Assembly: GCF_900110455.1 (NCBI RefSeq)
Contig: NZ_FOIS01000004.1
Span: 1-64,000, forward strand
Length of the DNA stretch: 64,000 nt
Source of the DNA: Natrinema salifodinae
GTDB lineage: Archaea > Halobacteriota > Halobacteria > Halobacteriales > Natrialbaceae
Direction: 5' to 3'
A model generated the notes under the pieces. It saw only the letters and a program-made list of their open reading frames with translations. It searched no databases and was not told the origin of the DNA. A program made the translations under genes and the position numbers. How positions within the stretch are numbered: position 1 is the first letter of the stretch; the number at the start of each line of letters is the position of its first letter. Of this stretch, positions 1 to 64,000 are shown piece by piece.

Positions 1-102
1 GGCCACGTGTTACTGAGCTATCTGCTGCGGGTCTAACCCGCGCAACTAGCATGGCTAAATCGGACTCCAATAGCAATGACCTCCGGCAGGATCAACCGGA
101 AT
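1..102 (-). rRNA. 16S ribosomal RNA, 5' end (partial)
   Basis: Read on the minus strand, the sequence begins ATTCCGGTTGATCCTGCCGG, the canonical start of archaeal 16S rRNA, and continues through the conserved first helices to the left window edge. The mature 5' end lies at about position 102. Only about 100 nt of the gene are inside the window; the rest, and presumably 23S and 5S, lie to the left. Confidence 0.97.
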
Positions 103-108
103 GCTATT

Positions 109-125
109 CCCCAGCGAAGCTGGGG
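109..125 (-). other. Hairpin in 16S leader
   Basis: A 7-bp perfect stem (CCCCAGC/GCTGGGG) with a 3-nt loop lies 7 nt upstream of the mature 16S 5' end. Pre-16S of haloarchaea is cut out of a long processing stem formed with the far side of the gene. This local hairpin may belong to that processing region, but the partner strand is outside the window. Confidence 0.5.
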
Positions 126-302
126 GTTGGCGGTGAATGTAGGTACACACTCACACTAAATGGGTCCACACGTTCGATGACGCTGGTCGAATGACCGATC
201 GGGCGTCACCGAACTGTCAAGGCTAACATCAGATCCCATCTGTACGGCGGACCGCAGGGGTAGGATCCTCATTTCCTTCGGACGTATTCGTAAGCCACGA
301 AG

Positions 303-327
303 GGTACTTAACCCCTTCGGGTTCGAA
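303..327 (-). promoter_or_regulatory. rRNA operon promoter (proximal)
   Basis: On the minus strand this reads TTCGAA, then GGGGTTAAGTACC about 12 nt later. It resembles the haloarchaeal rRNA promoter pattern of an upstream TTCGA element followed by a TTTA(A/T)G-type box A. It lies about 200 nt upstream of the 16S 5' end and has a similar, more distal partner at 398-417. Tandem rRNA promoters are the usual haloarchaeal arrangement. Confidence 0.65.
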
Positions 328-397
328 CCGTCCGGATCGACGGGGAAAGTCAATCTCCCCATCGATCACGTCTTCGTACCTAACTGTAGTCGCTGTC

Positions 398-417
398 GAC
401 TACTTAAGGGCTACGAA
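398..417 (-). promoter_or_regulatory. rRNA operon promoter (distal)
   Basis: The minus strand reads TTCGTAGCCCTTAAGTAGTC, the same TTCG plus CTTAAGTA signature as the proximal promoter at 303-327, about 95 nt further upstream. A possible third, weaker box (CTAATAAGGG on the minus strand, near 507-516) is preceded by TTCGATG. The remaining leader between 103 and 560 shows no gene. Confidence 0.6.
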
Positions 418-704
418 CTGAGGGATCAAAGATAGGCAGTAACACACAGTTGCAGGTGAATTTCGCTATCAAAGTTATAAGATCTTCAGATCAATTACGC
501 TTCTACCCTTATTAGTCGTATGACGGCTGAACCGCATCGAAACCGTTCCGACACTGTGAAAACCAGCTTCCGTTTCGCCTAGTCATCGTCGATTACAGGC
601 ATCGTGTATCCTAGCAGGATGGACTTCGATCCGAGCAACGTGCTTCTCTAATTCGAGTCGCCAGGCAAGATCGATTTGGTGCTTACGTTCGGTGTAGAAT
701 TGAG

Positions 705-908
705 GACTCTGACGGATTCGAACCACGCCGACGGCTCGCTTCGCTCGCCGTCGTCTAGTCCGAACCGTCAAGGAAGCGTTCCGTGCTGCTCGCGTCTACT
801 CGCAGCACTCTATGGCCCTGACGGATTCGAACCTCGGTCGGAACGACGCTCCTTCCTGCTTCGAATCCGCAGGGATCCATTCCACGAGGCTCGCATCTGC
901 TCGCCTCG
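705..908 (-). repeat. Array of tRNA 3'-end fragments alternating with hairpins
   Basis: A 16-nt segment identical to the T-arm/acceptor end of the neighbouring CAU tRNA occurs at 709-724 and 818-833; the true tRNA copy is at 920-935. The copies are spaced 109 and 102 nt, close to the 106-nt gene length. Between them are hairpins with stems 729-735/747-753, 783-789/802-808 and 885-890/903-908. The last two start 5-6 nt past the tRNA-like 3' ends. Their 11-12-nt loops are nearly identical (TCGC..CTC) while the stems differ by compensatory changes. The array has no good ORF. It may be decayed tandem duplications of the tRNA 3' region or scars of repeated integration at this tRNA. Confidence 0.7.
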
Positions 909-914
909 CTCCAT

Positions 915-1020
915 GGGCCCTGACGGATTCGAACCATCGACCACTCGGTGTCTCACACGACCTCACACGGTCAGGTCGCGTTATGAGCCGAGCGCTCTAA
1001 CCAGACTGAGCTAAGGGCCC
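915..1020 (-). tRNA. tRNA with CAU anticodon (Met elongator or Ile2), intron-containing
   Basis: The minus strand folds as GGGCCCU acceptor, D-arm GCTCAGTCTGGTTAGAGC, anticodon stem CTCGG/CCGAG, T-arm GATGG/CCGTC and 3' AGGGCCC. The anticodon CAT is at 983-985. A 32-nt insertion (950-981) sits after position 37, the canonical archaeal intron site cut by the splicing endonuclease; removing it leaves a 74-nt cloverleaf. A CAU anticodon without initiator-type GGG/CCC pairs in the anticodon stem means elongator Met or agmatidine-modified Ile2. Elongator tRNA-Met commonly has an intron in haloarchaea, whereas the GGGCCC acceptor is more Ile-like, so identity is left open. The 3' CCA is not encoded. 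Confidence 0.92.
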
Positions 1021-1106
1021 TCTATCCGAGAAAAATTGCGCGCGCTAATTAACCCTTGCTGTCTGTTTCGCTCGTCCGTACGAACCTGATGCTGTCCCGA
1101 CTCGAC

Positions 1107-1235
1107 CTATGCGGTCAGCGCCTCGAGCTCCTCGTCGCTCAGTTCGTCCTCGAACTCGTCCGCACTGTGTGATTCGAGTACCTCCTCGCGTTCGTCGGCG
1201 TCGAGTTCAGCGATGGCCTCGAAGTGGTGGCACAT
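1107..1235 (-). CDS. Small acidic protein, 42 aa
   Basis: The ORF starts MCHHFEAIAELDADEREEVL and ends in an acidic helix-rich tail (EFEDELSDEELEALTA). The CHH start and the acidic EL-repeat pattern look like a conserved haloarchaeal micro-protein, and composition and third-position GC fit coding sequence. It lies alone between the CAU tRNA and moaB on the same strand. The CHH motif might bind a metal, but no function can be assigned. Confidence 0.75.
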   Translation of the reverse strand: MCHHFEAIAELDADEREEVLESHSADEFEDELSDEELEALTA

Positions 1236-1347
1236 AGCATTCGAAACCAGGCGGCCGGTGTCAATAAACCCTGTTCAGGAGAATTGACTGCTCACCGCCG
1301 AAACGGGACGGTGACCAGGCGAGTCGAATTGCCGTCTCGGTTCGATT

Positions 1348-1947
1348 TCAGTCCGAGGTTCGATTCTGCTCTTGATAGTCCGCCAGCGTCTGGTCGTTCG
1401 TTCCGGCGCGGTGGCGCGTCGCCAGGCCCGCGAGGTGTGGCGCTTCGGGGACGATCAGGTCCTCGCAGGCGGTTTCGCAGGCGCTTTTGCTGCCGGGGAG
1501 ACAGAAGACGGGTGTATCGACGGCAATCCCGGCGGTCGCACGCGAGGCCATCGCGCGCGTCCCGACCTCGTCCCAGGAGAGGGACCTGAACAACTCGCCG
1601 AAGCCGGGGAGTTCGCGTTCGAACAGCGACGACGTGGCCTCCGGCGAGACGTCGTCGACGGTGACGCCGGTGCCGCCGGTGGTACACACTACGTCGATGT
1701 CGCGGCGCGCGACCAGACTCCGGACGGCGGTCCGGATCGCGGAGTAGTCGTCGCGGACCAACAGTCGCTCTGTTACCTCGTGGCCCGCATCCTCGAACGA
1801 CGCCTGGATAGTGTCCCCGCCCGGATCGTCGGGATCGTCCGCGCCCGCGCGCGAAGTAGAGACGGTAACGATTCCGACGTGGAGCGGGTCGATGATGTCG
1901 TGGCCGTGATCGTCGGTGTGTCGTCGATCGTCGCGATCGCTGGACAT
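1348..1947 (-). CDS. moaB: Molybdenum cofactor biosynthesis protein, MoaB/MogA family
   Basis: This cytoplasmic protein of 199 aa belongs to the family that adenylylates molybdopterin before molybdate insertion (MogA/MoaB). A histidine/aspartate-rich leader of about 20 residues precedes the domain. Visible motifs are TTGGTG at about residues 89-94, the following D(D)VSPEA, and TRAMASRATAG near 130-140, which form the MPT/nucleotide binding pocket, then LPGS near 150. Length is slightly above the usual 160-180 aa because of the acidic N-terminus. The neighbouring membrane gene is divergent and there is no molybdenum operon here. MoaB versus MogA function cannot be separated by sequence in archaea. 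Confidence 0.92.
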   Translation of the reverse strand: MSSDRDDRRHTDDHGHDIIDPLHVGIVTVSTSRAGADDPDDPGGDTIQASFEDAGHEVTERLLVRDDYSAIRTAVRSLVARRDIDVVCTTGGTGVTVDDVSPEATSSLFERELPGFGELFRSLSWDEVGTRAMASRATAGIAVDTPVFCLPGSKSACETACEDLIVPEAPHLAGLATRHRAGTNDQTLADYQEQNRTSD

Positions 1948-2156
1948 GGTGGTACGTCACTGGCGGAAGACGATAATCCCTCCCCTGACGGGCAGCGGTC
2001 GGACCACTGCTGGCCGCGACGTATCTGCTCTCGAACGCCGGGTGCGACCTCCCCGTCGGGACGAAGCGGTGCTCCGGCAACCGTATCTGCTCGACGCACT
2101 GTCGTTCCAGGCGACGGATGCTGAAATTTTTTCTGCTCGCACACGTGCGCTCATAC

Positions 2157-2696
2157 ATGGGAGAGAATAACTCGCAGATGCGTGAACTCGACGGCGTCGG
2201 TGTCTGGGGCGGCGGTATCACGGGCGGCCTGGTCGCCGGGATCGCCATGGGCCTGGTCCTCCACTTCGGCGGCAACCAGATCGAACTGTTGGGCGGGCTC
2301 GCGGCGGATCCCGGTGCGGCGGTCGGCGTCGGCTGGACGATCCACCTGATGCTGAGCATGCTGTTCGGACTGCTGTTCGCCGCGATCACCTCGCGGGAGG
2401 CGGTCCGGGAACTGGTGGAGACGTTCAGCGACTACGTCGTCACGGGCCTGGTCTTCGGGGCGCTTCTCGGTCTCTTCGCCGGTGGCGTCCTGTTCCCGAT
2501 CGCGATGGGACGCGTCGGGGTAGCGACGTTACCGCTCCCGTTCCTACCGGTGCCCGGGCTCGCGGCGGAGCTGGTCAGCGCGCTGCTGTTCGCGCTGGGA
2601 CACCTCGTTTACGGAATCGTCCTGGGTGCCGTCTTCGCGACGGTCAACGGGGTGACGCCGAGCGGCGTACGTAAGTACGTCCCGCTCGTGCGGTGA
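2157..2696 (+). CDS. Membrane protein, DUF6789-like
   Basis: About 179 aa with four hydrophobic spans. The first, after a short polar N-terminus, starts GGGITGGLVAGIAMGLVLHF. The sequence also contains a small-residue-rich pair GLVFGALLGLFAGG and a Pro-rich linker LPLPFLPVPGL. Start 2157 is preferred over the upstream in-frame 2118 because a TATA-like AAATTTTTT lies about 28 nt before it, as expected for a leaderless mRNA. The family is a widespread haloarchaeal membrane protein of unknown role. No catalytic residues are evident. Confidence 0.75.
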   Translation: MGENNSQMRELDGVGVWGGGITGGLVAGIAMGLVLHFGGNQIELLGGLAADPGAAVGVGWTIHLMLSMLFGLLFAAITSREAVRELVETFSDYVVTGLVFGALLGLFAGGVLFPIAMGRVGVATLPLPFLPVPGLAAELVSALLFALGHLVYGIVLGAVFATVNGVTPSGVRKYVPLVR

Positions 2697-2816
2697 GCGG
2701 CCGGACGGTTCGTAACCGGCTCGCTCCTGCCGCTGTCGGTTAGACGACGGTCTCGAGACGAATCCAGAAGTTACGGGGTAGCGGCACCGCTTACGGATAG
2801 AATTTGAGAGAAGCAG

Positions 2817-2889
2817 CGCCGAAGCCAGGACTCGAACCTGGGACAACCTCGTTAACAGCGAGGTGCTCTACCATCTGAGCTACTTCGGC
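2817..2889 (-). tRNA. tRNA-Asn (GTT)
   Basis: The minus strand gives a full cloverleaf: acceptor GCCGAAG/CTTCGGC, D-arm GCTCAGATGGTAGAGC, anticodon stem CCTCG/CGAGG with loop CTGTTAA (anticodon GTT), and T-arm CCAGG TTCGAGT CCTGG. There is no intron and CCA is not encoded. A TATA-like TATCAAATAC lies about 28 nt upstream on the minus strand (near 2916-2925). Confidence 0.97.
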
Positions 2890-3014
2890 TGCGTTCTTTG
2901 ATAACCGGCTGTATTTGATAGGGCTTTCGTTTTTACTCGCTTCCGCGGTTCGATACCCCTTCACGCACTCGCGGGTCGATACCCTTTCACCCGCCGCGCC
3001 GGTAGGGCCACGCG

Positions 3015-4469
3015 ATGACCGAGGAGGACGACAGCGACGAGCACGAGGTCCGGAACGCGAGCCGCGCTCGCGACCTCGAGACGGTCGTCGCCGAGATTCG
3101 CGACCGCGTCGATCCGGACGACGACGAGCGCGACCGACTCCGCGAGGTCGCCGACCGACTCATGGACCGCGCCGAAACGGCGGCGACGGAGCTGTGCGAC
3201 GGCGCCGACGTCTTACAGGTCGGCTCGACTGCCCGCAACACCTGGATCAGCGGCGACCGCGACATCGACGTCTTCGTCCGCTTTCCGCCGGAGCTCGATC
3301 GCGAAACGCTCGAGGAACACGGGCTCGAGGTCGGCCACGCCACCCTGCCGGAGGGCCACGAGGAGTACGCCGAACACCCCTACGTCAAGGGCGAGGTCGA
3401 GGGCTTCGACGTCGACGTGGTCCCCTGTTTCCGGCTCGAGTCCGCCACCGAGATCCGCTCGGCGGTCGATCGCACGCCCTTCCACACCAGATACCTCCAG
3501 ACGCGACTCGACGAGGATCTCGCCGCCGCCGTCCGCGTCACCAAACAGTTCCTCAAGGGGATCGGGGTCTACGGCAGCGACCTCAGGACGCAGGGCTTCA
3601 GCGGCTACCTGACCGAACTGCTCGTCTGCGAGTACGGCGGGTTCCGGCCGCTGCTCGAGGCCGCGGCCGACTGGCACCCGCCGGTCGAACTCGATCCCGA
3701 GGATCACGGCCAGGCGCGCGAGACGGCGTCACCGTCTCGGGACGAAGAAGTCAACGATGTTGACCTCCCGTTCGACGATCCGTTGGTCGTCATCGACCCG
3801 ACCGATCCCGAGCGCAACGTCGCGGCCGTCTGTTCGTCCGAGAACGTCGCCCGATTCCAACACTACGCTCGCGAGTTTCTCGAGTCACCACACACCGATT
3901 TCTTCGATCCGTCCGAGCCCGAACCGCTGACCGAAGCCGACCTGTCTGCCCACCTCGAGCGCCGGGGGACTACGCCCGTCGCCGTCCGGTTCGACGCACC
4001 CGACCTGGTCGAGGATCAGCTCTACCCGCAACTGCGTAAATCGCTCGCCGGCATCACGCAGGGGCTGGACGACCGCGGATTCGACGTCTTCCGGGCGACG
4101 ACGATCGCCGACGAGACGGCCGTCGTCTTCGCCGAGCTCGCGGTGGCCGAACGGCCCGCCGTCGAGCGCCACGAGGGACCGCCGATCCACGTCCGCGGTC
4201 ACGCGGACGGCTTCTACGTCGCCTACGCGGACGATCCGGACGCCTACGGACCGTTCATCGAGGACGATCGGTACGTCACCGAACGCGAACGCGAGTTCAC
4301 GACCGCCCGCGAGTTCCTCGAGAGCGATCGTCTCTTCGACGTGGGCCTGGGTGCACACGTCGAGACCGCGCTCGAAGACGGGTACGAGGTACTGATCGAC
4401 GACGAGGTCGCCGCCCTGCTCGACGAATTCGGCGCGGAATTAGCGGCCTACTTCGAGCCGCGTCCCTGA
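3015..4469 (+). CDS. cca: CCA tRNA nucleotidyltransferase (archaeal class I)
   Basis: The enzyme adds or repairs the 3' CCA of tRNAs, which none of the tRNA genes in this window encodes. The 484-aa length is typical of haloarchaeal class I enzymes. The nucleotidyltransferase signature is clear: QVGSTARNTWISGDRDIDVF, with GS at 70-71 and metal-binding D83 and D85. A third acidic segment follows (FDVDVVP near 140). The central substrate-binding helices include TKQFLKGIGVYGSD, and the C-terminal half is the acidic tail domain. It lies just beyond tRNA-Asn on the opposite strand. The start precedes an acidic N-terminus (MTEEDDSDEHE). Confidence 0.96.
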   Translation: MTEEDDSDEHEVRNASRARDLETVVAEIRDRVDPDDDERDRLREVADRLMDRAETAATELCDGADVLQVGSTARNTWISGDRDIDVFVRFPPELDRETLEEHGLEVGHATLPEGHEEYAEHPYVKGEVEGFDVDVVPCFRLESATEIRSAVDRTPFHTRYLQTRLDEDLAAAVRVTKQFLKGIGVYGSDLRTQGFSGYLTELLVCEYGGFRPLLEAAADWHPPVELDPEDHGQARETASPSRDEEVNDVDLPFDDPLVVIDPTDPERNVAAVCSSENVARFQHYAREFLESPHTDFFDPSEPEPLTEADLSAHLERRGTTPVAVRFDAPDLVEDQLYPQLRKSLAGITQGLDDRGFDVFRATTIADETAVVFAELAVAERPAVERHEGPPIHVRGHADGFYVAYADDPDAYGPFIEDDRYVTEREREFTTAREFLESDRLFDVGLGAHVETALEDGYEVLIDDEVAALLDEFGAELAAYFEPRP

Positions 4470-4513
4470 ACGGCTACGCGCAAGGGGACGCTGCTCCGAT
4501 CGAGCGTCGCAGA

Positions 4514-5410
4514 TCACAGTCCGCGGCGACTCGCTGTTCCGCGAACCGTCCACGTAAACGGCTCGTCGAACGCGGTGATCGGACGGTCGGTCCGGAGTTC
4601 GAGCAGCCCGAGCATCGATTCGGACATCGACGAATCGCCGGTAAACGAGAGCGTCACCCGATTCGCGTCGCGATCGTACGCCGCGTCGACGGTCCCCTCG
4701 TTGACCCAGGTCGTCCGCTCGTAGCCGGCGTTCCACCCGCTGGGGAGTTCCCGCAGGAGCGTGAGCGTACAGACGCCACTCTCGGGGTCGATCGGTCCGG
4801 TGGGGAGCACCGTTCGGACCTCGATGGCCGGGTCGATGCGAAGGTCGATCTCTAGTCGCCGTATTCGGTGTCGAGAGAGGTGCCCGTCTTCGACGTGTGC
4901 GAGCGAGTACAGTCGCGAGCCGTACAGATACGAGCCGTCGACTCGCTCGGGCGCTTTTTCGAGAGTGACCGAGTTCTGGACCGACACGCCTGGCCCGTCC
5001 GTATCGTCGCCGTCGCTTTCGTTCTCGCTCCCACTTCCGTCGCCGCCTTGGCCCCCGTCCGCGGTCCGCCACAGGTGATAGCGCTCGTTCCAGGCGTCGA
5101 TCATCGAGAAATTGGCGCTGTAACTGGTAGAATCGATCCGGCCGGGATCTGGGTCGCAGCGGTGGCTGACCGACGGCTTCCGGCGGGGCGTTCGATCACC
5201 GTCCTCGACGGGGGTTACTCCCGTCTCGTCGAGCGAGAACTCGTCGTCGACGGTCAATCGCCGCGTCACGTCGGTCTCGTCGGTCCGCGTGGACCAGGCC
5301 CGATAGCCGAGTCCGGTTCCGCCGGCGAGCCCGAGCGTTCCGAGACCGGCGAGGAGGGCCCGTCTGCTCGGACTATTCGGGCCGCTCGATCCGGGGATAT
5401 CAGGGGACAT
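4514..5410 (-). CDS. Tat-exported hypothetical protein
   Basis: 298 aa. The N-terminus has a twin-arginine motif (SRRALLAGLG) followed by a Gly/Ala/Leu stretch to about residue 36, so the protein is likely Tat-exported, as is usual for haloarchaeal secreted proteins. There is no lipobox Cys, so it may be signal-anchored or released. The mature part has a poly-acidic linker (residues about 130-145, Gly/Ser/Asp/Glu) and beta-rich segments (YTLTLLRELPSG-like strands, WVNEGTVDAAYD). No known family is recognised. It is convergent with cca; its promoter region overlaps nothing else. Confidence 0.7.
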   Translation of the reverse strand: MSPDIPGSSGPNSPSRRALLAGLGTLGLAGGTGLGYRAWSTRTDETDVTRRLTVDDEFSLDETGVTPVEDGDRTPRRKPSVSHRCDPDPGRIDSTSYSANFSMIDAWNERYHLWRTADGGQGGDGSGSENESDGDDTDGPGVSVQNSVTLEKAPERVDGSYLYGSRLYSLAHVEDGHLSRHRIRRLEIDLRIDPAIEVRTVLPTGPIDPESGVCTLTLLRELPSGWNAGYERTTWVNEGTVDAAYDRDANRVTLSFTGDSSMSESMLGLLELRTDRPITAFDEPFTWTVRGTASRRGL

Positions 5411-5490
5411 TACGCGAAAGTGGCGCCCACTATGTCAAAAACACAGCCGTTTCCGAGTCGAGGCGACGGAATCGGGTTCGATCCGCGCGG

Positions 5491-6522
5491 TCACGGAAGC
5501 TCGACGTCTAACCCGTGGGCGTCGAGGACGTCTTCGAGGACCGACGTCGCCTGGTCGTCCGGATCGTCATCGTCGTCGGGTTCGATCGGCTCGCGGCCGT
5601 CGAAGGTCTCGTGGACCATGCCGATGCTGTCGGCGAGCACGTCCAGACTGTAGCCGCCCTCGAGGACGAAGGCCAACGCGGCGTCGGCGTCGTCGGCGAG
5701 CGACCGGATCCGGTCGGTCATGAGCGCGTAAGCCTCGGTCGAGAGACGGACCCGCGAGATCGGATCGTGGCGGTGGGCGTCGAAGCCTGCGCTGACGAGC
5801 ACCAGATCGGGATCGAAGTCGGTGAGCGCGGCGGTGACCGGGCCATCGAGCGCCGCGAGGTACTCGCTGTCGTCGGTCCCGGCCGGCACCGGGACGTTCA
5901 TCGTCGTCCCCTTGCCGTCGCCCTCGCCGATCTCGTCGATTTCGCCGGTACCGGGGTAGAGCCCCTGCTCGTGGAGGGAGACGAAGAAGACGTCGCCCCG
6001 GTCGTAGAAGATATCCTGGGTTCCGTTGCCGTGGTGGACGTCCCAGTCGATGATCGCGACGCGGTCGACGTCGTAGTCGTCGTGGTCGAGCGCGTGCTGG
6101 GCGGCGACCGCGACGTTGTTGACGAAGCAAAACCCCATCGCGTCGTCTTCGACCGCGTGGTGGCCGGGCGGACGACCGAGCGAGAACGGGGTTTCGCGAC
6201 CCGCAGCCCCCTCGAGCGCCGTTTCGGCGGCCCAACAGGCGAGCCCGGCGCTTTGGCAAGCCGCGTCCCAGGTCTCCTCGACGGCGGTAGTGTCGGGGTC
6301 CCAGCTCCCGCCGCCGTCGGCGCAGAACTCCTGGACGGACTCAACGTACTCCCGGTCGTGGACGGCCGCCATCGCGTCGATATCGCAGGGGTCGGGCTCG
6401 ACGTAGTCGACGCCGTGTTTCTTCTTCAGGCCTTCCTGGATCGCGCGCAGCCGGTCCGGCGACTCGGGGTGGCGCGAACCGGGATCGTGTGCGAGACAGA
6501 CCTCGCTGTAGCCGAACTGCAT
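5491..6522 (-). CDS. Histone deacetylase-family amidohydrolase (class II type)
   Basis: 343 aa, a zinc-dependent deacetylase/acetylpolyamine amidohydrolase fold. Catalytic residues are present: GHH at 120-122, the DWDVHHGNGT block with zinc ligands D161 and H163, the third ligand D248 in SAGFDAH, and the transition-state tyrosine in EGGYS (Y291). The substrate could be acetyl-lysine on proteins or small acetylated amines; sequence does not decide. The start ATG at 6522 lies only 4 nt after the stop of the histone gene, so the two are one operon and a link to chromatin protein acetylation is plausible. Longer in-frame upstream starts overlap the histone gene and are rejected. Confidence 0.94.
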   Translation of the reverse strand: MQFGYSEVCLAHDPGSRHPESPDRLRAIQEGLKKKHGVDYVEPDPCDIDAMAAVHDREYVESVQEFCADGGGSWDPDTTAVEETWDAACQSAGLACWAAETALEGAAGRETPFSLGRPPGHHAVEDDAMGFCFVNNVAVAAQHALDHDDYDVDRVAIIDWDVHHGNGTQDIFYDRGDVFFVSLHEQGLYPGTGEIDEIGEGDGKGTTMNVPVPAGTDDSEYLAALDGPVTAALTDFDPDLVLVSAGFDAHRHDPISRVRLSTEAYALMTDRIRSLADDADAALAFVLEGGYSLDVLADSIGMVHETFDGREPIEPDDDDDPDDQATSVLEDVLDAHGLDVELP

Positions 6523-6526
6523 CTGC

Positions 6527-6958
6527 TCACTCGAACAGCGAGAAGTACGTCTCGATGTCGTCGTCGGTGATGGTCCGCCGGTCCGCGTGGTGCGCGAGGA
6601 TCGCCGCCGCCCGGGCGACGTTGTCCGCGTAATCCTCGAGAATATCGGCGAGCGCGACGCGGGCGTCCATCGAGACGCGATAGCGGTCGTCGATCTCCAG
6701 CCTGGCGATGCGATCGACCGGCGCGACGGGGAGTTCGAGGTCGTCCTTGTCGACGACCGTCTCGACGCCGAAGTCATCGGCCATCAGCGTCTTGCGGCCG
6801 TCCGCCGTCGCCTCCTCGGCGGCGTCGACCGCGAGTTCGCTCCCGTGGTCTTGGATCCGCGCTGCGAGTTCCTCCGACGCGTCGGCGCTCACCCGAAGAT
6901 CGCCCGCGTTCCGCCGGATGATCGTATCCACCGGGGCGAACGGGAGTTCGACGTTCAT
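6527..6958 (-). CDS. Archaeal histone, tandem double histone-fold
   Basis: 143 aa made of two fused histone folds. The first covers about 1-68, with the motif LPFAPVDTIIRRNAGDLRVS; the second covers about 74-143, with LPVAPVDRIARLE and the closing ILAHHADRRTITDDDIETYF. Each repeat has the RR-like loop and the final helix typical of archaeal histones. Haloarchaeal histones are usually such fused pseudodimers and are acidic, as here. Its own promoter (GCGTTAAGGG, about 27 nt before the ATG) lies in the 66-nt gap after the RPA gene. The stop is 4 nt from the deacetylase start. In haloarchaea this histone is often sparse and acts more like a regulator than a packaging protein. Confidence 0.95.
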   Translation of the reverse strand: MNVELPFAPVDTIIRRNAGDLRVSADASEELAARIQDHGSELAVDAAEEATADGRKTLMADDFGVETVVDKDDLELPVAPVDRIARLEIDDRYRVSMDARVALADILEDYADNVARAAAILAHHADRRTITDDDIETYFSLFE

Positions 6959-7024
6959 ATCATGATAGGCGAAGCTAACTCCCTTAACGCTTTTCCTAGG
7001 CGGTCGATGAGGTTGCTCGCGCCG

Positions 7025-8521
7025 TCAGAACACGTCGTTTGCCTCGAGTCGGCCGTCGCGGACGACCCCGCGAGCGGTCACCTCCTCGCCGAGGCCGACG
7101 TCGACGTCCGTCGCGACGCTCATCGTCGTCTCGCCGTCGTCGAGAACGATCGGATCGCCGGCCTGGACCACGACGCCGGTGAACTCGAGTTCCTCGCCGT
7201 TGGTCGGTTCGTCGGAGCCGGCGTTGGCTTCGGCCGCGGCACCGCCGGCATCGGCGGATTCGGCTGCCGTAGCGCCGGTGTCGTCCGCCGACGCCCCTGC
7301 ATCTCCACCGGCCTCGGATCCGGCCCCGTCCTCGTCGCCGGCGAACGCCGACAACCCGGCGTTCTGGTCGCTCGCGCCGTCAGCACCGCTTTCGCCGCCG
7401 GTGCCCCCGGAGTCGGACTGAGATTCGAGTACCGTAATCGTCGACTGCCAGCCCGCGGAGGCCTCTAAGTCGTCCTGCCAGCCGTCCTGAATCTCGACGT
7501 CGCCCAGCGCGACTTCGTCGCCTGGTCCGATGTTGACGTCGGCTTTCTCGCCCCAGAGGGCGACGCGGATATCGCCGGTGGCGTCTTGGACGCGGATGTT
7601 TCGGACCTGCCCTTCCGAACCGTCGTCGCGGTCGAAGGTCCGCTTCGGATCGGCCGAGCGGATGACGCCCGCGATGTCGACCGTCTGGCCGATCTCGACG
7701 TCCTCGATGGGCGTGCTCTCGGGGACGTACTCGACCTCCTCGTCGACCGCTTCGACGGCCCCGCGGTTGCCGACGTGCAGTTCTAGCTGTCCGTCGCGTT
7801 CCTTGACGTAGCCGTCGATCACTTCGGCGGTCTCGTCCGGGTCGAACTCCGTCGCGAGGTCGGCCTGGTCGTCCCACAGCGTCACGCGGATGCGACCGGT
7901 CTCGTCGCCGAGCACGAGGTTCGAGACCCGGCCCTCGGAGCCGTCGTCGCGATCGAACGTGCGCACGCTGTCGGTATCGAGCACCAGGCCGACGAGGTTG
8001 ACGTTCGAGAGGCCAAGCGAGAGGTCCTCGACGGTGTGGGTGTCCGAAACCTGCACGTCGACCTCGGTGTCCGCGTCGGGTTCGACGTCGTCGACGCTGA
8101 CCTCGACGCCGGAAAAGCCCTCCTTGGGCCGACCCTTGATCCGCAGGACCTGGCCTTCCTCGAGTTCCTCGATCGCGGCCTCGGCGTGGTCGTCCCAGAA
8201 GGCCGCGCGCACGGAACCGGTCTCGTCGGCGACCTCGACGTTGACGACCCGGCCGTCTTCGTCCTCGCCGTCGCGCTCGAAGGTGCGCATCTCGCCGATC
8301 GAGATCACCTTGGCGACGAACTTGGCCTCCTCCATGCCGGGTTCGATGTCGGCGACGCCGCCGACCTCACTCTCGCCGAGTTCGTGAGCGACGAGCATCG
8401 CCGCCGTCTCCTCGTCCGCGAGTCCCCCCATCTGCTCCACTTTCGCCTCGACGGCCTCGCGAAACTCCTCGAGGGAGACGTCGGCCTCGAGGTCTTCGTA
8501 GACGCCCTCGATGTCGCTCAT
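7025..8521 (-). CDS. Replication protein A (single-stranded DNA-binding), multi-OB
   Basis: 498 aa. An N-terminal helical segment (about 1-65) is followed by three OB folds with the repeated pattern 'RTFDRDDGSEGxVxNL..D.TG.IRV.LW' (centred near 90, 200 and 310). A long Gly/Ala/Glu/Asp low-complexity linker (about 360-430) leads to a short C-terminal OB-like segment. It binds ssDNA in replication and repair. Start 8521 (MSDIEGVYEDLEADV) is chosen over upstream in-frame starts because the family begins this way. No associated RPA-protein (COG3390) gene follows. Instead the histone-deacetylase pair lies downstream on the same strand. Confidence 0.93.
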   Translation of the reverse strand: MSDIEGVYEDLEADVSLEEFREAVEAKVEQMGGLADEETAAMLVAHELGESEVGGVADIEPGMEEAKFVAKVISIGEMRTFERDGEDEDGRVVNVEVADETGSVRAAFWDDHAEAAIEELEEGQVLRIKGRPKEGFSGVEVSVDDVEPDADTEVDVQVSDTHTVEDLSLGLSNVNLVGLVLDTDSVRTFDRDDGSEGRVSNLVLGDETGRIRVTLWDDQADLATEFDPDETAEVIDGYVKERDGQLELHVGNRGAVEAVDEEVEYVPESTPIEDVEIGQTVDIAGVIRSADPKRTFDRDDGSEGQVRNIRVQDATGDIRVALWGEKADVNIGPGDEVALGDVEIQDGWQDDLEASAGWQSTITVLESQSDSGGTGGESGADGASDQNAGLSAFAGDEDGAGSEAGGDAGASADDTGATAAESADAGGAAAEANAGSDEPTNGEELEFTGVVVQAGDPIVLDDGETTMSVATDVDVGLGEEVTARGVVRDGRLEANDVF

Positions 8522-8845
8522 TCTATGCTCAGGCATGGGTAGCCCGCGCATAAGCGTTGTCCATTCGGTGTCTCGGACCGGATTCGTGCGTGAGATGACC
8601 ACGCGCGCGGTCGATCGGTTGCACTGCCCATCGCGAGGACCGGAATCGAAGGGCCCGCACCGTGACGGCGCTCGATCGGGAAATCACGGCGGCATCTGGC
8701 CGCCCCACGATATATAAACGTCAGTACCGGCACCGAGCTGTCGCGGTTGGGTAACCGAGCACGGACGCGGCCATACCGCTGTCCCGATCTGATACAACCG
8801 GTTTGGCCGTGAATATTTATGACCGAGGGCGGAAATGAACCCAGT

Positions 8846-8920
8846 GTGAGTACGATGATCGCCCTGGCAACCGTTCGCTCGTCGAAGCGTCGCGGAACAC
8901 GGAGTGAACACGCCGCATGA
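8846..8920 (+). CDS. Possible 24-aa leader ORF
   Basis: GTG-initiated ORF (MSTMIALATVRSSKRRGTRS...) whose TGA overlaps the ATG of the next gene in an ATGA junction. A TATA-like GAATATTTAT at 8811-8820 is placed so that transcription would start at about this GTG. It is too short to identify. It may couple translation to the membrane protein downstream or may be incidental. The rest of 8522-8845 is intergenic, with another AT-rich box (TATATAAACG near 8710) and no recognisable gene. Confidence 0.35.
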   Translation: MSTMIALATVRSSKRRGTRSEHAA

Positions 8921-9744
8921 CCCGCCGCCCCGTCCGAACGGTCGCGATTGCCGGCCTCGGCGGTCTCGCGAACGCCGCCGTCGTGGCCGCTCTCCTGGTC
9001 CACTTCGACTACCCGCTACTTGATTCGACCGTCGACCTCGCGGTGGTGGCGACGATGGCGTTCCTGCTCGGGGCCGTCCCGTTTTCGATCGCAGCGCACA
9101 CCGGCCTGGTCGCACCCGCGGGCGGGCTCGCGGCGCTTCTGTGCGGAACCGTATACGTCGAACTGACCACGCCAATCCCCGAAAAAGTGGGCGAACTCGG
9201 CGGCTACGATATCGTCGAGGGACCGTTTCACATCTACAATTACGCCGACTCGTGGCTCGTGTTGCTCGCCCTGTTGCTGGTCGCCGGCGTCGCCGAGTTC
9301 GCGATCCGACGCGGCTACGGCCTCGGGGCCGCTCGGCTCCGAAACCTCCCCGCGCTTCCGCTGCCGTGGCGCACCCTCGCGAAAACCGTCGCCGGCGTCG
9401 CCGCCCTCGTCGGCATCGGGACGGTGGTGCTGGTCGACGAGTCGGCCGGTCTCACGCCCGAGACGGTGTTCGTCGTCTTTGTCAGCGCCGCCGTGGTCAC
9501 CGTGGTGCCGCTCGCGGCGCTGCTCGCCAGGGGACTGCTCGCTCCGCTCGTGCTGTTCGCGCTCGTCGTCCCGCGTTTTCTTCTCGTGGAGATCTTCCTG
9601 ACGACGGACAGCTACGTCCATATCCTCGTCTTCGGCCCCTACGCGATCATCCTCGCGATCGCCTGGAAACTCGAGGCTCTGCTCCGGTCGCGCTATCGAG
9701 GGTGGAACGGCGGCCGGTTCGCCAGGCGAACGAACGCCTGGTGA
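8917..9744 (+). CDS. Haloarchaeal membrane protein
   Basis: 275 aa, with about eight hydrophobic spans separated by short loops. One long outer loop (about residues 80-110, VELTTPIPEKVGELGGYDIVEGPFH) holds conserved-looking aromatic and Gly residues. It starts with a basic MTRRPVRT, giving N-in topology. No transporter or enzyme motif was recognised. It stands alone upstream of tRNA-Arg. It may be translated by coupling from the short ORF ending at its start codon. Confidence 0.65.
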   Translation: MTRRPVRTVAIAGLGGLANAAVVAALLVHFDYPLLDSTVDLAVVATMAFLLGAVPFSIAAHTGLVAPAGGLAALLCGTVYVELTTPIPEKVGELGGYDIVEGPFHIYNYADSWLVLLALLLVAGVAEFAIRRGYGLGAARLRNLPALPLPWRTLAKTVAGVAALVGIGTVVLVDESAGLTPETVFVVFVSAAVVTVVPLAALLARGLLAPLVLFALVVPRFLLVEIFLTTDSYVHILVFGPYAIILAIAWKLEALLRSRYRGWNGGRFARRTNAW

Positions 9745-9901
9745 CAACAACCCGGACCCGACTCGGGACGAACGGCGGCGATTCCCGCTGCGAGCCGGGT
9801 CGGAGCCCGCTTCGAGACGCGGGAGCACGAGAATGTGACGCAGAGCCGATGGCGATTCCTTTCGAAAGTGCTTTAATGTTCTCCCGGTTACGTAGAGATG
9901 A

Positions 9902-9974
9902 GTCCTGATAGGGTAGTGGACTATCCTCTTGGCTTGCGGAGCCAGGGACCGGAGTTCAAATCTCCGTCAGGACG
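9902..9974 (+). tRNA. tRNA-Arg (GCG)
   Basis: The cloverleaf has acceptor GTCCTGA/TCAGGAC, D-arm GGGTAGTGGACTATCC, anticodon stem TTGGC/GCCAG with loop TTGCGGA (anticodon GCG at 9936-9938), and T-arm CGGAG TTCAAAT CTCCG, with discriminator G9974. There is no intron and no encoded CCA. The box A is CTTTAATG, about 28 nt upstream. The gene is followed by a hairpin/tRNA-fragment array. Confidence 0.94.
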
Positions 9975-10001
9975 CTCACTTTCATCCACGACCTGCCGTA
10001 C

Positions 10002-10078
10002 CTCACACTCACTACGTTCGTGTGAGACTCCGTCAGGACGTTTCTCTTCAGCACAAGACCGCGAGCGTAGCGAGCGGT
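10002..10078 (+). repeat. Hairpins and tRNA-Arg 3'-end fragment
   Basis: Twenty-seven nt past tRNA-Arg lies a 7-bp hairpin (CTCACAC/GTGTGAG, 10002-10008 and 10020-10026) with loop TCACTACGTTC. A 13-nt exact copy of the tRNA 3' end (10028-10040) follows, then a second hairpin (10058-10062/10074-10078) whose loop is the reverse complement of the same loop type. A weaker 9-nt copy (ATCCGTCAGG) is at 10211. The loop matches that of the hairpins beside the CAU tRNA. The rest of the 10079-10420 interval shows no gene. Confidence 0.6.
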
Positions 10079-10452
10079 TCCTCTCGAAGACGACTCGTAG
10101 AGAAGTGAACGGCAGCGCCGCAATCACGGTGATGATCGCCACGAGCGCCGCGTCCTGGCAACGGGCCAATTGGCCGTGGGGTTCCGATCGGTCAGCGGCA
10201 GAGAGCCGGTATCCGTCAGGAGCGCGTCGCGGTGCTTCGTCGTCGGGTCGGGCTTGTCGCTCGCGAGTGCGCGCGGTCATACAAGCATTCGACGTCTCCG
10301 AGGAGATCGCGGACGACCCGGCCGAGACCGTCGAAGCGGGTGCCGTCCGAAGAGCGGTTTGAAGCGCGGACGGCCCGTGATCGTTACGATTTCGTTATTG
10401 AAAATACATTAACAGTGTGATAGATATAAAGATGGTCGCCCGTTGGTCACGT

Positions 10453-11979
10453 ATGCCTGGCAACACGAGGCGACGATTCGTCAAAGGGTGCGCGACGGCT
10501 GCGATGGTTGGCGGTGTACTCGCGCAATCGAGTGCCGGTTCGTCGACCGACGACAAGGACGAGGGAAACGGATTGCCGCCACGGCCCCCCGAGGCCGCGA
10601 CGGGTTGGTCCGCCTATCGGGGCGGATACGGAAACGCTGCCGCGGTCGGCGCCGACCACGGGTTCGGCGACGGGTTCGAGTTCGAGGCCCTCGAACCCGA
10701 CTGGGAGTCCGACGCCGCGGGGCTGCCGGTCGTCGACGACGGCACTGTCTATCTCTCGTCCGAGGGCACAGTGCACGCACTCGACGCCGACGACGGCACC
10801 CTCGTGTGGCGTAGCGAAGACGTCGGCGCCACCGATCCGCCGACGGTCGCCTACGACACCGTCTACGTCGGCGGTTCCGGGAGCGTGACCGCGCTCGACC
10901 CCGCGATCGGGACCGTTCTGTGGCAGACGGACCTCGCCGACTCGGACACCGGTACCGCCGACGCAGATCCCGACACCGATGCGACCGTCTCGCCGCCGAC
11001 GGTCGCGTTCGGGACGGCCTACGCGTACTGCGACGGCCGTCTGTACGCGCTCGACGCCGAGACCGGTGCGGTCGACTGGACGCGCGACTCGGTCACGGTG
11101 ACCCAGGGCGATCCCTGGGAGGACCAGGCGACCGTCGAGCGATCGCTCGCGGGCGACCCGGTGGCCACCGACGAGTACGTCTTCGCGATCGCCGAGGCGG
11201 GGACGCTCGTCGGGTTCGATCCGCTGACCGGCGAGCAGCGGGTGACGACCGACACGTACTACCACTACCTCCTCGACCTCGCGGCGACCGACGACAGGGT
11301 GTACGTTAGGACGGGCTCCGAAGCGGTCGCCGCCTACGACCAGGCGACCGGCGAGCGCGAGGACGCGTGGCACGGCCCGATCCGCCGCATCGCCGTTCGC
11401 GAGGACGTACTGATCTTCGTCACGCGGTACGAACTCGTCGCGGTCGATCTCGAGACCGGCGACCAGCGGTGGACGGTCGGAAACTACTCGCACACGATCG
11501 GGGCGCCGGTGATCGCCTGTAACACGGTCCTCGTCGGGTTCGGCGTCGAGGGCCGGGAGTACGAGAACTCGCTCGTCGCGTTCGATATCGCCGACGGCAG
11601 CGAGCGGTGGGCCTTCTCGCGGACCGGGACCGACCAGATCGGCGAGCGGTGCGCGGTCGCCGATCGGACGATCTACGTCGACGACGGCGGGCTGACCGCG
11701 ATCCGCGCGGGCGACGGGGACGAAGATGGAGACTCCGATCCGACCGATCGAGCCGACCGGCGAACCGAGAGGAACGAAAACGACGGACTCGATGAGAGCG
11801 GCGAGGTCGCCGCAGAAGACGAAGAACCGACTGAGTCGACTCGAACGACCGACGACGAACGCGGTGCGAACGACGCCGCCCTGCGGTCCGACGACAGCGG
11901 CAAGGTGACGGACGACACGAGCGACGACGGGCAGCGATCGCGCTCGCTCTGGCGGACGATACTGACGTTGCTCCGGTAG
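10453..11979 (+). CDS. Secreted PQQ-like beta-propeller repeat protein
   Basis: 508 aa. A twin-arginine signal (NTRRRFVKG followed by ATAAMVGGVLAQ) indicates Tat export. The mature part is a BamB/PQQ-type propeller. Repeats 'VYLSSEGTVHALDADDGTLVW', 'VYVGGSGSVTALD', 'AYAYCDGRLYALDAETGAVDW' and further copies give about seven blades up to residue 430. A C-terminal tail rich in Asp/Glu/Arg/Ser follows and ends in a basic WRTILTLLR. Start 10453 is supported by a TATA element (GATATAAA, 10423-10430) placed for a leaderless mRNA; two upstream in-frame ATGs are less likely. Such propellers are scaffolds or dehydrogenase relics; no PQQ-ligand set is evident. Confidence 0.82.
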   Translation: MPGNTRRRFVKGCATAAMVGGVLAQSSAGSSTDDKDEGNGLPPRPPEAATGWSAYRGGYGNAAAVGADHGFGDGFEFEALEPDWESDAAGLPVVDDGTVYLSSEGTVHALDADDGTLVWRSEDVGATDPPTVAYDTVYVGGSGSVTALDPAIGTVLWQTDLADSDTGTADADPDTDATVSPPTVAFGTAYAYCDGRLYALDAETGAVDWTRDSVTVTQGDPWEDQATVERSLAGDPVATDEYVFAIAEAGTLVGFDPLTGEQRVTTDTYYHYLLDLAATDDRVYVRTGSEAVAAYDQATGEREDAWHGPIRRIAVREDVLIFVTRYELVAVDLETGDQRWTVGNYSHTIGAPVIACNTVLVGFGVEGREYENSLVAFDIADGSERWAFSRTGTDQIGERCAVADRTIYVDDGGLTAIRAGDGDEDGDSDPTDRADRRTERNENDGLDESGEVAAEDEEPTESTRTTDDERGANDAALRSDDSGKVTDDTSDDGQRSRSLWRTILTLLR

Positions 11980-12027
11980 CGATCGGCGACAGCCCGAGCC
12001 GGTCCGGTCGCTCTCGAGTACGGAAAA

Positions 12028-12478
12028 CGGGTGAGAGGAGTAAGCCCCCTTCTGTTCGTCCCGGCATTCGGCTGAGCGTCCGCGCCGTCCGCGGCGGCGC
12101 CGCGGGGTGTTCGGGCTACCACGGCGCGGACTTGCACCGGTGAGGGTTCGCCGTTCCATCGATCCTCGGCCGTCTCCGTGTGGCCGATCACGCCAGGCGT
12201 GATCCACGGGTTCGAACCGTGAGTAGACGACCACACGCCCTCTGCGGGTCAACTCCCCTTCCTCTCGGTCGGGTTCGCGCGCATCATCGGTCGGGCCGAG
12301 ACGTGTCGTTTCTGTTCCAGAGCCAGCGGTCTCCCGCTCCGGACTTGCGTCCGGTCACCTGCCCGAACAGGTGGGGGGACTTTCCTCGCGAGCGCTGCTC
12401 GACTCGGGGAGTCGGGCAACGTTGTGTGGGCGCGCCGTCACCGGCGCGGCCACCGCGGCAGCCAGGCTCTCTCTCCCA
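12028..12478 (-). ncRNA. rnpB: RNase P RNA
   Basis: The minus strand contains the universally conserved RNase P RNA blocks in the right order: GAGGAAAGTCC near the 5' side, GGACGCAAGTCC and CCCGCAGAGG in the middle, GTGCAAGTCC later, and the 3' block ACAGAAGGGGGCTTA. A terminal P1 helix can pair GGGAGAGAGAG (near 12477) with CTCCTCTCACCC (near 12030), giving about 450 nt, normal for haloarchaea. A TATA box (ACTTATTC, 12501-12508) lies about 25 nt before the 5' end. The RNA cleaves tRNA 5' leaders. Ends are estimated from P1 and are good to about 5 nt. Confidence 0.93.
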
Positions 12479-12581
12479 GTGACCATAGGACCGTCGGGCG
12501 AATAAGTCCCCCGGTCGGCGCTGCGACCGGCCGTCGAGCGGAATGGAAGCGTTTTAGGACGGCTATCACCATGTCCATTTG

Positions 12582-13182
12582 TATGTCCCAGCGACAGGGC
12601 GTCGACCTCTCCTACGAGGACGGTGCACGCGCGGTTGAACTCGCGCGTGAATCCGTCGAATCTTACGTACGACACGGACAACGAGAACAACCGGGCAGCA
12701 TGCGCGAAGCCTTCTACGAGCGGACCGGCGCGTTCGTCCGCCTCGAATCGACCCGCGGCCGGGGGAGCCTGCGGGGCTGTGCGGGCGGCTACCGCTCCGG
12801 CGACCAGCTCGGCCACGTCATCGTCGACGCGGCGATCGAAGCCGCGAGCGAGGACTCCTGTGGCTCCGAGGTTCGACCCTCGGAACTGCCGAATCTCACT
12901 GTCTCCGTCTGTACCGTCAAGAGCGTCGTTTTGACCGATGATCCGCTCGCCGACCTCGAACTCGGCACCCACGGCGCCGCCATCGACGGCGGCGAGGGTG
13001 GGTGGCTCTACCCGACCGTTCCGGTCGAGAACGACTGGAGCGCCCGCGAGTACCTCGACCGCACCTGCCGGAAGGCCAAACTCGCGCCAGGCGCCTGGCA
13101 GGACGACGACGTCGTCGTGACGCTGTTCGAAGGCCAGGTCTTCCGCGAGCGCGAGGCCGACGGCAGCATCGAGGAAGTGTAG
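12582..13182 (+). CDS. AMMECR1-domain protein (TIGR00296/PH0010 family)
   Basis: 200 aa matching the AMMECR1 fold, with the family landmark LRGCAGGY (here SLRGCAGGYRSGDQLG) and the C-terminal WLYPTVPVENDW and KLAPGAW segments. The conserved Cys in LRGC has been proposed as functional, but the biochemical role is unknown. The ATG at 12582 lies about 28 nt after a GTTTTAGG box; 12570 is an alternative start. It is divergent from the RNase P RNA gene, sharing its upstream region. Confidence 0.88.
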
Positions 13183-13183
13183 G

Positions 13184-13552
13184 CCGACGCCGATAGGCGA
13201 TTCTTCTCGACTTTCGGTTCTCTGCGACCCGCGATTCCGCGATCGGAGCCGCAGCGCCCCGTCGCACCGGGCCGCGAGCCGCCCGATCGATCACGACCCC
13301 CGAATCGCCGGGCTCTCGCTCGACCGTCGCCGCGAACAGCGCTGCCACCGCCTCGGATAGCAGTCGCAGGGCGATCCAGAGCGCGAGCAGGGCGACGAGG
13401 GCACGGCCGACGACGCCCTAGAACGACGCGACCGTCACCGTAGCGACGACCGAGACGGAGGCGGTCAGGCCGGCCAGGACGGCGAGCCCGGCGAACGGCC
13501 AGTTCGCGAGTTCGAACGGCGAATCGGTCGCATTCGGGCTGAACGCGCCCAT
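13184..13552 (-). pseudogene. Possible broken small membrane protein gene
   Basis: An ORF from ATG 13552 encodes MGAFSPNATDSPFELANWPF and a hydrophobic span, then meets TAG (13418-13420) after 44 codons. The same frame continues with a second hydrophobic span (VVGRALVALLALWIALRLL) and VERE... with coding-like composition, running on into antisense of AMMECR1. This suggests a two-span membrane protein interrupted by a nonsense codon and with an eroded 3' end. Alternatively, the short 44-aa product is real and the downstream frame is chance. Nothing else was seen in 13183-13618. Confidence 0.4.
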
Positions 13553-13618
13553 AATCGACCGTGTGATCGTCGACTTATCTTCTTTCCCACCCGTTCGGAC
13601 GACACGAACCCAGTACTG

Positions 13619-13882
13619 CTATCGACCCTCGACTCCGTCTCTCATCTCGATGCGTTCGAGTTTCGCCTCGAGCAGGTCGTCCAGCGCCGCGAAGACGTCG
13701 TGGACGGCGAACCAGAGGGCGATCAGATCGACGACGAGGACCAGCGGGAACGCGAGCACCGAGTCCCACGGCAGCAGCGTCCAGGTACAGAACGCCGCCG
13801 CGCCGACGACGAGGACGAGTCGGACGGCCAGGCGAGTCGCGATTTCGGAGCGGACATCGGCGGTTCCGGAAGCGGTTGCCAT
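13619..13882 (-). CDS. Small two-span membrane protein
   Basis: 87 aa. A polar N-terminus (MATASGTADVRSEIATR) is followed by two hydrophobic helices, about residues 20-40 (LVLVVGAAAFCTWTLL) and 43-62 (LAFPLVLVVDLIALWFAVHD), and an amphipathic charged C-terminal helix (LLEAKLERIEMRDG). It resembles conserved haloarchaeal hypothetical proteins, but no function is known. It lies downstream of the broken membrane ORF on the same strand; the two might once have been a unit. Confidence 0.65.
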   Translation of the reverse strand: MATASGTADVRSEIATRLAVRLVLVVGAAAFCTWTLLPWDSVLAFPLVLVVDLIALWFAVHDVFAALDDLLEAKLERIEMRDGVEGR

Positions 13883-13979
13883 CGGTTAGCGACTCGAGTC
13901 CGGGGCGTGAAAAAATCAGTCATTCCTCGTCTTCGATTCCGTCGGAGTCGAAATCGTCTCCGATCGGTTTCCCGCCGAA

Positions 13980-15188
13980 TCAGGCGGTCGACGACTCGAA
14001 GTCGACCGTCTCGGCGTCGGCGAGACACCGCTCGCTCGCGTCGTCTAAGTCGAATTCGCGGACGATCTCCCCGTCGCGGACTAGCGGCTCGAGGAGCGGG
14101 TCGCCGTCCGCGGGCCCGTCGCGGTCGGCCAGGGTGACGTGGTGGCCGCCGTCGGGGGTTCGGTAGACCTGCTTGACCCCGGAGAGTTTGCCCCGTTTGG
14201 AGATCAGCTCGCCCTCGTCGCCGGACTGCGTCCGGCTGCTCGAGGAATCTTCCGATCCCTCGCTGATCTCGACGATGTCGAGGCTGAAGTCGACGGAGTC
14301 GGCGCCCGTGATGTGGCTGCCGACGCCGAAGCCGTCGGCGACGTCGCGGAGTTCGCGGATCGAGTCGGGATCGAGGCCGCCGCTACAGAAGATGTCGACG
14401 TCCTCGTAGCCCCTGGCGTCGAGCTCCCAGCGCACCTCGCGGATGATGTGTCGAAAGTCGCCGCGACGGGAACTCGTCGTGTCGATGCGGACGCCATCGA
14501 GGTCATCGCCGAGCGTCTCGGCCGCCAGGAGACTCTCACTTTTCTCGTCCCAGAAGGTATCCGCCAGCGCGATCCGCGGGACGTCCTCGCCGACCGCCTC
14601 GTCGAAGGCCCGCCAGGCCGCCGGCTGCTCGCCCTCGCCGAAGCAGAACATGAGCGCGTGGGGCATCGTTCCGCCGGCCTCCCGACCGAGGATTTCGCCC
14701 GCCGCGACGTGGGAGAAGCCGTCCAGGCCCGCGAGCAAAGCGGCGCGCTCGACGGTCGACGAGATCGAGGGATGGACGTGGCGCGCGCCGAACGAGAGGA
14801 CCTGCGACTCCGGGGCGGCCAGGCGGGCCTCGAGGGCGGCCGTCGCGAAGCCGCTGGGCTGGGAGAGGAAGCCGAGCAGGGACGTCTCGAGCGCCGCGAA
14901 TTCGAGATAGGGCCCTTCGATCCGGAGGACGGGGCCGCCGTCGAACAGCGTCCCGTCGGGGAGCGCGTCGGCGTCGAGGTCGCGCCCTTCGAGCAGCGTC
15001 GCGACGTCTTTCACACCGGTGAAGACGTCGAAGCTACCGGTCGGAAACTGGTCGGCGGTCACTTCGGCGACGACGTGGGGGTTCTTCCCCGCGTGCTCGA
15101 GCGTCGTCCGCGTGCGCTCGAAGTAGGCGTCCGTCGCGTCCCCCGCCAGAATCGCTTCCGGGGGCACGGTCCCAAACGGATTTGACAT
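13980..15188 (-). CDS. pncB: Nicotinate phosphoribosyltransferase
   Basis: 402 aa, the archaeal NAPRTase of the type II phosphoribosyltransferase fold, which makes nicotinate mononucleotide from nicotinate and PRPP (NAD salvage). Visible landmarks are DAYFERT at the N-terminus, FGARHVHPSISS near 145, TDT-like ALADTFWDEK, GVRIDTTSSRRGDF near 230, FCSGGLDPDSI and the phosphate-loop-like FGVGSHITGADSVDF. An acidic Ser-rich insertion (SEGSEDSSSSRTQSGDEGE) precedes the C-terminal part. After the TGA, 19 further in-frame codons with an acidic composition run to a second stop. Other NAD genes are nearby (18,652 and 24,602-28,097). Confidence 0.94.
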   Translation of the reverse strand: MSNPFGTVPPEAILAGDATDAYFERTRTTLEHAGKNPHVVAEVTADQFPTGSFDVFTGVKDVATLLEGRDLDADALPDGTLFDGGPVLRIEGPYLEFAALETSLLGFLSQPSGFATAALEARLAAPESQVLSFGARHVHPSISSTVERAALLAGLDGFSHVAAGEILGREAGGTMPHALMFCFGEGEQPAAWRAFDEAVGEDVPRIALADTFWDEKSESLLAAETLGDDLDGVRIDTTSSRRGDFRHIIREVRWELDARGYEDVDIFCSGGLDPDSIRELRDVADGFGVGSHITGADSVDFSLDIVEISEGSEDSSSSRTQSGDEGELISKRGKLSGVKQVYRTPDGGHHVTLADRDGPADGDPLLEPLVRDGEIVREFDLDDASERCLADAETVDFESSTA

Positions 15189-15218
15189 ATCGTCGGTTTC
15201 CCGTGGGAGGCAAAAAAG

Positions 15219-16733
15219 CTACCCGTCTGCCGATGCGCGCGGCGTCCCGGGATCGGCCGACGTCGGCGTCGCCGGACCGGCCACCGCGGTCGGTGACGAC
15301 TCGGCGTCCCCCGCCGATGCCGGGTCGAGGGCGGCCGCAGACTCGTTCGCGTACGAGCCGCCCGCGTGGGCGTGGATCGCGTCGAGGTCGTCGACCGTGG
15401 GCGCGCCGACGATGGTGACCGTCTCGCCGGTGATCGAGACGCGATACGCGCCGGCGAAGGGCTCGCCGTCGGGGATGCGATAGACGGTCCCCGCTTCGGT
15501 TCCGGCGGCGGAGTCAGCGTCGTCGACCCGTTGGCCCCCCTCGTTCGCGAGGAGCCGACGGTACGCGTCCGTGAACTCCGCGGCGTCGCTCGGACTCTCC
15601 CAGGCGAGCCGCCAGGCGTGCCCGGTCCGGTTCGACCCGTCGGTGCTCCGATAGACGGTCATCGCGTCGCCGGCCCAGCCCGCGGTCGCGGGATGGGAGT
15701 AGTTGTACGGCGAGCGCTCGGTCGCACCCGCCGTGATCGGACGGTCGACGGCCCCGTTGGCCCACAACGTCGCGAACAGGGTGGCCTCGCCGACCGTCTC
15801 CGTGCGAGGGTCGCCGCCGTCGGCCACCGGTCGCCAGGCGTCGGTCGAGCGATCCGGAACCGTGACGTCGACCGGGTCGGTGTCCGGGTAGCGATCGGGG
15901 TGGATCAGCTGGGCGGTACTCGTCGGTCGCTCGTCGTGAGCGCGATCGACGGCGTCCCAGCCGCCGCGGTCGTACAGGTCGGCGGCGAACTCGGGGCCTT
16001 CGGCATAGGGCACGTAGACCGAGAGGAAGAGCCCGACGTTGAACGGGCGGTCGGTGAGGCCCTCGCTCGTCGCCGTCGGCTGGGCGTCGGGGAGACACTG
16101 CCACTCGTCGCCGCAGCGGCGGTCGTACCGGTCGGGGAGGAAGTTCGCTTCGCCTTCGAAGAGACCGTTTTCGGCGCGGACGCCGTCGATCGTCTCGCTC
16201 TGGCGGCCGATGCCGAAGTGCTGATCCTGTAACGCGTGGGTCAGTTCGTGGACCAGGGTCCAGCGATCGATCCGGATCTCGTCGGTCTCGTCGGTGACGA
16301 TCACGATCCGATCGTTGACGTAGTAGCCCTGAACGGAGTCGCCGTAGAGGTCGTCGAACGCTCGATTGACGTCCGTGTCGCCGTCGACGACGAACGCGCC
16401 GCGCCAGACTTCGTTCTCGAAGGCCGACGCGTTCCGGATCCCGTCGGCTCGCTGGTTTCGGTACTCGTCGCGGCTCACGATCTCGAGGGCGACGTCGCGC
16501 TCGAACTTCAGCCCGCGAACGACCTCGAGCCGGGCCATCGTGCGGTACTTGACCGCCTCGAGTTGGTCCGCCGTGAGGCCGTCGCTTGGATCGAACTCGA
16601 AGACGTCGTCGTGGGCGTAGTCGCCGATGTACCCGAGTTCGCGGTCGGTGTCGAACCGGTCCGGGCCACCGGGGAGCGTACAGCCCGAGAGGACGACGAG
16701 TGCGATGACCGCGAACAGTCGCACTCGGCTCAT
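15219..16733 (-). CDS. Hvo_1808-family surface lipoprotein with HExxH motif
   Basis: 504 aa. The N-terminal signal ends in a lipobox (VVLSGC, Cys18), so it is probably a lipid-anchored extracellular protein. Residues 161-166 (VHELTH, HExxH) followed by FEGEA at 192-196 match gluzincin zinc-peptidase geometry. Cys pairs occur near RRCGDEWQC. The C-terminal part holds an alpha/beta repeat (TVYRIPDGEPFAGAYRVSI) and a Ser/Thr/Pro/Ala-rich tail. It is a tandem paralogue of the next gene upstream (16,815-18,545) with the same domain order. Peptidase activity is inferred only from the motif; Hvo_1808-type proteins are uncharacterised. Confidence 0.82.
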   Translation of the reverse strand: MSRVRLFAVIALVVLSGCTLPGGPDRFDTDRELGYIGDYAHDDVFEFDPSDGLTADQLEAVKYRTMARLEVVRGLKFERDVALEIVSRDEYRNQRADGIRNASAFENEVWRGAFVVDGDTDVNRAFDDLYGDSVQGYYVNDRIVIVTDETDEIRIDRWTLVHELTHALQDQHFGIGRQSETIDGVRAENGLFEGEANFLPDRYDRRCGDEWQCLPDAQPTATSEGLTDRPFNVGLFLSVYVPYAEGPEFAADLYDRGGWDAVDRAHDERPTSTAQLIHPDRYPDTDPVDVTVPDRSTDAWRPVADGGDPRTETVGEATLFATLWANGAVDRPITAGATERSPYNYSHPATAGWAGDAMTVYRSTDGSNRTGHAWRLAWESPSDAAEFTDAYRRLLANEGGQRVDDADSAAGTEAGTVYRIPDGEPFAGAYRVSITGETVTIVGAPTVDDLDAIHAHAGGSYANESAAALDPASAGDAESSPTAVAGPATPTSADPGTPRASADG

Positions 16734-16814
16734 TGGCGAACGGTTCGGCGACGGCGTGAAATGCGCGTCGATCGGTTCCGGTCCAGCTTCCGATCCCGTC
16801 GGAGAGGGCGGCGC

Positions 16815-18545
16815 TCAGTCACGCGTGCTGTCGTCCGTCCGATTCGACTGCGTCCGAGACCCGATTCGGCCGCGACCGACGGCGAGCCGGGCACCCGCGC
16901 CGAGCACCGCGATCGCGGCCGCCGCGGCCGGTGCCCCGAAGCCAGGAACGGTCTCGGTCTTGTCCGACTCGCCGAGCTCGACGGTGTCCTCGCCCTCGGG
17001 CGCGGCGCCGGCCTCGACCGCCGAGAGGTCGTCGACCGACGGTGCGCGGACGAGCGTCAGCGTCTCGCCGTCGTGTTCGAAGTAGTACACGCCGGCGTAG
17101 CCGCCGTCGTCGATCACGTAGGTATCCCGGTGTCCGTCGACGGCCTCGGCGCCGTGGTGATCGAGCAATTCCAGATAGCCGTCGCGGAACTGCCGGGCGT
17201 CCGCCGCCGACTGCCACTGCGTTCGCCAGACGTAGCCGGCGTCGCCGGCCGCCGCGGTCGGATCGTCCGCGCTGGCGGCCTCGTCGGTCGCGTAGACGAC
17301 CAGCTCGTCGCCGGCCCAGCCGTTCGTGTACGAGTGGTCGTACTCGTATCCCTCGCCGCCCGTGAAGAGTTCGCCGGAGGCGATCACCGACTGTTGTCCG
17401 TCGAGCGCGTCGGCGGCGAACATCGCGACCATCCCCGCCTCCCCGACGGTGTCGTTCGCGACCTCGCCGTCGACCTCCAACTGCCGCCAGGCGTCGTCGG
17501 ATCGGTCCGGGACCGAGACGTCGGCCGGCTCGCGCTCGGAACCCGGGTGGATCACGGCCGAGGTGGACGTCGGCGGGTCGTCGTAGGCGGCGTTGACGGC
17601 GTCCCAGCCGTCGCCCTGCTGGCGGAGGGAGCTGACGTAGTCGGGACCGTCGCTGTAGGGCTGGTAGACGCTGAAGTAGATGCCCCAGTTGACGTCGAGC
17701 TGGCCGGAACGTTCCGTGCTGGTGCTGAGACAGTCCCACTCGACGCCGCAGCGACTCTCGTAGGCGCGTTCGACCCAGGCGGCGTCGCCCTCGATCAGCC
17801 CGTTCATCGCGACCTCCTCGTCGTTGGTCTCGCCCTCGAACTGCGAGAGGTCGAACCGCTGGTCCTGCAGCGCGTGGACGAGCTCGTGGCCGAGCGTAAG
17901 CTCGTTCAGTTCGGGCGTGTCGGGGTTCTCCGAGACGATGACGATCTCGTCGGTCTCGGGGTCGTAGTAGCCGTCGACGGCGCCGCCGTAGACCGACTCG
18001 GTCGCGTCGGTCGCCGCGGTCTCTCGGTCGACCATGAACAGGGCCTCGTAGGCCACGTTGTGCTCGAGGCGTTCGTCCTCGCTGACGTTCGCGAATCGGT
18101 CGCCGCTGTTCTGCCGGTACTCCGCCCGGGAGACGACCTCGACGTCGACCTCGTCCGCGAAGGTCATGTTCCGAATGCGCTCGACGCGGGCCATCGACCG
18201 GTAGACGACGGGATCGAGTTCGTCGTCGTCCACGGCGGCGTCGTCGCGGTCGTCGACGGGTAACTCGTCGTCGTACCAGTAGCCCTCGACGTAGCCGACG
18301 GTGTCCTCGGTCGAGGGGTCCTCCGGTCGGTCGGTCTCGTTTTGGACGACGCCAGGCGACGAAGCCGGCGCGTCGGTTGACGCTGCGTGGGAGACGGCGG
18401 AAAGCGAGGAAGCGGAGGGGGACGGGCCCGTCGGACCCGCGGCCGAGCCGGCCGCAACGGGGCCGACGACCCCGCCGGTGAGCAGTACCGCGGCGAGCAG
18501 CATCGCGAAGAGAGCAGTGAACGAACGGGAAGGCGTCGAGTGCAT
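16815..18545 (-). CDS. Hvo_1808-family surface protein with PGF-CTERM anchor
   Basis: 576 aa. It has a Sec-type signal peptide (ALFAMLLAAVLLTGGVVG) and a low-complexity Ser/Ala/Pro/Glu linker to about residue 80. The conserved domain contains HELVH at 220-224 and IEGDA at 251-255, again an HExxH...E/D zinc-peptidase-like pattern. The C-terminus has VPGFG, a hydrophobic helix and an Arg-rich tail, the PGF-CTERM signal processed by archaeosortase A, giving lipid anchoring at the opposite end from its paralogue. The two genes are adjacent on one strand with an 81-nt gap and clearly arose by duplication. Confidence 0.84.
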   Translation of the reverse strand: MHSTPSRSFTALFAMLLAAVLLTGGVVGPVAAGSAAGPTGPSPSASSLSAVSHAASTDAPASSPGVVQNETDRPEDPSTEDTVGYVEGYWYDDELPVDDRDDAAVDDDELDPVVYRSMARVERIRNMTFADEVDVEVVSRAEYRQNSGDRFANVSEDERLEHNVAYEALFMVDRETAATDATESVYGGAVDGYYDPETDEIVIVSENPDTPELNELTLGHELVHALQDQRFDLSQFEGETNDEEVAMNGLIEGDAAWVERAYESRCGVEWDCLSTSTERSGQLDVNWGIYFSVYQPYSDGPDYVSSLRQQGDGWDAVNAAYDDPPTSTSAVIHPGSEREPADVSVPDRSDDAWRQLEVDGEVANDTVGEAGMVAMFAADALDGQQSVIASGELFTGGEGYEYDHSYTNGWAGDELVVYATDEAASADDPTAAAGDAGYVWRTQWQSAADARQFRDGYLELLDHHGAEAVDGHRDTYVIDDGGYAGVYYFEHDGETLTLVRAPSVDDLSAVEAGAAPEGEDTVELGESDKTETVPGFGAPAAAAAIAVLGAGARLAVGRGRIGSRTQSNRTDDSTRD

Positions 18546-18651
18546 CTGAATCGGCTAGCTATCCGTACGAATGGAAGTGCAAAAAGGACGGCGGTCGGGC
18601 CCGGATCCGTCACGAACGTTTTTACGATTCATCCCCTACGAACGCCTAAAG

Positions 18652-19224
18652 ATGCGCCTCGAACCAGCGGACACGGCGGTCGTGGTCGTGGACATGCAAA
18701 ACGGGTTCTGTCATCCCGACGGCTCGCTGTACGCGCCGGGCAGCGAGACGGTCATCGAGCCGATCGCAGCCCTCGTCGAGCGCGCCCGCGAGGCCGGAGC
18801 GTCACTGCTGTTTACCCGGGACGTCCACCCGCTCGAGCAGTTCGACGACGCCCATTACTACGACGAGTTCGAGCAGTGGGGCGAGCACGTCCTCGAGGGG
18901 TCCTGGGAGGCCGAGGTCGTCGACGAACTGCCCGTCGAGGCGGCGGACCACGTCGTCGAGAAACACACCTACGACGCGTTCTACAACACGGAACTCGAGG
19001 GGTGGCTGAACGCTCGCGGGATCAAAGATTTGGTGCTCTGTGGCACGCTCGCGAACGTCTGCGTGCTCCACACCGGCGGCAGCGCGGGGCTGCGGGACTT
19101 CCGGCCGATCATGGTCGAGGACTGCATCGGCGCGATCGAAGACGAGCACAAGGAGTACGCCATCGACCACGCCGACTGGCTGTTCGGCGAGGTCGAGTCG
19201 AGCGACGACATCGAGTTCGCGTGA
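18652..19224 (+). CDS. Cysteine hydrolase, nicotinamidase-like (isochorismatase fold)
   Basis: 190 aa. The catalytic triad of the nicotinamidase/isochorismatase superfamily is visible: D14 (VVDMQNGF), K104 (EKHTYDAF) and C137 (LANVCV). The cis-peptide GTLAN segment precedes the Cys. Deamidation of nicotinamide to nicotinate would feed pncB (3.5 kb away), so nicotinamidase (pncA role) is the best guess, but other amidases share this fold. Start 18652 follows a GTTTTTACG box by about 30 nt; the in-frame upstream start would create a non-family extension. It is divergent from the PGF-CTERM protein. Confidence 0.85.
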   Translation: MRLEPADTAVVVVDMQNGFCHPDGSLYAPGSETVIEPIAALVERAREAGASLLFTRDVHPLEQFDDAHYYDEFEQWGEHVLEGSWEAEVVDELPVEAADHVVEKHTYDAFYNTELEGWLNARGIKDLVLCGTLANVCVLHTGGSAGLRDFRPIMVEDCIGAIEDEHKEYAIDHADWLFGEVESSDDIEFA

Positions 19225-19372
19225 TCGACGTCGTACTCGCTCGGTCTCCCCGATCGACGGCGACTGCGGCGATCGAAGACGGTGGCGACCGACGATCGCA
19301 GCCACGGTGGGTGACGAGGCCGGGATCAGGATCAGAATCGGGACCAAGACCGGGACCAGGCGGTGACCGCGA

Positions 19373-19537
19373 ATGAACGGCCGGCGGCTCCGCCCGATCT
19401 ACCTAATCGGGATCGCGCTCAACGCGGTCGCGTTCGCGTACGCCGTCTCCAACGGGACGTGGCTCTACGCCGGCGCGTTCGCGCTCGTAGCGGTGTATCT
19501 CGCGGCTCGGTTCCGGATGCTGTCGGCCGACGGCTAA
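19373..19537 (+). CDS. Small membrane protein, 54 aa
   Basis: The ORF begins MNGRRLRPIYLIGIALNAV. It has two hydrophobic stretches (YLIGIALNAVAFAYAV and LYAGAFALVAVYLAARF) separated by SNGTW, a typical two-helix hairpin. Codon use is G/C-rich as in neighbours. It follows the cysteine hydrolase on the same strand with a 148-nt gap that shows no other gene. No family is recognised. Confidence 0.6.
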   Translation: MNGRRLRPIYLIGIALNAVAFAYAVSNGTWLYAGAFALVAVYLAARFRMLSADG

Positions 19538-19596
19538 TTGCTGACCGCTGATCGCTTCCCGCTTCCCACTGCCAGCTGACGGGCATCCCCGCGACG

Positions 19597-20088
19597 TCAG
19601 TCGCTGCGGAACACCCGGTAGGCGCCCTGGCCGATCGCGACCTCGCGGGTCTCGCCGTCCGGAGTCGTGCTCTCGACGACGATCTCGCTGACGCCGACGC
19701 TGCCGCCGACCCGGACCACGTCCGCGGTCGCCGTCAGGTCGCCCGTCGCCGGGCGGAGGTAGTTGACGTTCAGGTTGATCGTCGCGATCCGCGCGTTGAA
19801 GGGGTCGTCCATCGCCGTTCGGAGCGCCAGCCCGCCGACGGTGTCGATGAGGGTGGCCGCGACGCCGCCGTGAAGGTCCGCCCGCTCGTCGGGGCCGGCG
19901 TTCGGGCGGGTGTTGGTCAGCTTCTCGTCGTAGGGGATCGAGAGCGTCATCGTCTCGTCGCCGACGCGATCGACGCTCGTCCCGAGCCACGAGAGGAACT
20001 CCTGATTCTCGTCGAGAAAGTGTTGTAAGAGACTCTCGAGGTCGTCGAACTCGTCGAGCAGATCCGCCGGCGGCGCGTCCTCCGTCAT
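19597..20088 (-). CDS. PaaI-family hotdog thioesterase
   Basis: 163 aa. The hotdog-fold signature is DLHGGVAATLIDTVGGLALRT, with the HGG and catalytic-region Asp. Strands follow at ATINLNVNYLRPATGDLTATADVV, as in PaaI/YdiI-type acyl-CoA thioesterases. The N-terminal 50 residues are helical and acidic. The in-frame extension to 20199 is Arg/Thr-rich and rejected; MTEDAPPADLLDEF is taken as the start. Substrate acyl-CoA is unknown. It is divergent from the serpin gene. Confidence 0.85.
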   Translation of the reverse strand: MTEDAPPADLLDEFDDLESLLQHFLDENQEFLSWLGTSVDRVGDETMTLSIPYDEKLTNTRPNAGPDERADLHGGVAATLIDTVGGLALRTAMDDPFNARIATINLNVNYLRPATGDLTATADVVRVGGSVGVSEIVVESTTPDGETREVAIGQGAYRVFRSD

Positions 20089-20253
20089 AGCCGTTCGTGG
20101 ACAGGCGACGGGCTTGACAGCTACGCTTCCCGTCGCGTCCGTTGTCGTGCGTTCACTTCCCCGCCGGTCGGGGTCGCGCGGTTTCGAACCCGGACTCAAA
20201 CGATCGTTTCACCTATCCAAACGGATTTATCAACATTGACACATCGTTCGAAC

Positions 20254-21690
20254 ATGGAATTCGACAGCCGTGATAGGCGGACCGTTTTAGCACTCTCCGG
20301 GGCCTTCCTCGCAGGGCTCGCCGGCTGTGCTGGCAGCGGGCCGACTGCGACCGAACGCGATCCCGATCGCCCGGACGCGGGCGAGGACGGCGAAGACGGG
20401 ACCGGCTTCGAGGAGTATGCCATCCCCGAGTTCCCTGCGATCGACCCCGTCACCGATCCCGACGTCGACCCCGCGCTGCTCGGCGACCAGGTCCGCGGGA
20501 ACGTCGCGTTCTCGCTCGCGTTGCTCGAACGGCTGCGGGACGATTCGTCGGACGAGAACCTGTTTTTCTCGCCGTACAGCGTCTCGGTCGCGCTGGCGAT
20601 GACCTACGCGGGCGCTCGCGGCGAGACGGCCGCCGAGATGGCCGACTCCCTGCGGTACGAACTCGAGCGCGAGGACCTCCACGCCGCCTTCGGCGCGCTC
20701 GAGACGGAGTTCGAGCGGCGCAACGAAGACGGTGCGGAAGTCGACGATCCGTTCGGTGTCGGACCGGACGACGGGGAGTCTCCCGAAGACGACGAGGAGG
20801 ACGATCTCGGCTTCCGACTCTCGAGCGCGAACTCGGTCTGGGTCGACGCGGACTATCCGGTCGACGAGAACTACCTCCAACTGCTCGAAGCGTACTACGA
20901 GACCGGCGGCCGCCTGGCCGACTTCAGCGGCAATCCGGAGGACGCGCGCCGAGCGATCAACGCCTGGGTCGAAGAGCGGACGAACGATCGGATCGAGGAC
21001 CTCCTGCCGGCGGACTCGGTCACGAGGTCGACCAGGCTCGTCCTGACGAACGCGGTATACTTCCTCGCGGCCTGGGAACGGGAGTTCGATCCGGCCGACA
21101 CCGAGCCGGCGCCGTTCACGAGTCTCGACGGGAGCCAGACCGAGGTCGACCTGATGCACCAGGCCGCGCGGTTCCCGTACGCCGAAATCGACGGCCACCA
21201 GATCGTGGAGTTGCCCTACGCCAACGGCGACACCAGCATGGTCGTCGTGCTTCCCGCCGAGGGCGAGTTCGAGGCGTTCGAATCGGATCTCACCGTCGAT
21301 CGCCTGGCGACGATGCTCGAGGCGACCGCGACGAAGCGGGTCGACCTGACGCTTCCGAAGTTCGGGATCGAGTCGAAATTTAGCCTCGTCGAGGTCATGG
21401 CGGAACTCGGCATGGAGCGGGCCTTCGGCGGGGGCGCGGACTTCAGCGGAATGGTCGACGGCGACGGTGACGGACTCGCCATCGACGATATCGTCCATCA
21501 GAGCGTCGTCGAGGTCGACGAAGAGGGAACCGAGGCGGCGGCCGCGACGGCCGTCATGGTTCCGACCTCGGCGGTAGAGCGCGTCGAGCTGACCGTCGAC
21601 CGGCCGTTTCTCTTCTACGTTCGGGATCGGCCCACCGAAACGCCGCTCTTCGTCGGCCGCGTCGTCGATGGGACGACGCTTCAGGACTGA
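20254..21690 (+). CDS. Serpin-family protein, Tat/lipobox exported
   Basis: 478 aa. The N-terminus has DRRTVLALSGAFLAGLAGC, a twin-arginine leader ending in a lipobox Cys, so it is likely a cell-surface lipoprotein. A Pro/Asp/Glu-rich spacer leads to the serpin core: NLFFSPYSVSVALAM, NAWVEERTNDRIEDLLP, LVLTNAVYFLAAWE and the hinge EEGTEAAAATAV at about 423-434, then RPFLFYVRD. The Ala-rich hinge is the pattern of inhibitory serpins; by alignment to antitrypsin the P1 residue would be near Ser438. An acidic insertion (about 160-185) interrupts helix D/E. TATA (GGATTTATC) supports the leaderless start at 20254. Likely target: a serine protease, perhaps of the subtilase type (inference). Confidence 0.93.
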   Translation: MEFDSRDRRTVLALSGAFLAGLAGCAGSGPTATERDPDRPDAGEDGEDGTGFEEYAIPEFPAIDPVTDPDVDPALLGDQVRGNVAFSLALLERLRDDSSDENLFFSPYSVSVALAMTYAGARGETAAEMADSLRYELEREDLHAAFGALETEFERRNEDGAEVDDPFGVGPDDGESPEDDEEDDLGFRLSSANSVWVDADYPVDENYLQLLEAYYETGGRLADFSGNPEDARRAINAWVEERTNDRIEDLLPADSVTRSTRLVLTNAVYFLAAWEREFDPADTEPAPFTSLDGSQTEVDLMHQAARFPYAEIDGHQIVELPYANGDTSMVVVLPAEGEFEAFESDLTVDRLATMLEATATKRVDLTLPKFGIESKFSLVEVMAELGMERAFGGGADFSGMVDGDGDGLAIDDIVHQSVVEVDEEGTEAAAATAVMVPTSAVERVELTVDRPFLFYVRDRPTETPLFVGRVVDGTTLQD

Positions 21691-21701
21691 TCGGTCCCCT
21701 C

Positions 21702-22628
21702 TCAGACGTCCGCGCTCGGCCGAACCCGCACCCGAACTCGCTCGCCGCGCTCGAAATCGCGATCCGGACAGATCAGTTTCGCGCCGAACTCCGCGTCGCG
21801 GGCGCAAAACAGCGACAGCCCCGTGATCGGCTCGCCGTTCGCCGTGACCGTGACGTCGTCCCAGGCGATCGTCCGGCCCTCGGCGACCCCGAGTCGGTCG
21901 CCGTTCAGTGAGACGACGGTCTCGGTTTCGGTCCCGCGGTCGGCCTCAAGATCGTCCGCAAACGCGCCTGGCCGCGACCGTCCCGAACGTCCGAGCAGGC
22001 CGCCGCCATCGTAGTGGGGGAGGCCGCCGTCGACGACGCCGCCGTCGTCGGCCCGCACGCCGACGAATTCGGTTCCCGGGGTCGGATGCGCCGGCGCGTC
22101 CAGCACCGCGTAGGTGTCGCCGGTGGCGACGACGCGGCCGGTGCCGTCCCAGGCGAGCGGCCGAACCGGGACGCCGAGATCGATCGGGCGCGAGCCGGAC
22201 GCCCGGTAGGGGTTCTGGTCGGGCCCGCGGAACCCGATGTGAAGGTGGTTGTCGACCCAGGGGGCGAAAAAGCCGGCGCGGACGAGTCGGCCCAGCGAGT
22301 CGCCGCGCTCGACGCGGTCGCCGGCCGCGACGGCCGGCTCGACGTGGAGTACCCGGGCTGTCAGCCCCTCGAGCGGGGACGGACCCTCGCAGTCGATCAG
22401 GATCAGGTGATCGTGCTCGGGCGCGTAGGGTTTCGGCGGCGCGCGGACGGTTCTGGTCTCGCGGACGGTGCCGGCGACCGGGCTCGGCGCGGCGGTCGTC
22501 CGCCCGTCGACCAGCGTCCCCGGATACAGATCGATCGCGCAACCGCCGTCGTGGGCGGGATACGGCGAATTGTACAGCGAGAAGCGCTCGTAGCGCGCCA
22601 GCACGGACTCGGGAAGCGTGACGGCCAT
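21702..22628 (-). CDS. M23/LytM-like domain protein
   Basis: 308 aa. The N-terminal half resembles an M23 (lysostaphin/LytM) beta-barrel. YPAHDGGCAIDLYPG carries candidate ligands H26 and D33, and VDNHLHIGFRG carries the HxH pair. Between them lie the strand-rich PVAGTVRETRTV and DHLILIDCEG segments typical of the fold. The spacing of the first pair (H-x6-D) differs from the usual H-x3-D. No signal peptide is present, so it seems cytoplasmic, and haloarchaea lack murein; the substrate is unknown. It is convergent with the serpin (11-nt gap) and divergent from the ligase-like gene. Confidence 0.75.
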   Translation of the reverse strand: MAVTLPESVLARYERFSLYNSPYPAHDGGCAIDLYPGTLVDGRTTAAPSPVAGTVRETRTVRAPPKPYAPEHDHLILIDCEGPSPLEGLTARVLHVEPAVAAGDRVERGDSLGRLVRAGFFAPWVDNHLHIGFRGPDQNPYRASGSRPIDLGVPVRPLAWDGTGRVVATGDTYAVLDAPAHPTPGTEFVGVRADDGGVVDGGLPHYDGGGLLGRSGRSRPGAFADDLEADRGTETETVVSLNGDRLGVAEGRTIAWDDVTVTANGEPITGLSLFCARDAEFGAKLICPDRDFERGERVRVRVRPSADV

Positions 22629-22683
22629 CGATGGTCCATCTGCGCGGCGGGAGCGTTTAGGCCCACCGGGTTCAACGCCTGAT

Positions 22684-23439
22684 ATGCGCGTGTTTCGCGG
22701 GCGAGCGGAATCGATCGACGCCGATCGCGACGTGAGCCGCCGGCTGCTCTCCGTGGCCGCCGACGGCGATCCCGCCGTCCGCGTCTGGACGCCGCACCGT
22801 CAGGTCGCCTTCGGTCGCCGCGACGCTCGCCGCGAGGGGTACGACCGCGCCCGCGAGTTCGCACGCGAGCGCGGCTTTCCGCCGGTCGAGCGCGACGTCG
22901 GCGGGCGAGCGGTCGCCTACGACGGGACGACGACCCTGGCCTTCGCCCGCGCCGAACCGGTCGCTGACCTGCGGACCGGCACGACCGATCGGTACGAGCG
23001 CGCAACGGCTGCCCTCGAACGGGCGCTCCGAACGCTCGGACTCGAGCCGGTTCGGGGCGAGCCGGACGACTCGTTTTGCCCCGGAACGCACTCGCTTTCG
23101 GTGGCGGTCGCGAGGACGGAGCCGAAAGCGAGCGCCGATGGCGCGGGCGACGATGAGACGGGCGCGCCGCGACGGAAACTCGTCGGTATCGCCCAACGTG
23201 TCCGGAGCGACGCCGCCCTCACCGCCGGCATCGCCCTCGTCGCCAACCGCGAGGAACTCGCGGACGTACTCGACGAGGTCTACGGCGCACTCGACGTGCC
23301 GTTCGATCCGTCCTCGGTCGGCACCGTCGCGGACGCGGGCGGTCCCTCGGATCCCGAGACAGTTCGCACGGCGATCGAGGAATCTCTGATCGGTGACGCG
23401 ACCGACGTTTCCGTCGTCAGCGCCGGTGACCGACCGTAA
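22684..23439 (+). CDS. Lipoate-protein ligase A-like (BPL/LplA domain)
   Basis: 251 aa of the biotin/lipoate ligase fold. VAFGRRDARREGYDRAREFA and RDVGGRAVAYDGTTTLAFA correspond to the lipoate-binding GGG(A)V.H motif, here with GGRAVAYD. A later KLVGIAQRV equals the catalytic-lysine strand (KI.G.AQ). The C-terminal helices are short, as in stand-alone catalytic domains. Start 22684 (MRVFRGRAES) is chosen; the upstream extension is Pro/Arg-rich and not conserved-looking. It could transfer lipoate or octanoate to E2/GcvH proteins; none is nearby. Confidence 0.83.
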   Translation: MRVFRGRAESIDADRDVSRRLLSVAADGDPAVRVWTPHRQVAFGRRDARREGYDRAREFARERGFPPVERDVGGRAVAYDGTTTLAFARAEPVADLRTGTTDRYERATAALERALRTLGLEPVRGEPDDSFCPGTHSLSVAVARTEPKASADGAGDDETGAPRRKLVGIAQRVRSDAALTAGIALVANREELADVLDEVYGALDVPFDPSSVGTVADAGGPSDPETVRTAIEESLIGDATDVSVVSAGDRP

Positions 23440-23526
23440 CGCGACGGTGACGGGAGACCGGAGATCGCGCCTATCGTCGCGTGTGCAGGCGCAAGTTCCC
23501 ACGATACGGGCCGCGAAGGCCGGCCT

Positions 23527-23877
23527 ATGGTCTTCGTCACCACCTTCGTCGCCAGCCTCGTGACCGGCGGCCTGGGAGTTTACGTCGGTGCGCGGCTCGC
23601 GGTCGGCGAGGAGGACCCGATTAACGCGCTCATCACGGGCGTGATCGGCGCCGTCGTCTGGATCGTCTCCGGGGCGCTATTCGGGTGGATCCCGCTGCTC
23701 GGCCAGCTACTCGTGCTGTTCGTCTACACCTGGGTAGTGAACAGACGGTACCCGGGCGGCTGGGGCGACGCGTTGCAGATATCGCTCGTCGCCTGGCTCG
23801 TGACGTTGCTCGTCCTGTCTACCCTCGCCGCGCTCGGGTTCGCGACGTACCGGGCGATCGGGATCCCGTTCGTCTGA
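23527..23877 (+). CDS. Small membrane protein, 116 aa
   Basis: Three to four hydrophobic helices: FVASLVTGGLGVYVGARLA, ALITGVIGAVVWIVSGALFG, LLGQLLVLFVYTWVV and LVAWLVTLLVLSTLAALGF. A conserved-looking loop NRRYPGGWGDALQISL lies between helices three and four. It resembles haloarchaeal membrane proteins of unknown role. The preceding 87 nt are intergenic. Confidence 0.7.
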   Translation: MVFVTTFVASLVTGGLGVYVGARLAVGEEDPINALITGVIGAVVWIVSGALFGWIPLLGQLLVLFVYTWVVNRRYPGGWGDALQISLVAWLVTLLVLSTLAALGFATYRAIGIPFV

Positions 23878-24025
23878 CCCGGGATCGGTGGCGACGGCGC
23901 TCGGCCGCCTCGCCTCCGTCCCGAGGCACCGCGGGTCGCCTCCGCCGCTCGAACCGCGGATTCGAACGATCGGACCAAGTCGGAGTGGGGTAACGTTTTT
24001 CGTCTCCGCGTCGTCCGATTCGCGT

Positions 24026-24061
24026 ATGGCGACACGACTCCGACCGGAGGGATCGCGATGA
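24026..24061 (+). CDS. Possible 11-aa leader ORF
   Basis: ATG at 24026 opens MATRLRPEGSR, whose TGA overlaps the ATG of the following gene (ATGA at 24058-24061). A TATA-like TAACGTTTTT (about 23991-24000) is spaced so that transcription would begin at this ATG. The ORF also contains a GGAGG Shine-Dalgarno element (24046-24050) 7 nt before the downstream start. It is probably a leader that permits coupled initiation of the main gene; the peptide itself may have no role. Confidence 0.4.
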   Translation: MATRLRPEGSR

Positions 24062-24594
24062 CGACGGACAGTTCGGAGCGGGAGACCGAGACGGAGGCCG
24101 GCCAGGCGACCCCGACGGACGACCTGTGGGACGAACTCCGCGAGGACGCGCGGGCCATCGCCGAGGACTACCGCGAGGAGGGCTGGGACGCCGTCGTCCT
24201 CGAGCCGACCGACGTCTCGCCGGTCGAGACCGACGAGCGCACCGGCCTCGACGTCGCGGTGTCAGCCGAGGAGTACGAGGTCGTCGAAGACCTCATCGAC
24301 GGCGCGGTCTCCATCACTGCGGCCGACGTCTACTACCGCCCGCTCGCGGACGAGGGGAGCGACCGCCGGGTCGCCCTGACGGTCGAGCGCGACGAGGACG
24401 GCGAAACGGCGATTTTCGTGCCGCTCACCTACGACGTCTCGGCGGCACGATCGGTCTTCGAGGCGGCGCTCGTCGAGGAGGAACTACTGCTTCACGTGAC
24501 GGCGGACGCGACGGACCGGTGGGTCTCCTTCTCGCACGACGACCCGTCGCTGTTCCTCGAGGAGGCCGACGTGCGGGCGTGGAGCGCGGAGTGA
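24058..24594 (+). CDS. Haloarchaeal conserved acidic protein (DUF7529-like)
   Basis: 178 aa, very acidic and soluble, with no signal peptide. After a Glu/Thr-rich start, DDLWDELREDARAIAEDYRE forms a helix, followed by alternating strands (WDAVVLEPTDVSP, LDVAVSAEEYEVV, AIFVPLTYDVSAA, WVSFSHDDPSLFL). The pattern matches a conserved haloarchaeal protein group of unknown function; the DUF number is from memory and not checked. It has a Shine-Dalgarno element and an overlapping leader ORF. It is convergent with nadC. Confidence 0.7.
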   Translation: MTTDSSERETETEAGQATPTDDLWDELREDARAIAEDYREEGWDAVVLEPTDVSPVETDERTGLDVAVSAEEYEVVEDLIDGAVSITAADVYYRPLADEGSDRRVALTVERDEDGETAIFVPLTYDVSAARSVFEAALVEEELLLHVTADATDRWVSFSHDDPSLFLEEADVRAWSAE

Positions 24595-24601
24595 CCGCCT
24601 C

Positions 24602-25417
24602 CTACCGGCCGGTTCGGAACGACAGGTCCAGCGACGGCGCCGAGTGGGTGAGCGACCCCATCGAGATCACGTCGACGCCCGTCGCGGCGTAGTCGGGCAC
24701 GTCGTCGACGGTGATCCCGCCGCTGGCCTCGGCCAGCACGTCCTCGTAGCCGGCGAGTTCCGCGACGGCCGCCCGCGTCTCGTCGGGCGACATGTTGTCG
24801 AGAAGGACGACGTCCGCGCCCGCCGCGGCCGCTCGCGGCGCGTCGGCGACGGTCTCGACCTCGACGTCGAGCTTCGTCGCGAACGAGGTCCGCTCTCGGA
24901 AGTGCTCGATCGCAGCCTCGAGTCCCATCTCCGCGACGTGGTTATCCTTGACCATCACCATGTGGGAGAGGTCGAGCCGGTGGGTGTCGCCGCCGCCCGC
25001 GACGACGGCCCGCTTCTCGAGTCCGCGCAGGCCAGGCGTCGTCTTCCTGGTCGCGGCGACCGCGACGTCGTCGGACTCGGTCCGCGCGGCCGCGACCGCC
25101 TGGCGAGTCCGGGCCGCGATCCCCGAGGCGTGACTCGCCAGGTTGACCGCGACGCGCTCACCCCGAAGTACCTCGCGGGCCGGTCCCTCGACGCGGAGCA
25201 GTTCGTCGTCCGGGTCGACCGCGATCCCGTCCGCGAGGCGCTCGCGGACGTCGACGCCGAGGTATTCGAAGACCGCGCCCGCGGCCTCGAGGCCGGCGGC
25301 GACCCCCGACTGTTTGGCGACCAGGCGACCCGCGGTCTCGCCCGGCACCTGATTCGTCACGTCGTGGTGGCCGACGTCCTCGCGGAGCCAGCGTTCGATT
25401 TGAGCGTCGGTGAGCAT
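24602..25417 (-). CDS. nadC: Nicotinate-nucleotide pyrophosphorylase (carboxylating)
   Basis: 271 aa. It converts quinolinate plus PRPP to nicotinate mononucleotide, the last dedicated step of de novo NAD synthesis here. Motifs: DVTNQVPG near the N-terminus, NLASHASGIAARTRQAV, ATRKTTPGLRGLEKRAVVAGGGDTHR (substrate-binding Arg/Lys/His), MVKDNH, VEVETV and the final EASGGI and GVDVISMGSLTHSAPSLDLSF. Start 25417 lies 1 nt from the nadB stop, so the genes are coupled in the order nadA-nadB-nadC. A longer in-frame start overlapping nadB is rejected. Confidence 0.97.
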   Translation of the reverse strand: MLTDAQIERWLREDVGHHDVTNQVPGETAGRLVAKQSGVAAGLEAAGAVFEYLGVDVRERLADGIAVDPDDELLRVEGPAREVLRGERVAVNLASHASGIAARTRQAVAAARTESDDVAVAATRKTTPGLRGLEKRAVVAGGGDTHRLDLSHMVMVKDNHVAEMGLEAAIEHFRERTSFATKLDVEVETVADAPRAAAAGADVVLLDNMSPDETRAAVAELAGYEDVLAEASGGITVDDVPDYAATGVDVISMGSLTHSAPSLDLSFRTGR

Positions 25418-25418
25418 C

Positions 25419-26960
25419 TCAATCGTCGGCCGGGCGCTCCGCGGGCAGTTCGTCGTTGCCGCCGCCGTCTCCGTCGCCGTCCGTCGCGACGTAGTGACAC
25501 CCCCTCGATTCGGCGTTCTCGGCGGCCGCACGCGCGATCAACAGCGCGACGACGCTGGCGTTGCGGAGTTCGTAGAGGTCCCGCGCCGTCCGCGTTCGGG
25601 TGTAGGCGTCGACCTCGCCCTTGAGCCGCCGGAGGACGGCGCTCGCGCGGGCGATCTCGTCGGGATCGCGCTCGAGGCCCAGGGACTCATCCATCGTCCG
25701 CCGCAGGCGCGCGAATTTCTCGGCGGCGAAGCGCTCGGGCAGCTCGGGATCGCTGTCGCAGAGGCTGGGCGCCTCGACGACTTCGGAGTCGAAGCCGGTC
25801 GCATCCGCGCCCGCCCGCAGCCCCCAAACCAGACCCTCGAGCAGACTGGTACTCGCCAGGCGGTTCGCGCCGTGAACGCCGGTCCGGGCGCACTCGCCGA
25901 CGGCGTAGAGGCGATCGAGGCTAGCGCGGCCGCGGTCGTCGACGGCGATGCCGCCACAGCAGAAGTGCTCGCAGGGGGCGACGGGGATCTCGTCGCCCTC
26001 GATGCCCCGATCGCGGCATTTCTCGGCGACGGCGGGAAACGCCGACTCGAACTCGACGGGACCCACGTCGAGGACGACGTCGCCGGTCGCCTGGCGCTCT
26101 GTCGCGACCGCGCGGGCGACGATGTCGCGGGGCGCGAGTTCGGCGTCCGGGTGGTAGTCGTCCATGAACCGCTCGCCGTCGCCGTTGCGGAGAACCGCCC
26201 CTTCGCCCCGGAGGGCTTCCGAGAGCAGGAACGGGTCCTCGCCGGCGGAGGCCGTGGGGTGGAACTGGACGTACTCGAGGTCCTTGACGTCGGCGCCCGC
26301 GAGCGCGGCCATGGCGATGCCGTCCCCGGTCGCGTCGTCGGGGTTGGTCGACTGGCCGTAGAGCGCGCCGATGCCACCCGTCGCGAGGACGGTCGCGCCG
26401 GCGTAGATCGGTTTTCCGGTCGGGTCTTCGTCGGTAACCACGCCGTGGACGCGCCCCTCCGCGGTGATCAGTTCGAGCGCGGCGGTATCCTGGCGGACGT
26501 CGATGCGGTCGTGATCGTCGACGTGGTTCAAGAACGGTCGCAGGATGTGCGAACCGGTGGCGGCGTCGACGTGGAGGATTCGGCGGTCGGAGTGGGCGGC
26601 CTCGCGCGCGTAGTCGAACCCGCCGTCTCCGGACTCGTCAAACTCGATTCCGAGCGTGTCGATGAGCACGTCCTCGACGGCGTCGTCGGCGTTCTCGACG
26701 AGGACACCGACCGCGTCGGGGTCGGCGGTGCCGTCGCTGGCCGCGAGGATATCCCGTTTGAGCGAGCCGGGATCCCCGCGGGTCGTCGAGATGCCGCCCT
26801 GCGCCCGGTCGGTGCTGGCGTCGTCGGGTTTCGTCGCTTTCGTCAGCAGGCGGACGTCGGCGCCCGCCCTAGCCGCCGCGAGCGCGGCCGCACAGCCAGC
26901 GATGCCGCTGCCGACGACGAGCACGTCCGTGGTGTCGTGGTTTGTAGCGGTGGCGGTCAT
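25419..26960 (-). CDS. nadB: L-aspartate oxidase
   Basis: 513 aa flavoprotein that oxidises L-aspartate to iminoaspartate, the substrate of quinolinate synthase. The N-terminal dinucleotide-binding motif is VVGSGIAGCAAALAAA. Further family landmarks are DRAQGGIS, TGGIGALYGQSTNP, PFLLSEALRGEGAVLRN, GIAVDDRGRASLDRLYAVGECA and GVHGANRLASTSLLEGL. The C-terminal helical domain ends with a Gly/Asp/Glu-rich tail. It starts 3 nt after the nadA stop. Electron acceptor in archaea may be fumarate or oxygen; sequence does not tell. Confidence 0.97.
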   Translation of the reverse strand: MTATATNHDTTDVLVVGSGIAGCAAALAAARAGADVRLLTKATKPDDASTDRAQGGISTTRGDPGSLKRDILAASDGTADPDAVGVLVENADDAVEDVLIDTLGIEFDESGDGGFDYAREAAHSDRRILHVDAATGSHILRPFLNHVDDHDRIDVRQDTAALELITAEGRVHGVVTDEDPTGKPIYAGATVLATGGIGALYGQSTNPDDATGDGIAMAALAGADVKDLEYVQFHPTASAGEDPFLLSEALRGEGAVLRNGDGERFMDDYHPDAELAPRDIVARAVATERQATGDVVLDVGPVEFESAFPAVAEKCRDRGIEGDEIPVAPCEHFCCGGIAVDDRGRASLDRLYAVGECARTGVHGANRLASTSLLEGLVWGLRAGADATGFDSEVVEAPSLCDSDPELPERFAAEKFARLRRTMDESLGLERDPDEIARASAVLRRLKGEVDAYTRTRTARDLYELRNASVVALLIARAAAENAESRGCHYVATDGDGDGGGNDELPAERPADD

Positions 26961-26963
26961 ACG

Positions 26964-28097
26964 TTAGATCTCGAGCATGCGGTCGAGCGCGACCTCGGCC
27001 AGTTCCTTCTCTTCGGGCGCGACCTCGATCACGTTGTGTTCGCGGCCCTCGGCCAGTTCCTCGAGTACCCAGGCGAGGTAGTTAGGGTCGATCTGTCGCA
27101 TGGCGTTGCAGTCCATGCAGGCCTCGCCGCACAGCGGCAGGACGGTCACCTCGGGGTGCCAGCGCTGCAGGTGGTTCGTGAGGTGGATCTCGGTGCCGAT
27201 GGCCCACGTCTCGTCGGGGTCCGCCTGGGCGACGGTCTCGCAGATCGTACTCGTCGAGCCGACGACGTCGGCGGCTTCGACGACCTCGCGGCGGCATTCG
27301 GGGTGAACGACCACGTTCGCGTCGGGGTGTTCCTCGCGAATCTCGTCGACGTGCTCGACGCGGAACCGCTCGTGGACCTGGCAGTAGCCGTCCCAGAGGA
27401 TAATGTCGCTCTCGGCGACCTCGTCGGCGTCCTTGCCGTCGGGATCCCAGGGATCCCACTCGGCGATCTCGTCCGCCATCCCGAGCCGGTGGGCGGTGTT
27501 CTCCCCGAGGTGCTTGTCCGGGAGGAACAGGACCTTGTCGCCCTTCTCGAAGGCGTACTCGAAGGCTCGGTGTGCGTTCGATGAGGTGCAGACGAGTCCG
27601 CCCTGACTCGCGCAGAAGGCCTTCAGGTCCGCGTAGGAGTTCATGTAGGTGATCGGGACGATGTCGGCGTCGGACGCCGCTTCCGTGATCTCGGCCCAGG
27701 CGCTGTCGACCTGGAGGGCCTCGGCCATCCCGGCCATCGGACACGACGCCTCCATGCTCGGGAGGATCACCGCCTGGTCGTCGTCCGTGATGATGTCCGC
27801 GCTCTCGGCCATGAACGTCACGCCGCCGAAGACCACGTACTCGGCGTCGGCCGCGGCGGCTTGCTTCGAGAGTTGGTACGAGTCCCCGACGAAGTCGGCG
27901 TGCTCGACGATCTCCCGCCGCTGGTAGTTGTGGCCGAGGATCACGACGTCGTCGCCGAGTTCCTCGAGCGCCGCTTCGATGCGTTCGGTCCGCTCGTCTT
28001 CTTCGAGGTCCCGATATCGTGGCGGAAGTTGTTCGAGCGTGTCGTATTTGAACAAACTCAGGTCGGTTTCAAGTTCCGCCGTTTCCATTTTGACCAT
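26964..28097 (-). CDS. nadA: Quinolinate synthase
   Basis: 377 aa [4Fe-4S] enzyme that condenses iminoaspartate and dihydroxyacetone phosphate to quinolinate. Motifs: ILGHNYQRREIVEHADFVGDS, VFGGVTFMAESA, SMEASCPMA (first cluster Cys), TYMNSYADLKAF, VHPECRREVVEAAD, WAIGTEIHL and the final GEACMDCNAM with the other cluster cysteines. First gene of the nad operon. ATG 28097 (MVKMETAEL) and 28088 are both possible starts. A palindrome-bearing promoter lies directly upstream. Confidence 0.97.
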   Translation of the reverse strand: MVKMETAELETDLSLFKYDTLEQLPPRYRDLEEDERTERIEAALEELGDDVVILGHNYQRREIVEHADFVGDSYQLSKQAAAADAEYVVFGGVTFMAESADIITDDDQAVILPSMEASCPMAGMAEALQVDSAWAEITEAASDADIVPITYMNSYADLKAFCASQGGLVCTSSNAHRAFEYAFEKGDKVLFLPDKHLGENTAHRLGMADEIAEWDPWDPDGKDADEVAESDIILWDGYCQVHERFRVEHVDEIREEHPDANVVVHPECRREVVEAADVVGSTSTICETVAQADPDETWAIGTEIHLTNHLQRWHPEVTVLPLCGEACMDCNAMRQIDPNYLAWVLEELAEGREHNVIEVAPEEKELAEVALDRMLEI

Positions 28098-28103
28098 ATT
28101 ACG

Positions 28104-28148
28104 TCACCCGTGGGTAATCACACCTCACGAGGCAGGATCGAATAAAAT
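28104..28148 (-). promoter_or_regulatory. nad operon promoter with palindromic candidate operator
   Basis: On the minus strand an AATTTTATT TATA box (about 28139-28147) is followed at the expected start point by TTACCCACGGGTGA (28104-28117), an inverted repeat centred on ACCC-N2-GGGT. An operator over the transcription start would let a repressor shut off NAD synthesis. The regulator is unknown; NadR/NiaR-like proteins do this job in other prokaryotes. The call is by inspection only. Confidence 0.45.
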
Positions 28149-28301
28149 TTTCCTTCGATACAGAATATTGACGAGGTACTATCGAATGATTCGGATATCG
28201 AAGCTGGACCGTTGGTTGGTCAGTTTTGGGGACAGATCACCGAACGGGAGGGTCACCTGGTCGGATAGTAGAGCCTATTCGATCGCGTACCTAGTGACCA
28301 T

Positions 28302-29372
28302 ATGGCACTCGAAGACGCGTTCGCGAACTTCACGCGACGGGACTGGGAGGACGAACCGGTCGAGGGAACGGTTCGACTCGCCGTGATCGGGGTCGGCGGG
28401 TTCGCGCGCCAGCGCGCGCTGCCCGCGATCGCCGACGGGCGCTACTGCGAGTCGACGACGCTGGTCACGAGTTCACCCGAACGCGCGGCGGACGTCGCCG
28501 AGGAGTACGGCATCTCGCACGTCATCGACTACGATGCCTTCCTCGACGGAGACGGTGCGGACGCCTACGACGCAGTTTATGTCGCGACGCCGAACGCGCT
28601 GCACGGCCGGTACGCGATCGCGGCGGCCGAGCGCGGGAATCACGTCATCTGCGAGAAACCCCTCGAGACGACCCTCGAACGAACGCAGGAGATCGTCGAT
28701 GCCTGCGCCGACGCCGGCGTGACACTGATGCCGGCCTACCGATTGCAGACGGAACCGACGGTCCGACGGGCGCGGGACCTAATTCGGGACGGCGTCATCG
28801 GCGACGTCGTGCAGGTCCACGGCGGCTTCTCGCATCCGCTGCTCGAGAGCGCGGGGCCCGACACCTGGCGACTCGATCCGGAACTGGCCGGCGGCGGCGC
28901 ACTGGTCGACCTCGGGATCTACCCGCTGAACACGACCAGGTTCATCCTTGACGCGGAACCGACGGGCGTCTACGCCACGACCCACTCCAGCGGCGAGCCC
29001 TTCGACGCGGTCGAGGAACACATCGCGTTCCAACTGGAGTTCGAACGCGGCGCGACGGCCTCGTGTACCGCCAGCCTCGACGCACACGCCAGCAGCCAAC
29101 TCGACCTGATCGGCACCGAGGGAAAAATTCACATCGAGTCGCCGTTCGGCGGCGTCGTCCCCCAAGAGATGGTCGTCGAGAGCGGCGACGTCCGGATGGA
29201 GTACACCGGCCCGCCGGTCGACGAGGTCTGCGAGGAGTTCGACTACTTCGGCTACTGCGTGCTGACCGACACCGATCCCGAGCCCGACGGCGAGGACGGC
29301 CTGACGGACCTGCGCGCGATCGAGGCCGCCTACGAGTCAGCCGAGACCGGGCGCCGGGTGGGGGTGGCGTGA
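28302..29372 (+). CDS. Gfo/Idh/MocA dehydrogenase, D-xylose 1-dehydrogenase (Gfo6)-like
   Basis: 356 aa. The N-terminal Rossmann domain has LAVIGVGGFARQRALPAI; ATPNALHGRYAIAAAERG and the family's EKPLETT (catalytic Lys) follow. The C-terminal alpha/beta sheet domain has GGGALVDLGIYPLNTTRF. Haloarchaeal NADP-dependent D-xylose dehydrogenases belong to this subgroup, so oxidation of a pentose is likely, but no xylose-degradation genes are adjacent and other sugars are possible. The leaderless start at 28302 follows CCTATTCG by about 26 nt. Confidence 0.85.
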   Translation: MALEDAFANFTRRDWEDEPVEGTVRLAVIGVGGFARQRALPAIADGRYCESTTLVTSSPERAADVAEEYGISHVIDYDAFLDGDGADAYDAVYVATPNALHGRYAIAAAERGNHVICEKPLETTLERTQEIVDACADAGVTLMPAYRLQTEPTVRRARDLIRDGVIGDVVQVHGGFSHPLLESAGPDTWRLDPELAGGGALVDLGIYPLNTTRFILDAEPTGVYATTHSSGEPFDAVEEHIAFQLEFERGATASCTASLDAHASSQLDLIGTEGKIHIESPFGGVVPQEMVVESGDVRMEYTGPPVDEVCEEFDYFGYCVLTDTDPEPDGEDGLTDLRAIEAAYESAETGRRVGVA

Positions 29373-29408
29373 GCGGGCGACTCGCCGCCGCTTTCGTTCG
29401 GACGCCGG

Positions 29409-29837
29409 TCACTCCGCTCGATAGTAGCCGCCGCCGGAGCCGTCGTCGTCGCCGAGCGGGTCCTCGATGGCGGCGTCGCCGACGCCGACCTTCATGCTCA
29501 TCCCCGAGAGATCCGCGTCGCCGTCGAAACGGCAGTAGACGTCGTACACCCCGTCCGCCTCGAACGTGTGGGTCGTCTCCTCGCCGGCCGCGACTTCCGC
29601 GTCTTTCGTCCAGTCGTCCGAGGCGCTCGTCACCGTGTGAGCGGTGTCGTCCTCGTTCGTCCACGTGACCGTCGCACCGGTCTCGACGGCGGCGTTTCGC
29701 GGATCGAACTGTGCGTCCGCCATCGTCACGGCCGTGGTCCGTTCGATGCTCGGCTCGCCACCGCCGGTGCAACCGGCGAGGGCGGCGGCGACCGTCCCTC
29801 CGGTCAGTCGGAGCACCCACCGCCTGTAGTGTCCCAT
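29409..29837 (-). CDS. Halocyanin-like cupredoxin lipoprotein with incomplete copper site
   Basis: 142 aa. The RRWVLRLTGGTVAAALAGC leader combines a twin-arginine motif with a lipobox Cys, so it is membrane-anchored outside the cell. The cupredoxin domain has FDPRNAAVETGATVTWTNED, H67 (TAHTV), then VYDVYC (C102) and SGM (M113). In type-1 copper proteins a second His lies between the Cys and Met; here the segment is CRFDGDADLSGM with no His, so normal blue-copper binding is doubtful. A Gly/Asp-rich tail follows. The start at 29837 is preferred over 29849. Confidence 0.85.
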   Translation of the reverse strand: MGHYRRWVLRLTGGTVAAALAGCTGGGEPSIERTTAVTMADAQFDPRNAAVETGATVTWTNEDDTAHTVTSASDDWTKDAEVAAGEETTHTFEADGVYDVYCRFDGDADLSGMSMKVGVGDAAIEDPLGDDDGSGGGYYRAE

Positions 29838-30017
29838 GATAGCACCCAACGTGAACTACGGACTCCGAGCACCGAAAAGATACCTGTGGGGTCTGCCATT
29901 GAAGCGAACCGGTCGATCGGCCTCCGGCTCTCGGTCGAGCCGATAGACGGGAAAGACGGTCGTCTCGTACCGAACGGCGAAAATCGATTACCGGTGACGC
30001 CCGTCGCGTTCGGTCGC

Positions 30018-30473
30018 TTAGGCCTCTTCCCAGGGCTTGGTCTCGGCGTCGACGAGTTCGAACAGTTCGGCGAACTCGCCGGGGAGTTGGTCCTCGACGT
30101 TGGCCATCTCTCCGCCGGGGACCTGCTCGCTCACCAGCGCGACGACCGCCTTGGCTCGGAACACCGCGTCGGACTCGTCGACGCTCGACGGACGTCCGTA
30201 GCCGGTATCAAGATTCAAGTCCTCGTAGTTCAACCGGTCGTGGACCCGCGTGACGAACTCGTCGAAGTCGAACTGCTGGCCGTGCTCGGGTTCGAGCAAG
30301 TAGCGGTCGATCTCCATCGGCAGCGGGCTCGCGATGTCGGTTGCGCCGCCCTCGTCGACGCGCTCGCCGAGGGTCTCGAGGACCGCCCGCGTCGTGCGCA
30401 CGGCCTCGGCCTGCGTCCCGGCCTCGATTCGGTGCTGTACCTCGCCGACGAAATCGGTGTAACTCGTGCCCAT
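30018..30473 (-). CDS. DUF2267 domain protein
   Basis: 151 aa, helical and acidic, with two related halves. TDFVGEVQHRIEAGTQAEAVRTTRAVLETLGERV and FVTRVHDRLN...DAVFRAKAVVALVSEQVPGGEM show the repeated DUF2267 pattern (helix, 'A..A..AVL..L..R'), ending DQLPGEFAELFE. DUF2267 proteins are soluble and often stress-linked, but their function is not known. It is a single gene on the minus strand. Confidence 0.87.
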   Translation of the reverse strand: MGTSYTDFVGEVQHRIEAGTQAEAVRTTRAVLETLGERVDEGGATDIASPLPMEIDRYLLEPEHGQQFDFDEFVTRVHDRLNYEDLNLDTGYGRPSSVDESDAVFRAKAVVALVSEQVPGGEMANVEDQLPGEFAELFELVDAETKPWEEA

Positions 30474-30607
30474 AGTCAGTGATCCGCGTACCCGAAACTG
30501 TCGGCAGGGCCGCGCAAAAACACCATCCGTGGATTCGCAAGCGGCCGTGGGAACGACGCGAGCGGCCTCGATTGCGTCGCCCGCGGACCCGGACCCGGTG
30601 CGAGCGC

Positions 30608-31591
30608 CTACAGTCGCTCGGGCGCGAGCGCCTCGATCGTCGCCTCGGCCACCTCGTTCGAGGCCGGTTCCGGAACGACGACGATCGGCTGGTCGATCCC
30701 CGTCTCGTCGACGAGCGTCCGGAGTTGCTCGCGCGCCCGATCCGGCGTCCCGGCCACCCCGAGGTCGCCGAGCATCTCGTCGGTCACCGCGTCCGCGGCG
30801 GCGGCCCTGTCGCCGGATCGCCAGGCGTCGGAGATCCGATCCGCTTCGTCCGAGAATTTCGTCGCGACCGCCCGGCGGTAGCCCTCGCCGCTGCCGACGT
30901 AGTAGGCGATGTGGCGACGCAGCGTCTCGCGGGCCGTTTCCGGATCGTCGCTGACCGCCGAGGGGACGTACGGTGCGATCGCGATCTCGTCCGGGTCTCG
31001 GTCGCGCTCGCGCGCGGCCCCGGCGACCTCCTCGAAGGCGTCGTCGAGCCGCGAGAACGGAATGTTGTGCGGGATCCAGCCGTCGCAGAGGCGACCGACG
31101 ACGCGGCGGTTGGCCGGGCCGAGGCCGGCGTGGTAGATCGGCACCGACGCCTCGATCGAGGGGAAGTCGGCCGCCTCGAGCAGTTCGCCTCGGTAGTCGA
31201 CCGGCTCACCGGTGCCCGCGGTGAACTCGCGGATCAGTTCGATCGTCTCGTGGGCGCGTCGCACCGGCCGGTCGAAGGCCATCCCGTGGAGGCCCTCGAC
31301 GGCCGTGGGCGTGCTCGTCCCCAGGCCGAGCGTGAACCGACCGTCGGCGGCGGCGTCGAGCGAGGCCGCGGTCATCGCGAGGACGGCCGGCGACCGCGAG
31401 TAGACGTTCAGAATCGCGGTTCCGATCCCGATCTCGTCCGTCCGACAGGCCATCTCGGTCGCTTGGACGACGCCGCTCGCGCCCCAGAGCTCGCCGACCC
31501 AGACGGCGTCGTAGCCCCGATCTTCGGCCCGGACGGCGACGTCTGCGAGGTCAACATCGCCGAAGGCCGTCACCATGAGTCCGACATCCAT
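30608..31591 (-). CDS. Luciferase-like monooxygenase family, probably F420-dependent
   Basis: 327 aa TIM-barrel of the bacterial-luciferase superfamily. MDVGLMVTAFGDVDLADVAVRAEDRGYDAVWVGE is the first beta-alpha unit. SPAVLAMTAASLDAAADGRFTLGLGTSTPTAVEGLHGM matches the cofactor-binding region of F420-dependent reductases such as Mer. GLGPANRRVVGRLCDGWIP is a later conserved block. Haloarchaea make F420, so it is the likely cofactor; substrate unknown. The start at 31591 is chosen since the extension to 31648 is Arg/Pro-rich. No operon partner: the next gene is 168 nt upstream on the same strand. Confidence 0.84.
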   Translation of the reverse strand: MDVGLMVTAFGDVDLADVAVRAEDRGYDAVWVGELWGASGVVQATEMACRTDEIGIGTAILNVYSRSPAVLAMTAASLDAAADGRFTLGLGTSTPTAVEGLHGMAFDRPVRRAHETIELIREFTAGTGEPVDYRGELLEAADFPSIEASVPIYHAGLGPANRRVVGRLCDGWIPHNIPFSRLDDAFEEVAGAARERDRDPDEIAIAPYVPSAVSDDPETARETLRRHIAYYVGSGEGYRRAVATKFSDEADRISDAWRSGDRAAAADAVTDEMLGDLGVAGTPDRAREQLRTLVDETGIDQPIVVVPEPASNEVAEATIEALAPERL

Positions 31592-31759
31592 GCACCGTGG
31601 GTCGACCCCCAGCGGCAAAAAATCGACTCTCGGTCGCAGAATCGGCACCGCGGCGGGCAGTGTCGCCAGTCCGGGTTCGGCGATCGCCTGGTACTCGAGC
31701 GTCGCGTCGAGTCCGGATCGTCCGGCGTCGTCGACCGCGGTCCCGGTTCGCGGACCTCG

Positions 31760-33367
31760 CTATCCGTCCCGTCCGTCGAAGACCACCTCGCCGTCGACGA
31801 TCGTCATCGCGACGTCGACGTCCGCGATCGCGTCCGGCCGCTCCCACGGGGAGCTCTCGAGCGCGATCAGGTCGGCCCGGTTTCCGGGTTCGAGCGCGCC
31901 GAGCCGGTCGTCGTCGAAGCCGGCGTAGGCCGCGCCGCGCGTGTAGGCCCGCAGCGCCTCGGTGACCGACAGCCGCTGAGCCGCCGCCGGCGCGTTCACC
32001 GCGTGGTGAATTCCGAGCAGGGGATCGAGCGGCATGCAGTCCGAGCCGAAGGCGAGGGGGACGCCGGCGTCGAGCACCCGACGGAGCCGGTTGGTTCGCC
32101 GGCGGCGGGCCTCGCCGAGCCGCCGGTCGTAGAGCCCGCCCGCGTCGGCCCAGCGGTGGAAGTTCGGCTGCATCGACGCGACGATCCCCGCCTCGGCCAT
32201 GCGCTCTATCTGGTCGTCGGTCGCCAGCTCCGCGTGTTCGATCCGGTGGCGCGCGCGTCCGGGATCGGCGGTCGACTCGAGGACCGACAGCGTCTCCTCG
32301 ATCGCCTCGTCGCCGATCGCGTGGACGCAGACCTGATAGCCCTCGCCGTCGGCCCGCTCGACGAGCGCGTCGAGTTCGTCGGGATCGACGACCCACTTTC
32401 CGCGCTCGTCGCCGGCTCCGCCCGCCTCCCCGCCGGCGTCTGCGTACGGTTCGCCGAGCTTCGCCGTTCGACTGCCGAGGCTGCCGTCCGAGAAGGACTT
32501 GATCGCGCCCGTCCGCACCCGCCCGTCGCCGTCGTTCGTCGCCAGGCCGACCTCGACGAGCGCGTCGAGGTGGTCGCTCCAGTAGTCGATCCGCACGCGC
32601 AGCGGGAGGTCGCCGTCGGCGGCCATGTCGCGGTAGACGCGCGGGGCCACCGAACCCCGTACCTTATCGTGGACGCCGGTGACGCCGCGTTCGACCGCGT
32701 ATTCGCTCGCCGCTGCGAGGAGCTCGCGCATCTCCCCGCGGTCGGCCGTGACGGTCTTTCGAACTGCCTCGGCGGCGTCCTCGACGGCGACGCCGGTCAG
32801 CTCTCCCCTCTCGGCTCCGCCCTCGCGCCGGAGGTCGCCGTCGGGCAGGTCGTCCGCCAGGCGCTCGAGCGCGACCGAGTTCAGCGACGCGGTGTGTAAG
32901 TCGACCCGCATCGCGACGACCGGCCGCTCCTCGCTGACTCGGTCGAGGTCCGCACGCGTAAGCGGCGTCGATCGGTCGGCCCACTCGCTGTCGTCGTACC
33001 CGAAGCCGAGGATCCACTCGCGGTTTCGCTGGTCCCGGGCGGACGCGGACTCGCGCTCGGGCCGGGCCTGGTCGCGGAGCCGCTCGATGCACTCGGTGGC
33101 GTCGGCGGCGTCCGAGAGATCCGCGTGGACCAGGTGTTGGCCCAACTGCTCCATGTGAGTGTGTGCGTCGACGAATCCGGGGAGGACGACGCGTCCCTCA
33201 CAGTCGATCACGTCCGTTTCGACGCCCTCGAGGAATCGGACCTCGTCGGTCTTGCCCAGGCGGACCAGTTCGCCGTCGCGGATGGCGACGGCCTCGTGGA
33301 CGGTGTCGGGTTCCGTGAGGGTGTGGACCTCCCCGTTGACCAACAAGAGGTCGGCGGCCGCGGTCAT
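31760..33367 (-). CDS. Amidohydrolase, YtcJ-like
   Basis: 535 aa metal-dependent hydrolase. The N-terminal strand domain (LLLVNGEVHTLTEPDTVHEAVAIRDG) is followed by the metal motif GFVDAHTHMEQLG, an insertion typical of YtcJ-like enzymes (WILGFGYDDSEW), DGSLGSRTAKL, VCVHAIGDEAIEE, RIEHAEL, ASMQPNFHRW and the terminal FGSDCMPLDPLLG with the metal-binding Asp. The C-terminus returns to the strand domain (RADLIALESSPWE). The substrate in this family is mostly undefined (N-acyl or formamide groups). The start at 33367 excludes an unlikely Arg/Ala-rich extension. Confidence 0.89.
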   Translation of the reverse strand: MTAAADLLLVNGEVHTLTEPDTVHEAVAIRDGELVRLGKTDEVRFLEGVETDVIDCEGRVVLPGFVDAHTHMEQLGQHLVHADLSDAADATECIERLRDQARPERESASARDQRNREWILGFGYDDSEWADRSTPLTRADLDRVSEERPVVAMRVDLHTASLNSVALERLADDLPDGDLRREGGAERGELTGVAVEDAAEAVRKTVTADRGEMRELLAAASEYAVERGVTGVHDKVRGSVAPRVYRDMAADGDLPLRVRIDYWSDHLDALVEVGLATNDGDGRVRTGAIKSFSDGSLGSRTAKLGEPYADAGGEAGGAGDERGKWVVDPDELDALVERADGEGYQVCVHAIGDEAIEETLSVLESTADPGRARHRIEHAELATDDQIERMAEAGIVASMQPNFHRWADAGGLYDRRLGEARRRRTNRLRRVLDAGVPLAFGSDCMPLDPLLGIHHAVNAPAAAQRLSVTEALRAYTRGAAYAGFDDDRLGALEPGNRADLIALESSPWERPDAIADVDVAMTIVDGEVVFDGRDG

Positions 33368-33540
33368 AGGGGAGAGCGCACGCGCGAGTGGCAAAACAGT
33401 TGCGTCCGTTGCCGACGGGGCCGGTCGACGGGCCAGCGCGGCGTCGGCGCGGGACGGGCGCGACGGTCCGGCGGCGCAGTTCGGACGCCGAACGTGCAAC
33501 TGAGCGCAACCTTGACTTGTCTCCTCGTTGAGCGCTCAGT

Positions 33541-33933
33541 ATGCTCGATCGCGAAGGTCGCGTCGTCTTCGGATCGTTCCTGATGTTCGTCCTCGCGATC
33601 ACCGGCGCGACGGTCGTCGGCTCCCGGTTCGACGTCGCGCTCGGCGACTGGCCGCTGGTCTCGCTGCTCCTGTTTGCCGGCGTCGCCGTGGCTCTCCCGC
33701 AGCTGTACCTCGCGCGGATCGGCGCGGCAGCCACGCCGCGCAGCAGGGTCCGGGTCGCCGCCGTCGCGACGGCGTCGTTCGCAGTCGCGTTCGCCGCCGA
33801 CGCGGAGGGCGTTCGCCACCTGCTGCTCGCCGCGGTCGGGACGGGAGCGCTCCTGAGCGCCTTCTGTTACGAAGGCCTGGCCGGGTATCGCGATGTGGGC
33901 GGCGAACTCACGTTCGATCTGGGCGATCGGTGA
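33541..33933 (+). CDS. Membrane protein, 130 aa
   Basis: Four hydrophobic spans: VVFGSFLMFVLAITGATVVG, WPLVSLLLFAGVAVALPQLYLA, VAAVATASFAVAFA and HLLLAAVGTGALLSAFCYEGL. A basic loop ARIGAAATPRSRVR lies between the second and third. No family is recognised. It is divergent from the amidohydrolase and lies 53 nt before hmgA on the same strand, so the two might be co-transcribed. Confidence 0.65.
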   Translation: MLDREGRVVFGSFLMFVLAITGATVVGSRFDVALGDWPLVSLLLFAGVAVALPQLYLARIGAAATPRSRVRVAAVATASFAVAFAADAEGVRHLLLAAVGTGALLSAFCYEGLAGYRDVGGELTFDLGDR

Positions 33934-33986
33934 GACGGGCGCGGAAATCAGCAACTGTTAGGGCGTCCCACCGTCTCGACCCACTC

Positions 33987-35231
33987 ATGACAGACCCCGA
34001 GGACCTCGCCGAGCGGGTGCGCGACGGCGAGCTTCGCTTGCACGAACTCGAGGACCACGCCGACTACGACACCGCAGCCGAGGCGCGCCGGCTGCTCGTC
34101 GAACGCGAGACCGGCGCGGAACTCGATACCGTCGGCGACTACGCGTTCCCTGCCGAGCGAGCGGATCCGAACATCGAGAACATGATCGGCGCCGCGCAGG
34201 TGCCGATGGGCGTCGTCGGCCCCGTTCCCGTCGACGGCGGCGCGGCCGACGGCGACCACTACCTCCCGCTCGCGACGACCGAGGGCGCCCTGCTCGCGTC
34301 GGTCAACCGCGGCCTCTCGGCGATCCGCGCGGCGGGCGGTGCCGAGGCCCGCGTCACGAAAAACGGGATGACCCGCGCCCCCGTGTTCCGCGTCGACGGC
34401 GTCGCCGAGGCCGCCGAGACCGTCGAGTGGGTCGAGGATAATTTCGAGGCGCTCCGGGAAGCTGCGGAATCGACGACCAGCCACGGCGAACTGCTCGACG
34501 TCGAGCCGTACGTCGTCGGCGACTCCGTCTACCTGCGCTTCGCCTACGACACCAAGGACGCGATGGGGATGAACATGGCCACCATCGCCACCGGCGAGGC
34601 CTGCGAGGTCGTCGAGGCGGAGACCCCTGCCTCGCTGGTCGCGCTCTCGGGCAACCTCTGCTCGGACAAGAAGCCGGCCGCCGTCAACGCCGTCGAGGGC
34701 CGGGGCCGCTCCGTGACCGCAGACGTCGTGATCCCGGGCGAACTCGTCGAAGACCGGTTCCACACGACCGCCGACGCAATCGCCGAGGCCAACACCCGCA
34801 AGAACCTGATCGGCAGCGCCAAAGCGGGAAGCCTGGGCTTCAACGCCCACGCCGCCAACGTCGTCGGTGCGGCCTTCCTCGCGACCGGCCAGGACGAGGC
34901 CCAAGTCGTCGAAGCCGCCAACACCATCACCACGATGGAGACGCGCGAACCCGAAAACGGAGGCGACGCCGAAAACGGCTCGGCCGACCTCTACGCCAGC
35001 GTCTCCCTGGCCTCGCTCGAGGTCGGTACCGTCGGCGGCGGCACGAAGCTGCCGACCCAGGCCGAAGCCCTCGACGTTCTCGGACTGCGGGGCGGCGGCG
35101 ACCCGCCTGGCTCGAACGCGGACGCGCTCGCCGAGATCATCGCCGTCGGCGCGCTCGCCGGCGAACTCTCGCTGCTCGGCGCGCTGTCCTCGCGGCACCT
35201 GGCGAGCGCCCACGAGGATCTCGGCCGGTAG
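33987..35231 (+). CDS. hmgA: HMG-CoA reductase (NADPH), class I
   Basis: 414 aa. It reduces HMG-CoA to mevalonate, the committed step toward archaeal isoprenoid lipids. Catalytic residues are all in place: Glu in TTEGALLASVNRG, Lys in SDKKPAAVN, Asp in GQDEAQVVE, His in SSRHLASAHEDLG. The CoA and HMG-binding ENMIGAAQVPMGVVGP, YDTKDAMGMNMA and GTVGGGTKLPTQ segments are also clear. This is the target of mevinolin/simvastatin selection used in haloarchaeal genetics. An acidic insertion (ENGGDAENGS) lies near 330. The start at 33987 excludes an implausible longer frame. Confidence 0.97.
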   Translation: MTDPEDLAERVRDGELRLHELEDHADYDTAAEARRLLVERETGAELDTVGDYAFPAERADPNIENMIGAAQVPMGVVGPVPVDGGAADGDHYLPLATTEGALLASVNRGLSAIRAAGGAEARVTKNGMTRAPVFRVDGVAEAAETVEWVEDNFEALREAAESTTSHGELLDVEPYVVGDSVYLRFAYDTKDAMGMNMATIATGEACEVVEAETPASLVALSGNLCSDKKPAAVNAVEGRGRSVTADVVIPGELVEDRFHTTADAIAEANTRKNLIGSAKAGSLGFNAHAANVVGAAFLATGQDEAQVVEAANTITTMETREPENGGDAENGSADLYASVSLASLEVGTVGGGTKLPTQAEALDVLGLRGGGDPPGSNADALAEIIAVGALAGELSLLGALSSRHLASAHEDLGR

Positions 35232-35459
35232 AAGACGATATCGGCCACGAACAGTGGGGCGGTGGCGCGCACCGAGTCGCGGCGGGCGACCGTGCAACCC
35301 GACGAGAACGGGAACGGGGAACTGCGGCGGCCGCGGACGACGGTCGGACGCCGCGGTAGAGCGGTCGTAATGAGGCGGTCGGACGATTCCAAGCTGCTCG
35401 GAATCGGATAGAGATTGATATAGGTCGCAGCGAACATCTTCACTGTCGCGCACCCCACT

Positions 35460-35576
35460 ATGCGCGACAGCGATCCAATCCACACCCACTACCAACGGAC
35501 CCTCACCTCGATCTCGTCCGGCGTCGTTGCGCCTGAGTACGCCGGACGCGTAGCTTCTCACGAGTCGTCCCACTGA
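35460..35576 (+). CDS. Possible 38-aa protein
   Basis: ATG 35460 opens MRDSDPIHTHYQRTLTSISS, ending in VAPEYAGRVASHESSH. The HTHYQRTL start and coding-like composition suggest a real micro-protein. A TATA-like GATATAGG lies 30 nt upstream. The start codon overlaps a perfect 10-bp inverted repeat (35443-35452/35461-35470). Otherwise 35232-35654 holds no gene. Unknown function. Confidence 0.5.
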   Translation: MRDSDPIHTHYQRTLTSISSGVVAPEYAGRVASHESSH

Positions 35577-35654
35577 TCGATCTCAGAAGCGGTCCGTTTC
35601 TCACGTTCTACAACGCGGATAGATCGGCGGAGAATCCGATTCCGTGCCCTCTCC

Positions 35655-36179
35655 TCAAAGTAACCGATACCGCCCACGGCTCTCGCTGACGACGCCACGT
35701 CGCGCGAGCTTCTCCAGCGCGTCGCTGGCGTACTCGGCCTCGACCCCGCGCTCGGCGGCGTACTCGACGACCTCGTCCTCTGTCGGCTCGTCCAGCGCGT
35801 CGAGCGCGGCCTTGACGATTTCCTTTTTGCTGCCGCTACGGGCGGGTCCCCGCGGGTCGCGGTCGCCGGCCGCTTCGACTTCGTCGACGGCCAGGCCGGA
35901 CTCCTCGAGGTACTCCGCGTCGTCGACGACGCCGTCCGCGACGTCGTCCTCGAGTTCGGCGAAGGAATCCAGTTTGGCGAAGGCCTCGCCCTCGCCCTGG
36001 CGGTTCGCGAGCATCGACGCGCGGACGTCGCGGGCGTGGGCGGCGTCGTCGGTCTCGACGAACTTCTTTCGCTTCTCGTAGGCTTTGCGCGAGCCACAGC
36101 GGGGACACTGGGTCGTCTCGGAGCGACCCTCGATGATCCAGAGGTGCGAACACTCGCTACAACCGACGACGGCGTACAT
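35655..36179 (-). CDS. DUF5817 protein: zinc ribbon plus winged-helix
   Basis: 174 aa. The N-terminal zinc ribbon is CSECSHLW...CPRCGSRK (two Cys pairs, residues about 7-31), followed by a basic/acidic helical linker. The C-terminal SKKEIVKAALDALDEPTEDEVVEYAAERGVEAE..LEKLARRGVVSESRGRYRLL is a winged-helix pattern. The combination suggests a nucleic-acid-binding or regulatory protein. The start at 36179 (MYAVVGCSECS) places the ribbon at the N-terminus; the longer frame adds an Arg-rich stretch. DUF5817 is assigned from recall of the haloarchaeal family. Confidence 0.84.
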   Translation of the reverse strand: MYAVVGCSECSHLWIIEGRSETTQCPRCGSRKAYEKRKKFVETDDAAHARDVRASMLANRQGEGEAFAKLDSFAELEDDVADGVVDDAEYLEESGLAVDEVEAAGDRDPRGPARSGSKKEIVKAALDALDEPTEDEVVEYAAERGVEAEYASDALEKLARRGVVSESRGRYRLL

Positions 36180-36292
36180 GGCTCGCAGTGGGGCCGCACG
36201 GCAGTTCAAGGTTCGGCAAGCGCGGCGGAAGTGGTCCGACCGCCGGTGTCGTCGGGTCGCGACGGGTTTCGGTCCCGCTCTCGTCGGTGCGC

Positions 36293-36625
36293 TCAATGCG
36301 CGGAGACGTCAGAGACGACGTTGAGACAGTAGACGCCCGCGAGGATGAGTCCCAACCCGGCGACGGCCGCGGCATCGGGCCGTTCGTCGAACACGACCAC
36401 GCCGATCGCCGCGACGCCGACGATGCCGAGCGCGGCCCACGTCGCGTAGACGATGCCGACCGGCAACTCCTCGAGGGTCAGCGAAAGCAGGTAGAAGGCG
36501 CCGCCGTAGCCGAGCAGGACGACCAGGCTCGGGAGCGGGCGCGAGAATCCCTCGGAGAGTTTCAGCGCCGTCGTTCCGACGAGCTCCGAAAGGATCGCGC
36601 CGCTGAGGAGCACGTACGAGTCCAT
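36293..36625 (-). CDS. Small multidrug resistance (EmrE/SugE-type) efflux protein
   Basis: 110 aa with four transmembrane helices, the standard SMR length. The essential membrane Glu is present: E14 in LLSGAILSELVGTTALKLSEGF. Helix 2/3 contains LPVGIVYATWAALGIVG with the family's Y-x-x-W-x-A-x-G signature, and helix 4 is AAVAGLGLILAGVYCLNVV. SMR proteins exchange protons for cationic drugs or guanidinium; substrate unknown. The leaderless start at 36625 has a TTATTTTT box about 27 nt before it. Confidence 0.93.
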   Translation of the reverse strand: MDSYVLLSGAILSELVGTTALKLSEGFSRPLPSLVVLLGYGGAFYLLSLTLEELPVGIVYATWAALGIVGVAAIGVVVFDERPDAAAVAGLGLILAGVYCLNVVSDVSAH

Positions 36626-36771
36626 ACGACTCGATAATAGTAGAAAAATAATAACCATTCCGACTCACACTCGAACCGACGGCTCGTCGATCGCGACGAG
36701 CGCAGGCGCCTGGCGACCGAGTTGCCGCGGAAACCCGTGAAACTATGTACGAGATCGTCGCCGTAGCCCGT

Positions 36772-37113
36772 ATGGAACGCGTTTCCCTGACCGACCGCGA
36801 CCCGTCGGAGGCCGCCGACGGCGTTCACCTGGCGCTGCTGGCCGGCACCGACGCGATGAACGTCCAGCACTTCGAAATCGAACCCGACGCGGTGGTCGAA
36901 GAGCACAGCCATCCCCACGACCAGACGGGCTACATCTGCGAGGGCGAGTTGACCTTCCTCGTCGAGGGGGAGGAGACCGTCTGCGGGCCGGGCGACTCCT
37001 ACGCGATCCCGGGCGAACAGCCCCACGCGGCCGAGAACCGCGGCGACGAGACGGTCCGCGGGGTCGACATCTTCAGCCCGCCGCGGGAAGATCCGGACTG
37101 GCGAGACGACTAG
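36772..37113 (+). CDS. Cupin-domain protein
   Basis: 113 aa single-domain cupin. Motif 1 is VVEEHSHPHDQTGYICEGELTF (H-x-H, E), motif 2 is GPGDSYAIPGEQPHAAEN (G..P...H), giving the 3-His/1-Glu metal site. The C-terminal FSPPREDPDWRDD is commonly seen in haloarchaeal cupins. Small stand-alone cupins are sugar or metabolite isomerases, dioxygenases or binding proteins; nothing here decides. An in-frame ATG at 36745 is the alternative start. Confidence 0.88.
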   Translation: MERVSLTDRDPSEAADGVHLALLAGTDAMNVQHFEIEPDAVVEEHSHPHDQTGYICEGELTFLVEGEETVCGPGDSYAIPGEQPHAAENRGDETVRGVDIFSPPREDPDWRDD

Positions 37114-37219
37114 CGGTTCAATTTCTCGACTGCGGTCTCCCGACGACTACCGCGTACCGAGCGGATGGTTCACTAAAGAATACCACGGAGTTATATAGCT
37201 CAGTTCGCAAGAACGTCCG

Positions 37220-38587
37220 ATGGCAACCGAGCGACGATCGGTGATTCTCGGCGGTATCGGAACGTATCTGGAGCGACTGGGGCCGACCTGGCTCGCCAGC
37301 GCGATCGCGGCGGGCCCGGCGACCATGGCCTCGCTGCTGGTCGCGGGCGCGAGCTTCGGCTACGCGTTGCTGTGGGTCGTCGTGCTGTCGGCCGTGCTGG
37401 GAACGGTCGGTCAGTACCTCGCGATGCGGCTGGGACTGCTCACCGAAGCGGGGATCGTGTCGGTCGCGGAACGCCACCTCGGCTCGGGTTGGGCCTGGGT
37501 GCTCGTCGTCGACGCCGTGGTGGCCGCGGGCCTGGCCCAACTCGTCATCATGAAGACGCTGGCCGAGGTCAGCGCGACGATCGTCGCCAGTACGGGCGTC
37601 GGCGCCGCGACGGCGACCGATCCGCGCCTTTGGGGCGTGGCGTGGGCGGTGATCCTCGCCCTGGGACTGGCGGGCGGCGGCTACCGATTCGCCGAACTCG
37701 GCGCCAAGCTCCTCGTTTCGGTCGTCGTCTGCGCGTTCGTCGCCGCCGCGTTCGTCGTGCCGATCGATTCCGCCGCGGCCGCGCGCGGCCTGGCGCCCGC
37801 GATCCCGGCCGGCGTCGACGGGGCGCTGGTCGCCGCGGGTGTCCTCGGCGGGGCGGTCCACATCACGCTGTTGACGATGCAGAGCTACACGATGCGCGCC
37901 CGCGGCTGGACCGCACACGACGCCGACGTCGCGACCGTCGACGTCGTGACTTCGATGATCGCCGCGTTCGGGATATTCAGTCTCTCGGTCTTTCTCGTCG
38001 CGGCGAGCGTCCTCCCAGCTGCGGGCGTCGATCCGGCGACGATCGACGGGATACAGGCCGCACGGACGCTCGGCCCCGTCGCCGGCGACTACGCCACCTG
38101 GCTGTTCCTCGGTGGCCTTCTGGGTGCGGCGGTGTCGACCCTCGGCGGGAACACGATCGTGCCGCCGTACCTGCTCGCCGACAAACTCGGCTGGGAACGG
38201 TCCACCGACGACGTCCGCTACCGAGCCGTGATCGCCGCCGTCGCGCTCGCGTCGGCGCTCGGGGCCTTCCTCGAGGGGACGTTTTTCCAGTTGCTCGTGC
38301 TCACGCTGGCGTTCGGGCTCGTCGGTACGCCCTTCGCCATCGCGGTGATCCTCTTCCTGCTGAACGATCCCGACGTCGTTCCGGAGACGAACTCGGTACC
38401 GGCGAACGTCGGCGGACTCGTCCTCTTCGCCGTCGCGGTCGTCCTCGCGGGCGAGTTCGTTCAGGACGAACTCGCGACGGTCACCGAACCGGTCTCGGCG
38501 TTCGTCGTCGCCTTCGCCGCGGCGATGGCGCTCGCGATCGTCGGGCTGGGCGGCAGGTACGTCCGGGATTGCGTCGGCGGTCGCTGA
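37220..38587 (+). CDS. Nramp-family transporter lacking canonical metal ligands
   Basis: 455 aa, about 11 transmembrane helices. The overall family pattern is visible (LGPTWLASAIAAGPATMASLLVAGASFGYALLW aligned to Nramp helix 1, and YTMRARGW after helix 6). However, the DPGN of helix 1 reads GPAT, and the helix 6 MPHN region reads AVHITLL, so the Asp, Asn and Met that bind Mn/Fe are missing. Related divergent members transport other ions (the Nramp-related Mg transporters) or are uncharacterised. TATA (TTATATAG, 37191-37198) supports a leaderless ATG at 37220. Confidence 0.82.
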   Translation: MATERRSVILGGIGTYLERLGPTWLASAIAAGPATMASLLVAGASFGYALLWVVVLSAVLGTVGQYLAMRLGLLTEAGIVSVAERHLGSGWAWVLVVDAVVAAGLAQLVIMKTLAEVSATIVASTGVGAATATDPRLWGVAWAVILALGLAGGGYRFAELGAKLLVSVVVCAFVAAAFVVPIDSAAAARGLAPAIPAGVDGALVAAGVLGGAVHITLLTMQSYTMRARGWTAHDADVATVDVVTSMIAAFGIFSLSVFLVAASVLPAAGVDPATIDGIQAARTLGPVAGDYATWLFLGGLLGAAVSTLGGNTIVPPYLLADKLGWERSTDDVRYRAVIAAVALASALGAFLEGTFFQLLVLTLAFGLVGTPFAIAVILFLLNDPDVVPETNSVPANVGGLVLFAVAVVLAGEFVQDELATVTEPVSAFVVAFAAAMALAIVGLGGRYVRDCVGGR

Positions 38588-38613
38588 TGGCCGTCGACGT
38601 CGTCCTCGCGTCG

Positions 38614-38772
38614 CTACGCCGGCAGGGCGGCGACCAGCTCGAAGAAGACGAGCAGACCGAGGACCGTGACAGCGGTCGCGATCGCGAGCGGGAGGTGTAT
38701 CCGGACGGTCCGCTGCAGCGTCTCTACCGCGACCGTCGCGGCGTTCGCGGGGAGGCGGATTTCCTGTGCCAT
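38614..38772 (-). CDS. Small single-span membrane protein, 52 aa
   Basis: The ORF reads MAQEIRLPANAATVAVETLQ, then RTVRIHLPLAIATAVTVLGL and LVFFELVAALPA. It has a charged amphipathic N-terminus and one transmembrane helix. It is convergent with the Nramp-like gene (26-nt gap) and divergent from the TSUP gene. It may be an accessory subunit or unrelated; family not recognised. Confidence 0.6.
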   Translation of the reverse strand: MAQEIRLPANAATVAVETLQRTVRIHLPLAIATAVTVLGLLVFFELVAALPA

Positions 38773-38923
38773 ACTGTCACGCCCACGGACGAGGACTTGA
38801 AACTCAGTCAGACATCCGACAGACGCCGCGCTCACGTGTAGACGGGTCGAGCCTGGTATCCGAACCGATACGACTGCAAGGAAAGTGCTTACCCCCTCGA
38901 ATCGGCTCGCTTCGTCCGGAAGC

Positions 38924-39676
38924 GTGGTCGCCACCGAACTCCTGCTCGCCCTTACCGCGCTGTCGTTCCTGGGCGGCGTGATCGTCGCCACGATCGGCCC
39001 CGGCGGAATCCTCATCGTTGCCGGGCTGTACCTTCTGACGCCGCTCTCGAGCGCCGAGGTTGCGGGCACCTCGAGCGCGACCTTCACCGTCGGCGCGGTC
39101 CTCGGGAGTGCAGTTTACGCGCGGTCGGGCGAGATCGACTGGCCGATTGCGGGCGTCGTCAGCGCCGCGGCCGCCGTCGGCACCTGGTTCGGCGTGCAGG
39201 CCAACGCATTCCTCTCACGACGGCTCTACGGCCTGATTCTGGCGGCGATGCTCGCGGTCGTCGGCTGCAACATCGTCTATCGGGAGTGGCGAAACCTCGA
39301 GCCGCGGGTCGAACTCGGACGCGCCGGAAGCGATCTCCTGGCGTTCGTAGGAATCGGCCTGGTGATCGGCGTGTTCGGCGGCCTCCTCGGGATCGGCGGC
39401 GCGGCGCTGTCGGCCCCGGCGCTCGTCCTGGTCGGCGTGCCGATGCTCGTAACGATTGCCATCACCCAACTCGTCGTGGTCGTCACCGCGCTGTTTACGG
39501 CGCTGAACTATCTGCGTCTCGACGCCGTCGTCGCCGGATTGTTCGTCCCACTCACGGCCGCGTACCTCGGCGGCGTCGGGGTGGGCTGGTGGCTCGCACA
39601 CCGGATCGACGCCGGCCGATTGAAACTCGCGCTCGGCGTCGTCCTGCTCGGCCTGGCGCTCTCGTTAGTCGTCTGA
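38924..39676 (+). CDS. TSUP/TauE-SafE family membrane transporter
   Basis: About 250 aa, eight transmembrane helices in two repeats. The repeat signatures are GGVIVATIGPGGILIVAGLYLL in the first half and IGVFGGLLGIGGAALSAPALVLVGVPM in the second (the GxGGxxLxxP pattern of TSUP). Members export sulfite, sulfonates or other anions; substrate unknown. The start is uncertain: GTG 38924 (MVATELLLALTALSF) fits the family, and an in-frame GTG at 38885 would add 13 residues. Confidence 0.85.
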   Translation: MVATELLLALTALSFLGGVIVATIGPGGILIVAGLYLLTPLSSAEVAGTSSATFTVGAVLGSAVYARSGEIDWPIAGVVSAAAAVGTWFGVQANAFLSRRLYGLILAAMLAVVGCNIVYREWRNLEPRVELGRAGSDLLAFVGIGLVIGVFGGLLGIGGAALSAPALVLVGVPMLVTIAITQLVVVVTALFTALNYLRLDAVVAGLFVPLTAAYLGGVGVGWWLAHRIDAGRLKLALGVVLLGLALSLVV

Positions 39677-39906
39677 TCCGATACTAGAGACGTCGGTCCC
39701 GCCGTCGGGGCCGATTTTCGGTATCGGTATCGAAGGTGCGGCCGTTCTCGGTGCGCCGTTCGACGAGGAAACGGCCGATCCAACGCGCGGGTCGTGGTTG
39801 TCCACGAGTCGGGCGTCCGCAGATCGACGATCGCCGGCATCTGCAACCTGCTTCGAAAAGTGCGGACCGGCGAGCGACTCTGACTCGAACCCGTGGAGAC
39901 GCCCCG

Positions 39907-40491
39907 TCAGAGGATGAGGAGCACGACCAACTGCTTCGCGGCGAGAAACAGCGCGAGGGCGTAGACGAGGTCGATCCAGAGGAACCGCAGCAGGTTCACG
40001 ACCTTCGAGACCGCGACGAGCGGGTAGCCGACGAGCTTCAGCGGGCTCGGGGTCGACTGCGACTGCTCCCAGAGCGCGTCGGTCGCGACGGCGTTCGGGA
40101 ACGTATGCGAGCCGACGGCGGCGCCGAGCCAGACCGGCACCCACCAGAAGCGTACGTCGCCCTCGAGCAACGGCACGCTCAGGATGAACGCGGCGAAGGC
40201 GACCGCCGAACAGATGAAAAACGGCATCAGCGTAACGGCGAACGCGCTCCGGTAGTCGTCGATGTCGTAGAAGTCGACGGCGACTTCGCCCGACTCGTCC
40301 CCGCCGAGTTCGACGTCTCGTCCCTCGAGAGCGTCCTCCAGTTCGTCGTCGTCCATCTCCTCGAGCGCTTCGGCATCCAGCCGATCGACCGGCACGCTGT
40401 ATTTCCGGACGTAGTGGTTCTGGACGATCCCGTTGAGCAGCATGCCCGGGTACGTAACGATGTTGAATAGTAGTCCGATAATTGCTGACAT
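39907..40491 (-). CDS. Haloarchaeal membrane protein, 194 aa
   Basis: The N-terminal segment IIGLLFNIVTYPGMLLNGIVQNHYVRKYSVPV is followed by an acidic cytoplasmic insertion (about 38-70, rich in Glu/Asp) and then three hydrophobic spans. GAAVGSHTFPNAVATDALW lies between spans two and three and recalls DUF3267-type membrane proteins, which have HExxH in place of this. The C-terminus is hydrophobic to the last residue. No confident function. The AT-rich gap 40492-40600 holds its promoter (CTAATC/TATA-like boxes). Confidence 0.68.
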   Translation of the reverse strand: MSAIIGLLFNIVTYPGMLLNGIVQNHYVRKYSVPVDRLDAEALEEMDDDELEDALEGRDVELGGDESGEVAVDFYDIDDYRSAFAVTLMPFFICSAVAFAAFILSVPLLEGDVRFWWVPVWLGAAVGSHTFPNAVATDALWEQSQSTPSPLKLVGYPLVAVSKVVNLLRFLWIDLVYALALFLAAKQLVVLLIL

Positions 40492-40625
40492 CCCGATCCG
40501 GTATCGAGAACAATATACGATTAAATTTGTAATTCGTATTTACTTTCAGGAGTGTTTATACCTCTCCGCTTTGGTTTCAAGACCCGAGTCGTCCGTCCCG
40601 CTGCAAGGCCGTGGACGACGAGCGA

Positions 40626-41081
40626 TCACGCGAGCGATTTTCGCATCTCGACGTGGGGAATCCCCGCCTCCTCGAACTCCTCCCCTCGGCGTTCGTAGCC
40701 GAGGGAACGGTAGAATCCAGCGGCGCGGGTCTGCGCGTGGAGTTTGATGCTCTCGAATCCCTCGACGCCGGCCCGCTCCTCGAGAGCCAGCATCAGCGCG
40801 CGGCCCACGCCCCGCTCGCGATGCGACTTGCGGACGGCGACGCGTTCGGCCTTCCCGACCCCGTCCTCGTACTCGCGGAGCCTGGCCGCGCCGACCGGCT
40901 CGGCGCCGTCGTAGGCGACGAAGTGGACGGCCGTCGCATCGTGTTCGTCGTACTCCTCGTCCTCGTCGACGCCTTGCTCCTCGACGAAGACCGCCTGGCG
41001 GACTCCAAAGGCGTCGTCGCGCGCCGGATCGTCGTCGGCGACGCGGACGTCGATCTCAACTGCGTCTGCAGATTCCTCCAT
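40626..41081 (-). CDS. GNAT-family N-acetyltransferase
   Basis: 151 aa. The acetyl-CoA binding motif A is ERVAVRKSHRERGVGRALMLALEE (R/Q-x-x-G-x-G/A). It is preceded by FVEEQGVDEDEEYDEHD and HFVAYDGAEPVGAARLR, and followed by KLHAQTRAAGFYRSLGYERRGEEFEEAGIPHVEMRK, close to the ElaA-type GNAT subgroup. The acceptor is unknown. It stands alone on the minus strand, 189 nt downstream of icd's stop. Confidence 0.92.
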   Translation of the reverse strand: MEESADAVEIDVRVADDDPARDDAFGVRQAVFVEEQGVDEDEEYDEHDATAVHFVAYDGAEPVGAARLREYEDGVGKAERVAVRKSHRERGVGRALMLALEERAGVEGFESIKLHAQTRAAGFYRSLGYERRGEEFEEAGIPHVEMRKSLA

Positions 41082-41270
41082 CGGGAGTGCGTAGGAAGAG
41101 CGGTACTGAGAGCGTTACGACACGGACCGGACGGACGCGGACTTCGAATCGGTGCGACGACGGCGCCGCGCGAACGGCGAAGAAAATCAAGAGTGAGACG
41201 GATCCGAGACGTCGTTTTACGAGAGGTTCACGATAGTTGCGCGGTTTTTACCGCGCGAGTGCGAGAACTC

Positions 41271-42533
41271 TTAGGAGAGGTTCTCGATGTTGTCGACGAC
41301 TTCCTCGGCGTACTCGCTGGTGGCGAGCTTCTCGGCGTCGTCGAGCTGGCGCTCGAGGTCGTAGGTGACCTTGCCCGAGGAGATGGTCTCCTCGACGGCG
41401 TCGCGGACCAGGTCGGCGGCGTCGTCCCAGCCGAGGTACTCGAGCATGATGCGGCCCGAGAGGATCATGGCAGTCGGGTTGACCTTGTCCTGGCCCTCGT
41501 ACTTGGGCGCGGAGCCGTGGACGGGCTCGGCGAGCAGGCGGCCGTCGCCGAAGTTGGCGCCAGGCGCGATGCCGAGGCCGCCGATCTGGGCGCCGGCGGC
41601 GTCGGAGAGGTAGTCCCCGTTTAGGTTCATCGTCGCGATGATGTCGTAGTTCTCGGTGCGGGTCAGGAGCTGCTGGAGCATGTTGTCCGCGATGCGGTCG
41701 TTGACGACGACCGCGTCGTCGGGCGCCTCGCCGTCGCGCTCCTCCCAGAGGGTGTCCTCGGTGATGACCTCGTCGCCGTACTCCTCTTCGGCGACCTCGT
41801 AGCCCCAGTCGCGGAACTGGCCCTCGGTGAACTTCATGATGTTACCCTTGTGGACCAGCGTAACCGAGTCGCGGTCGTGCTCTAAGGCGTAATCGATGGC
41901 GCGGCGGACCAGGCGCTTCGTGCCGAACTCCGTGATCGGCTTGACGCCGATACCGACGGGGCCGTCGTGGATGACGTCGTCGGCGCCCATCTCCTCCTCG
42001 ACGAACTCCTTGACCTGCTCGACTTCGTCGGAGCCCTGCTCCCACTCGATGCCGGCGTAGACGTCCTCCGTGTTCTCACGGAAGGTGACCATGTCCATCT
42101 TCTCCGGCTCGGAGACGGGCGACGGAACGCCGTCGAGGTGGTAGGTCGGCCGGACGTTCGCGTAGAGGTCGAGCAGCTTGCGCAGGCCGACGTTCAGCGA
42201 GCGGAAGCCGGCGCCGACGGGCGTCGTCAGCGGGCCCTTGATCGCGACGCGGTGTTCCTTGATGGCCTCGACGGTCTCGTCGGGCAGGTTCTCGTCGTAC
42301 TTCTCGCGAGCGGACTCGCCAGCGTAGACGCGCATCCAGTTGATCTCGCGACCGGTCGCCTCCGCGGCGGCGTCGAGGACCTTCTGCGCAGCCGGGCCGA
42401 CGTCGCTTCCGACGCCGTCACCGTAGATGATCGGGATGATCGGGTTGTCGGGCACCTCGAGCTCGTCGTCGGCACCCTCTTTCAGCGTGATCTTCTCCCC
42501 CTCGTCGGGAACCTCGATCTTGTCGTAGCTCAT
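41271..42533 (-). CDS. icd: Isocitrate dehydrogenase (NADP-type)
   Basis: 420 aa TCA-cycle enzyme: isocitrate to 2-oxoglutarate plus CO2. Substrate-binding residues lie in VGAGFRSLNVGLRKLLDLYANVRP (the Ser/Asn/Arg/Arg cluster). Also visible are YGDGVGSDVGPAA, DMVTFRENTEDVYAGIEW, VHKGNIMKFTEGQFRDW with the catalytic Lys, and the metal-binding NLNGDYLSDAAGAQIGGLGIAPGANFGD. Length and sequence match the NADP-dependent bacterial/haloarchaeal form. CCTTTTACCC on the minus strand about 30 nt upstream is its TATA element. Confidence 0.97.
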   Translation of the reverse strand: MSYDKIEVPDEGEKITLKEGADDELEVPDNPIIPIIYGDGVGSDVGPAAQKVLDAAAEATGREINWMRVYAGESAREKYDENLPDETVEAIKEHRVAIKGPLTTPVGAGFRSLNVGLRKLLDLYANVRPTYHLDGVPSPVSEPEKMDMVTFRENTEDVYAGIEWEQGSDEVEQVKEFVEEEMGADDVIHDGPVGIGVKPITEFGTKRLVRRAIDYALEHDRDSVTLVHKGNIMKFTEGQFRDWGYEVAEEEYGDEVITEDTLWEERDGEAPDDAVVVNDRIADNMLQQLLTRTENYDIIATMNLNGDYLSDAAGAQIGGLGIAPGANFGDGRLLAEPVHGSAPKYEGQDKVNPTAMILSGRIMLEYLGWDDAADLVRDAVEETISSGKVTYDLERQLDDAEKLATSEYAEEVVDNIENLS

Positions 42534-42673
42534 CTCGTCTAGACGGTGCTGCGACCGGGGGTAAAAGGTCTACCATTTCCGTTTCGGACCGGCAAAAGTT
42601 GAACGATACCTGACCGCGCCGCCACCGCTGATACCGGGAGCTAACGGCTGGAACGCGGGTATGCGGGCGAAGA

Positions 42674-42712
42674 CGTCGTTCGTCACCCTATATAAACATT
42701 CGTTGAACGACG
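42674..42712. promoter_or_regulatory. Orphan TATA box inside an inverted repeat
   Basis: CGTCGTTC (42674-42681) and GAACGACG (42705-42712) are a perfect 8-bp inverted repeat around TATATAAA (42690-42697). Both flanking genes, icd and the asparaginase-like gene, have closer promoters of their own, so this promoter has no obvious target. It could drive an untranslated RNA or act as a distal regulated promoter. Confidence 0.35.
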
Positions 42713-42816
42713 GGGGGATTCGCGGGAGATTCCTCATTTCTCGCCGCGGAATCAGCGTCGTTCCGGCGCGGCGAATCCGCGAAACCTGTTAGGTCGGCGT
42801 CCCGACAGGGACTCGT

Positions 42817-43809
42817 ATGCAGGTGCTCGTTCACGGCGGTGCCGGCAGCGACCCCGACGATCCGACGACCAGGCGCGACCGACTCGAGACGGCGGCCGAC
42901 GCGGGCGCGGAGGAATCGTACCCGGTCGACGCGGTGGAGACGGCGGTCCGCGTCCTCGAATCGGACCCGCTGTTCAACGCCGGCGTCGGCAGTGCGGTCC
43001 AGAGCAACGGCGAAATCCGGTCCGACGCGGGGCTCATGACCAGCGACCGGGCGGTCGGCGCCGCCTGTTCGATGCCGGGTGTCGAACACGCGGTCAGCGT
43101 GGCCAGGCTCGTCATGACGGAGACGCCCCACGGCTTCGTCTCGGGGGACCACGCGGTCGAGTTGGCCGAGGCTTACGGGATCGAGACCGAGGTCGACCTC
43201 TGGACGGACCGGACGCGCGAGAAATGGGCCGATCTCGACGTCCCGACCGGCGACCGCGCGGACGAACTCGCGTGGGTTCGCGATCGGTTCGGGCGCACGG
43301 ATCCCGGCGGCCGCGAGGGGGACGCGGAGAATGGAGACGACGCGGAGCGAGCCGACGAGGTGGACGCGCGGAGCGAAGCGATCGACGACCCCGGGCGCGA
43401 CCACGACACCGTCGGCGCGGTCGCGTTCGACGGCGATCGCCTGGCGGCGGCGACATCGACCGGCGGTCGCTGGCTCGCGCTCGCCGGCCGGGTCGGCGAC
43501 GTGCCGCAGGTCGGAGCCGGCTTCTACTGCTCGCCCGCCGCCGCGGTCAGCGCCACGGGCGCCGGCGAGGACATCGCGCGCACGACGCTGGCGCGGCGGG
43601 CCGCCCGGCACGTCGAGCGGGGACGCGACGCCGAAACGGCGGCGACGCTCGCGATCGAGGAATTCGCGGAACTCACCGGGTCGACCGCCGGCGTGATCGT
43701 TCTCGACGCGCGCGGAACCCTCGGCTCGGCGTACAACAGCGCCGCCATGCAGACCGCGCGGAGCGAAAAGCCGTCGTCGCGACCGCCGTCCGAGACCCGA
43801 GACCGGTGA
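42817..43809 (+). CDS. Isoaspartyl peptidase/L-asparaginase (Ntn hydrolase)
   Basis: 330 aa precursor of the type 2 asparaginase family, which self-cleaves to expose a Thr nucleophile. MQVLVHGGAGSDP opens the alpha chain, DPLFNAGVGSAVQSNGEIRSDAGLM is the conserved substrate loop, and HDTVGAVAFDGDRLAAATSTGG contains the cleavage site with predicted nucleophile T198. GDVPQVGAGFYCSP and SATGAGEDIAR complete the active site. A long acidic linker (about 160-193) precedes the cleavage site. The leaderless start at 42817 has a CTGTTAGG box 27 nt before it. Hydrolyses asparagine and/or isoaspartyl dipeptides. Confidence 0.93.
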   Translation: MQVLVHGGAGSDPDDPTTRRDRLETAADAGAEESYPVDAVETAVRVLESDPLFNAGVGSAVQSNGEIRSDAGLMTSDRAVGAACSMPGVEHAVSVARLVMTETPHGFVSGDHAVELAEAYGIETEVDLWTDRTREKWADLDVPTGDRADELAWVRDRFGRTDPGGREGDAENGDDAERADEVDARSEAIDDPGRDHDTVGAVAFDGDRLAAATSTGGRWLALAGRVGDVPQVGAGFYCSPAAAVSATGAGEDIARTTLARRAARHVERGRDAETAATLAIEEFAELTGSTAGVIVLDARGTLGSAYNSAAMQTARSEKPSSRPPSETRDR

Positions 43810-44133
43810 TCCACCCGCCGGGTACGCGCCCGTATCGTCGGTCTCGACGGTCGACGAACGGCGGTCGCGGCTCCCGAACGGCCGTCAGCGTGCCAGTGAC
43901 TGGCCGCCCGGTCGGCTGGCGTCTCTCACGCCAGGCGGGACGACGCGGCCGCCGGGTATAACGCGTGGCGACCGTTTCACGCGATCGAGCGTCCGGCTGC
44001 GCCGTTTCGTGCGTAAACGGTCGATTCCGATGGTCGTTCGTTCATCGTGGTGATCACGGCGTGGATCTTTCCCAGCCCGTTTCGACGATCGTCGTCAGGT
44101 ACATTTATTATCGACGTATTCGTGGGGTCGACC
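43810..44133. other. Intergenic stretch without a recognised gene
   Basis: About 320 nt between the asparaginase-like gene and the small zinc-ribbon gene. It holds a TATA-like GGGTATAACG near 43952-43961, and the ACATTTATTATC promoter of the zinc-ribbon gene near 44101-44112. A GTG ORF at 43965 runs into the zinc-ribbon gene in another frame with poor composition and is not accepted. No RNA structure was recognised. Confidence 0.6.
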
Positions 44134-44256
44134 ATGCTACGAGCGCCGCAGTACGCCGCGCGCCGCTGCCCGCGGTGTGACGTGACGCTGTCGAACGTTC
44201 AGGGCGTCGCCGCCTGTCCGGAGTGCGACTGGGTCGACGAGGACGCCGAGCGCTGA
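44134..44256 (+). CDS. Small zinc-ribbon protein, 40 aa
   Basis: [20 protein letters not shown] then [20 protein letters not shown]: two CPxC knuckles 16 residues apart form a zinc ribbon. Such mini zinc-finger proteins are common in haloarchaea and some affect stress or swarming, but this one is uncharacterised. TTTATTATC (44104-44112) lies about 26 nt before the ATG, supporting a leaderless start here and rejecting the longer frame to 44047. It precedes map by 75 nt. Confidence 0.78.
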
Positions 44257-44331
44257 CCGCACAGCGGCGCGCACGGACATCGACGGTCGGGAGACGGAAC
44301 CTCTTTTTGTCGACCGGTACAACCCCGGTGC

Positions 44332-45228
44332 ATGGCCGAATCCGAGGTGGACCTCGAGTCCGAAAAGTACGAGAAACACCGCGAGGCGGGCGAAATCCTC
44401 GCGCAAGTGCGCGACGAAGCGGCCGAGCGCGTCGAGGTCGGCGTGAGCCACCTCGAGGTCGCCGAGTGGGCCGAAGACCGCATCCGCGAACTCGGCGGCG
44501 AACCCGCCTTCCCCGTCAACATCTCCGTCGACGAGGAGGCGGCCCACGCGACGCCGTCGATCGACGACGACACCTCCTTCGGCGAGGAGATGATCAACCT
44601 GGACATCGGCGTCCACATCGACGGCTGGCTGGCCGACACCGCGATCACCGTCGACCTCTCCGGGAATCCCGAACTCGCCGAGGCCCCCGAGCAGGCCCTC
44701 GAAGCCGCGCTCGACATCGTCGAACCGGGCGTCGACACCGGCGATATCGGCGCCGAGATCGAAGACGTCATCGACGGCTACGGCTACAACCCCGTCGTCA
44801 ACCTCACCGGACACGGCCTGGACCACTGGGAGCAACACACCAGCCCGAACATCCCGAACCGGGCCGTCTCGCAGGGGACGACGCTGGAGGTCGGCGACGT
44901 CGTCGCGATCGAGCCGTTCGCGACCGACGGCGGCGGCAAGGTTACGGAAGGGGCCAGCGAGGAGATCTTCTCGCTCGAGCGCGAGGGTAACGTCCGCAAT
45001 CGCCAGGCGCGCGAGGCCTTAGACCAGATCACCGAGGAGTTCCGGACGCTTCCCTTCGCGACGCGGTGGCTCGAGACGGATCGCCCGGAGATGGCGCTGC
45101 GTCGGCTCAAGCGCAACAACATCGTCCACGGCTATCCGGTGCTCAAGGAGGACGACGGCTACCTCGTCAGCCAGAAGGAGCACACGATCATCGTCACCGA
45201 GGACGGCTGCGAGGTCACGACGAAGTAA
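44332..45228 (+). CDS. map: Methionine aminopeptidase, type II
   Basis: 298 aa; removes N-terminal Met from nascent proteins using two metal ions. INLDIGVHIDGWLADTAITVDLSG carries the two metal-binding Asp residues. GHGLDHWEQHTSPNIPN carries the active-site His pair region, EPFATDGGGKV the first metal-binding Glu, and QKEHTIIVTEDGCEV the last Glu. The insertion of about 60 residues with the helical subdomain (EGASEEIFSLER...RNRQAREALDQI) marks type II. A leading acidic MAESEVDLESEKYEKH is usual in haloarchaea. Confidence 0.96.
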   Translation: MAESEVDLESEKYEKHREAGEILAQVRDEAAERVEVGVSHLEVAEWAEDRIRELGGEPAFPVNISVDEEAAHATPSIDDDTSFGEEMINLDIGVHIDGWLADTAITVDLSGNPELAEAPEQALEAALDIVEPGVDTGDIGAEIEDVIDGYGYNPVVNLTGHGLDHWEQHTSPNIPNRAVSQGTTLEVGDVVAIEPFATDGGGKVTEGASEEIFSLEREGNVRNRQAREALDQITEEFRTLPFATRWLETDRPEMALRRLKRNNIVHGYPVLKEDDGYLVSQKEHTIIVTEDGCEVTTK

Positions 45229-45370
45229 GACGGAACGTCGTCGCAATCGCCGACCGGTCGTAGTACCGGTCGGACGAACCGGGAGAGCAATGAAAGAGTC
45301 GGGACGGCGGGAGACCGGGCAACGGGCGTCGATTTTTCGATTCCGTTACTGCGGGCGGTCGGAGCCGCGG

Positions 45371-45571
45371 TCAGGCGTTGTTCATCCGCTGGCTCGACCG
45401 ATTCCCACACCGCTGGCACTCGGCCACGCGGTAGGGCTCGCGGGAGAACTGCGCGTTCTCCTGTTTGAGACTCTCGGTCCGAATCTGGACCGAAACCTCG
45501 TGGAGCGTCTCCAGGTCGCATTCTTCGCAGTGCTCGGTCATCCCGTTGAAGGAGTCGTCGGTCGTTGCCAT
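45371..45571 (-). CDS. Small zinc-binding protein, 66 aa
   Basis: MATTDDSFNGMTEHCEECDL then ETLHEVSVQIRTES and AECQRCGNRSSQRMNN. CxxC pairs at about 15-18 and 53-56 form a zinc ribbon separated by a beta/helix stretch. It matches a conserved haloarchaeal group (DUF7835-like, from memory). A nucleic-acid or protein-interaction role is possible. A TATA-like AAGATAGGG lies about 27 nt upstream on the minus strand. Confidence 0.8.
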   Translation of the reverse strand: MATTDDSFNGMTEHCEECDLETLHEVSVQIRTESLKQENAQFSREPYRVAECQRCGNRSSQRMNNA

Positions 45572-45673
45572 TACCGGATTACTTGCAGTAGCCCTATCTT
45601 AAACCCACGCTTCATTTTGAGCCGTGAGTCGTGAAAATCGCAAGACGGCTTTACCATCTTCATAAAACCCTCT

Positions 45674-45706
45674 GAGAGCGTTCTATATCGTTTATTGAAC
45701 GTTCTC
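45674..45706. other. AT-rich inverted repeat
   Basis: GAGAGCGTTC (45674-45683) and GAACGTTCTC (45697-45706) pair with one mismatch around TATATCGTTTATT. It lies in a 250-nt AT-rich gap between the 66-aa zinc protein and the HIT gene. It could be an operator over a TATA box or a hairpin terminator; no gene lies within it. Confidence 0.4.
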
Positions 45707-45823
45707 TAGTCATTTCATTTGAATGGTGTCTTCTCGTAACACACTTTTGCCGGAGAATATAACCGAAAACACCACCAGCGGTCGGACTGAAACGCTTTAG
45801 GCGCGTCTCGAATGGTATCCGGT

Positions 45824-46369
45824 ATGGACCAGGTGTTCGCACCGTGGCGAATCGAGTGGATCCGACGCGACGAGGGAAATCCGGACATCGAGGACTGCGT
45901 CTTCTGTGAACTCCCCGCGTTCGACGACGACAGAGAGCACCTGATCGTCGCGCGCAGCGAGCACGCGTTCGTCATGTTGAACAACTACCCGTACAACCCG
46001 GGCCACGCGATGGTGATTCCGCACGTCCACACCGGCGACTACACCGATCTCGACGACGCGGTCCTACTCGATCACGCCCGACTGAAACAGCGTGCGTTCG
46101 ACGCCCTCGAGGTCGCGCTCGAACCGGACGGCTTCAACGCCGGGTTGAACCTCGGCGACGGCGCCGGCGGCTCGATCGACGACCACCTTCATACTCACGT
46201 CGTCCCGCGGTGGCAAGGCGACACCAACTTCATGCCCGTCCTCAGCGACACCTCGGTGATCGTCGAGGCGCTCGAGGAGACCTACGATCGCGTCCGCGAC
46301 GCGTTCGCCGCTCAGGAAGGCGCAACCGTTCCCGACGAAGAGAGTGCAGTCGTCTTCGCGTTCGACTAG
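45824..46369 (+). CDS. HIT-family hydrolase/phosphorylase
   Basis: 181 aa. The histidine triad is in GGSIDDHLHTHVVPRWQGDTNF (HxHxH). MDQVFAPWRIEWI and CVFCELP with a zinc-like Cys pair are typical of the Ap4A-phosphorylase-like branch of HIT proteins. VMLNNYPYNPGHAMVIPHVHTG is the conserved upstream block. Acts on nucleoside mono- or oligophosphates; exact substrate unknown. The GCTTTAGG box at 45794-45801 supports a leaderless start at 45824. Confidence 0.92.
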   Translation: MDQVFAPWRIEWIRRDEGNPDIEDCVFCELPAFDDDREHLIVARSEHAFVMLNNYPYNPGHAMVIPHVHTGDYTDLDDAVLLDHARLKQRAFDALEVALEPDGFNAGLNLGDGAGGSIDDHLHTHVVPRWQGDTNFMPVLSDTSVIVEALEETYDRVRDAFAAQEGATVPDEESAVVFAFD

Positions 46370-46477
46370 TGCGACCCGCGGTCGCGAACCCCGACACGGG
46401 GATGCGGCCGCGATTGCCGAGACGGTCGCGGACCGACGGCGATCGCCTGGCGAGTAACGGACGCTCGATCCGACGGC

Positions 46478-46714
46478 TCAGGCGTACGTCGTCTCGAGGT
46501 ACTCGAGGATGCGGTCGGATTCGGCCATCGTCACGCCGTACTCCTCGTCGACGACGACGGGGACCTGCCGTTGCCCGGAGACGCGCTTGACCTCGTCGCG
46601 CTCCGAGTGGAGACCCTCGACCCAGGCGCTCTCGTAGTCGACGTCCAATTCATCGAGGCGATCCGCGACGCGCTCGCAGTACGGACAGCCGTCTAGTTGG
46701 TACAGCGTGAGCAT
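46478..46714 (-). CDS. Glutaredoxin/GST N-terminal domain protein
   Basis: 78 aa thioredoxin fold: MLTLYQLDGCPYCERVADRL has the redox-active CPYC (C10, C13), RQVPVVVDEE the cis-Pro loop, and TMAESDRILEYLETTY the closing helix. Haloarchaea use gamma-glutamylcysteine rather than glutathione, so the partner thiol is probably that. It is a single gene, 98 nt downstream of the methylthiotransferase stop on the same strand. Confidence 0.92.
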   Translation of the reverse strand: MLTLYQLDGCPYCERVADRLDELDVDYESAWVEGLHSERDEVKRVSGQRQVPVVVDEEYGVTMAESDRILEYLETTYA

Positions 46715-46811
46715 AGCTCACGATACGGAGCGGGACGCCAAAAGGGTACGTCCCACGTCGAGCGGCCGATCGGCGCGCTCGATCGCGGATGCCGACCGCG
46801 TCGACGGAGCG

Positions 46812-48065
46812 TCAGACCGGCTCGCCGAACGCGTACATCGTCTCGTGGGCCGTGATCTCGAGGTCGACGAAGTCGCCCGGTTCGAGCCCGTGTTCGCTGG
46901 CGTTTTGAACGATGATCTGCCGGTAGGCCGAGTCGCGACACTTGACGGAGTCGCCGGTGCCCTCCTCGACGACCAGAACGTCCTCGCGGCGCTGTCCGAC
47001 CATATCCGCGTAGGCGTCGGCGACGAGGTCGCGCTTGAGTTCGCTCATCTCCTTCGAGCGTTCCTTCTTGATCGTGCCGCCCAGACCCTTCATCTCGGCG
47101 GCGTCGGTGCCCGGCCGCTTGGAGAAGCGGGTGACGTTGATCTTCTCCGGACGGGTCTCGCGCATGAGCGCCAGCGACTGCTCGTGGTCGTGCTCGGTCT
47201 CGGTGGGGAAGCCGACGATGAAGTCCGTCGAGAGCGTCCAGTAGTCCAGATAGTCGTCGAAGGTCTCGACGACCTCGACGTACTCCTCGACCTGGTGCTG
47301 GCGGCGCATGTCGCCGAGCACGTCGTCGCTCCCCGACTGGACGGGCGCGTGCAGGAAGTCGTAGAGTTCGTCGTACTCGGCGAAGACCGCGGCGAGCTCC
47401 TCGCGGATACCGTGGACGCCCTTGGGGTTCGCCATCCCCACGCGGACGCGGAAGTCGCCCTCGATCTCGCAGATCCGCTCGAGCAGCCGGTGGAGCTTCC
47501 GTTCGCCCTCGTCCCAGCCGTAGACGCCGGTGTCCTGACCCGTGATGCGGATCTCCTTCGCGCCGGCGTGGAGCAGCGCGCGGGCCTTCTCGACGTTCTC
47601 CTCGATCGGCGGGGAGTCGATCTTGCCGGTCGCCTTCTTGGTGATACAGTACGAACAGTCGGACATACAGCCCCGCGCGATCGGGAGGATGCCGACGACG
47701 CCGTCGAGGATGGGTTCCGCGTCGGGGGTCGTCGTCGGACACTCGCCGTTGGTGACGGCCTCGGGGACCTCGTCCCAGTGGAGCACCTGGCCGTCGATCT
47801 CGGCCTCGCGGAACTCCTCGCCCTGGGCCAGAGCCATGCAGCCGGTGATAAAGAGGTCGGCCGTCTCGTCGGACAGTTCCTCGGCCCGGCGGAGCATGTT
47901 GCGCTCGGTCTTCTCGACGACGGTGCAGGTGTTCAGGATGGCCACGTCGGCCGTCTCAGGGCCGTCGACTCGGTAATGGCCCGCGTCGCGGAGCCGCCGC
48001 TCGATCTCGCGACTCTCCCCGCGATTGGACGTGCAACCGTACGTTTCGATGTGATATCGGGCCAT
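46812..48065 (-). CDS. tRNA (N6-threonylcarbamoyladenosine-37) methylthiotransferase
   Basis: 417 aa radical-SAM enzyme of the e-MtaB type, which converts t6A37 to ms2t6A in tRNAs. The N-terminal UPF0004 domain has YGCTSNRGES, NTCTVVEKTERNM and ITGCMA (three Cys of the auxiliary cluster). The radical-SAM motif CMSDCSYC follows (CxxxCxxC), then GITGQD-like ITGQDTGVYGWDEG, and a C-terminal TRAM domain (VVEEGTGDSVKCRDSAYRQIIV). The start at 48065 (MARYHIETYGC) is chosen; the 19-residue extension is not family-like. Confidence 0.95.
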   Translation of the reverse strand: MARYHIETYGCTSNRGESREIERRLRDAGHYRVDGPETADVAILNTCTVVEKTERNMLRRAEELSDETADLFITGCMALAQGEEFREAEIDGQVLHWDEVPEAVTNGECPTTTPDAEPILDGVVGILPIARGCMSDCSYCITKKATGKIDSPPIEENVEKARALLHAGAKEIRITGQDTGVYGWDEGERKLHRLLERICEIEGDFRVRVGMANPKGVHGIREELAAVFAEYDELYDFLHAPVQSGSDDVLGDMRRQHQVEEYVEVVETFDDYLDYWTLSTDFIVGFPTETEHDHEQSLALMRETRPEKINVTRFSKRPGTDAAEMKGLGGTIKKERSKEMSELKRDLVADAYADMVGQRREDVLVVEEGTGDSVKCRDSAYRQIIVQNASEHGLEPGDFVDLEITAHETMYAFGEPV

Positions 48066-48289
48066 TCGTCGTTGCACCACTGTCGGGCGCGGGAGGCCAA
48101 AAGCCCGACGGATCCGGACCACGGGTGCGGCGTTCCGTCACGGTCGGCGGTCGCAACCGGCGGCGACGTCGGGACGGTTTCGAGCTGAGCTGGCGTGTCG
48201 CCAGGCGATCCGCGTCCCCCGGCGCTCGCGAATCGCGACCGACGAACTGCGAGCGCGAAGTGGATATCGAGTGGAATTTTCTACGAAAA

Positions 48290-48311
48290 TTTTTGACCCC
48301 GGGGTCGAAAA
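48290..48311. promoter_or_regulatory. Palindrome at promoter of the M48-DUF58 operon
   Basis: A 12-bp perfect palindrome (GACCCCGGGGTC) is extended by T-run/A-run arms to 22 bp with one mismatch. It overlaps AAAATTTTT, which is the likely TATA region for the gene starting at 48330. The position is right for a repressor or activator site controlling the five-gene operon, or for a strong cruciform. Confidence 0.45.
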
Positions 48312-48329
48312 CGAGTGGTAACGCCCTCC

Positions 48330-49436
48330 ATGAGCTTCCGCCGCCGCATCTGCGCCGTCCTCGGCGTGTTCGTCGCCGTCAACGCCGCGTTCGTCCTCGC
48401 CCTGCTGTGGGCCTACGGGGTCTTGCTGCCCGGCATCGTCGGCGGCACGATCGTCTACTTCCAACACGGGACCGTCGGGATCGACTTCCTCCGACTGCCG
48501 GTGTCGTGGCCGACGGCCCTCCTGCTGGTCGCCGCCTTCCTCGCGGCCCAACTCTACTACGGGTACAGACGCGTCCTCGCGGGGACCCGCGGCGCCGACG
48601 GCGACGCGGAGCACGCCGTCGCCCGCACCGTCCGCCGCCTGGCGATGATCGCCGACGTCCCGGAACCCGCCGTCCGCGTCGTCGATGACACGGAGCCGAG
48701 CTGTTACACCGTCGGCCGGCTGACCGACGCGACGATCGTCGTCACGACCGGCCTGGTCGAGGCCCTCGACGCCGAGGAACTCGAGGCGGTGCTGGCCCAC
48801 GAGATCGCCCACGTCGCCAACCGCGACGTGACGCTGATGACGATCACGACGCTGTTCGTCGAGATCGCCGATCGCGCCTACCGCGGAGCGCGGCTCGCGC
48901 GCCGGGCCCTGGCCGACCCCGACGCGCTGTCACAAAGCGGCCGCGCGGCGCTGTATTGGTTCCTCCCGCTGGTCGCGCTGACGTACGTCTTCGTCGCGCC
49001 CATCCTGTGGGTGTTTCCGACGATCGCCGCCTGGGCGACCCGGACGCTCTCTCACGCCCGCGAGTTCGCCGCCGACGCCGCGGCCGCCCGGATCACCGGC
49101 AACCCGCTCGCGCTCGCGACCGCATTGCTGACGCTGGCCGAGACGACCCCTACGCCGGCGACGGACCTCCGGACGACCGGGATCCGCGCGCTGTGTATCA
49201 CCCCGATCGAGCCCGTCACGGGGGCCGAGACCGCGTCGCCGCCCCGAATTCGGCGACCGACCGACGGCGAAAAACGGCGCGAGCGCGTGACCGCCTGGCT
49301 CGAGGGCGCGACGCCCGCGGGACCGATCGGCGGCGGGGCGTCCGAGACCCACCCGCCGGTCGAGCGGCGGGTCCGCCGGCTCAGCGAGCTAGCGGCCGAC
49401 CTGGCGACGGCGGGAGCGACGGGGAGACAACCGTGA
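48330..49436 (+). CDS. M48-family membrane metallopeptidase (HtpX-like)
   Basis: 368 aa. Two N-terminal membrane spans (VLGVFVAVNAAFVLALLWAYG and WPTALLLVAAFLAAQLYYGY) precede the peptidase domain. LEAVLAHEIAHVANRDV contains HEIAH, and AREFAADAAAA the third zinc-ligand Glu. Two further spans lie between them (FLPLVALTYVFVAPILWVF). The C-terminal tail is cytoplasmic and Arg/Glu-rich. HtpX-like enzymes degrade damaged membrane proteins. First gene of an operon whose next gene starts at the overlapping GTGA (49433). The start at 48330 is preferred over 48315. Confidence 0.9.
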   Translation: MSFRRRICAVLGVFVAVNAAFVLALLWAYGVLLPGIVGGTIVYFQHGTVGIDFLRLPVSWPTALLLVAAFLAAQLYYGYRRVLAGTRGADGDAEHAVARTVRRLAMIADVPEPAVRVVDDTEPSCYTVGRLTDATIVVTTGLVEALDAEELEAVLAHEIAHVANRDVTLMTITTLFVEIADRAYRGARLARRALADPDALSQSGRAALYWFLPLVALTYVFVAPILWVFPTIAAWATRTLSHAREFAADAAAARITGNPLALATALLTLAETTPTPATDLRTTGIRALCITPIEPVTGAETASPPRIRRPTDGEKRRERVTAWLEGATPAGPIGGGASETHPPVERRVRRLSELAADLATAGATGRQP

Positions 49437-51154
49437 CGCGGACCCGCCGGCTCCTGTTCGTCGCCGGCTGCCTGTGCTGTCTGCTCGCGGTCGCCAGCGC
49501 GCTTCCCGCGGCCGACCCGCGGCTCGACGGGCCCGTCGACCGCGGCGGCGAGCCGGTCGCGGGCGACTGGGAATCGATCGACGATCTCCCCGAATTCGAG
49601 ACAGAGCCGCCGGAGGACGCGGCCGAGCGCGAGAGCGACTCGGAATCCCCCACCGCCGACCCGGACCTCGAGATCGACGGCGAGATCGAACCCGGAAACG
49701 AGGTGACGGTCAGAACCGAGCGCGGCGTCAATCGGCATTTCGGCCATTCCGACGAGCGGACGGTCGCTGTCAACGGCGAAAACGTCACGGCGACCGATCG
49801 GTTCGGCGACGCCAACGTCACCGTACCCTACGCCGAAGAGATGACCGTCTCGGTGCCCGCCGACAACCAGTCGCGGACCGTCGACGTGCCGACGAACGCG
49901 ACGATCGAAGTCCACGATGCGGCGGCGCCGGCCCGCGAGATCGAGATCTCGGCCGCCGTCGGATCGACCCCCGTGACCGACGCGACGGTGTACCGCGACG
50001 GCCAGGCCGTCGCGACGACCGATGGGGACGGCGACGCGACGGTGCCGCTGCCCGAATCGGCCGGTTCGGTCGACCTCCGCGTCGATCGCGGCCCGGTCGC
50101 GGGCGAGCGGACCGTCGACATCCCCGAACCGACGGTTCGATTCGTCTCTCCGCTGTTGTTCCCGGGTTCGCCCGCGCCCGTCCAGGTGTCGGCCGACGGG
50201 AGCGGCGTCCCGAACGCGACGGTCTCGCTCGAGAGCGGCGGGTCGGCGACGACCGGCGACGAGGGCCGGGCGCTGCTCTGGCTGCCGATCGACGACGGCG
50301 CGACCGTGACGGCCGAGGTCGGCACCGAATCCGCGACGGCGACCGTCGGGAACCTCTACCTCCGGCTGACGGCGATCGTCGTGCTCGTTCCGGGGTTCTG
50401 TCTCGGCGGCCTGCTGACCTACGCCCGCCTGGTCGCCGCCTCCGATCGACGGCGCGGCGCGGGAATCGCCGGGCTGTTCGTCGCGCTCGCGGACCTCTTC
50501 GCGGGCGTCTCGGACCTGATCGGGGACCTGTTCGGTGCGCTCGGCGGTCGCATCCGGTCCTGGAGCTGGCCGTCGCTTTCGATCTCGCTGCCGAGTCCCT
50601 CGGTCCCCGGGTCCGCCGCCGGCGGCTTCGGGATCGGGTTCCCCGCGCTCGGGGCGGCCATCGCCTCGTTCGGGGGCGCGGTCGGGTCGCTTCCGTCGCT
50701 GGGGTCGCTCGTCCGATCGCCGACCCGACCTCGCGAATCGCCGCTCGGCGACTGGTTCGGGACGAACGACGACGAGGTCGACGAGTCGGAGACGTCCCCG
50801 GCCGAAGCCGATCCGGGCGGGCCTGGCCTGGCGGCCGAGCCGCTCGCCCCCCGGAGCCCACGCGCGGAGATCCGTGCGGCCTGGCACGCGTTCGTGGATC
50901 GACTCGAGCTCGGCGATCGAGAGACGGCGACCCCCGGCGAGGTCGCCCGCCGCGCGCTCGCCGCCGGCTATCCGGCCGCCCTCGTCGCTCGGCTCGTCGC
51001 GATCGTCCGCGAGATCGAGTACGGCGGCCGCGAGCCGTCGCCGAATCGGGTGACGGACGTCCGGGCGACGGCGAGCGAGCTGCTCGATATCGACCCAGAC
51101 GAGGATCCAGACCCGGATTCGGACGCTGATTCGAACGGGGAGGGATCGACATGA
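49433..51154 (+). CDS. DUF4129-domain membrane protein with Ig-like extracellular part
   Basis: 573 aa. The GTG start overlaps the M48 stop (GTGA). A signal/anchor (RLLFVAGCLCCLLAVASALP) is followed by an extracellular acidic region and beta-rich repeats (NEVTVRTERGVNRHFG; TDATVYRDGQAVATTDGDGDATVPL; PNATVSLESGGSATTGDEGRALL) like carboxypeptidase-regulatory/Ig domains. One transmembrane helix (LTAIVVLVPGFCLGGLLTYARL) follows, then a Gly/Ser/Pro linker and the cytoplasmic DUF4129 domain (EIRAAWHAFVDRLELGDRET...GEVARRAL). DUF4129 proteins accompany MoxR and DUF58 in bacteria and archaea, in a system thought to assemble or fold surface proteins. Confidence 0.85.
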   Translation: MTRTRRLLFVAGCLCCLLAVASALPAADPRLDGPVDRGGEPVAGDWESIDDLPEFETEPPEDAAERESDSESPTADPDLEIDGEIEPGNEVTVRTERGVNRHFGHSDERTVAVNGENVTATDRFGDANVTVPYAEEMTVSVPADNQSRTVDVPTNATIEVHDAAAPAREIEISAAVGSTPVTDATVYRDGQAVATTDGDGDATVPLPESAGSVDLRVDRGPVAGERTVDIPEPTVRFVSPLLFPGSPAPVQVSADGSGVPNATVSLESGGSATTGDEGRALLWLPIDDGATVTAEVGTESATATVGNLYLRLTAIVVLVPGFCLGGLLTYARLVAASDRRRGAGIAGLFVALADLFAGVSDLIGDLFGALGGRIRSWSWPSLSISLPSPSVPGSAAGGFGIGFPALGAAIASFGGAVGSLPSLGSLVRSPTRPRESPLGDWFGTNDDEVDESETSPAEADPGGPGLAAEPLAPRSPRAEIRAAWHAFVDRLELGDRETATPGEVARRALAAGYPAALVARLVAIVREIEYGGREPSPNRVTDVRATASELLDIDPDEDPDPDSDADSNGEGST

Positions 51155-51906
51155 GTCGACGCCCGCCATCGGGGTCGTCGGGGCCGTCGGGATCGTCGGG
51201 AGACCTGCTCGCCCGATTCGGCTCGCTCGATCCGGAACGGGTCGCGACCGCGCTCGTCGCCGGCGGCGCCCTCGTTGCGGTCGGCGCGGTGTTGCTCGGC
51301 GGCTTCGTCCCCTCCGTTCGCCCGCTCGCCTGGCTCCTGTATCCGCTGGCGGTGTTGCTCCCCGTGTTCGGCGTCCTGATCGCGGCCGTTGCGTGCTGGT
51401 GGGCCTGGACGGGCGACCGGTCAGCCGGCACCGAAATGCTCGAGGGCCCGCCGCCGGAGACGGCCGTGACCGCCACGGAGTATGCGGTCGGGCGGGAGAC
51501 GGAGCAGACGCTCACCGACGCCGCGGACGCCTGGTACGGCTGTCGGCCGGACGAGTCGGTCGCGGACGTTCGGGGACGGCTCGTCGAGAACGCGGTGCGC
51601 GTCATCACGACGAAACAGGGGCTCACGGCCGGCGAGGCCCGCCAGGCGGTTCGATCGGGGACGTGGACCGAGGACCCAGTCGCGGCCGCGTTCTTGGCGG
51701 AGGAGTCGTCCCAGCCCCCGAACGAGCGGCTGCGCGCGGCGATCGATCCCGGCGCGGCGTACTACCGCCGCGTCCACCGATCGGTCGCCGCGATCGAGGC
51801 GCTCGACGGTGGCGAAGACGGGAACGGACAAGACGGCAGAGAGCGGCGTGGAACGGAACCGAACCGCGCCGGATCGAAACCGGCCGACGTGGAGGTGGCT
51901 CGATGA
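51151..51906 (+). CDS. Membrane protein of the DUF58 operon (DUF7269-like)
   Basis: 251 aa; the ATG overlaps the previous stop (ATGA). A Ser/Gly/Pro N-terminus precedes two membrane spans (ALVAGGALVAVGAVLLGGFV and WLLYPLAVLLPVFGVLIAAVACWWAW). The cytoplasmic domain has conserved-looking helices (ADVRGRLVENAVRVITTKQGLTAGEARQAVRSGTWTEDPVAAAFLA) and a charged tail. It recurs in this operon type in haloarchaea; the DUF number is from memory. Function unknown, probably part of the MoxR/DUF58 assembly. Confidence 0.78.
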   Translation: MSRRPPSGSSGPSGSSGDLLARFGSLDPERVATALVAGGALVAVGAVLLGGFVPSVRPLAWLLYPLAVLLPVFGVLIAAVACWWAWTGDRSAGTEMLEGPPPETAVTATEYAVGRETEQTLTDAADAWYGCRPDESVADVRGRLVENAVRVITTKQGLTAGEARQAVRSGTWTEDPVAAAFLAEESSQPPNERLRAAIDPGAAYYRRVHRSVAAIEALDGGEDGNGQDGRERRGTEPNRAGSKPADVEVAR

Positions 51907-53237
51907 CCGATCGCGACATCGATCGAGTCGGACGGGGCGAACTCGCCGCCGCCGCGACGCTGTCGATCGCGGGTCTCGGGCTCGCCGTCGGGAGCCAACT
52001 CCTCGTCGCCGCCGCCACACTCCCGCTGTGGTACGTCGCCGCGGCCGTTCTAGGAACCCGCGAGCAAGCGATACTTCGCGTCCGGCGAGAGCTATCGAGT
52101 AACAGCGGCGACGAAGACGGTCGGAGCGCGACCTCGGACGAGATCACCACCGGCGACCCGGGCGATACCATCACCGTGCGGACAACCGTGCAAAACGCCG
52201 GCTCGGAGCCGATCGTCGACCTGCGCGCGGTCGACGGCGTCCCCGAGGAACTGCCAGTCGTCGCCGGCACGCCCCGGACGTGCGTCACCCTCGACCCGCT
52301 CGAGACGGCGACGATCGAATACGAGGTCGAACTCCGCCGCGGCGACCACGCGTTCGACGACCCTACGATCCGGACGCGCGATCTCACGGGGACGGTGACC
52401 GAGACCTGGTCGGCCGACGCGGCCGGCGACGACGCGGTCCGCTGTTCGCCGGTCGTCGAGACGGTTCCGCTCGGCGGCGGCACGAACGACTACGCGGGCG
52501 AGGTACCGACCGACGAGGGCAGCAGTGGCGTCGAGTTCTACTCCGTCCGCGAGTACGAGCCTGGCGACCCGGTCGGCGCGATCGACTGGCGACGGTACGC
52601 GAGCACGCGGGACCTGGCGACCGTCGAGCACCGCGCCGAGCGGGCGACGCGGATCGTCTGCGTCGTCGACGCCCGCGACAGTCAGCACCGAGCGGCGACG
52701 ACGGCGCGGCCGCCCGCGATCGAACTGTCGGCCGACGCCGCCGAGCGAACGGTCGCGGCGCTGGTGGCCGCGGGTCATCCCACGGGGGTGGTCGGCGTCC
52801 ACGAGAACAGGTTGACGACCGTCCCGCCGGGGACCGATCCCACGACACGACGGCAAACGTCGCGGCTGTTGGACGCGATTCGGGGATCCGAACGGCTCGG
52901 CTACTGGTCCCCGTTCCGGACGGCGACGACCAACTCCATCGCCGACATCGATCGGACGCTCCCTGGCGAGGCACAGGTGTACCTGTTCTCCTCGTTCGTC
53001 GACGACGAATCGGTCGCGCTCGTCGAGCGGCTCCGGGCGCAGGGGTACGCCGTCCGCGTCGTCTCGCCGGACGTCACGGCCGACGCCGACGACGCCGCGA
53101 CGCGACTCGCGGCGCTCGACCGCGGGACCAGGCTCGCCCGGGCTCGCGCGGCCGGTGCCGGCGTGATCGACTGGGACCGCGATCAACCGCTGGGGCTCGT
53201 TCTCCGAACCGCGCTCGGGGAGGTGAGTCGCCGATGA
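51903..53237 (+). CDS. DUF58-domain protein
   Basis: 444 aa. Two N-terminal membrane spans (about 15-50) are followed by a beta-sandwich (GDTITVRTTVQNAGSEPIVDLRAVD...LETATIEYEVELRRGDHAF) and the DUF58 core with the signature FYSVREYEPGDPVGAIDWRRYASTRDLATVEHRAER. A VWA-like fold continues (RIVCVVDARDSQHRA...), though the MIDAS DxSxS reads DARDS. The protein usually partners a MoxR ATPase, which is present convergently at 54,632. Start codon overlaps the upstream stop (ATGA). Confidence 0.92.
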   Translation: MTDRDIDRVGRGELAAAATLSIAGLGLAVGSQLLVAAATLPLWYVAAAVLGTREQAILRVRRELSSNSGDEDGRSATSDEITTGDPGDTITVRTTVQNAGSEPIVDLRAVDGVPEELPVVAGTPRTCVTLDPLETATIEYEVELRRGDHAFDDPTIRTRDLTGTVTETWSADAAGDDAVRCSPVVETVPLGGGTNDYAGEVPTDEGSSGVEFYSVREYEPGDPVGAIDWRRYASTRDLATVEHRAERATRIVCVVDARDSQHRAATTARPPAIELSADAAERTVAALVAAGHPTGVVGVHENRLTTVPPGTDPTTRRQTSRLLDAIRGSERLGYWSPFRTATTNSIADIDRTLPGEAQVYLFSSFVDDESVALVERLRAQGYAVRVVSPDVTADADDAATRLAALDRGTRLARARAAGAGVIDWDRDQPLGLVLRTALGEVSRR

Positions 53238-54646
53238 GCATCGGCGCTGACGCGGCCACCGGCGCGGGCGCTGACGCGGACCGGCTGCCGCCGGCGACGG
53301 CGTGGGCGATCACCGTCGCTGCCGTCGTCGGCACGCTCGGACTAATCGGGTACGAGCCGCTGGTGGCCGTCGGCCTCCTCCCGGGGCTCGGACTCGCACT
53401 GGCGCGGTCCGGCTTCGACGGTTCCTACGCCCGCGTGACGCTCGCATCGGCGTTCCTCCCGGTCGCCGTCCTCGGTACGATCGCCGTCGCCGCCCTCGCA
53501 GGCGGGCCGGTTTCGGGCCTCCTGACGATCGCGGGAACGGTCGTCGGCGCCACCGCGCCTGGCGTCGTCACCGGTCGGTCGACGACGACCGCGTTTGTTC
53601 GAGCGGGCGCGGCCGCACTGTGCGCCGCCGTCGTCGGCGCCGGGGCGGCCTCGATCGCGGTCAGCGTCGAATCGCTGGGCGGCGTCCGACCGGTAATCGC
53701 GACGATCCTGTGGCTCACCGGCGAGGGTCCCACGGGGCTGCTCATCGCGATCGGCGCCGCCGGCGCCGCGGCCGTCGGCAGTCTCTTCGTCGTTCCGCCG
53801 GCGGCGTTCGCCCGTCCGAGCGGGCGGGGGTCGTACGTCCGGACCCGCAACGCGGTCGCCTGGTCGATCGCGATCGCGACGGCGGTCGTCGTCGCCGGCC
53901 TGGGAGCGGTCGTCGTGCTCTCGGGATTCGTTCCGCCGCTCCAGCCGCTCGTCGCGGCGCTCGGCGACAGCACCGTCGGTCGCAGCCTCGCGACGGGCGC
54001 CGTCGGAGTGGGCCTGGCCGTCGCTCTCTACGGTGCGGTCGTCCGCGCCTCGTGGCTGCACTCGACCGAGCCCGGTAACGCCGTCGTCCCGATCGTCGTG
54101 GGCGGGGTTGCCGGCATCGCGGTCCCGTTCGCGGCGATGGTGGGTGTCGGCGTCGCACCGATAGACGCGGCCGCGCTGTTCGGCGTGACGGCGGTCGTGC
54201 TCGGGGTCGGCTGGCTGGGTGCCTGGGGCTACGCGGACGCGGTTTCGATGGGCCACGCGCCGAGCCGTGCGACCGCCCTCGCGATTGCGCTCGCGGTCGG
54301 CGGCGTCGGCGCCGCCGCGAGCGTCGAGGTCGCCGCGCTCGACCTCGAGACGGCCCGAGCCGGCGCTGCGACGTTCGTCGCGCTCGCGGCCGGTACGTTC
54401 ACCTACGACGTCGGGCAGTACGGCCTGGCGCTCACCCGCGAGGTCGGCGCCGAGGGCGCCTCACGGCGACCGCAACTCGTCCGGCTCGGCTGGAGCGGGG
54501 CGGTGGCCGTCGTCGGGGTTCCCGTCGCGAGTCTCGGCGTGCTGGGGGCGGCGGTTCTCGCGCCGACGCTGTCGATCCCGGCGACGGCGGGCGTGATCGC
54601 CGCCGTGACCGCCGTCCTCGGCGGCGCCTGGTTACTGTTCCGCTGA
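53234..54646 (+). CDS. Polytopic membrane protein of the DUF58 operon (DUF7519-like)
   Basis: 470 aa with roughly 12-13 hydrophobic helices rich in Ala, Val and Gly, and short polar loops (for example VVPPAAFARPSGRGSYVRTRNA). It begins with MSIGADAATGAGADADRLPP, an outer or cytoplasmic polar start, and ends on a helix (VTAVLGGAWLLFR). The ATG overlaps the DUF58 stop (ATGA). Last gene of the five-gene operon; its 3' end overlaps that of the convergent moxR by 15 nt. No transporter motif was found. The DUF number is from memory. Confidence 0.8.
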   Translation: MSIGADAATGAGADADRLPPATAWAITVAAVVGTLGLIGYEPLVAVGLLPGLGLALARSGFDGSYARVTLASAFLPVAVLGTIAVAALAGGPVSGLLTIAGTVVGATAPGVVTGRSTTTAFVRAGAAALCAAVVGAGAASIAVSVESLGGVRPVIATILWLTGEGPTGLLIAIGAAGAAAVGSLFVVPPAAFARPSGRGSYVRTRNAVAWSIAIATAVVVAGLGAVVVLSGFVPPLQPLVAALGDSTVGRSLATGAVGVGLAVALYGAVVRASWLHSTEPGNAVVPIVVGGVAGIAVPFAAMVGVGVAPIDAAALFGVTAVVLGVGWLGAWGYADAVSMGHAPSRATALAIALAVGGVGAAASVEVAALDLETARAGAATFVALAAGTFTYDVGQYGLALTREVGAEGASRRPQLVRLGWSGAVAVVGVPVASLGVLGAAVLAPTLSIPATAGVIAAVTAVLGGAWLLFR

Positions 54647-55606
54647 CGCCGCGGGCGGTTCCATCGCCGGCACCGCGACGTCGTCGAGGACGGCGTCGAC
54701 GATCGTGCGCCGGGAGACCCCGTCGACGCTCGCCTCGGGAGTCAACACGAGACGGTGGGCCAGCGCGGGGCGGGCGATCCGTTTGACGTCGTCCGGGACG
54801 ACGTACTCGCGGCCGTCGAGGACGGCTCTGGCGCGGCTCGCTTCGAACAGCCGCTGGACGCCCCGCGGCGAGACGCCGACGTCGACGCGGCCGTCCGCTC
54901 GGGTCGCCCGACAGACCGAGCCGATATAGTCGCGGACCGGCCCCTCGACGGTGACGGTTTCGGGGGTGCGCTGGAGGGACAGGACCGCTTCCCGGTCGAC
55001 GACCGGTTCGACGGTCGGGTCCGGCCGGTCGCGGTCGGCCCGACGGTCGATCAGTTCGCGGGTGCCCTCGGCGTCGGGGTATCCCAGCGAGGTCTTGATC
55101 ATGAACCGGTCGCGCTGAGCCTCGGGGAGTTCGAAGGTCCCCTCCTGTTCGACGGGATTCTGCGTCGCGATGACGACGAAGGGGTCGGGGAGGTCGTGGG
55201 TCTCGCCGTCGACGGTCACCTGGCCTTCCTCCATGGCCTCGAGCAAGGCGGCCTGGGTCTTCGGCGGCGCGCGGTTGATCTCGTCGGCCAACACGACGTT
55301 CGCGAACACCGGGCCGGGCGTGAAGTGGAACTCGCCGGTCTCCTCCTCGAAGACGTACGAGCCGGTGATGTCGGAGGGCATCAGGTCCGGCGTAAACTGG
55401 ATCCGGGCGAACTCGAGGCCGAGCGCGGTGGCGAACGACCGCGCCGTCAGCGTCTTGCCCGTACCGGGCACGTCCTCGAGCAGCACGTGCCCGCGGGCGA
55501 GCACCCCCGCGATGACTTCCTCGAGGACGGTTCGGTCGGCGACGACGGCGGAGAGAATCTCGTCGACGACGGCCTCCACCGTCGCCGCGGCGTCGGGGAC
55601 TGACAT
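54632..55606 (-). CDS. MoxR-family AAA+ ATPase
   Basis: 324 aa. Walker A is LLEDVPGTGKTLTARSFA, Walker B VVLADEINRAPPKTQAALLEAMEEGQVTV. Sensor 1 and the MoxR helix follow (VIATQNPVEQEGTFELPEAQRDRFMIKTSLGYP), then the lid with GVSPRGVQRLFEASRARAVLDGREYV. It is thought to act as a chaperone with DUF58/VWA proteins. Unlike most such clusters it is convergent with, not inside, the DUF58 operon. The GATATAAG box about 26 nt before the ATG is its own promoter. Confidence 0.95.
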   Translation of the reverse strand: MSVPDAAATVEAVVDEILSAVVADRTVLEEVIAGVLARGHVLLEDVPGTGKTLTARSFATALGLEFARIQFTPDLMPSDITGSYVFEEETGEFHFTPGPVFANVVLADEINRAPPKTQAALLEAMEEGQVTVDGETHDLPDPFVVIATQNPVEQEGTFELPEAQRDRFMIKTSLGYPDAEGTRELIDRRADRDRPDPTVEPVVDREAVLSLQRTPETVTVEGPVRDYIGSVCRATRADGRVDVGVSPRGVQRLFEASRARAVLDGREYVVPDDVKRIARPALAHRLVLTPEASVDGVSRRTIVDAVLDDVAVPAMEPPAASAEQ

Positions 55607-55694
55607 ACCGATACCGTGTCCTACGAAAACTTATATCTCCCGACGGCCGACACGATCGCCGTTGCCGTCGTAGGGCCGTCGAACTCGACCCGTC

Positions 55695-56072
55695 TCAGTC
55701 GTCGAACCCGGCTGACGCGGCGTCGTTCGACGGGCCGCTCCGATAGACCGCGTAGAGGACCAGCACCGCGATCAGGAAGTCGAACCCGTGTTCGACGAGG
55801 TGGTGGACCGTCATCGGGATCAGGCCGAGGACCGTCCCCAGGCCGGTCACCGACCGGACGACCAGAACGCCGAGGACGATCGTGATCAGGAGATACCGGA
55901 AGGTCCGGCGCCGGGAGTAGGCGACCAGGCCGGCCACGAACAGGGCGGTCGTCCCGAGCACGGCCAGGACGATGACGGCGATGAGGACGGGGGCGAGCTG
56001 GGGGTTCAGCCAGTCGCCGAAGAGCGCCGCCGGCGTCGACGGTGTGAGCGTCATGCGATCGATACCGGACAT
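55695..56072 (-). CDS. Membrane protein, DUF7471-like
   Basis: 125 aa, four hydrophobic spans: QLAPVLIAVIVLAVLGTTALFVAGLVAYS, FRYLLITIVLGVLVVRSV, GLGTVLGLIPMTVHHLVE and FDFLIAVLVLYAVYRS. The intramembrane HH pair in TVHHLVEHGFDF is noteworthy. A similar protein is often found beside a two-domain winged-helix regulator in haloarchaea, and here one lies divergently at 56,268. Function unknown, possibly membrane sensing for that regulator (inference). Confidence 0.72.
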   Translation of the reverse strand: MSGIDRMTLTPSTPAALFGDWLNPQLAPVLIAVIVLAVLGTTALFVAGLVAYSRRRTFRYLLITIVLGVLVVRSVTGLGTVLGLIPMTVHHLVEHGFDFLIAVLVLYAVYRSGPSNDAASAGFDD

Positions 56073-56267
56073 GGGCGAGACGGATACCTATTCGCTTCGG
56101 TGCGTCGCGCGCTCCCGCTTCGGCGACTTCCCCGGACGCTCGTGTGCGCGTGAAAACGCCGACCGGGGCGCGACCCTCGGTTCTCGACGCCTGGGAACGC
56201 CCCGAACCCGTTATATGTCCCCCGGCGCTACCGACGAGACGACCCACGGGACGGGCACTCGCTACCG

Positions 56268-56795
56268 ATGACCGACACACGACAGAAGATCCGCGCCCAC
56301 GTCGGCGCGAACGCCGGCGTTCACTTCAACGAACTCGTTCGGGAGTCCGACTTCGCACCGGGTCAGGTGCAGTATCACGTCCGGCGACTGCTCGACGACG
56401 AGCGGCTCGTCCGCGAGGAGTTCTACGGTCGGACCCACTACTACCCCCCGAAGTACGACGCGTGGGAGCGGGCCGCGCTGGCGTTATTCCGTCGGGAGAC
56501 CGCCCGCGAGATCGTCGTCTACCTGATCGAGCACGAACCGGCCGCACCAGGCGACGTCGCCGACGCTCTCGGGATCGCACGCAGTACGCTGGAGTATCAT
56601 CTGGATCGCCTGGTCGAACACGGAATCGTCGAGAAGCGCTACGACGATCGCAACCGGGTCCAACTCGAACTCGCTGCGCCCGAAGCGACGGGCGAACTCC
56701 TGACGACGGTGACGCCGACGGTCCCCGATCGGTTCGTCGATCGGTTCACGCGGCTCGTCGACGAGTTGCTCGCGGGGACCGGCAACTCGCAGTAA
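56268..56795 (+). CDS. Transcriptional regulator with two winged-helix domains
   Basis: 175 aa. The first winged helix is QKIRAHVGANAGVHFNELVRESDFAPGQVQYHVRRLLDDERLVREEFYG, the second ETAREIVVYLIEHEPAAPGDVADALGIARSTLEYHLDRLVEHGIVEKRYDDRNR (quoted here by extent: about residues 5-55 and 75-130). A short C-terminal helix follows. Both have the ArsR/MarR-like recognition helix ending YH. It is divergent from the DUF7471-like membrane gene and probably regulates it. TATA (GTTATATG) lies 5' at about 56211-56218. Confidence 0.88.
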   Translation: MTDTRQKIRAHVGANAGVHFNELVRESDFAPGQVQYHVRRLLDDERLVREEFYGRTHYYPPKYDAWERAALALFRRETAREIVVYLIEHEPAAPGDVADALGIARSTLEYHLDRLVEHGIVEKRYDDRNRVQLELAAPEATGELLTTVTPTVPDRFVDRFTRLVDELLAGTGNSQ

Positions 56796-56858
56796 GGACA
56801 TCGCGTTTTCGACCTCCATAATCGCCGCCGTACAGCCCGCAGCCGTCGCTTTCCGTAC

Positions 56859-57893
56859 TCACTGCATTCCGGGCGTGTCCTCGAGCCGGTCGTAGTGGTC
56901 GTTCATCACGGATAGCGTCGCGATCAGCGCGCCGAGGACGACCGGGCCATAGAACAGGCCCATGACGCCGAAGGCGTAGACCCCGCCGAGGACGCCGAGG
57001 ATGATGACCGCGGGGTTGAGTTCGGCGTACCGGTCGACCAGAATCGGCCGGAGGTAGTCGTCCGAGAGGCCGACGACGACCGCGCTGTAGGCGAACAGCG
57101 CCGCCGCCAGCAGCGGCTCGCCGGTCAGGAAGAGATACCCCACGGCGGGCCCCCAGATGAGGAACGAGCCGATGAGCGGGATCAGCGAGAGGATGATCAT
57201 GACGAACGTCCAGAACGCGGCGTTGGGAATTCCGGTCGCTAACAATCCGAGACCGGCGATGGTTCCCTGGATGATCGCGATCAGTACGTGGCCGGCGAGG
57301 ACCGCCCACATGACCTCGTCTAACTTCCGATAGAAATCGTCCTGCGCATCGTCGGGCAGCGGCGTCAGTTCCCGCAGCCAGGCCAACAGATCGCTGCCGT
57401 CCTTGAGCAGGTAGTACAGCAGGAAGATCGCGAGCCCCAGCCCGATCAGGGTGTGCGTGATCGTGCTGAACCACTCGGTCGAGCGCTCGAGGACCACCGT
57501 ACCGGCGCTCTGTGCGGCGTCGGCGAGCGCCGACGGGAGGTCGACCGACTGTCCGGTCTGTTCCTCGATCGCCCGCTCGAGTTCGATCAGTTGGAGGTCG
57601 TCCGTGTTGACCCGCTCGAGGAGTCGCCTGGCGTCGCTGGCGACCGCCACGCCGATGGCCAGCAGCGGGACGACGAAGCCGGCGACCGCGAGCCCGACGA
57701 GCCCGAAGGCGGAGATCGACGGCGAGATGCGGTTCTCAAGCCGTTTCTGGGCCGGATAGAGGACGTACGCGAGGAGGATGGCCCCGAGGACGTACTGGAA
57801 GAACGGGAGCACGAGCAACAGCGAGAGGTACACGAAGAGGGCAACGAGGACGAGGAGAAATCCCTTACTGAGATTCACATCGGTTATTTGCAC
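56859..57893 (-). CDS. AI-2E family transporter
   Basis: 344 aa, about eight transmembrane helices. Family landmarks: LVLPFFQYVLGAILLAYVLYPAQKRLENRISPSISA at the N-terminus, LLKDGSDLLAWLRELTPLPDD in the middle, VLAGHVLIAIIQGTIAGLGLL and IPLIGSFLIWGPAVGYLFL, and the final PAVIILGVLGGVYAFGVMGLFYGPV. Members (PerM/YdiK-like) were linked to signal export and Na/H exchange, so substrate is uncertain. Start is a GTG at 57893; the internal GTG at 57878 fits a GTTTTATC box for leaderless initiation better and would remove five residues. Confidence 0.92.
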   Translation of the reverse strand: MQITDVNLSKGFLLVLVALFVYLSLLLVLPFFQYVLGAILLAYVLYPAQKRLENRISPSISAFGLVGLAVAGFVVPLLAIGVAVASDARRLLERVNTDDLQLIELERAIEEQTGQSVDLPSALADAAQSAGTVVLERSTEWFSTITHTLIGLGLAIFLLYYLLKDGSDLLAWLRELTPLPDDAQDDFYRKLDEVMWAVLAGHVLIAIIQGTIAGLGLLATGIPNAAFWTFVMIILSLIPLIGSFLIWGPAVGYLFLTGEPLLAAALFAYSAVVVGLSDDYLRPILVDRYAELNPAVIILGVLGGVYAFGVMGLFYGPVVLGALIATLSVMNDHYDRLEDTPGMQ

Positions 57894-57995
57894 CGTACCC
57901 GAGATAAAACTACGGCCGTAACTTATCTCCAGTCGGGACTGTCGTAATCACCCGTCACACGGCTTCAAGGGTCTGGTTCGCGAACGACTAGTTGG

Positions 57996-58739
57996 ATGTC
58001 GACCCAGCTCGATCCTCTTTCGCTCTCGGCCGATCTCCTGTATACGGTCAAGACCGAGGGCGACGCCGAGCCGTTGCGGGAGCACCTCGCGACGCTCGAG
58101 CGATCGCAGCTGGAGCGGGCGCTGTCCAGCCGCGAGGGGAAACTCGCCTTCTGGCTCAACTGTTACAACGCGTACGCCCAGCTCCTGTTGGAGGAGGAAG
58201 ACGACGATCTGTTCGACGGCGGGCTGGTCAACCGCTGGAAGTTCTTCGCGCGCGATCGGATCCCGGTCAGCGGGGCCTGGCTGAGTCTCAACGACATCGA
58301 ACACGGACTGCTCCGTAGTTCGAAGCATTCCTGGGGATTCGGCTACCTGCCGCGCCTGTTCCCCTCCTCGTTCGAACGGCAGTTCCGCCTCCCGGAGTGC
58401 GATCCCCGGATTCACTTCGCGCTGAGCCACGGTGCCGAGCACTGTCCGCCGATCGCCGTCTACTCTCCCCGCGACGTCGACGAGGAACTCGACATCGCCA
58501 TCGAGTGGTTCTTAGAGGAGAACGTCACCTACGACGCCGAGGGCGACACGGCGACGATCCCGCGGCGCTTCCGGCAGTTCCGCGGCGACTTCGGCGGGCG
58601 ACGCGGCATCGTCGACTTCCTCCGCGAGTACAACGCCGTCCCGGACGACGCCGACACCAGGCCGTCTCTCGAGTACGAACGCGTCGATCGGTCCGCGGAG
58701 CTCGACGTCAATTTAGAGGGCGACGAAGTCCGCCCGTAG
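57996..58739 (+). CDS. DUF547-domain protein
   Basis: 247 aa. The DUF547 signature is EGKLAFWLNCYNAYAQLLLEE near residue 50; SGAWLSLNDIEHGLLR, RIHFALSHGAEHCPPIAVYSP and IVDFLREYNAVPDD follow. DUF547 has a papain-like fold with a candidate Cys/His pair; the Cys of SHGAEHCPP and conserved His residues are present here. No signal peptide is present. Function unknown, possibly a transferase or peptidase-like protein. It is upstream of the uspA-bearing element. Confidence 0.9.
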   Translation: MSTQLDPLSLSADLLYTVKTEGDAEPLREHLATLERSQLERALSSREGKLAFWLNCYNAYAQLLLEEEDDDLFDGGLVNRWKFFARDRIPVSGAWLSLNDIEHGLLRSSKHSWGFGYLPRLFPSSFERQFRLPECDPRIHFALSHGAEHCPPIAVYSPRDVDEELDIAIEWFLEENVTYDAEGDTATIPRRFRQFRGDFGGRRGIVDFLREYNAVPDDADTRPSLEYERVDRSAELDVNLEGDEVRP

Positions 58740-58823
58740 TCGGCGTCGACGCGTCGCGAACTCGTCGCCGCCTCGCGATCGGTTCGTCTCGTCGGCACGC
58801 GGTGACCGCATTCGTAACGATAC

Positions 58824-59620
58824 CAGTAGTTGGTAAGACGGTTTCTTTATTCAGCGTGAGGAGTGAAACTCGCGTTCAGTATAGATGAAGGACATTGCAG
58901 TGCTACGGAACGATCGTCACGGGAACGGACGATCTTTTTACGACGGCTTTCGCCACACTACCGAGTAATGCTTCCTCCATACCGGATCGGCCACGACTGC
59001 CCATGACGATGTGATCCACTCCCATGTTCTCGGTATATTCGAGGATTTTCTCATCAGGCGCTCCCGCCTCAATCACTGTTTTGATTTCACGGTCACGTGC
59101 TGCACCCTTGCTACGGTACTCGTCAAAGATCTGTTCGATGACTTCACGTCGCTCCTGCTCGATTTGTCGAGATTTCTCGTAGTCAAACCCCTCAGCGCGC
59201 ACCTGGTTGAACACGGTGAGCGGATTGAGGACGTGCAAGAGAGTTATTGTCGGCTCCGGTATCTCTTCTAAAACGTATTCAAAGGCGCTCTCAGAACTGG
59301 ATGAGGAGTCTACCGGAACGAGGATATGCTGTTCCATGTCTATCATTCGCTCCGAATGGGCACCAATCTTTCCATTGGGTGTAATATATAGCACAGATTC
59401 GAATGAAACAGACACATTCGTGAACATTAATAAGACTGTCGTGCTAAGATACTCAGACATCGGTGTGTGCTGCATACGCGCCTTGTGTTCGGCACGATAC
59501 TACGGTTACATCCCGTATACGATGAATCCGTCAGCGGTCAATACCACACGTACTTATCAAACCGCCCGACTCAGTTTCAGATAATAATTCTGAATAAAGA
59601 AACCGCGCTACTATCTACTG
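58824..59620. mobile_element. Transposon-like element carrying uspA, with inverted ends
   Basis: 31-nt ends at 58824-58854 and 59590-59620 are inverted copies matching at 26 of 31 positions, with a perfect 16-nt core CGGTTTCTTTATTCAG. Similarity continues a little inside (TGAAACT at near-equal distance). The ends are flanked by ATAC at 58820-58823 and 59621-59624, a 4-bp direct repeat like a target duplication. The 797-bp interior is much more AT-rich than its surroundings and contains one intact gene, uspA, but no transposase. It looks like a non-autonomous element (MITE-like) carrying a stress gene. Confidence 0.65.
58903..59337 (-). CDS. Universal stress protein, UspA family
   Basis: 144 aa. 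HILVPVDSSSSSESAFEYVL opens the Rossmann-like fold, TITLLHVLNP the second strand, and MGSRGRSGMEEALLGSVAKAVV the ATP-binding G-2X-G-9X-G(S) motif, ending VPVTIVP. The motif implies the ATP-binding subgroup. Codon use is noticeably more AT-rich than in neighbours. The gene sits inside an inverted-repeat-bounded element, 49 nt from one end. ATG 59337 (MEQHIL) or 59346 (MIDMEQ) could start it; a TATATATT box lies near 59383-59391 on the minus strand. Confidence 0.93.
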   Translation of the reverse strand: MEQHILVPVDSSSSSESAFEYVLEEIPEPTITLLHVLNPLTVFNQVRAEGFDYEKSRQIEQERREVIEQIFDEYRSKGAARDREIKTVIEAGAPDEKILEYTENMGVDHIVMGSRGRSGMEEALLGSVAKAVVKRSSVPVTIVP

Positions 59621-59651
59621 ATACCGAGACGCGATTACGGCCGCGCCCGAC

Positions 59652-60407
59652 TCACTCGTCTCGCGCTTTCCGTTCGATGGTCGCTGTCGGCGCGCTGCGC
59701 ATCACGCTCCGGGCCGCTCGCTCGGCGTTCGACCGCGAGGCGTACCCTTCGCCGCTGTCGGCGACGATGTTCCCGTTCCAGTGGACCAGGCGCCAGCGCC
59801 ACTGGCCCGCTCTGTCCTCGTAGACCTCGAAGCGGCTGGTCCGACCGGTCTCGGCCGGCTCTCCCGGTTCAGTTTCGGTTTCGGCCTCGGCCTCGGCTCC
59901 GCTGTCCGCGTCCGTAGCGGCCGTCTCGTCGGCGCCGGCCGCCGCCTCGCCCTCGCGGCCCCCCTGATCGGCCATCCTTTCGAGCGGCATCACCGCCGCA
60001 GCGGGATCGACGTCCCGGTGCTCGTCCTCCCCCTCATCCTCGCCCTCGGCGCGGGCCTGGCCCGTGCCCGACTCGTCCGGTTCCCGATCGGAGACCCGCA
60101 CGCTCGTCCCGTCGGGGTCGTCCCACTCCAGTTCCAGTTCGAGTTCGCCGACGGGCGGCTCCGCCGCGGCGTCGCGCTCGGCCTCGAACTCGGCGACGAC
60201 GCGCTCGGGAACCGCAATGTGTGCGGTCCGATCGTCGCTGTCCATGCGGACGGGACGGCCGTTCTCGAACGCGGTCGCGAACTCGCGGAAGACGGCGGCG
60301 AGGTCCGCGCGGTCGTACGCACGCTCGAGTTCGAACTCGGTGGATTCGCCTCCGTCGTCCGCGTTCGATTCGTCCGGTCGATCGGCGTCGTCGGGTGTCT
60401 CAGCCAT
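59652..60407 (-). CDS. Amphi-Trp domain fused to DUF1508 (HVO_2922-type) domain
   Basis: 251 aa. The N-terminal about 110 residues match the haloarchaeal amphi-Trp domain (ELERAYDRADLAAVFREFATAFENG, HIAVPERVVAEFEAE, ELELELEWDD). A long acidic Glu/Ala/Thr linker (about 110-185) follows. The C-terminal domain FEVYEDRAGQWRWRLVHWNGNIVADSGEGYASRSNAERAARSV is the DUF1508/YegP module (about residues 187-240). YegP-like modules are stress-linked; amphi-Trp is of unknown role. The fusion suggests the two act together. It lies next to the uspA element. Confidence 0.85.
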   Translation of the reverse strand: MAETPDDADRPDESNADDGGESTEFELERAYDRADLAAVFREFATAFENGRPVRMDSDDRTAHIAVPERVVAEFEAERDAAAEPPVGELELELEWDDPDGTSVRVSDREPDESGTGQARAEGEDEGEDEHRDVDPAAAVMPLERMADQGGREGEAAAGADETAATDADSGAEAEAETETEPGEPAETGRTSRFEVYEDRAGQWRWRLVHWNGNIVADSGEGYASRSNAERAARSVMRSAPTATIERKARDE

Positions 60408-60501
60408 AGCGGCGCTACGACGGACGGCGAGTTAGTGGTTCGTGTCACCGCTGACCGCCGTAGTCGGAGCGTTTTTGTCGCCGCGCTGTCTTCGCTCGGC
60501 C

Positions 60502-61320
60502 GTGACTTCCCGCGACCGCCAGGCCGACCGAGCGGCGGTGTTCGACCGCGACGGACACGCCTGTTGCCACTGCGGCACCGGCGACGACGCGACGCCCCTC
60601 CGAACGTACGCCGTCGACGGCGTTTCCGACGCCGGCGACCGAGAGCAGGATCGGGCCCACGAGAGCGCGCTCGTGACCGTCTGCGGAGACTGCTACGCGA
60701 CGCTCGACGCACCGCCCGCGGCGGACCCGATCAGGGACGGCGAACTATTTCGCATCGTCCGCGAGACCACGCGGGTCCAGAGCGCGACCATCGCCGACGT
60801 GGCTTCGTTCGCGTCGCTCGCGACCTCGCTACCGACCCTCGACGCCGAGCCTGCCGACGCGGTGGCCGAGTCAATCGCGGAGTACCGCCGCACCCGCCGC
60901 GACGTGTCGCTCGCGCTCGATATCGTCACCGCTCGCCTCGAGCGACTCGACGCGATCGAGGAGAACGCGTTCGACCCCGAGGTCCGAGCTGCGCTCGCGG
61001 CCTTCGCCGAGACGGCGGCGACGCTCCAGTCGACGCTCCGCAAGGTCGTCGCGCTCGGCGAGACGGTCGCGAGCGGGCTCGATCGCTGTCACGGCTGTTT
61101 CGAGCGACTCGAGAGCGACGGCGAGAGCGGTGGCCGCCGGACGGCGTGTCCGGTCTGCGGGCTCGCGGCGTCCGAGACGGCCGACTGGGAACGAGACGGT
61201 ATCGTCGCGTTCGACCGGCTGTTCGCGACGATCAACGAGACGCTGCAGGACGCTGCCGCGACGACCGAGACACTGACGACGCAGACGACGACGCTGGCCG
61301 AACAGCTCACGGCTCAGTGA
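60502..61320 (+). CDS. HNH-like zinc protein with C-terminal CxxC ribbon
   Basis: 272 aa. The N-terminal VFDRDGHACCHCGTGDD...HESALVTVCGDCYATLD has two Cys pairs in the layout of an HNH-nuclease domain (C-x2-C...H...C-x2-C). A long helical middle (AESIAEYRRTRRDVSLALDIVTARLERLDAIEENA) follows, then a second zinc ribbon CHGCFERL...CPVCGLA. It ends in a coiled-coil-like Thr/Glu/Gln helix. The GTG start at 60502 is supported by a GTTTTTGT box about 30 nt upstream; an ATG at 60442 is in-frame but lies before the promoter. Nuclease activity unproven; may be a DNA- or RNA-binding protein. Confidence 0.78.
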   Translation: MTSRDRQADRAAVFDRDGHACCHCGTGDDATPLRTYAVDGVSDAGDREQDRAHESALVTVCGDCYATLDAPPAADPIRDGELFRIVRETTRVQSATIADVASFASLATSLPTLDAEPADAVAESIAEYRRTRRDVSLALDIVTARLERLDAIEENAFDPEVRAALAAFAETAATLQSTLRKVVALGETVASGLDRCHGCFERLESDGESGGRRTACPVCGLAASETADWERDGIVAFDRLFATINETLQDAAATTETLTTQTTTLAEQLTAQ

Positions 61321-61348
61321 ACGGTCCGAATCCGGTACGACCGACTCG

Positions 61349-62059
61349 TCAGGAATCGGCGCTGTCGCTCCCGCTGAAATTCGCGATCGTCTCCTCGGAG
61401 ACCCCACCCCGCGAGAACAGCGTGACGATGTCGTCGGGCCGGATCTCCGTGTCGCCGTGGGGCGTCACCACGGAGTCGTCGCGCTCGATCGCGATGACGA
61501 GCGTGTCGTCGGAGAGGGTGTCACTGCGGGCCGCGTCCTGAATGCTCGTCCCGGCGACCCGGGCGTCCCGATCGACCGTGACTTCGGCGACTTCGGCGTC
61601 GCCCGAGAGGCTGATAAAGTCCGTGAGCACGGCGTCCCGCGGGCCATCGTCGGGCCCGTAGGGCGAGTACGCGCAGGTCGTTTCGGTCTGGACCAGAACC
61701 TCGTCCTCGATCTCGACACCGAGGTCCGACAGCGAGCGCGCGATCCGGCGCAGATCTTCGGTGTCCTTCCCGACCGCGAGCACGTGTAAGTTCCGCCGGC
61801 CGGTCATCAGCTCGCGGACGTTGACGACGCCCGGAATGATCCGCGCCTGGCGTGCGATCGATTCGCGCTCGGAGACCGGGGCGTTGCACATGAAGAGGTT
61901 GGGGAGATGGGCCTCGGCCCGTTCGAAGTCGATAGCCGCGTGATAGCCGGTGATGACGTCCCGGTCCTCGAGTTGGGCGATGCGGTTGCGGATCGTGCCG
62001 GGGGAGACGTTCACGTCGTCGGCGATCGTCGGGGCCGACGTGTTTCGGGCGTCGTCCAT
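61349..62059 (-). CDS. Lrp/AsnC-type regulator with TrkA-C domain, N-terminally truncated by a stop
   Basis: From ATG 62059 the product has 236 aa: the recognition part of the AsnC helix-turn-helix (ADDVNVSPGTIRNRIAQLED), a Lrp-type middle with MTGRRNLHVLAVGKDTEDLRR, and a C-terminal TrkA-C/RCK domain (VAEVTVDRDARVAGTSIQDA...LVIAIERDDSVVTPHGDTEIRPDDIVTLFSR). In the same frame upstream, ATG 62107 opens MDH, then TGA (62096-62098), then LDEIDRRIIHALMDDARNT, the normal first helix of this family. The promoter CATATAGTAT fits 62107. So the gene has probably lost its first helix by a CGA-to-TGA change. It may be a pseudogene or may restart at TTG 62062/ATG 62059. Confidence 0.8.
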   Translation of the reverse strand: MDDARNTSAPTIADDVNVSPGTIRNRIAQLEDRDVITGYHAAIDFERAEAHLPNLFMCNAPVSERESIARQARIIPGVVNVRELMTGRRNLHVLAVGKDTEDLRRIARSLSDLGVEIEDEVLVQTETTCAYSPYGPDDGPRDAVLTDFISLSGDAEVAEVTVDRDARVAGTSIQDAARSDTLSDDTLVIAIERDDSVVTPHGDTEIRPDDIVTLFSRGGVSEETIANFSGSDSADS

Positions 62060-62230
62060 CAACGCGTGGATGATTCGACGATCGATCTCGTCGAGTCAGT
62101 GGTCCATATACTTCGCTCGTACTCGGAGCGATACTATATGCTCCGTTGATTCACCGCGGTATCGGCGGCTTTCGGCCGGCATCGGTCACCGCATCGCGAG
62201 GGGGACGCAACTGAGAACTGAGCGACAGCG

Positions 62231-62959
62231 CTACAGTTGGGTCGCGGCCTCGAGCGTGATGTCGATCGCTCGGCCGACGTTGTTCTTCGCCTTGTCCGGC
62301 AGTTCGTCGTCCTCGGTGTTCGTCCCCTTCTGCGTGCCCTCGACCAGGTTCCCGTCGACGGTACAGATCGCGCCGGCGCGCAGGCCCTTGCGGCGGGCAA
62401 GCGAGAAGACGGCGGCGGCCTCCATCTCGACCGCGAGCAGGCCGGCGGCCTCCCAGTCGTCGACGTGCTCGTCGGTTTCGGCGTAGAAGGCGTCGTCGGA
62501 GACGATGGGGCCGACGTGGACGTCCTCGTCGTTCGCTTCGGCGGAGTCGACCAGCGCCGAGAGCACGTCGTAGTCCGGTACCGCGGGGTACTCGGCGGCC
62601 TCGTAGCGCTTGCTCGTGCCCTCGTTTTTCGCGGCGCCGGTCGCGACGATCATGTCGCCGATCTCGATCTCCGACTGGAGGGCGCCGGTCGTCCCGACGC
62701 GGACGAACGTCTCGACGCCGACGTTTGCTAGCTCCTCGATGGCGATCGCGGCGGAGGGGCAGCCGATCCCCGTCGAGCAAATCGTCAGCTCCCGACCCTC
62801 GTAGGTGGCGTTGACGATCTTGTACTCGCGGTTGCTCGCGACCGTCTCCGCCTCGTCGCAGTGGTCGGCGATGCGATCGACCCGTCCCGGATCGCCCGGG
62901 ATGAGCGCGATGTCTGTCAGCTCTCCGTCGTCGACCAGCAGGTGTGGCTGCGTCGCCAT
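62231..62959 (-). CDS. Uridine/purine nucleoside phosphorylase
   Basis: 242 aa PNP/UDP phosphorylase family member. Phosphate-binding residues lie in ALIPGDPGRVDRIA; the nucleoside and phosphate pocket includes STGIGCPSAAIAIEELANVGVETFVRVGTTGALQ, MIVATGAAKNEGTSK and the ribose-binding VEMEAAAVFSLARRKGLRAGAIC. Length matches bacterial uridine phosphorylase. It splits nucleosides to base plus ribose-1-phosphate, feeding the archaeal nucleoside-degradation route. Base preference is not certain. It is a single gene. Confidence 0.92.
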   Translation of the reverse strand: MATQPHLLVDDGELTDIALIPGDPGRVDRIADHCDEAETVASNREYKIVNATYEGRELTICSTGIGCPSAAIAIEELANVGVETFVRVGTTGALQSEIEIGDMIVATGAAKNEGTSKRYEAAEYPAVPDYDVLSALVDSAEANDEDVHVGPIVSDDAFYAETDEHVDDWEAAGLLAVEMEAAAVFSLARRKGLRAGAICTVDGNLVEGTQKGTNTEDDELPDKAKNNVGRAIDITLEAATQL

Positions 62960-63014
62960 ACCGTCGCGTTCCGCGGGCTGCGAGAAAAAAGGTTCGAGGA
63001 AGGGTCGAGGAGCG

Positions 63015-63030
63015 GCCGATTCGAATCGGC
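63015..63030. other. 16-bp perfect palindrome
   Basis: GCCGATTCGAATCGGC lies in the 160-nt gap upstream of the nucleoside phosphorylase (its minus-strand start is at 62959). It could be a regulator binding site. No gene was found in this gap, and no TATA box is clearly associated. Confidence 0.35.
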
Positions 63031-63121
63031 GATCCTCAACGCCACCCCGGGTCCCCGCATCCGCTCGGTGTGATAGTGGTGGTGTGGGTGTCGCAAACGG
63101 CAGTCGGTCGTCGGTTGTCGG

Positions 63122-63445
63122 TCAGTGATCACCGCTGGGGGATCGATCAGCCGGACGCACGTCGACGCGCTCGGGTCGGATCGTGACCACTGCGTCGTCG
63201 AGTTCGAACTCGACCAGGCCGGTCGCCCGCGCGGTGCCGCGATTGGTCTCGGCGAAGAGACTGTCGAGCGCGTCCGGATCGATGTAGTCGTACAGCTGCG
63301 TGCTGGCGCCGGTTACGTCGTCTCCGTAATACCGGGCCAGCGCCATCGCAGCGGCGATACTCGGCGGTTCATCCGCACCTCGTTCGTACTGGACCGGTCG
63401 TCGGAGACCGCATCCGTTGGACTGGTTTACCCTTCCTTCCGTCAT
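63122..63445 (-). CDS. HalOD1 output-domain protein
   Basis: 107 aa. The conserved HalOD1 core is SIAAAMALARYYGDDVTGASTQLYDYIDPDALDSLFAETNRGTARATGLVEFELDDAVVTI (about residues 29-92). HalOD1 is a haloarchaeal output module, found alone or after response-regulator receiver domains, with unknown effector activity. The first 28 residues are Arg/Gln-rich and may be a linker. An alternative start within the leader is possible. TATA-like TTATATGG lies near 63498-63505 on the minus strand. Confidence 0.85.
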   Translation of the reverse strand: MTEGRVNQSNGCGLRRPVQYERGADEPPSIAAAMALARYYGDDVTGASTQLYDYIDPDALDSLFAETNRGTARATGLVEFELDDAVVTIRPERVDVRPADRSPSGDH

Positions 63446-63585
63446 GTCTCTCAGTCACGAGATCGTGACCATTCACTCGAGTGGGCAACGGCGCCGCCCA
63501 TATAACTACCGTCAGACAACATCGGGTGAGAACCGCCCGATGGAAGCTGATTTTAGGTGTTCTAGGGATACTAAGTAGGTACCGG

Positions 63586-64000
63586 TCACGTTCGCCGACT
63601 GAGAACGTCCTCGACCGCCGCCGCCGTCGGCGCGCTCCGCGCTCCGTCGCGGCCCGCGGTCAGCGCACCACAGGCGTTTCCGTACGCGAGCGCGCGGTCG
63701 ATCGCCGCATCCTCGATCCAGGTTGCGAGAAAACCCGCGGCGAAGGCGTCGCCCGCCCCGGCCGTGTCGACGGGTTCGACGTCGAACCCCTCGTGGACGA
63801 ACTCGCCGTCCGGGGTGTACGCCTCCGCCCCGTCGGCCCCGCAGGTGACGACGACGATCTGCTCGTCGGCCGCCGGGTCGATCGACTCGGCCTCGAACAG
63901 GGCCGTCGCCTCCCGGTCGGTCAGGAAGATAATATCGGCGAGTGAGAGCGCCTCACCGTAGTCTCGGTCCGCGAGCCGACGGCCCGGGTCGAAACTGACC
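63586..64000 (-). CDS. PfkB-family carbohydrate kinase (C-terminal part)
   Basis: The last about 137 residues are in the window; the start is beyond the right edge. VSFDPGRRLADRDYGEALSL and ADIIFLTDREATAL are the PfkB mid-region. QIVVVTCGADGAEAY precedes the PfkB signature 2 DTAGAGDAFAAGFLATW with the catalytic Asp and anion hole. The end of the gene is ALAYGNACGALTAGRDGARSAPT. The sequence phosphorylates a sugar or nucleoside (fructokinase, KDG kinase or ribokinase-like); the substrate-binding N-terminus is missing so specificity is unknown. Confidence 0.93.
   Translation of the reverse strand, partial: VSFDPGRRLADRDYGEALSLADIIFLTDREATALFEAESIDPAADEQIVVVTCGADGAEAYTPDGEFVHEGFDVEPVDTAGAGDAFAAGFLATWIEDAAIDRALAYGNACGALTAGRDGARSAPTAAAVEDVLSRRT

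Follow-up and report, generated by a model that had tools for sequence, protein, structure and literature searches.

The uspA element and its locus

The window analysed, a 64-kb (64,000 nucleotide) stretch of the Natrinema salifodinae genome, contains a 797 bp element (58824–59620) located between two genes that encode proteins of 247 and 251 amino acids (Table 1). The element opens with CAGTAGTTGGTAAGACGGTTTCTTTATTCAG and closes with its imperfect inverse, so that 58824–58854 and 59590–59620 form 31-bp inverted ends (26/31 identical), bounded on both sides by ATAC. A first-pass annotation had described these ends and flanks, together with an AT-rich interior and one intact uspA in the absence of a transposase. 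The coordinates proved exact to the base; the G+C content was 48% in the element interior versus 68% in the window, and the sole credible gene encodes a Usp-domain protein (Pfam Usp, E = 3.5e-30). When the 64-kb window was scanned with profiles of the ends, no further copy was found.

The open frame of uspA reaches 59475, which corresponds to 190 amino acids. Judged by a homologue from a Natronococcus plasmid, for which the annotated gene has 144 aa, this frame is over-long and the start codon probably lies at 59337. This plasmid gene, which lacks the ends, is 86% identical to the uspA of the element. The G-2x-G-9x-GS ATP-binding signature could be read from the sequence of the product (GSRGRSGMEEALLGS).

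The two neighbouring genes were also found next to each other in 19 congener loci, 6–110 bp apart and with the element absent. Removing the element and one ATAC from the window would leave a spacer of 111 bp. The empty site anticipated by the first-pass annotation was therefore recovered at the level of gene order in all 19 congeners; a base-exact join was not alignable in them, the intergenic spacers of 6–110 bp being hypervariable.

Table 1. Coordinates of the features of the window element and of related loci. Positions without a locus name refer to the window.
Feature	Position	Strand	Basis or remark
Left neighbour gene, 247 aa	57996..58739	+	adjoins right neighbour without element in 19 congeners
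Left target duplication ATAC (NTAN type)	58820..58823	.	sequence; NTAN duplication family-wide
Left end (LE): 31-bp terminal inverted repeat CAGTAGTTGGTAAGACGGTTTCTTTATTCAG and conserved subterminal part GTGAAACTCGCGTTCAG	58824..58884	+	74.7 bits against LE model
Cargo gene uspA, universal stress protein, ~144 aa	58903..59337	-	Pfam Usp 3.5e-30; start from annotated homologue
Right end (RE): 31-bp terminal inverted repeat CAGTAGATAGTAGCGCGGTTTCTTTATTCAG and conserved subterminal part CTGAAACTGAGTCGGGCGGTT	59545..59620	-	end comparisons, RE model
Right target duplication ATAC	59621..59624	.	sequence
Right neighbour gene, 251 aa	59652..60407	-	same synteny in 19 congeners
Three-gene 2.5-kb cargo in opposite orientations, two genera	L009 2773-5621 and L043 6281-8923		same LE and RE
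Orthologous Natrinema cassette site with three unrelated cargo genes	L331, L334, L335, L333		
Cassette interrupted by nested IS5-family element	L134 393-2107		8-bp duplication GCGCTGTG
Large transposons: ISH3-related DDE transposase with Cas5-like, Cas10-like and Cas7-like genes	L277 2345-8913 (Natrinema pellirubrum pNATPE01), L201, L215, L255-L262		
Conserved 246-aa protein	L281 10840-11580 and homologues		alignment A9; modelled as reduced Cas10

The ends define a cassette family in Halobacteriales

A search of the host genome with the window element revealed that its ends recur elsewhere without uspA, with matches that include 90% identity over 88 bp and 86% over 79 bp. The two ends are distinct from each other, with approximately 67 bp conserved in LE and 84 bp in RE, of which the terminal 31 bp are common to both. 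Three further complete elements were present in the host genome. Element B (2849 bp) encodes a cystathionine gamma-synthase, a MOSC protein and a monooxygenase; element C (1917 bp), flanked by CTAT on both sides, encodes several regulators; element D (946 bp) encodes one 215-aa protein that we read as VOC/glyoxalase-like. Weaker copies enclose a sodium symporter, a DUF2270-type membrane protein and others, some of the names given to the cargo of these copies and of elements B to D being putative readings by eye. Beyond the host, 44 of the 61 genomes of its family contained RE, and LE was detected in 125 of the 293 genomes sampled from the order Halobacteriales (49/87 genera). Related copies of the ends thus exist both within the host genome and beyond it.

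Pairing of ends that each scored at least 20 bits gave 94 non-redundant LE/RE pairs of 275 bp to 12.9 kb. Identical 4-bp flanks were found in 52 of these, compared to 4.75 expected from re-pairing (maximum 11 in 2000). TA was central on both sides (NTAN) in 62 pairs, 51 of which had identical flanks, and none of the 94 had identical 5-bp flanks. Nearly all matching flanks are thus TA-centred and all stop at 4 bp, which identifies NTAN as the target and 4 bp as the length duplicated. The G+C content of the element was below that of its locus in 90/94 pairs. A few long or unmatched pairings among the 94 are doubtful and were kept out of the evidence: a 12.9-kb pairing of a lone RE (C1:17472) with an LE (C1:30330) was rejected, having no target site duplication (TSD) and a host-like G+C content, and the L123 (7.1 kb) and L075 (5.3 kb) pairings, also without TSD, were not used.

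A Pfam scan of 127 cargo frames identified about a hundred different families, mostly as single occurrences. These included P450, SDR dehydrogenases, PLP enzymes, Na/Ca exchanger, DUF2270, response regulator, GNAT, PIN, PAP2, sensor kinase, helicase, methyltransferase and HEPN families, among others; the shortest family members (275–390 bp) have little coding capacity. No DDE transposase was encoded by the 127 frames (two large elements were scanned separately) except for an IS5-type transposase in the 1.7-kb element L134. This transposase does not belong to the cassette; it is part of an insertion nested within it that has inverted repeats of its own and an 8-bp repeat (GCGCTGTG). TnpB genes in L115 and L136 were likewise not accepted as cargo, both being doubtful pairs with weak ends and no TSD.

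At one chromosomal site, related Natrinema species share the same insertion, flanked by GTGGATTAC and TTACACCAG, with interiors that encode a 174-aa secreted-type protein, a 76-aa zinc-ribbon-like protein or a 66-aa membrane protein; in a fourth species LE has been lost. A segment that matches the 174-aa cargo at 97% identity occurs without ends in another species. The 2.5-kb three-gene cargo of host element B recurs in genome G049 with 89% identity, inverted relative to the same ends. The different cargo at one site, the inverted cargo and the homologues without ends show that the ends act as a frame for gene exchange, which may proceed via repeated capture or homologous recombination.

Large transposons with matching ends

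The first-pass annotation had pointed to a possible autonomous element with the same ends, and candidates sharing the 31-bp ends and 4-bp NTAN duplications were found. Transposase homologues led to ten large elements of 5.8–10.9 kb with ends of the CAGTWG...TTCTTTATTCAG type. A perfect 4-bp NTAN duplication flanks 9/10 of them. Eight were checked by script (ATAA, TTAC, ATAC, ATAA, TTAA, GTAA, ATAT and ATAT) and that of L257 by eye: the script had anchored one base set early, and the printed ends give TTAT on both sides. L201 has no target duplication. The annotation of L277, L201, L215 and L255-L262 consists merely of a transposase and hypothetical proteins. In the Natrinema pellirubrum element, an RHH antitoxin/ParE-like toxin pair lies immediately upstream of the transposase gene (L277 6390-6972).

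L215 (Haloferax sulfurifontis; flanks ATAA/ATAA) and L201 (Halomicrobium urmianum), the starting point for this group, were recovered among elements from families of the order other than that of the host. They are 6.3 and 6.6 kb in length and encode transposases of 618 and 610 amino acids. These match DDE_Tnp_1 (2.7e-9) and score 131 bits against the ISH3 model, far below its 225-bit cut-off and so outside the family threshold; of four transposases inspected, three have a Y(2)R(3)E(6)K box. Against a cassette RE model built without L201 and L215, the transposase-side end of these two scored 47 bits, and it contains the subterminal CTGAAACTGA box of the cassettes; the same end of the other large elements scored 5–14 bits. 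On the basis of this score and box, the L201/L215 subfamily is the best candidate partner. Neither a Cas7-like gene nor a transposase closely homologous to the candidate was found in the host genome. The ISH3-like transposases that it does encode (C2:478239 and C6:58787) were discounted as partners since they are without LE/RE-type ends, and no partner is recognisable in the host genome at present.

CRISPR-derived genes in the large transposons

Most of the large elements have three conserved genes between one end and the transposase. The Cas5-like product matched PADLOC Cmr3 in 12/12 members (best 1.6e-8) and the Cas7-like product matched PADLOC Csm3 in 12/15 (best 7e-8); the Cas7-like assignment rests on these profile matches, the AlphaFold model of this protein having a pLDDT of 38. 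The third product, a conserved 246-aa protein with an invariant RHDAHK motif near its N-terminus, models as a reduced Cas10. Its AlphaFold model (pLDDT 83.5) had 39 structural matches with Z ≥ 5, all of them type III Cas10 chains (Csm1/Cmr2), the best at Z 12.0 over 229 residues with an rmsd of 4.5; Foldseek alone gave a weak match (E = 1.4). PDB sequence searches returned nothing useful.

Across four named elements the Cas7-like protein is 82–93% identical while identity between the transposases falls to 35%. GTDB genomes contained 32 Cas5-like loci whose flank was long enough to inspect; in 23 a transposon end lies 92–114 nucleotides downstream (0.0035 expected per window), but a near full-length transposase is kept in just six. 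No general nuclease gene was seen beside the Cas-like genes. In some copies a short (220 aa) TnpB-like RuvC-type protein adjoins the Cas7-like gene (L201 5893-6555, L258 10984-11643 and L273 10782-11399), and this protein is 94–99% identical between different genera.

The partner cargo thus comprises diverged Cas5 and Cas7 homologues and no CRISPR array, array-like repeats being absent from L277, in which arrays were checked. This set matches the published description of HRAMP, an array-less CRISPR derivative of haloarchaea for which a defence function has been proposed (PMC8730458) and which derives from type III systems (PMC12669027). It differs from that description in that the module is carried by transposons, where one end and a DDE transposase flank it, in its third gene, which models as a reduced Cas10, and in that no general nuclease gene was seen; neither PMC8730458 nor PMC12669027 mentions a link to transposons. 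The module may be defence cargo or a component of transposition. We think it improbable, and offer it as speculation, that the reduced type III-like module (Cas10-, Cas7- and Cas5-like) takes part in transposition, for example through RNA-dependent target selection or control. If it did, the cassettes, including that with uspA, would be the satellites of transposons that contain CRISPR-derived components and are unlike all known CASTs.

Discussion

The reading that we consider highly probable is that 58824–59620 is a non-autonomous transposon, a mobile insertion cassette with uspA as its passenger, for which the best candidate mobilising enzyme is the ISH3-related transposase (approximately 610–620 aa) of larger transposons with the same ends. 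This DDE transposase would act in trans, presumably binding the subterminal boxes of LE and RE and cutting at CAGTAG/CTACTG, after which the cassette would insert at an NTAN site, here ATAC, and generate the 4-bp duplication. The transposons concerned also encode the putative Cas5-like, reduced Cas10-like and Cas7-like proteins, and it is the subfamily in Haloferax sulfurifontis and Halomicrobium urmianum whose end is closest to the cassette RE. Interiors are replaced between fixed ends, which makes the ends a reusable frame for genes. The ends, duplications, family, absence in congeners, swapping of interiors and candidate partners are direct observations, and together the related copies, the site that is empty by gene order and the candidate autonomous elements bear out the transposon-like interpretation of the first-pass annotation. 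We infer from them that the window element is mobile; mobilisation in trans, the choice of transposase and any benefit of uspA are correspondingly putative.

The inverted repeat of the window is modestly unusual by itself, since a 26/31 match was reached in 1/100 block shuffles of the region, and alone it is not strong evidence. That the segment is an ordinary one with a chance repeat can nevertheless be practically dismissed: the beyond-chance evidence is the recurrence of both ends and the family-wide 4-bp repeats, to which the absence in congeners adds. The swapped interiors suggest a different alternative, in which the ends are recombination sites that form a frame of the integron-like or homologous-recombination kind. 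Insertion by transposition would then be ancient and rare, and genes would now enter and leave mainly through recombination between resident ends. Three different interiors at the same Natrinema site, a cargo shared by two genera at 89% identity but in opposite orientation between the same ends, and cargo homologues outside cassettes all agree with this. The many exact NTAN duplications at different sites, however, point to frequent transposition, past or present; the ends have no linked recombinase gene, and recombination and transposition can coexist. We regard this frame as a tentative, somewhat unlikely explanation.

It is also conceivable, and in our view unlikely, that the cassettes are real but are moved by a different, unsampled transposase, with the RAMP-bearing ISH3-related elements sharing just ancient ends. 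The partner subfamily was found in 2/293 genomes and is far rarer than the cassettes (125/293), and most RAMP-bearing elements have another transposase-side end (8–13 bits, LE model), both of which would fit such an enzyme. Against it, the 31-bp terminal repeat and the unusual 4-bp NTAN duplication are common to cassettes and large elements, and L201/L215 have a transposase-side end that conforms to the RE model of the cassettes, subterminal box included. Apart from the nested IS5, no transposase other than the ISH3-related type was seen between LE/RE-type ends.

Structurally, and in the way it is proposed to move, the window element is classed as a mobile insertion cassette (MIC), having transposon-type inverted repeats, a target-site duplication and a passenger gene without a transposase. 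MICs were first described in Bacillus as MIC231, which is moved in trans by the IS231A transposase (PMC3913671); the title of a cited paper terms IS231-MIC231 elements modular (PMC3913671, PMC3129680). Like MIC231 and related bacterial mic elements, the cassettes have transposon ends and a target duplication around passengers. Unlike MIC231, they are archaeal, with other ends, a 4-bp NTAN duplication and very many unrelated cargoes, and their mobilisation in trans is a proposed one. MITEs are short (less than approximately 600 bp) and non-coding, whereas the window element is 797 bp with an intact uspA. The shortest cassettes (275–390 bp) do resemble haloarchaeal MITEs (Haloquadratum MITEs, ISH2 and MITEHsal1/2), but in others the varied genes span from hundreds of bp up to several kb. 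The TSDs of the haloarchaeal MITEs are 10 bp for ISH2 and 6–8 bp for MITEHsal2, and in Haloquadratum a coding ORF is present just in the ISH2-type MITEs (PMC3119063, PMC10264941).

The partner transposase is related to the ISH3 family (PMC2266710, NCBIfam NF033541), with which it shares the IS4-superfamily Y(2)R(3)E(6)K box in the 3/4 noted above, but it differs in its size and in that of its elements. The typical ISH3 target duplication is 5 bp (PMC2266710, PMC10264941), in contrast to the 4-bp NTAN of the large elements. Having a transposase and CRISPR effector genes in one element is a likeness to CASTs, which have Tn7- or Mu-type genes and a guide RNA; the partner instead has a single DDE_Tnp_1/ISH3-like (IS4/ISH3-type) transposase, with no Tn7/Mu genes identified, no array and no sign of guided insertion. 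The ends, NTAN duplication, archaeal host, number of cargoes and partner differ from the descriptions found in the literature, and no account of the LE/RE cassettes was found in the literature searched, which comprised papers outside subscription. We read them as a large and apparently undescribed family of haloarchaeal mobile insertion cassettes.

Gene exchange is extensive among haloarchaea, and what carries the genes is frequently unclear. The cassette family is one concrete vehicle, with small two-end frames that acquire individual genes or short gene sets, exchange them and disperse them across genera, and its members are nearly invisible in annotation because they are without a transposase. 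As the apparent HRAMP module sits in a transposon beside a DDE transposase, its function becomes directly testable.
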